From the NCBI GenBank assembly GCA_020344295.1, contig CP070819.1, forward strand, positions 1,684,776 through 1,695,175: 10,400 nucleotides of DNA, written 5' to 3'. The DNA is from Dehalococcoidia bacterium (GTDB lineage Bacteria > Chloroflexota > Dehalococcoidia > SZUA-161). Under the pieces are notes generated by a model. It was not told where the DNA came from, searched no databases, and saw only the letters and a program-made list of their open reading frames with translations. Below are positions 1 through 10,400 of this stretch, one piece after another (position 1 is the stretch's first letter; every line of letters begins with the position of its first letter). Position numbers and translations under genes: made by a program.

Positions 1-286
1 AATTGGCAAACGCTATGGAATGCACGATGCCGTTGAGCTTGGGGTACTTCTTTGAGACATCCTGTGCCAGTTTTGTGATCTCATCTTCGCGTTCCACGTC
101 ACAAGTGTAAATGTCCGCGTCCGGGAAGAGTTTGGATACAGCTTCTTTATGCGCTGGGGACTGGACAACATAGACAACCTGTGCTCCCGCTTCATTAAGG
201 ACCTGACTGACGAAATAGGCGACGCTCTTCTTATTGGCCACGCCGAAGACAAGGAAGGTTTTACCTGAGATGTCCAGGAAGTCCAT
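1..286 (-). CDS. fabI: Enoyl-[ACP] reductase FabI-like, N-terminal part (cut by window edge)
   Basis: This is the beginning of an enoyl-acyl carrier protein reductase of the SDR-type FabI family, which would reduce trans-2-enoyl-ACP with NAD(P)H as the last step of each elongation cycle. I translated 95 complete residues from the ATG at 286; there is no stop before the edge. The FabI-style nucleotide-binding start is clear: GKTFLVFGVANKKSVAY at residues 8-24 (compare GVASKLSIAY in E. coli FabI). The segment GIVHSIAFAN at residues 86-95 matches the family's VHSIxFA motif. The catalytic Tyr-x6-Lys lies beyond the window. An AAAGGGGA Shine-Dalgarno stretch sits 4-5 bases before the ATG. The gene follows fabZ by 23 bases, so it is probably the same transcript. 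The family call is confident; the length and integrity of the rest are unknown. Confidence 0.9.
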   Translation of the reverse strand, partial: MDFLDISGKTFLVFGVANKKSVAYFVSQVLNEAGAQVVYVVQSPAHKEAVSKLFPDADIYTCDVEREDEITKLAQDVSKKYPKLNGIVHSIAFAN

Positions 287-309
287 GTGATCCCCTTTCA
301 CTTACTACT

Positions 310-735
310 TTAGATTGCAGCTTGTGCCATAGTGACACCGAACTCGACTGATACCGCCATCTTTCCTTCTACGGAGGCCTTGCCTTTCATGAAGAAGGCA
401 TTGCTCATCTGCTCCACTATCTCGACTTCCATCTCCAGCGTGGACCCCGGTCTGACTATATTCTTGAACTTGCCGTTGCTGATTCGGGTGAGTACCGGTG
501 TACCCTCGCTGATATCAGTGATAATATTGGAAAGCAAGACCGCCCCGGTTTGAAAGATCGACTCGCAGATAAGTACGCCGGGCATGATCGGATTACCTGG
601 GTAATGCCCCTCGAAAAAGGGTTCCGCAGGGCTTATCTCTTTCGTCGTTTTAATCGTCGTATCCGTTAACTCTACGATCTTGTCGACAAACAGAAAAGGT
701 GGACGATGAGGTATCGAACTCAAGACATCTTTCAT
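310..735 (-). CDS. fabZ: 3-hydroxyacyl-[ACP] dehydratase, FabZ-like
   Basis: This 141-residue hot-dog-fold protein is of normal FabZ length and would dehydrate 3-hydroxyacyl-ACP to trans-2-enoyl-ACP in the cytoplasm. Family marks are IPHRPPFLFVD at residues 8-18 and the active-site helix region EPFFEGHYPGNPIMPGVL at 38-55. The catalytic His is His44 and the partner acid is Glu58 (in LICES), at the usual spacing. The start codon lies one base after the fabG stop, and its GGAGG Shine-Dalgarno sits inside the last fabG codons, so the two are very likely translationally coupled. In the cluster it follows FabG and precedes FabI, the order of the reaction cycle. There is no second dehydratase in the window. 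FabA-type isomerase activity cannot be excluded, but the HxxxxGxxxxP motif and the short length favour FabZ. Confidence 0.92.
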   Translation of the reverse strand: MKDVLSSIPHRPPFLFVDKIVELTDTTIKTTKEISPAEPFFEGHYPGNPIMPGVLICESIFQTGAVLLSNIITDISEGTPVLTRISNGKFKNIVRPGSTLEMEVEIVEQMSNAFFMKGKASVEGKMAVSVEFGVTMAQAAI

Positions 736-736
736 T

Positions 737-1471
737 TTACAGACCTCCAGTTACCTCTAGTGTAGCACCGTTGACATAGGCAGCTTCCTTGGTTGCCAGG
801 AAAAGAACACAGGCGGCGACCTCCTCGGTCTTCCCGAATCTCTTCAAGGGGATCTGTTGTATGTAGGCGTTGCGCAGTTCCTCGGGAAGGTCTTGAATCA
901 AATCGGTTGCGATGAATCCCGGTGAGACACAGTTAACCGTAATGCCGCGGCGGGCGACCTCCTTGGACAGTGATTTGGTCAGTGCAACCATGCCTGCCTT
1001 TGCCGCGGCGTAGTTGGCCTGTCCCTCAAATCCGAATTTGCCTGATGGTGATGTAATGCCGATAATCCGCCCGTATTTTTTTCGCATCATGCTCATCACC
1101 GCAAACTTACACATATAGAAAACGCCGTTCAGATTAACATCGATAACGTCATGCCACTCCGATTCTCTCATCATAGCCAGGACGGCGTCCTTACGAATAC
1201 CGGCGTTATTGACAAGGATCTCGAAGCCCTCATATTTCTGGTCTACGTATTCAAAGAACTTCTCAACCTCTTCGTATTTGGACACGTCACAAATCTGGAT
1301 ATCGATTTTATCAGCGAACTCACTGGTATCCTGCTGGAACTGTTCTGTGGCGGGCTCATTTGAGGCGATAATGACCCGAGCGCCACCCTTCAGGAAACCC
1401 TCGACAATGCTTTTACCTATCCCCCTTACTCCTCCGGTTACGATAGCGGTCTGTCCCTCGAAATCGTACAT
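737..1471 (-). CDS. fabG: 3-oxoacyl-[ACP] reductase, FabG-like SDR
   Basis: This is a 244-residue classical short-chain dehydrogenase with the exact length of a typical FabG. It would reduce 3-oxoacyl-ACP to 3-hydroxyacyl-ACP with NAD(P)H. It shows the cofactor motif TGGVRGIG at residues 12-19, NNAG at 88-91 and the structural Asn113. The catalytic set is Ser141, Tyr154 and Lys158 (QANYAAAKAG), matching the Ser138/Tyr151/Lys155 spacing of E. coli FabG. The C-terminal VNGATLEVTGGL is also family-typical. A GGAGG site (1478-1482) sits 6 bases before the ATG. The gene follows the second CrtI-like gene by 23 bases and is followed by fabZ after one base. The family is certain at the SDR level. The FabG role is inferred from the closeness of the motifs and from the neighbours. 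Confidence 0.92.
   Translation of the reverse strand: MYDFEGQTAIVTGGVRGIGKSIVEGFLKGGARVIIASNEPATEQFQQDTSEFADKIDIQICDVSKYEEVEKFFEYVDQKYEGFEILVNNAGIRKDAVLAMMRESEWHDVIDVNLNGVFYMCKFAVMSMMRKKYGRIIGITSPSGKFGFEGQANYAAAKAGMVALTKSLSKEVARRGITVNCVSPGFIATDLIQDLPEELRNAYIQQIPLKRFGKTEEVAACVLFLATKEAAYVNGATLEVTGGL
744..748 (-). promoter_or_regulatory. Shine-Dalgarno of fabZ inside the end of fabG
   Basis: GGAGG on the minus strand ends 8 bases before the fabZ ATG and overlaps the last codons of fabG. It fixes the fabZ start at 735 and points to translational coupling. Confidence 0.75.
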
Positions 1472-1494
1472 CTGTTACCTCCTGCAAAATAAGA

Positions 1495-2901
1495 TCAGGA
1501 TCGTAGATACTTATCGACATCATTTGAGGCGATCACTCCGTAGTTGGCCGCACCCAGCCACCCTGACATGATGATCCCTACCGAGCCCGTATGAAAGAGA
1601 CCGGGTATCTCATTGTTTAGACCCATGCTGATTTTCAATCCTTCGAATTTCGTGCCGAACGAAGCCCCGCGTTCATGGAGCGTGTATCTCTGGAATGTCC
1701 GGGGGGTAGCGGCCTCAGCGTAATCGATCTTCTCCCGTGCACCGGGTAGGTATTTATCGAGAGCTGCAATTGTGGATTCGATCAGTTCCTGTTTGGAGGC
1801 ACGGTATTCTTCTTCTGGCAGGTATGCCCAATCTTCATAGTTTGCGTTTGTTGAAGCCACAATAGAGTACATCCCGGAGCCGGGGCGTGTTTCCGGGTAG
1901 TATATGGAGTAGGTACGGCTGGTAATATTCCTGCTGCGAAGCATTTCCGAGTCGAATTTCTCCGCAGTAGATGTGAAGAGCAAGTCCCCTATATAATCGA
2001 TCTTCTCGCCCTTCCTGATGCCCATGTAAACCTGGCAACTGCTGTTGTTGAGACGCACCTTGTTGGTTTCATCGATGAAGCTCGCGGAAAAGTGCTGGTC
2101 ACCGACGAGTCTATGGATGGTCGACAGCAGATTGCCATTAGAGACCGCGGCTCTGCATTTAATAGTCTGATCGTTGGCAATCACTCCTGAGACTCTACCG
2201 TCTTCGACGATTATTCTTTCCACCGGGCACCTGGTCCGAATATCAACGCCGTTCTTTATCAGCTCATCCTTCATCTTCCCAATAAATTGGTCAGTTCCGC
2301 CTTGAACGGTGTACACGCCCTTGCTCATGAAGTTTGAAAACACAATGCCATAGCTTATTGCCGGGTCATCGAGAGTCGATCCGTTAGCATATGTTATCGG
2401 CTCCATCAGCAGGCGGACGACGTCGTCGCGTCCGGGGAAGTACTTCTCGAACAGCTCCCTGGCCGTCATTGTCTGGTCGTCATAGTAGTTCATGTCTCTC
2501 GCTTCATTGAAGAAGCCTTCTATACTATCGGCCGGTACCTTTAACTGCTCCTTCAGGATACGAGTGAAATCGTCCCGGTCAAAGGTTGTTGTAAATGAGA
2601 ACTGAGGGTTATCGAATCTTATGCCCTTGAGTTGGACGATCATATCAGCTATTTCAGGAGACCAGTATTTACGGCAGGTCTTAATCATTCCCACCGGGAA
2701 ACCGTGCAGAGAGACATCGAAGATGTGTCCGCCCTTCCGCTTGAACCAAGCCGCCAATCCACCCAGCTGGTGGTGTTGTTCCAGAAGCAAGACCGAGTGG
2801 CCGCTTCTCGCCAGCATGTTGGCGCAGCTAAGTCCCGCCAATCCGCTGCCGATTACTACAGCATCACACTGAGGATTCAAGTCCTTCAAAGCATCACTCA
2901 T
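1495..2901 (-). CDS. CrtI/phytoene-desaturase-type FAD oxidoreductase (second of two)
   Basis: This is a 468-residue flavoprotein of the phytoene desaturase/carotenoid isomerase family, slightly shorter than bacterial CrtI. The N-terminal Rossmann motif is VVIGSGLAG (residues 15-23), with Glu41 ending the second strand to hold the FAD ribose and LGG at 46-48. The middle has [10 protein letters not shown] at about 201-210, [10 protein letters not shown] at 361-370 and TPRTFQRYT at 399-407. The C-terminal FAD-contact segment runs from IPGLFHTGS (432-440) to the end. It starts 18 bases after the preceding CrtI-like gene and has a weak AAAGGGA ribosome site. No phytoene or GGPP synthase is nearby, so a carotenoid substrate is unlikely. 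An ACP-bound or free acyl chain is my inference. The reaction (desaturation, isomerisation, saturation or ring formation) cannot be read from the sequence. Confidence 0.85.
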
Positions 2902-2919
2902 AGATATCTTTCCCTTTAA

Positions 2920-4305
2920 CTATCCCTTCTGCAGAACATGGAGATTTGCCATAGAGATCCCACTGAGCATCGCGCCCACTATCCCCAGAAATCCCTGATC
3001 CGTGCCGCACAGAAACAGGTTTTTCAGGTGAGTAACTCCTGTCTTGATCTTGTTGGGCGTACCATAGACGGCTCCATTCATGTGACCGGTATATCTATAA
3101 ATCGTTTTAGGAGTGAAAACATCTGTATAGACGATATTTGGGCGGAAATCTGGCACGAATTTTACCACTTCATTGAGTGTGGTTTCAAGCCAGACGGTTT
3201 TCTGGGCCTGGTATTGTTCGGGCTCCAGGTTGTTCCAGAGGTCGAAGTTAGCCATGTTGGTTACTCTGATCATGGCTTCCGGCAAGGGCGAGTCGAAGTG
3301 GAAGTTATTCGGGCAGCAAATGACCCCGCTGGAAATATCGAGCAGATCATCCGGTTTCCTGTAGTCGAACCTGTCGGAGTTGTTAAAGAAGGTTATTGTC
3401 GTGTTGTATCCCATTCCGGCCAGTTCTCTGTCAAGGACCATGATGAACTCTACAAATGAGAGGCGACCTACATCATTTATAAATCTTGCAGGATCGTAGC
3501 CCGGCAACAGGCTCATCGTTTCGACGAAACCGGCAGATGACAGCACTTTATCCGCCGTCAACACCTCACCGTTATCCAGTGTCACCGATTCTGCCCTGTC
3601 ATTAGAAACCTGGATACTCTGCACTTCCGACTTGAGCCTCAATTCACCGCCGCAATCCTTGTATTTCTTGACCAGCACATCAAGGATCTGCCGTACTCCC
3701 GCCTGTGGTCTGGCAAATCCCTCACAGAAGATGCTATTAAACATGATGACGAACTGGCCAAATTCCATGTCGTTTTCCTGGGCATTACCGTAATACATCA
3801 GCGGGCAGAAGATCATATCAATTAATACAGGATCGGAGAGGATCGAACCGACAACTTCGCGTGCCGATATCGGTTTTGCATCGAGGGCGAGGGCATCATA
3901 TTCGGCAATCGTCTTGAGCAGCCTCTGGAAGTTATCTGCCTGCTTGGGGAAATTGTCCCTTATCTCCTGAGTAAAAAAGTTCAGGTCGTTGTTAAACCTG
4001 AGGGTTTTATCCGGGAAGCTGACAGCTGACATCCTTTGCTGGCAGAGACCGAAATCATCAGCTTGAATCTTGAGCTGACGCAGTAATTTAGGCAGTGGCG
4101 TCGATTTGGTGCCCTTGGGGACATAGTTGGTCATCGCGTGGAGGCCGACGTCGAATTTATGCCCGTCCCGGCTATAAAATGAGTTGAGCCCCCCGACCCG
4201 ATGGTGTCTTTCGAGGATGCATACCTTCTTGTCGTAATATGCTAACCTGATTCCAGCGGCGAGGCCGGACATGCCGGCGCCGATAATTAGAACATCATAT
4301 TTCAT
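2920..4305 (-). CDS. CrtI/phytoene-desaturase-type FAD oxidoreductase (first of two)
   Basis: This is a 461-residue flavoprotein of the phytoene desaturase superfamily. Residues 5-14 read VLIIGAGMSG, Glu32 is the expected FAD-ribose acid, and RVGGLNSF follows at 36-43. Later family signs are EPEQYQAQK at 361-369, TPKTIYRYT at 398-406 and the C-terminal FAD segment beginning LKNLFLCGT at 427-435. It shares architecture with the adjacent oxidoreductase but is clearly diverged from it (different N-terminal and C-terminal segments), so the pair is not a recent duplicate. It follows the second KASII gene after 167 bases, an interval that holds a hairpin. The ribosome site before the ATG is weak. 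The likely role is redox remodelling of an acyl chain made by the neighbouring synthases. Substrate and reaction are unknown. Confidence 0.85.
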   Translation of the reverse strand: MKYDVLIIGAGMSGLAAGIRLAYYDKKVCILERHHRVGGLNSFYSRDGHKFDVGLHAMTNYVPKGTKSTPLPKLLRQLKIQADDFGLCQQRMSAVSFPDKTLRFNNDLNFFTQEIRDNFPKQADNFQRLLKTIAEYDALALDAKPISAREVVGSILSDPVLIDMIFCPLMYYGNAQENDMEFGQFVIMFNSIFCEGFARPQAGVRQILDVLVKKYKDCGGELRLKSEVQSIQVSNDRAESVTLDNGEVLTADKVLSSAGFVETMSLLPGYDPARFINDVGRLSFVEFIMVLDRELAGMGYNTTITFFNNSDRFDYRKPDDLLDISSGVICCPNNFHFDSPLPEAMIRVTNMANFDLWNNLEPEQYQAQKTVWLETTLNEVVKFVPDFRPNIVYTDVFTPKTIYRYTGHMNGAVYGTPNKIKTGVTHLKNLFLCGTDQGFLGIVGAMLSGISMANLHVLQKG

Positions 4306-4311
4306 GGCTAA

Positions 4312-4359
4312 GCTCGGTCGAAAGATTGCTCCCCTATTTTACAAGGGGAGAAATAGATG
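4312..4359 (-). repeat. Intergenic hairpin repeat, copy downstream of the second KASII
   Basis: A perfect 7-base inverted repeat, CTCCCCT and AGGGGAG (4329-4335 and 4344-4350), encloses an 8-base loop. The flanks (GCTC..TC.AAAGATT before it and AAAT after it) are shared with the copy at 7134-7180, while the loop differs. No strong U-run follows on the transcript strand, so a canonical Rho-independent terminator is doubtful. It could act as a weak terminator, an mRNA-processing or stabilising hairpin, or a dispersed repeat. Confidence 0.7.
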
Positions 4360-4472
4360 TAAACCTTCGGGTTGTATGTTGAGTTTTAAATAAGCCCGCG
4401 TCCCTTGATCCGCCGATAGATTGTCGGATGGACGTTTTATTTCCTGATTCTAGGGAAATAATGGTTTCATTC

Positions 4473-5714
4473 CTACTGTACGTATCTTTTAACTACAATG
4501 ACTGAATTAATGCCGACCATGCCGAATGAATTGTTCAAGATACAGTCAACCTTATCCACTTTAAGGGGTTTGTTTATCACCAGGTTCTTAACAGCACATT
4601 CGGGATCCAGATTGTCGATGTTAATTGTCTGGTGTACGATATGATCTTCGAACGACGGCAGGTTGCCCACCAGCTCCAAGGCGCCCGCTGCACCCATTGT
4701 ATGGCCGATATAGCTTTTTGTGTTATTAATATAGGCATTGGAATTGCTTCCGAGGACCTGTTTAATCGCCTGACATTCCACTTTGTCCCCTTCAGGCGTA
4801 CCGGTGGCGTGAGTGTTGATGATATCGATTTCTCCTGTCGACATACCGGCTTTCTTCAAAGCGAGATTAATACACTCGGCTTGTCTCTCGGCGTTAGGAA
4901 GGACATAATCGAACGCATCCGAGTTAATGGCGTATCCCACGATTTCGCCATATATCCTGGCGCCTCTCGCCAGAGCATCGCTCAATCTCTCCAGGATACA
5001 GACACATCCTCCTTCGGAAACAACAACGCCGTTCCGATCACGGTCAAAGGGGCGTGATGCCTTCCGTGGGTCGGTATGACTTGCCAATGCACGTTCATTC
5101 TTGAAGCTGGCAAAAATGCCGAAGGCGTGGATCACCTCTGAAACACCGCCGGCGAGTGCTAAATCTACTTCATCCAGACGCAGCATCTGCACGCCGTGTA
5201 TAAGGCCAATATTGCCGGCAGCGCAAGCCCCGCCGAGTGTATAGTGGGGGCCAGTAATACCCATGTTCATGGTGACTTCGCCGGCAGGTTCGTTGGCCAC
5301 ACTCCTGGGACTGTGGTGGTGTGACCATACATCTATATCGTAATTGAATTGCTTTATATTGTAGATCTCCTTCTCGGTCTGCACATTACCGTGCTCGGTG
5401 ATACCTAAATAGACCCCGATCCTCGATTTGTCCATGTCGTCTATATTCAGTTCAGCGTCAGCTAAAGCTTCGTGGGAGCAGTAGATAGCGAAAGAACCCG
5501 CTCTCGTTCCCCGGCGCAGTTCCTTCTTTGTCTGGTACTTTGATGTGTCGAAATCGCAGGCGCCGGCTATGACCTCACCCATATAGTGAGCATCGATCGT
5601 TCCTATCCCGGATTCGCCGGCCAGCAGGTTCTGCCTGAACTCTTGGAGATTGTTACCATTCGGTGCTGACAGGCCAATACCGGTTATAACGATCCTTGAT
5701 TGGTTATTCATCAT
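4473..5714 (-). CDS. 3-oxoacyl-[ACP] synthase II-like (FabF family), second copy
   Basis: This is a FabF-type elongating beta-ketoacyl-ACP synthase of normal length, expected to condense malonyl-ACP with an acyl-ACP. Numbering from the longest frame (GTG at 5729, 418 residues), the catalytic Cys169 lies in GGACAAGNIG, with His307 (NTHATGTPEGD), Lys338 and His343 (NTKSYIGH). The set is complete, so this is not a chain-length-factor-type partner. The basic docking patch KKELRR (68-73) resembles that of E. coli FabF. Unusual points are a His triplet WSHHH (135-139) and the gate loop SFGMVGIN (401-408) in place of SFGFGGTN. I place the start at the ATG at 5714. The next ATG (5711) aligns with the start of the sister copy, and the GTG at 5729 has its purine stretch too close. 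It follows the KASIII gene by 36 bases. Confidence 0.88.
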   Translation of the reverse strand: MMNNQSRIVITGIGLSAPNGNNLQEFRQNLLAGESGIGTIDAHYMGEVIAGACDFDTSKYQTKKELRRGTRAGSFAIYCSHEALADAELNIDDMDKSRIGVYLGITEHGNVQTEKEIYNIKQFNYDIDVWSHHHSPRSVANEPAGEVTMNMGITGPHYTLGGACAAGNIGLIHGVQMLRLDEVDLALAGGVSEVIHAFGIFASFKNERALASHTDPRKASRPFDRDRNGVVVSEGGCVCILERLSDALARGARIYGEIVGYAINSDAFDYVLPNAERQAECINLALKKAGMSTGEIDIINTHATGTPEGDKVECQAIKQVLGSNSNAYINNTKSYIGHTMGAAGALELVGNLPSFEDHIVHQTINIDNLDPECAVKNLVINKPLKVDKVDCILNNSFGMVGINSVIVVKRYVQ

Positions 5715-5750
5715 TTTGAAGCCATTCACCTCTATGGCTGTCCTACGATA

Positions 5751-6800
5751 CTACCATTCCAGACCGAGCATTATACAGGATAGTCCGCTACCGATACCCA
5801 GCATTGTAACCTTATCACCAGCCTTAACGTGCCCCTCCTCAATTCCGACTGCTGTTGAAATGGGCAATGAGCACGCACCTACATTCCCTAGGTAATGTAC
5901 GGTCGCAAATCCCTTGGATTTATCTAATTCAAGTGTGCGAAACACCATGTCCTGATGGATGGCACTGACCTGGTGGCTGAAGACCTTATCAACATCCCCG
6001 TTTTTCCATAAAAGTTCTTGCTGGAAGGCTTTCCAGGTCTCGGCTGCTAATCCCAGGCCGTTTGTCAGAATTCCCTCAAAGTCCGCCTGCATGTTGGGGT
6101 AATATGTGGAATCGAAAAAACAGGTATCAATTGGTATCCGGCACAAGTCCTTATGCTGAGAGGCCGTCCTGACAACGCCGCCCAGAAGTCTGTGCCCCGA
6201 TGTCGACAGAGAGGAATGAGTCATTACCACTGCCACAGCTCCAGAGCCGAGGGTTAAAGAAGCAAACTGAGGTTTGAGCTTATCCCTGGTGATATCTGGA
6301 TCGTTTAGAATGTCGTGAATTGTATTCTCCGTCATCCTTCTACTGCTTTCGCTACCAACCACAATCCCGGCTTTCACCTGGCCCAACTCGATCATGTTGG
6401 CCAGTGTTACCATGCCATTGATAAAACCGATACACGCATTCGATATGTCGAATGTAGTGGTTGAGCGAGGAAGATCTAGAGAGTCATGGACAACGAGAGC
6501 TGTTGCGGTCTCCAAGTAATCACGACAAACAGAAGTATGAAGAAGACACTCAATGTCTTCCTTGTTTATTCCTGAATCGGCTATAGCTTTCTCCGCTGCT
6601 TTTGTGCTTACCTGGCTGGGCCTGGTATCTTCACCCCAGAATCGCCGCTCGCGGATTCCCGTCATCATCTCGAATCGTCCGGGTGAGAGCTTCAGTTTCT
6701 CGTATACGGGCGCCAGTCTCTCTTCCAGGCTTAATGAGGTGATGATTGTATCCGGGATCTCATATGAGAACGATTCGACGCAAACCTTCTCATATCTCAT
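5751..6800 (-). CDS. KASIII/OleA-like thiolase-fold condensing enzyme, second copy
   Basis: This is a 349-residue thiolase-superfamily synthase of the FabH/OleA branch. It has the KASIII triad: Cys123 (SNACIGFINGM), His276 (FSHQVSAIH) and Asn306 (YLGNVGACS). Glu97 in RDYLE lies 26 residues before the Cys, and the His-Asn spacing is 30. Both spacings equal those of OleA (Glu117/Cys143 and His285/Asn315). OleA condenses two fatty acyl-CoAs head to head, whereas FabH primes with malonyl-ACP; which applies here is not known. Against the sister copy it has Cys92 for Ser92 and Thr98 for Pro98 next to Glu97. The ATG at 6800 has AAGGG about 9 bases upstream. A 445-base gap with a candidate promoter precedes it, so it may open a second transcript running through to fabI. 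Confidence 0.85.
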   Translation of the reverse strand: MRYEKVCVESFSYEIPDTIITSLSLEERLAPVYEKLKLSPGRFEMMTGIRERRFWGEDTRPSQVSTKAAEKAIADSGINKEDIECLLHTSVCRDYLETATALVVHDSLDLPRSTTTFDISNACIGFINGMVTLANMIELGQVKAGIVVGSESSRRMTENTIHDILNDPDITRDKLKPQFASLTLGSGAVAVVMTHSSLSTSGHRLLGGVVRTASQHKDLCRIPIDTCFFDSTYYPNMQADFEGILTNGLGLAAETWKAFQQELLWKNGDVDKVFSHQVSAIHQDMVFRTLELDKSKGFATVHYLGNVGACSLPISTAVGIEEGHVKAGDKVTMLGIGSGLSCIMLGLEW

Positions 6801-6892
6801 TTCTGATAACCCTTAGCAAGGCGTTAATATATTTATGACCTATTCATCCGATGTTTTTCACCGGGCATAGATCTTGTGTCATCGATAGTACC

Positions 6893-6942
6893 ATTATATA
6901 CGAGTAATTAAGTACTATTACACTTCGTGTGCTATATGTCAA
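6893..6942 (-). promoter_or_regulatory. Candidate sigma-70-type promoter before the second KASIII gene
   Basis: On the minus strand a perfect TTGACA (6942-6937) is followed after 16 bases by TAATAG (6920-6915), a weak -10 box. A perfect TATAAT lies further down at 6898-6893, without a good -35 at the right distance. Either could start a leader of roughly 90-115 bases before the KASIII ATG. The AT-rich context fits, but the boxes do not form one ideal pair. Confidence 0.35.
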
Positions 6943-7032
6943 CAGCATCGAATTAACAATTATTTACTTATCCTCCATTCATTGTTCATAAATAGGTAAC
7001 TTCGTGTAGTGATAAGTGGACAAATCACATCG

Positions 7033-7068
7033 GACAGGAGCAATATAACTGAGGCAGTTATACCTGTC
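7033..7068 (-). other. Nested hairpin in the intergenic region
   Basis: A perfect 8-base stem, TATAACTG and CAGTTATA (7044-7051 and 7055-7062), closes a 3-base loop. It is extended by a 6-base outer stem, GACAGG and CCTGTC (7033-7038 and 7063-7068), with a 5-base bulge on one side. Fourteen pairs in 36 bases is unlikely to be chance. No U-run follows on the transcript strand, so it is not a textbook terminator; an attenuator, an operator or part of a structured leader is possible. Confidence 0.6.
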
Positions 7069-7087
7069 AGATTTCGCAGTGAAGCCG

Positions 7088-7129
7088 GTATGCCCCCGCT
7101 ACCGCATTGTGGGACGGAGCAACGCATAC
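7088..7129 (-). other. Inverted repeat, possible middle hairpin of a structured leader
   Basis: GTATGC (7088-7093) and GCATAC (7124-7129) form a 6-base inverted repeat. Next to it a CUCC/GGGG pairing on the transcript strand could extend the helix. It lies between the hairpin repeat (7150-7171) and the nested hairpin (7033-7068). The pairing is hand-derived and weaker than its neighbours. Confidence 0.3.
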
Positions 7130-7133
7130 TCAT

Positions 7134-7180
7134 GCTCAATCAAAGATTACTCCCCTTGTGAAACAGGGGAGAAATTGTTG
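7134..7180 (-). repeat. Intergenic hairpin repeat, copy downstream of the ACP gene
   Basis: The same CTCCCCT/AGGGGAG stem as at 4312-4359, here at 7150-7156 and 7165-7171, with a different 8-base loop. The AAAGATT flank and AAAT on the other side are conserved between the copies. Stem and flank conservation with loop change suggests that the structure is maintained, or that the two came from one dispersed repeat family. Confidence 0.7.
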
Positions 7181-7245
7181 CAGGCTCTGGGAATATCTGC
7201 GATATGAATTCATGTTATGCAGTTTGCTTTATCGACATCAATAGG

Positions 7246-7497
7246 CTAGATGTCTTTCATCAGCGGCTCCAAATAGGCAACCGAGCTGTCCAATGTAGAC
7301 AGTTTCATATAGTCGTCTTCCGGTACAGTGATACCGTAGCGCTTTCGCAGCTCCATTATGATGTCAAGGAAATCCATCGAGTCCATCTCGATCTGGTCCC
7401 TAATACGGACGTCCGGCTTGAGGTCACTAAGGTCTTCGTCGGGCACTATTTCATGGATGACCTCTAGAATCATGGCTTTGATTTCGTCTGCTTTCAT
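7246..7497 (-). CDS. Acyl carrier protein
   Basis: This 83-residue acidic protein has the ACP four-helix pattern and would carry the growing acyl chain on a phosphopantetheine arm. The attachment Ser40 lies in EMDSMDFLDI, a DSM variant of the common DSL. It aligns with E. coli ACP from there through the ITVPEDD loop. At the end of helix II the E. coli acidic triplet Glu47-49 is replaced by Arg51-Lys52-Arg53, while Asp39, Asp42 and Asp45 keep the acidic front of the helix. The ATG at 7497 has AGGGGA (7505-7510) 7 bases upstream. It follows the first KASII by 42 bases and is the only carrier protein in the window, so it is probably the shared carrier for both synthase pairs. The phosphopantetheinyl transferase must be encoded elsewhere. 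Confidence 0.93.
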   Translation of the reverse strand: MKADEIKAMILEVIHEIVPDEDLSDLKPDVRIRDQIEMDSMDFLDIIMELRKRYGITVPEDDYMKLSTLDSSVAYLEPLMKDI

Positions 7498-7539
7498 GTG
7501 TGGTTCCCCTTCTGTTACAGTTATAATCGGGCCTTACTG

Positions 7540-8778
7540 TTATTCTGCATATCTCTTGACAATAAGGGCAGAATTGATGCCCAGCATTCCAAATGAATTG
7601 TTAAGGATATAATCGATTTTGTCAACCTTTCTGGGCTCGTTGATTACTAGGTTGAGCAGGGCGCAATCCGGGTCCAGGTTATCGACATTAATTGTCGGGT
7701 GGACCGTGTAGTCGTCGAAAGAAGGCAGGTTACCCACAAGTTCAAGAGTACCTGCTGCTCCCATGGTATGGCCGATATAGCTCTTGGTGTTGTTAATATA
7801 GGTATGTGAATTGTTGCCTAAGAGTTCCCGAATCGCTTGGCATTCTGCCTTATCGCCCTCAGGGGTTGCAGTCGCGTGGGTATTGATGATGTCAATCTCA
7901 CTCGCTGAAATGCCTGCTTTTTTTAGGGCGAGATTCATACACTCTACCTGCCTCTGCGGATTTGGCAGAATATAGTCAAACGCATCTGAGTTAATAGAGT
8001 ATCCGACGATTTCACCGTAGATAGTGGCCCCTCTGGCGATGGCATCATTCAATCTCTCCAGCACGCACAAACAGCCGCCTTCGGAAATCACGACGCCGTT
8101 TCGATCTTTATCGAATGGACGGGATGCTTTTGTGGGATCGGGATGGCTTGCCAATGCCCCTTCGTTCTTGAAAGCGGCGAAAACACCGAACGTATTGGGA
8201 GTTTCGGATACACCACCGGCCAGAGCGAAATCAACCTCATTTAGGATCAACATCTGCTGACCTTGAATAAGGCCGATATTGCCGGCGGCACACGCTGCCC
8301 CAAGTGTGTAATGGGGACCGGTGATGCCCATGTTCAAGGTGATTTCGCCGGCAGGACTGTTGGCTACCGTTCGTGGATTATGGTGGTGGGACCATATATC
8401 GATATTATAGTCGTATTGCTTGATGTTATATATTTCATGTTCGGTTTCGACGTTGCCGTGCTCGGTAATCCCAATATATATACCAATTCTCGATTTATCA
8501 ACGGAATCGAGGTCCAGTTTCGCATCTTCAATGGCTTCATGGGCGCAGTAGACCGCTATCGACCCGGCTCGTGTACCTCGTCGTAGCTCTTTTTTCTTCT
8601 GGTGCTTCAGCGGATCGAAATTGCACACACCGGCTATGACTTCGCCCATGTAGTGTGTCTCAATTGTCCCCACTCCGGATTTGCCTGCAAGCAGATTCTG
8701 CCGAAATTCTGCGAGGTTGTTTCCAATGGGCGCTGTCAGACCAATTCCAGTTATTACAATTCTTGCTTCGTTTGGCAT
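7540..8778 (-). CDS. 3-oxoacyl-[ACP] synthase II-like (FabF family), first copy
   Basis: This is a FabF-type beta-ketoacyl-ACP synthase and close paralogue of the copy at 4473-5714. Numbering from the longest frame (TTG at 8796), it has Cys169 (GAACAAGNIG), His307 (NTHATATPEGD), Lys338 and His343 (NTKSYIGH), so it should be a competent condensing enzyme for malonyl-ACP extension. It shares with its sister the His triplet WSHHH (135-139), a basic KKELRR docking patch, and the altered gate loop SFGMLGIN (401-408). It differs by Ala for Gly three residues after His307. I chose the ATG at 8778 over the TTG at 8796 because it aligns with an ATG in the sister and gives the normal FabF N-terminus (ARIVITGIG follows directly). 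No strong Shine-Dalgarno is visible. The ACP gene follows after 42 bases. Confidence 0.9.
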   Translation of the reverse strand: MPNEARIVITGIGLTAPIGNNLAEFRQNLLAGKSGVGTIETHYMGEVIAGVCNFDPLKHQKKKELRRGTRAGSIAVYCAHEAIEDAKLDLDSVDKSRIGIYIGITEHGNVETEHEIYNIKQYDYNIDIWSHHHNPRTVANSPAGEITLNMGITGPHYTLGAACAAGNIGLIQGQQMLILNEVDFALAGGVSETPNTFGVFAAFKNEGALASHPDPTKASRPFDKDRNGVVISEGGCLCVLERLNDAIARGATIYGEIVGYSINSDAFDYILPNPQRQVECMNLALKKAGISASEIDIINTHATATPEGDKAECQAIRELLGNNSHTYINNTKSYIGHTMGAAGTLELVGNLPSFDDYTVHPTINVDNLDPDCALLNLVINEPRKVDKIDYILNNSFGMLGINSALIVKRYAE

Positions 8779-8821
8779 GCTGGTAACCGTATACAATGTA
8801 TGCTTGTCTGGGATTCTGGTG

Positions 8822-9871
8822 CTACCACAATAGCCCCAGCATAATGGAGGACAACCCGCTGCCGGCGGCCATCAGCACAACCTTATCTCCAGGATCAATA
8901 CGCCCCTGCTCGATTCCGATAGAGAGAGAAATAGGGAGGGAACAGGAACCAATGTTACCCAGATATACCAAGGTGGAGAAGCCAATAGATGCATCCATCT
9001 CCAGAGTACGGAATAGCAACTCGTGGTGGACGGCGCTCACCTGATGGCTGAAGATTTTATCAATTTCTGCTTTCTTCCAGCCTATCTCTCGCTCGAAGGC
9101 GTCCCATGTTTCATTCACCAGTCCCACGCCGTTCTTCAGGATTCCCTGGAAGTCCGCATGCATATTGGGATAAGAGGCTGGATCATAGAAACAGGTGTCA
9201 GCTTCCACGCGGCAGAGGCCGTTATGCTGTGAGGCTGTGCGTACTGCACCTCCCACTATCCTGTGGATGGACTTCGACAGTGACTGGTTAGTGAGTACCG
9301 CCGCTACTGCTCCCGATCCCAGGGTCATGGAGGCAAAGCCATCTTTAAGTTTTCCCCTGTCTACTTCGGGATCGTTTAAAAGTTCGTTGATTGTTGCATC
9401 AATAAGGCGTCTGCTGCTCTCCCCTCCGACTACAATCCCGGCCTTAACCTGGCCCAGCTCTATCATATTTGCCAGCGTGACCATGCCGTTTATGAAACCT
9501 ATGCAGGCATTCGAGATGTCGAAGATCAATGCTGAAGGAGGGAGCCCCAGTGAATCATGAACTACAAAAGCTGTCGCCGGTTCGAGAAAATCGCGGCTGA
9601 CGGAAGTATGGAGTAGGCATTCGATATCCTCTTTCGCAATTCCCGAATTGGCAATGGCCTTCTCTGCTGCTTTGGTGCTGGCCTGACTCGGTGGCATATC
9701 CTCAGGCCAGAGGCGCCGTTCGCGGATTCCGGTCATTATTTCAAGCCGCCCGTAGGAACGCTTGAGCTTCTTGTATACGGGCTCAAGTCGCTCCTCGAGA
9801 GCTACTGATGTAACAGCCGTCTCCGGGAGTTCGTACCCAAATGCCTCAATGCAGACTTTCTTGTATCGCAT
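8822..9871 (-). CDS. KASIII/OleA-like thiolase-fold condensing enzyme, first copy
   Basis: This is a 349-residue FabH/OleA-branch synthase. Cys123 is in SNACIGFINGM, His276 in FSHQVSAVH and Asn306 in YLGNIGSCS, which gives the Cys-His-Asn triad of KASIII enzymes. Glu97 in VSRDFLEPAT is in the position of the OleA glutamate that deprotonates the second substrate (26 residues before Cys, as in OleA). The motif around it and NACIGFxNGM look more like OleA than housekeeping FabH. The ATG at 9871 has AGGGA 8 bases upstream. It follows the unknown repeat protein after 44 bases and precedes a KASII gene by 43 bases, in the same order as the downstream cassette. Likely jobs are starter-unit condensation or joining two acyl chains. 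Genes for the later olefin steps (OleB, OleC, OleD) are absent from the window. Confidence 0.87.
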   Translation of the reverse strand: MRYKKVCIEAFGYELPETAVTSVALEERLEPVYKKLKRSYGRLEIMTGIRERRLWPEDMPPSQASTKAAEKAIANSGIAKEDIECLLHTSVSRDFLEPATAFVVHDSLGLPPSALIFDISNACIGFINGMVTLANMIELGQVKAGIVVGGESSRRLIDATINELLNDPEVDRGKLKDGFASMTLGSGAVAAVLTNQSLSKSIHRIVGGAVRTASQHNGLCRVEADTCFYDPASYPNMHADFQGILKNGVGLVNETWDAFEREIGWKKAEIDKIFSHQVSAVHHELLFRTLEMDASIGFSTLVYLGNIGSCSLPISLSIGIEQGRIDPGDKVVLMAAGSGLSSIMLGLLW

Positions 9872-9915
9872 TTAGATGGTCCCTGTGCTAAATGGCTACC
9901 ATATCCTGTACAGAT

Positions 9916-10332
9916 TTATGGCTTGAGTGTCTTGTGCCTGTCATCTCTTGACAGTAACGTCGGTATGTGGAATCGTGTCTTGATGTTCGCCCAGTCCGCG
10001 GCGGACTCAGGTGGAATTATCCTGTCCGGTAAATATTTGTATACCCCTGAGATGACAGCGGAGACCTTCCTCGAACTTGCCACTGTATCCGGCACGTACT
10101 CATCGGCTGCAGTGATAAGAGAGGAACGCAACCTCGGCGGAAGTTTGTCAAGTCCGTTGATGATACCCTCGATTGCCCGTGGGGGAACGTGTTTATCGAG
10201 CGTATTCAAGTAAAAGAGGAGGAGCCTGTCAGGCACCAGTTTTTCCACCGCTTTTACTTCAAACGATATGACTTTCTTTGAGACAAACTTGGCCGGCTGT
10301 TCCAGGATTTCCTTTGTTTTGTCTAATATCAT
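9916..10332 (-). CDS. Unrecognised 138-residue protein with a ~16-residue repeat
   Basis: I do not recognise this protein. It has no signal peptide or membrane segment and is rich in charged residues. A short pattern, two or three residues with a Lys/Glu/His then Val/Leu-Pro followed by Asp or Pro, recurs five times: KLVPDR (31-36), KHVPPR (47-52), KLPPRL (63-68), EYVPDT (78-83) and KYLPDR (99-104). The prolines fall at 34, 50, 65, 81 and 102, so the first four are spaced 15-16 residues apart, each followed by a predicted helix. This suggests a small helical repeat protein, perhaps a binding or membrane-surface protein. The ATG at 10332 is supported by a strong GGAGGTGA site. It leads the KASIII-KASII-ACP genes by 44 bases, so it may belong to the operon. 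Its function is unknown. Confidence 0.75.
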   Translation of the reverse strand: MILDKTKEILEQPAKFVSKKVISFEVKAVEKLVPDRLLLFYLNTLDKHVPPRAIEGIINGLDKLPPRLRSSLITAADEYVPDTVASSRKVSAVISGVYKYLPDRIIPPESAADWANIKTRFHIPTLLSRDDRHKTLKP

Positions 10333-10338
10333 GCTAGC

Positions 10339-10346
10339 TCACCTCC
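10339..10346 (-). promoter_or_regulatory. Strong Shine-Dalgarno of the repeat protein, in a possible hairpin loop
   Basis: GGAGGTGA on the minus strand ends 6 bases before the ATG at 10332 and fixes that start. It lies in the 12-base loop of a short inverted repeat, GCTAG/CTAGC (10333-10337 and 10350-10354), which could affect ribosome access. Confidence 0.6.
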
Positions 10347-10400
10347 GCACTAGCCTGCTCGGTCAACGGCCGTATCGGGGTGGTGTAAGAGTATCCAATA

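Follow-up and report, generated by a model that had tools for sequence, protein, structure and literature searches.

The report that Desulfotalea psychrophila contains C31:8 and C31:9 hydrocarbons and no polyketide-type PUFA genes raised the question of how highly unsaturated chains arise in an anaerobe that lacks a Pfa synthase (Rattray 2009, PMC2649909). In the cited text, Rattray et al. suggested that FASII had been extended to make PUFAs anaerobically, and grouped the Desulfotalea cluster with the anammox set; the main text makes no mention of OleA. An operon from a Dehalococcoidia bacterium now offers candidate genes for this, along with a mechanism open to in vitro tests and hosts that are in culture (Desulfobulbus and Desulfogranum species). 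On balance, we favor the reading that this operon encodes a type II synthase that builds a polyunsaturated chain independently of oxygen, which OleA would join head to head.

Organization of the operon

The window, by which we mean the whole 10,400-nt stretch analyzed, is exactly one assembly contig. Runs of 100 N flank it immediately on both sides (ahead of base 1 and behind base 10400), so its scaffold neighbors in G000 are unsafe as context and were disregarded. The source genome is Chloroflexota-like and belongs to a sediment bacterium. All named operon genes lie on the minus strand between positions 2 and 9871 (Table 1). The gene set listed by the first-pass annotation (two KASIII, two KASII, ACP, two CrtI-like proteins, FabG, FabZ, and FabI on one strand) was thus recovered, with FabI partial. 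Its description of short gaps holds for most of the operon (1-44 bp), but not between CrtB and KASII_2 (167 bp) or KASIII_2 and ACP (445 bp).

Table 1. Features of the window (coordinates in nucleotides of the window).
Feature	Coordinates	Strand	Evidence
FabI, enoyl-ACP reductase, first 100 aa	2..301	-	PF13561 2.6e-16
FabZ-type 3-hydroxyacyl-ACP dehydratase, 141 aa	310..735	-	PF07977 5e-24; NF000582 FabZ above its cut-off
FabG, 3-oxoacyl-ACP reductase, 244 aa	737..1471	-	NF009466 above its cut-off; TIGR01830 6e-85
CrtA, CrtI-family FAD protein, 468 aa, proposed isomerase/desaturase	1495..2901	-	PF01593/PF13450
CrtB, second CrtI-family FAD protein, 461 aa, proposed isomerase/desaturase	2920..4305	-	PF01593/PF13450
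KASII_2, elongating ketosynthase, second copy	4473..5729	-	PF00109/PF02801
KASIII_2, OleA-type, second copy	5751..6800	-	NF006720 426 bits vs cut-off 285; structure 3row 2e-62
Acyl carrier protein, 83 aa	7246..7497	-	PF00550 3e-10; DSMD phosphopantetheine site by eye
KASII_1, elongating ketosynthase	7540..8796	-	PF00109/PF02801
KASIII_1, OleA-type	8822..9871	-	NF006720 405 bits vs cut-off 285; structure 3row 5e-60
Conserved 138-aa protein, eleventh gene, operon head	9916..10332	-	Same place in Chloroflexota loci

The contig end truncates FabI after 100 codons. The top NCBIfam matches of this fragment are FabI models (~1e-19 over the stretch), which stay under cut-off because it is partial; in relatives, FabI follows at full length. 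The window FabZ matches FabA models far more weakly than NF000582. Pfam and NCBIfam scans of the 138-aa protein gave no match. The two KASIII copies are 69% identical to each other and the two KASII copies 76%, compared with just 24% between CrtA and CrtB; the doubled KASIII-KASII pair is a tandem duplication.

Ketosynthase active sites

The KASIII copies were compared with OleA, whose reference residues are Glu117, Cys143, His, and Asn (numbering as in PMC7064751), and we take structure 3row to be OleA. KASIII_1 carries Glu97-Pro, Cys123, His276, and Asn306. KASIII_2 retains Glu, Cys, His, and Asn, with Thr replacing the Pro that follows Glu in KASIII_1 alone of the two. The same four residues were seen in all 38 KASIII rows of the alignment. 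Against solved structures, KASIII_1 scored 207 bits to OleA (3row) and 82 bits to the best other KASIII chain. By these residues, both window copies are OleA-type enzymes, and the structure matches to 3row agree with the OleA-like pair described earlier. In both KASIIs, a Cys-His-His triad is readable by eye.

A conserved core with paired CrtI-like proteins

CrtA is 60-89% identical to 31 relatives from several phyla, and the core KASII-ACP-CrtB-CrtA-(FabG)-FabZ-FabI is found repeatedly in different phyla. Of 44 loci fetched with CrtA alone, 36 have CrtB immediately ahead of CrtA and on its strand, counting only the genes searched for; the operon is therefore no chance assembly. A few of the 36 (L031, L042) have unrelated ORFs between the two genes. 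The remaining eight comprise two loci that start inside CrtA (L044, L046) and six in which CrtB was not detected within the stretch examined (L011, L023, L026, L033, L034, L037). FabI is followed in close relatives by a phosphopantetheinyl transferase and FabD. Several Chloroflexota clusters have a condensation-domain acyltransferase nearby, which in L011 is encoded downstream of FabI.

In line with the first-pass annotation, which placed related clusters in other anaerobes, such clusters are found in sulfate reducers as well as in other bacteria. Desulfobulbus (D. propionicus, D. elongatus) and Desulfogranum proteins match CrtA, and we take both genera to belong to the same order as Desulfotalea. 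The Desulfotalea FASII clusters likewise combine FabF paralogues with CrtI-like genes in an anaerobe, and the CrtI-like genes named in the cited text include the consecutively numbered DP2405 and DP2406 (PMC2649909). By numbering alone, these are candidate counterparts of CrtB and CrtA.

CrtA and CrtB each form a separate clade, each set off by a branch with a support of 99 that shuts out presumed anammox CrtI, in a tree built by a quick method and containing long branches. This placement bears on the ladderane link drawn in the first-pass annotation, which we abandoned. Ladderane synthesis of the anammox kind, or another pathway to ring-containing lipids, would share its enzyme classes (FabF, FabZ, CrtI-like) with the Kuenenia candidates (PMC2649909), and in L142, the only presumed anammox locus inspected over a long stretch, FabZ, FabF-like, and CrtI-like genes do lie side by side. 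The sequences, however, are remote. Among 12 presumed anammox genomes, 11 had a best CrtI match of only 26-29% identity and one had no match, which leaves the ladderane reading unsupported. Anammox candidates also differ in their partners: a radical SAM-like ORF is directly beside the CrtI-like gene in L142, whereas a scan of the two loci that hold the window (L001, L002) and the other Chloroflexota loci gave a single hit, a frame of 155 aa in L005 that runs antisense to FabZ/FabI. This agrees with the earlier remark that a radical SAM gene is missing here, unlike in anammox sets; the scan covered CxxxCxxC motifs in frames of at least 150 aa on short contigs, with distant genes beyond reach. 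Furthermore, the active sites of three Kuenenia FabB/F paralogues are altered (PMC2649909, Table 2), and the Cys missing from them is kept in the window KASIIs. Given the remote CrtI, its position outside both clades, and the result of the radical SAM scan, a ladderane product is highly improbable. Some non-Chloroflexota loci (L023, L141, L184) do contain radical SAM-like motifs.

The operon as a probable second synthase

A separate FabF was found in four of seven cluster-bearing genomes from the window's family (G001, G002, G004, and G008), scoring 190-198 bits versus 114-138 bits for the cluster KASIIs. Another family member, G007, has FabF and lacks CrtA. These findings suggest that the operon is probably a second synthase besides the housekeeping one, and the dedicated acyl-chain cluster first proposed is accessory in at least four of the seven genomes. 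Were it instead the ordinary fatty acid operon of the lineage, the remaining three genomes would fit: no other FabF was found in G000, and none with a high score outside the cluster in G005 (94% complete) or in G006 (90%, without any KS match). We retain this alternative on account of G005 and G006, G000 being just 70.6% complete, and regard it as very unlikely. A housekeeping fab operon, against which the first-pass annotation had set its own reading, is thus disfavored by the four genomes with a separate FabF, though less firmly for the window's own incomplete genome. In the seven cluster-bearing genomes, none of them complete, no KS match occurred in a frame above 561 aa, so no Pfa-type (multidomain KS-ACP) synthase was seen.

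Coupling to ole genes outside Chloroflexota

Outside Chloroflexota, ole genes are often coupled to the core. In L172, L173, and L179, oleA, an OleB-like hydrolase, oleC, and oleD are located between crtB and crtA, overlapping or closely spaced. In the family scan, which covered L172, the OleB-like protein hit haloalkane dehalogenase models, with scores under cut-off. From the 24 CrtA matches in the phylum of G056, 15 stretches were chosen for contig room rather than for ole genes; nine have oleC/oleD no more than ~13 kb away (in L185 on the opposite strand), and in six neither was found in that range. The Desulfogranum mediterraneum locus (L176) combines the core with oleA, oleC, and oleD.

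Across 246 Planctomycetota genomes, CrtA was found in 51, OleC in 88, and both in 50, within 17 kb of each other in 20 of the 50. OleC was present in 50 of 51 genomes with CrtA versus 38 of 195 without (Fisher p 9e-27, uncorrected for shared ancestry), with only 5-6 first-look candidates scored per genome. The planctomycete stretches read at length were chosen for a nearby OleC. A literature search returned no paper that ties ole genes to genes of the CrtI-like or phytoene kind. Since relatives in other phyla adjoin or contain head-to-head hydrocarbon genes, the window probably makes polyunsaturated chains without oxygen, in line with the unusual unsaturated lipid first suggested.

The window's own family differs from these relatives. 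OleC was found in none of nine family genomes at 1e-40. In a 35-entry search at 1e-60, it was found in none of 13 Chloroflexota entries (12 distinct genomes) and in 17 of 22 non-Chloroflexota entries, which indicates that the query works. OleD was not found in the Chloroflexota loci examined. With OleC at zero of nine in the family, the window's genome carries no sign of the hydrocarbon pathway. OleA is kept while OleC was not found in the family, so the window's own product presumably differs, and is perhaps a ketone.

The OleC result also bears on whether chains are joined at all in Dehalococcoidia. The OleA-type KASIII could instead be the starter enzyme for a fatty acid that is polyunsaturated, a polyene, or modified in some other way, with no head-to-head joining and with an acyltransferase possibly attaching the chain to a lipid. 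The KASIII has its place at the operon head and was doubled along with KASII, and the acyltransferase near several Chloroflexota clusters would suit such a role, as would the OleC result in the Chloroflexota genomes searched. Against this stand the OleA-specific Glu in both KASIII copies and the higher score of KASIII_1 against the solved OleA; we judge a starter role unlikely.

Proposed pathway and products

According to the reading we favor, KASII, FabG, FabZ, and FabI would elongate one dedicated acyl chain on the operon's own ACP, and in some rounds the CrtI-family flavoproteins would introduce cis double bonds by an oxygen-independent route, most likely with one flavoprotein isomerizing trans-2 to cis-3 enoyl-ACP and the other trans-2 to cis-2. 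The best NCBIfam match of CrtB is a carotenoid isomerase (TIGR02730, below cut-off). Both a trans-2/cis-3 and a trans-2/cis-2 step have been postulated for the dehydratase domains in PUFA synthases of the Pfa type (PMC4882568).

For this step alone, a different chemistry would have the CrtI-like pair act as true desaturases on a finished saturated or monounsaturated acyl-ACP. CrtI family membership is consistent with that role, and it was already proposed for Kuenenia and Desulfotalea (PMC2649909). However, Rattray et al. consider the first double bond hard for such enzymes, and two anammox homologues, one of them poorly expressed, yielded no lycopene from phytoene in Escherichia coli (PMC4790861). 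The dedicated FabG, FabZ, and FabI would also be superfluous. True desaturation is rather unlikely; the CrtI-like proteins could also be reductases.

After isomerization and elongation as proposed above, the OleA-type KASIII would join the polyunsaturated chain head to head. Relatives with ole genes (Desulfobulbaceae, Nitrospirota, Planctomycetota) would use OleB, OleC, and OleD to finish a polyunsaturated long-chain hydrocarbon of the C31:8/C31:9 type, making this operon type a candidate source of the Desulfotalea hydrocarbons. In the window's lineage, OleA probably yields a beta-keto acid or the corresponding ketone as the final product, or its product passes to another enzyme. Products of all operons of this kind are predicted from genes alone.

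More tentatively, the operons may represent an undescribed, cross-phylum class of type II PUFA synthase that works without oxygen, in which the CrtI pair serves as trans-2/cis-2 and trans-2/cis-3 isomerases feeding OleA, with a Dehalococcoidia form that lacks OleC, in part duplicates OleA and KASII, and yields polyunsaturated long-chain ketones or related lipids. If true, this would be a second enzymatic solution to PUFA synthesis, would weaken one argument for a ladderane role of CrtI-like genes, and would predict sediment biomarkers for Dehalococcoidia, sulfate reducers, and planctomycetes.

OleABCD of Xanthomonas and Shewanella shares the OleA-type KASIII with Glu, Cys, His, and Asn (PMC7064751, PMC6463001), and oleABCD is found inside the same operon in some relatives of the window. 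The window operon differs in having its own type II acyl synthase and two CrtI-like flavoproteins, and in the OleC result for its family. In Shewanella and Geobacter bemidjiensis, the Pfa PUFA synthase accompanies ole genes (PMC4882568); there, as would hold for the window's kin, a dedicated synthase feeds polyunsaturated chains to Ole. Pfa, by contrast, is multidomain with FabA-like dehydratases, whereas the window encodes discrete type II proteins with one FabZ and two flavoproteins. The C31:9 producers known to the authors of PMC4882568 make EPA or DHA as well, at odds with the description of Desulfotalea by Rattray et al.

Gene content and OleA-type ketosynthases

Gene calls and family scans placed 11 genes in the window, every one on the minus strand. 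The first-pass annotation had described all but the 138-aa protein as lying on one strand with short gaps; genes and strand held, while FabI is represented by its first 100 codons only and the intergenic gaps, otherwise 1-44 bp, widen to 445 bp between ACP and KASIII_2 and to 167 bp between KASII_2 and CrtB. The window is exactly one contig, flanked on both sides by 100-N gaps. Identity is 69% between the KASIII copies and 76% between the KASII copies, and the KASIII-KASII doubling is a tandem duplication. CrtA and CrtB, the two CrtI-family FAD proteins, are only 24% identical. The 138-aa protein matched no Pfam or NCBIfam model; Chloroflexota operons of this kind keep it, at 48-80% identity, in the position immediately before KASIII.

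Order and coordinates of features in the window and related loci
Feature	Locus	Position	Strand
138-aa protein (transcribed first)	window	9916-10332	minus
KASIII_1	window		minus
KASII_1	window		minus
ACP	window		minus
KASIII_2	window		minus
KASII_2	window		minus
CrtB	window		minus
CrtA	window		minus
FabG	window		minus
FabZ	window		minus
FabI	window		minus
Condensation-domain acyltransferase and presumed DUF362-like neighbor	L012	14471-17265	
Condensation-domain acyltransferase and presumed DUF362-like neighbor	L011	6445-9134	
CrtI-like gene and the radical SAM-like ORF directly after it	L142	9127-12022	

Both KASIIIs scored above the curated cut-off of NF006720. Their top solved structures were 3row, which we take to be Xanthomonas campestris OleA, and its kin (207-215 bits), with the next other KASIII chain at 82 bits. 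A Glu aligned with Glu117 sits 26 residues before the catalytic Cys, and Glu, Cys, His and Asn were kept in 38 of 38 KASIII rows aligned; the residue after the Glu is Pro in KASIII_1 and Thr in KASIII_2. Judged by sequence, the window KASIIIs are therefore assigned to the OleA type, and the NF006720 score, the 3row match and the kept residues bear out the OleA-like pair proposed at first pass. PMC7064751 describes the mechanism with this glutamate as unique to OleA homologues; only two of the proteins in that study lack a proline directly after it.

Conservation across phyla

A CrtA search of genome contigs, which reaches close relatives only, yielded 44 loci. By their record titles, from which organism names are taken, these belong to Chloroflexi/Dehalococcoidia, Deltaproteobacteria, Nitrospirae, Planctomycetes and their families, Muiribacteriota and one unclassified bacterium. 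The first pass had suggested a search in sulfate reducers and a comparison of gene order; related CrtB-CrtA clusters turned up in loci titled Deltaproteobacteria. Among the genes searched for, CrtB came next before CrtA in 36 of the 44 loci, with identities to the window of 60-89% for CrtA (31 rows) and 51-85% for CrtB (24 rows). Of the remaining eight, L044 and L046 start within CrtA, and L011, L023, L026, L033, L034 and L037 showed no CrtB in the sequence covered. Apart from L007, titled Planctomycetota (90%), the closest CrtA records (L003, L004, L005, L006 and L009; 84-89%) bear Chloroflexi or Dehalococcoidia titles. In 25 of the 44 loci FabI is followed by a match to the phosphopantetheinyl transferase of L004, and FabD follows the transferase in six (these five and L046), both identities coming from family scans run on L004 proteins. 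Like the window, L004 and L009 carry the KASIII-KASII pair twice, as does L007, where the first KASIII was not detected; L008 and L010 have a single pair.

Locus L007, in a record titled Planctomycetota bin1449 chromosome, is a near-copy of the window cluster (86-94% identity; CrtA search match at 90%); its KASII is partial and its CrtA match is cut. It may reflect a recent transfer, misbinning or an error of assembly. In L012, L011 and similar loci the operon is accompanied by a condensation-domain acyltransferase, assigned by a family scan of the L012 protein alone, and a neighbor that is presumably DUF362-like; in L011 both come after FabI, past a 140-aa ORF. Of the three CrtA paralogues in genome G398 (L180, L182), two lack the other operon genes within the 20 kb covered.

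Coupling to ole genes and a Chloroflexota form without OleC

In three Nitrospirota loci (L024, L025, L028), oleA, oleC and oleD precede the core KASII-ACP-CrtB-CrtA-(FabG)-FabZ-FabI. OleD (L028) and OleC (L025) matched NF042422 and NF045786 strongly, below their cut-offs, and OleC scored above that of NF006754. Between crtB and crtA in L172, L173 and L179 sit oleA, a hydrolase ORF that we take to be OleB-like, oleC and oleD, overlapping or close; haloalkane dehalogenase models matched the L172 hydrolase below cut-off. These three loci are among 15 stretches, picked for contig room from 24 CrtA matches, from the phylum of G056, where CrtA occurred in 22 of 395 genomes drawn. oleC/oleD lay within ~13 kb in nine of the 15 (on the opposite strand in one) and were not found in range in six (L171, L178, L180, L181, L182, L183), the sole OleC match of L183 being at 27%. 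Matches listed by the CrtA protein search included Desulfogranum mediterraneum, Desulfobulbaceae bacterium DB1, Desulfobulbus elongatus and the truncated name 'Desulfobulbus propionic'.

Among 246 genomes drawn from Planctomycetota, the phylum to which the title Pirellulaceae assigns L045, CrtA (E 1e-40) was present in 51, OleC (E 1e-80) in 88 and both in 50. G308 was the sole CrtA genome without OleC, and 38 genomes had OleC without CrtA (Fisher p 9e-27, uncorrected for shared ancestry and with at most 5-6 first-look candidates scored per genome). CrtA and OleC start within 17 kb on one contig in 20 of the 50 genomes with both. Nine planctomycete stretches selected for nearby OleC were left out of this frequency evidence.

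OleC was found in 17 of 22 non-Chloroflexota handles (absent from L007, L011, L021, L035 and L044), in none of 13 Chloroflexota handles (12 distinct genomes, since the coordinates of G008 and L008 show them to be the same) and in none of the nine genomes of the window's family. The unrooted KASIII tree (38 rows) splits the window, L144, L007 and Chloroflexota loci (19 rows) from 19 OleC-linked rows with branch support 100/99, the genomes of L010, L015, L018 and L019 lying outside the OleC test. The window's lineage differs from its ole-bearing relatives in that it has an OleA-type KASIII and no OleC was found in the genomes searched.

Comparison with presumed anammox genes

PF18582 matched 46 of the 246 genomes, and in many of these the matching proteins were long or present in multiple copies. 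Twelve genomes whose sole matches were one or two of near-full length (frames of 809-845 aa) were presumed to be anammox; frames of this kind also occurred in some other genomes, there mixed with numerous or partial matches. The best match of their CrtI homologues to CrtA was 26-29% in 11 of the 12, with none in the other, and in a tree made by a quick method, with long branches, these homologues fell outside the CrtA and CrtB groups. With only such remote homologues recovered, the ladderane resemblance first proposed was rejected.

Locus L142, presumed anammox, has FabZ-like, two FabF-like, CrtI-like and radical SAM-like ORFs in succession, whereas a motif scan near the Chloroflexota clusters returned nothing radical SAM-like but one antisense frame in L005. 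Because the same scan picked up such motifs in L023, L141 and L184, lacking them is no mark of the operon family as a whole. The first-pass view that lack of radical SAM may set the cluster apart from anammox sets fits the contrast between the Chloroflexota loci and L142.

A probable dedicated synthase and its possible product

We favor, with moderate confidence, a dedicated type II synthase that would make a polyunsaturated chain without oxygen for the OleA-type KASIII. CrtA occurred in seven of 40 relatives searched, all within the family of nine. A separate FabF scored 190-198 bits in G001 (same genus as the window, 88% complete), G002, G004 and G008, and cluster KASIIs scored 114-138 bits; at least four of the seven cluster-bearing family genomes thus carry the cluster as a second synthase, and the window's own likely does too. 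That it is instead the lineage's ordinary housekeeping fatty acid operon would accord with the other three, where no high-scoring separate FabF was found: G000, the window's genome (2.14 Mb, 70.6% complete), with no FabF beyond the two window KASIIs; G005 (94% complete); and G006 (90% complete), with no KS match at all. The separate FabF in four genomes, and family member G007, with FabF and no CrtA, make this reading very improbable. Confinement of the second-synthase claim to four of seven genomes raises the weight of the housekeeping reading slightly and lowers that of the dedicated polyunsaturated-chain synthase slightly.

PMC4882568 places the double bonds of a C31:9 compound at 3,6,9,12,15,19,22,25,28. 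By our derivation, head-to-head joining of two C16 chains to C31:9 would need 4,7,10,13-hexadecatetraenoyl units. With the methyl end as the starting point for numbering the two-carbon rounds, these would arise by trans-2 to cis-3 isomerization at C6 and C12 and trans-2 to cis-2 isomerization at C8 and C14, with other rounds fully reduced. The same two isomerizations are postulated for PUFA synthase dehydratase domains in PMC4882568. A single FabZ and no FabA-type enzyme are encoded in the operon, which nearly always has the same two CrtI-family flavoproteins; carotenoid isomerase ranks first or second among their NCBIfam matches, below cut-off. We infer that these two flavoproteins would perform the isomerizations; they may instead act by desaturation.

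An anaerobic PUFA extension of FASII was already proposed by the authors of PMC2649909. The present analysis adds the link of the cluster to ole genes, its spread across phyla, its distance from presumed anammox genes and, in Chloroflexota, a form without OleC; we found none of these reported in the literature searched, which lacked most subscription papers. PMC2649909 describes Desulfotalea as making C31:8 and C31:9 without polyketide-type PUFA genes, and such hydrocarbons as reported from Planctomycetes too. It lists the Desulfotalea CrtI-like genes DP1860, DP2405 and DP2406; the window operon likewise has CrtI-family proteins.
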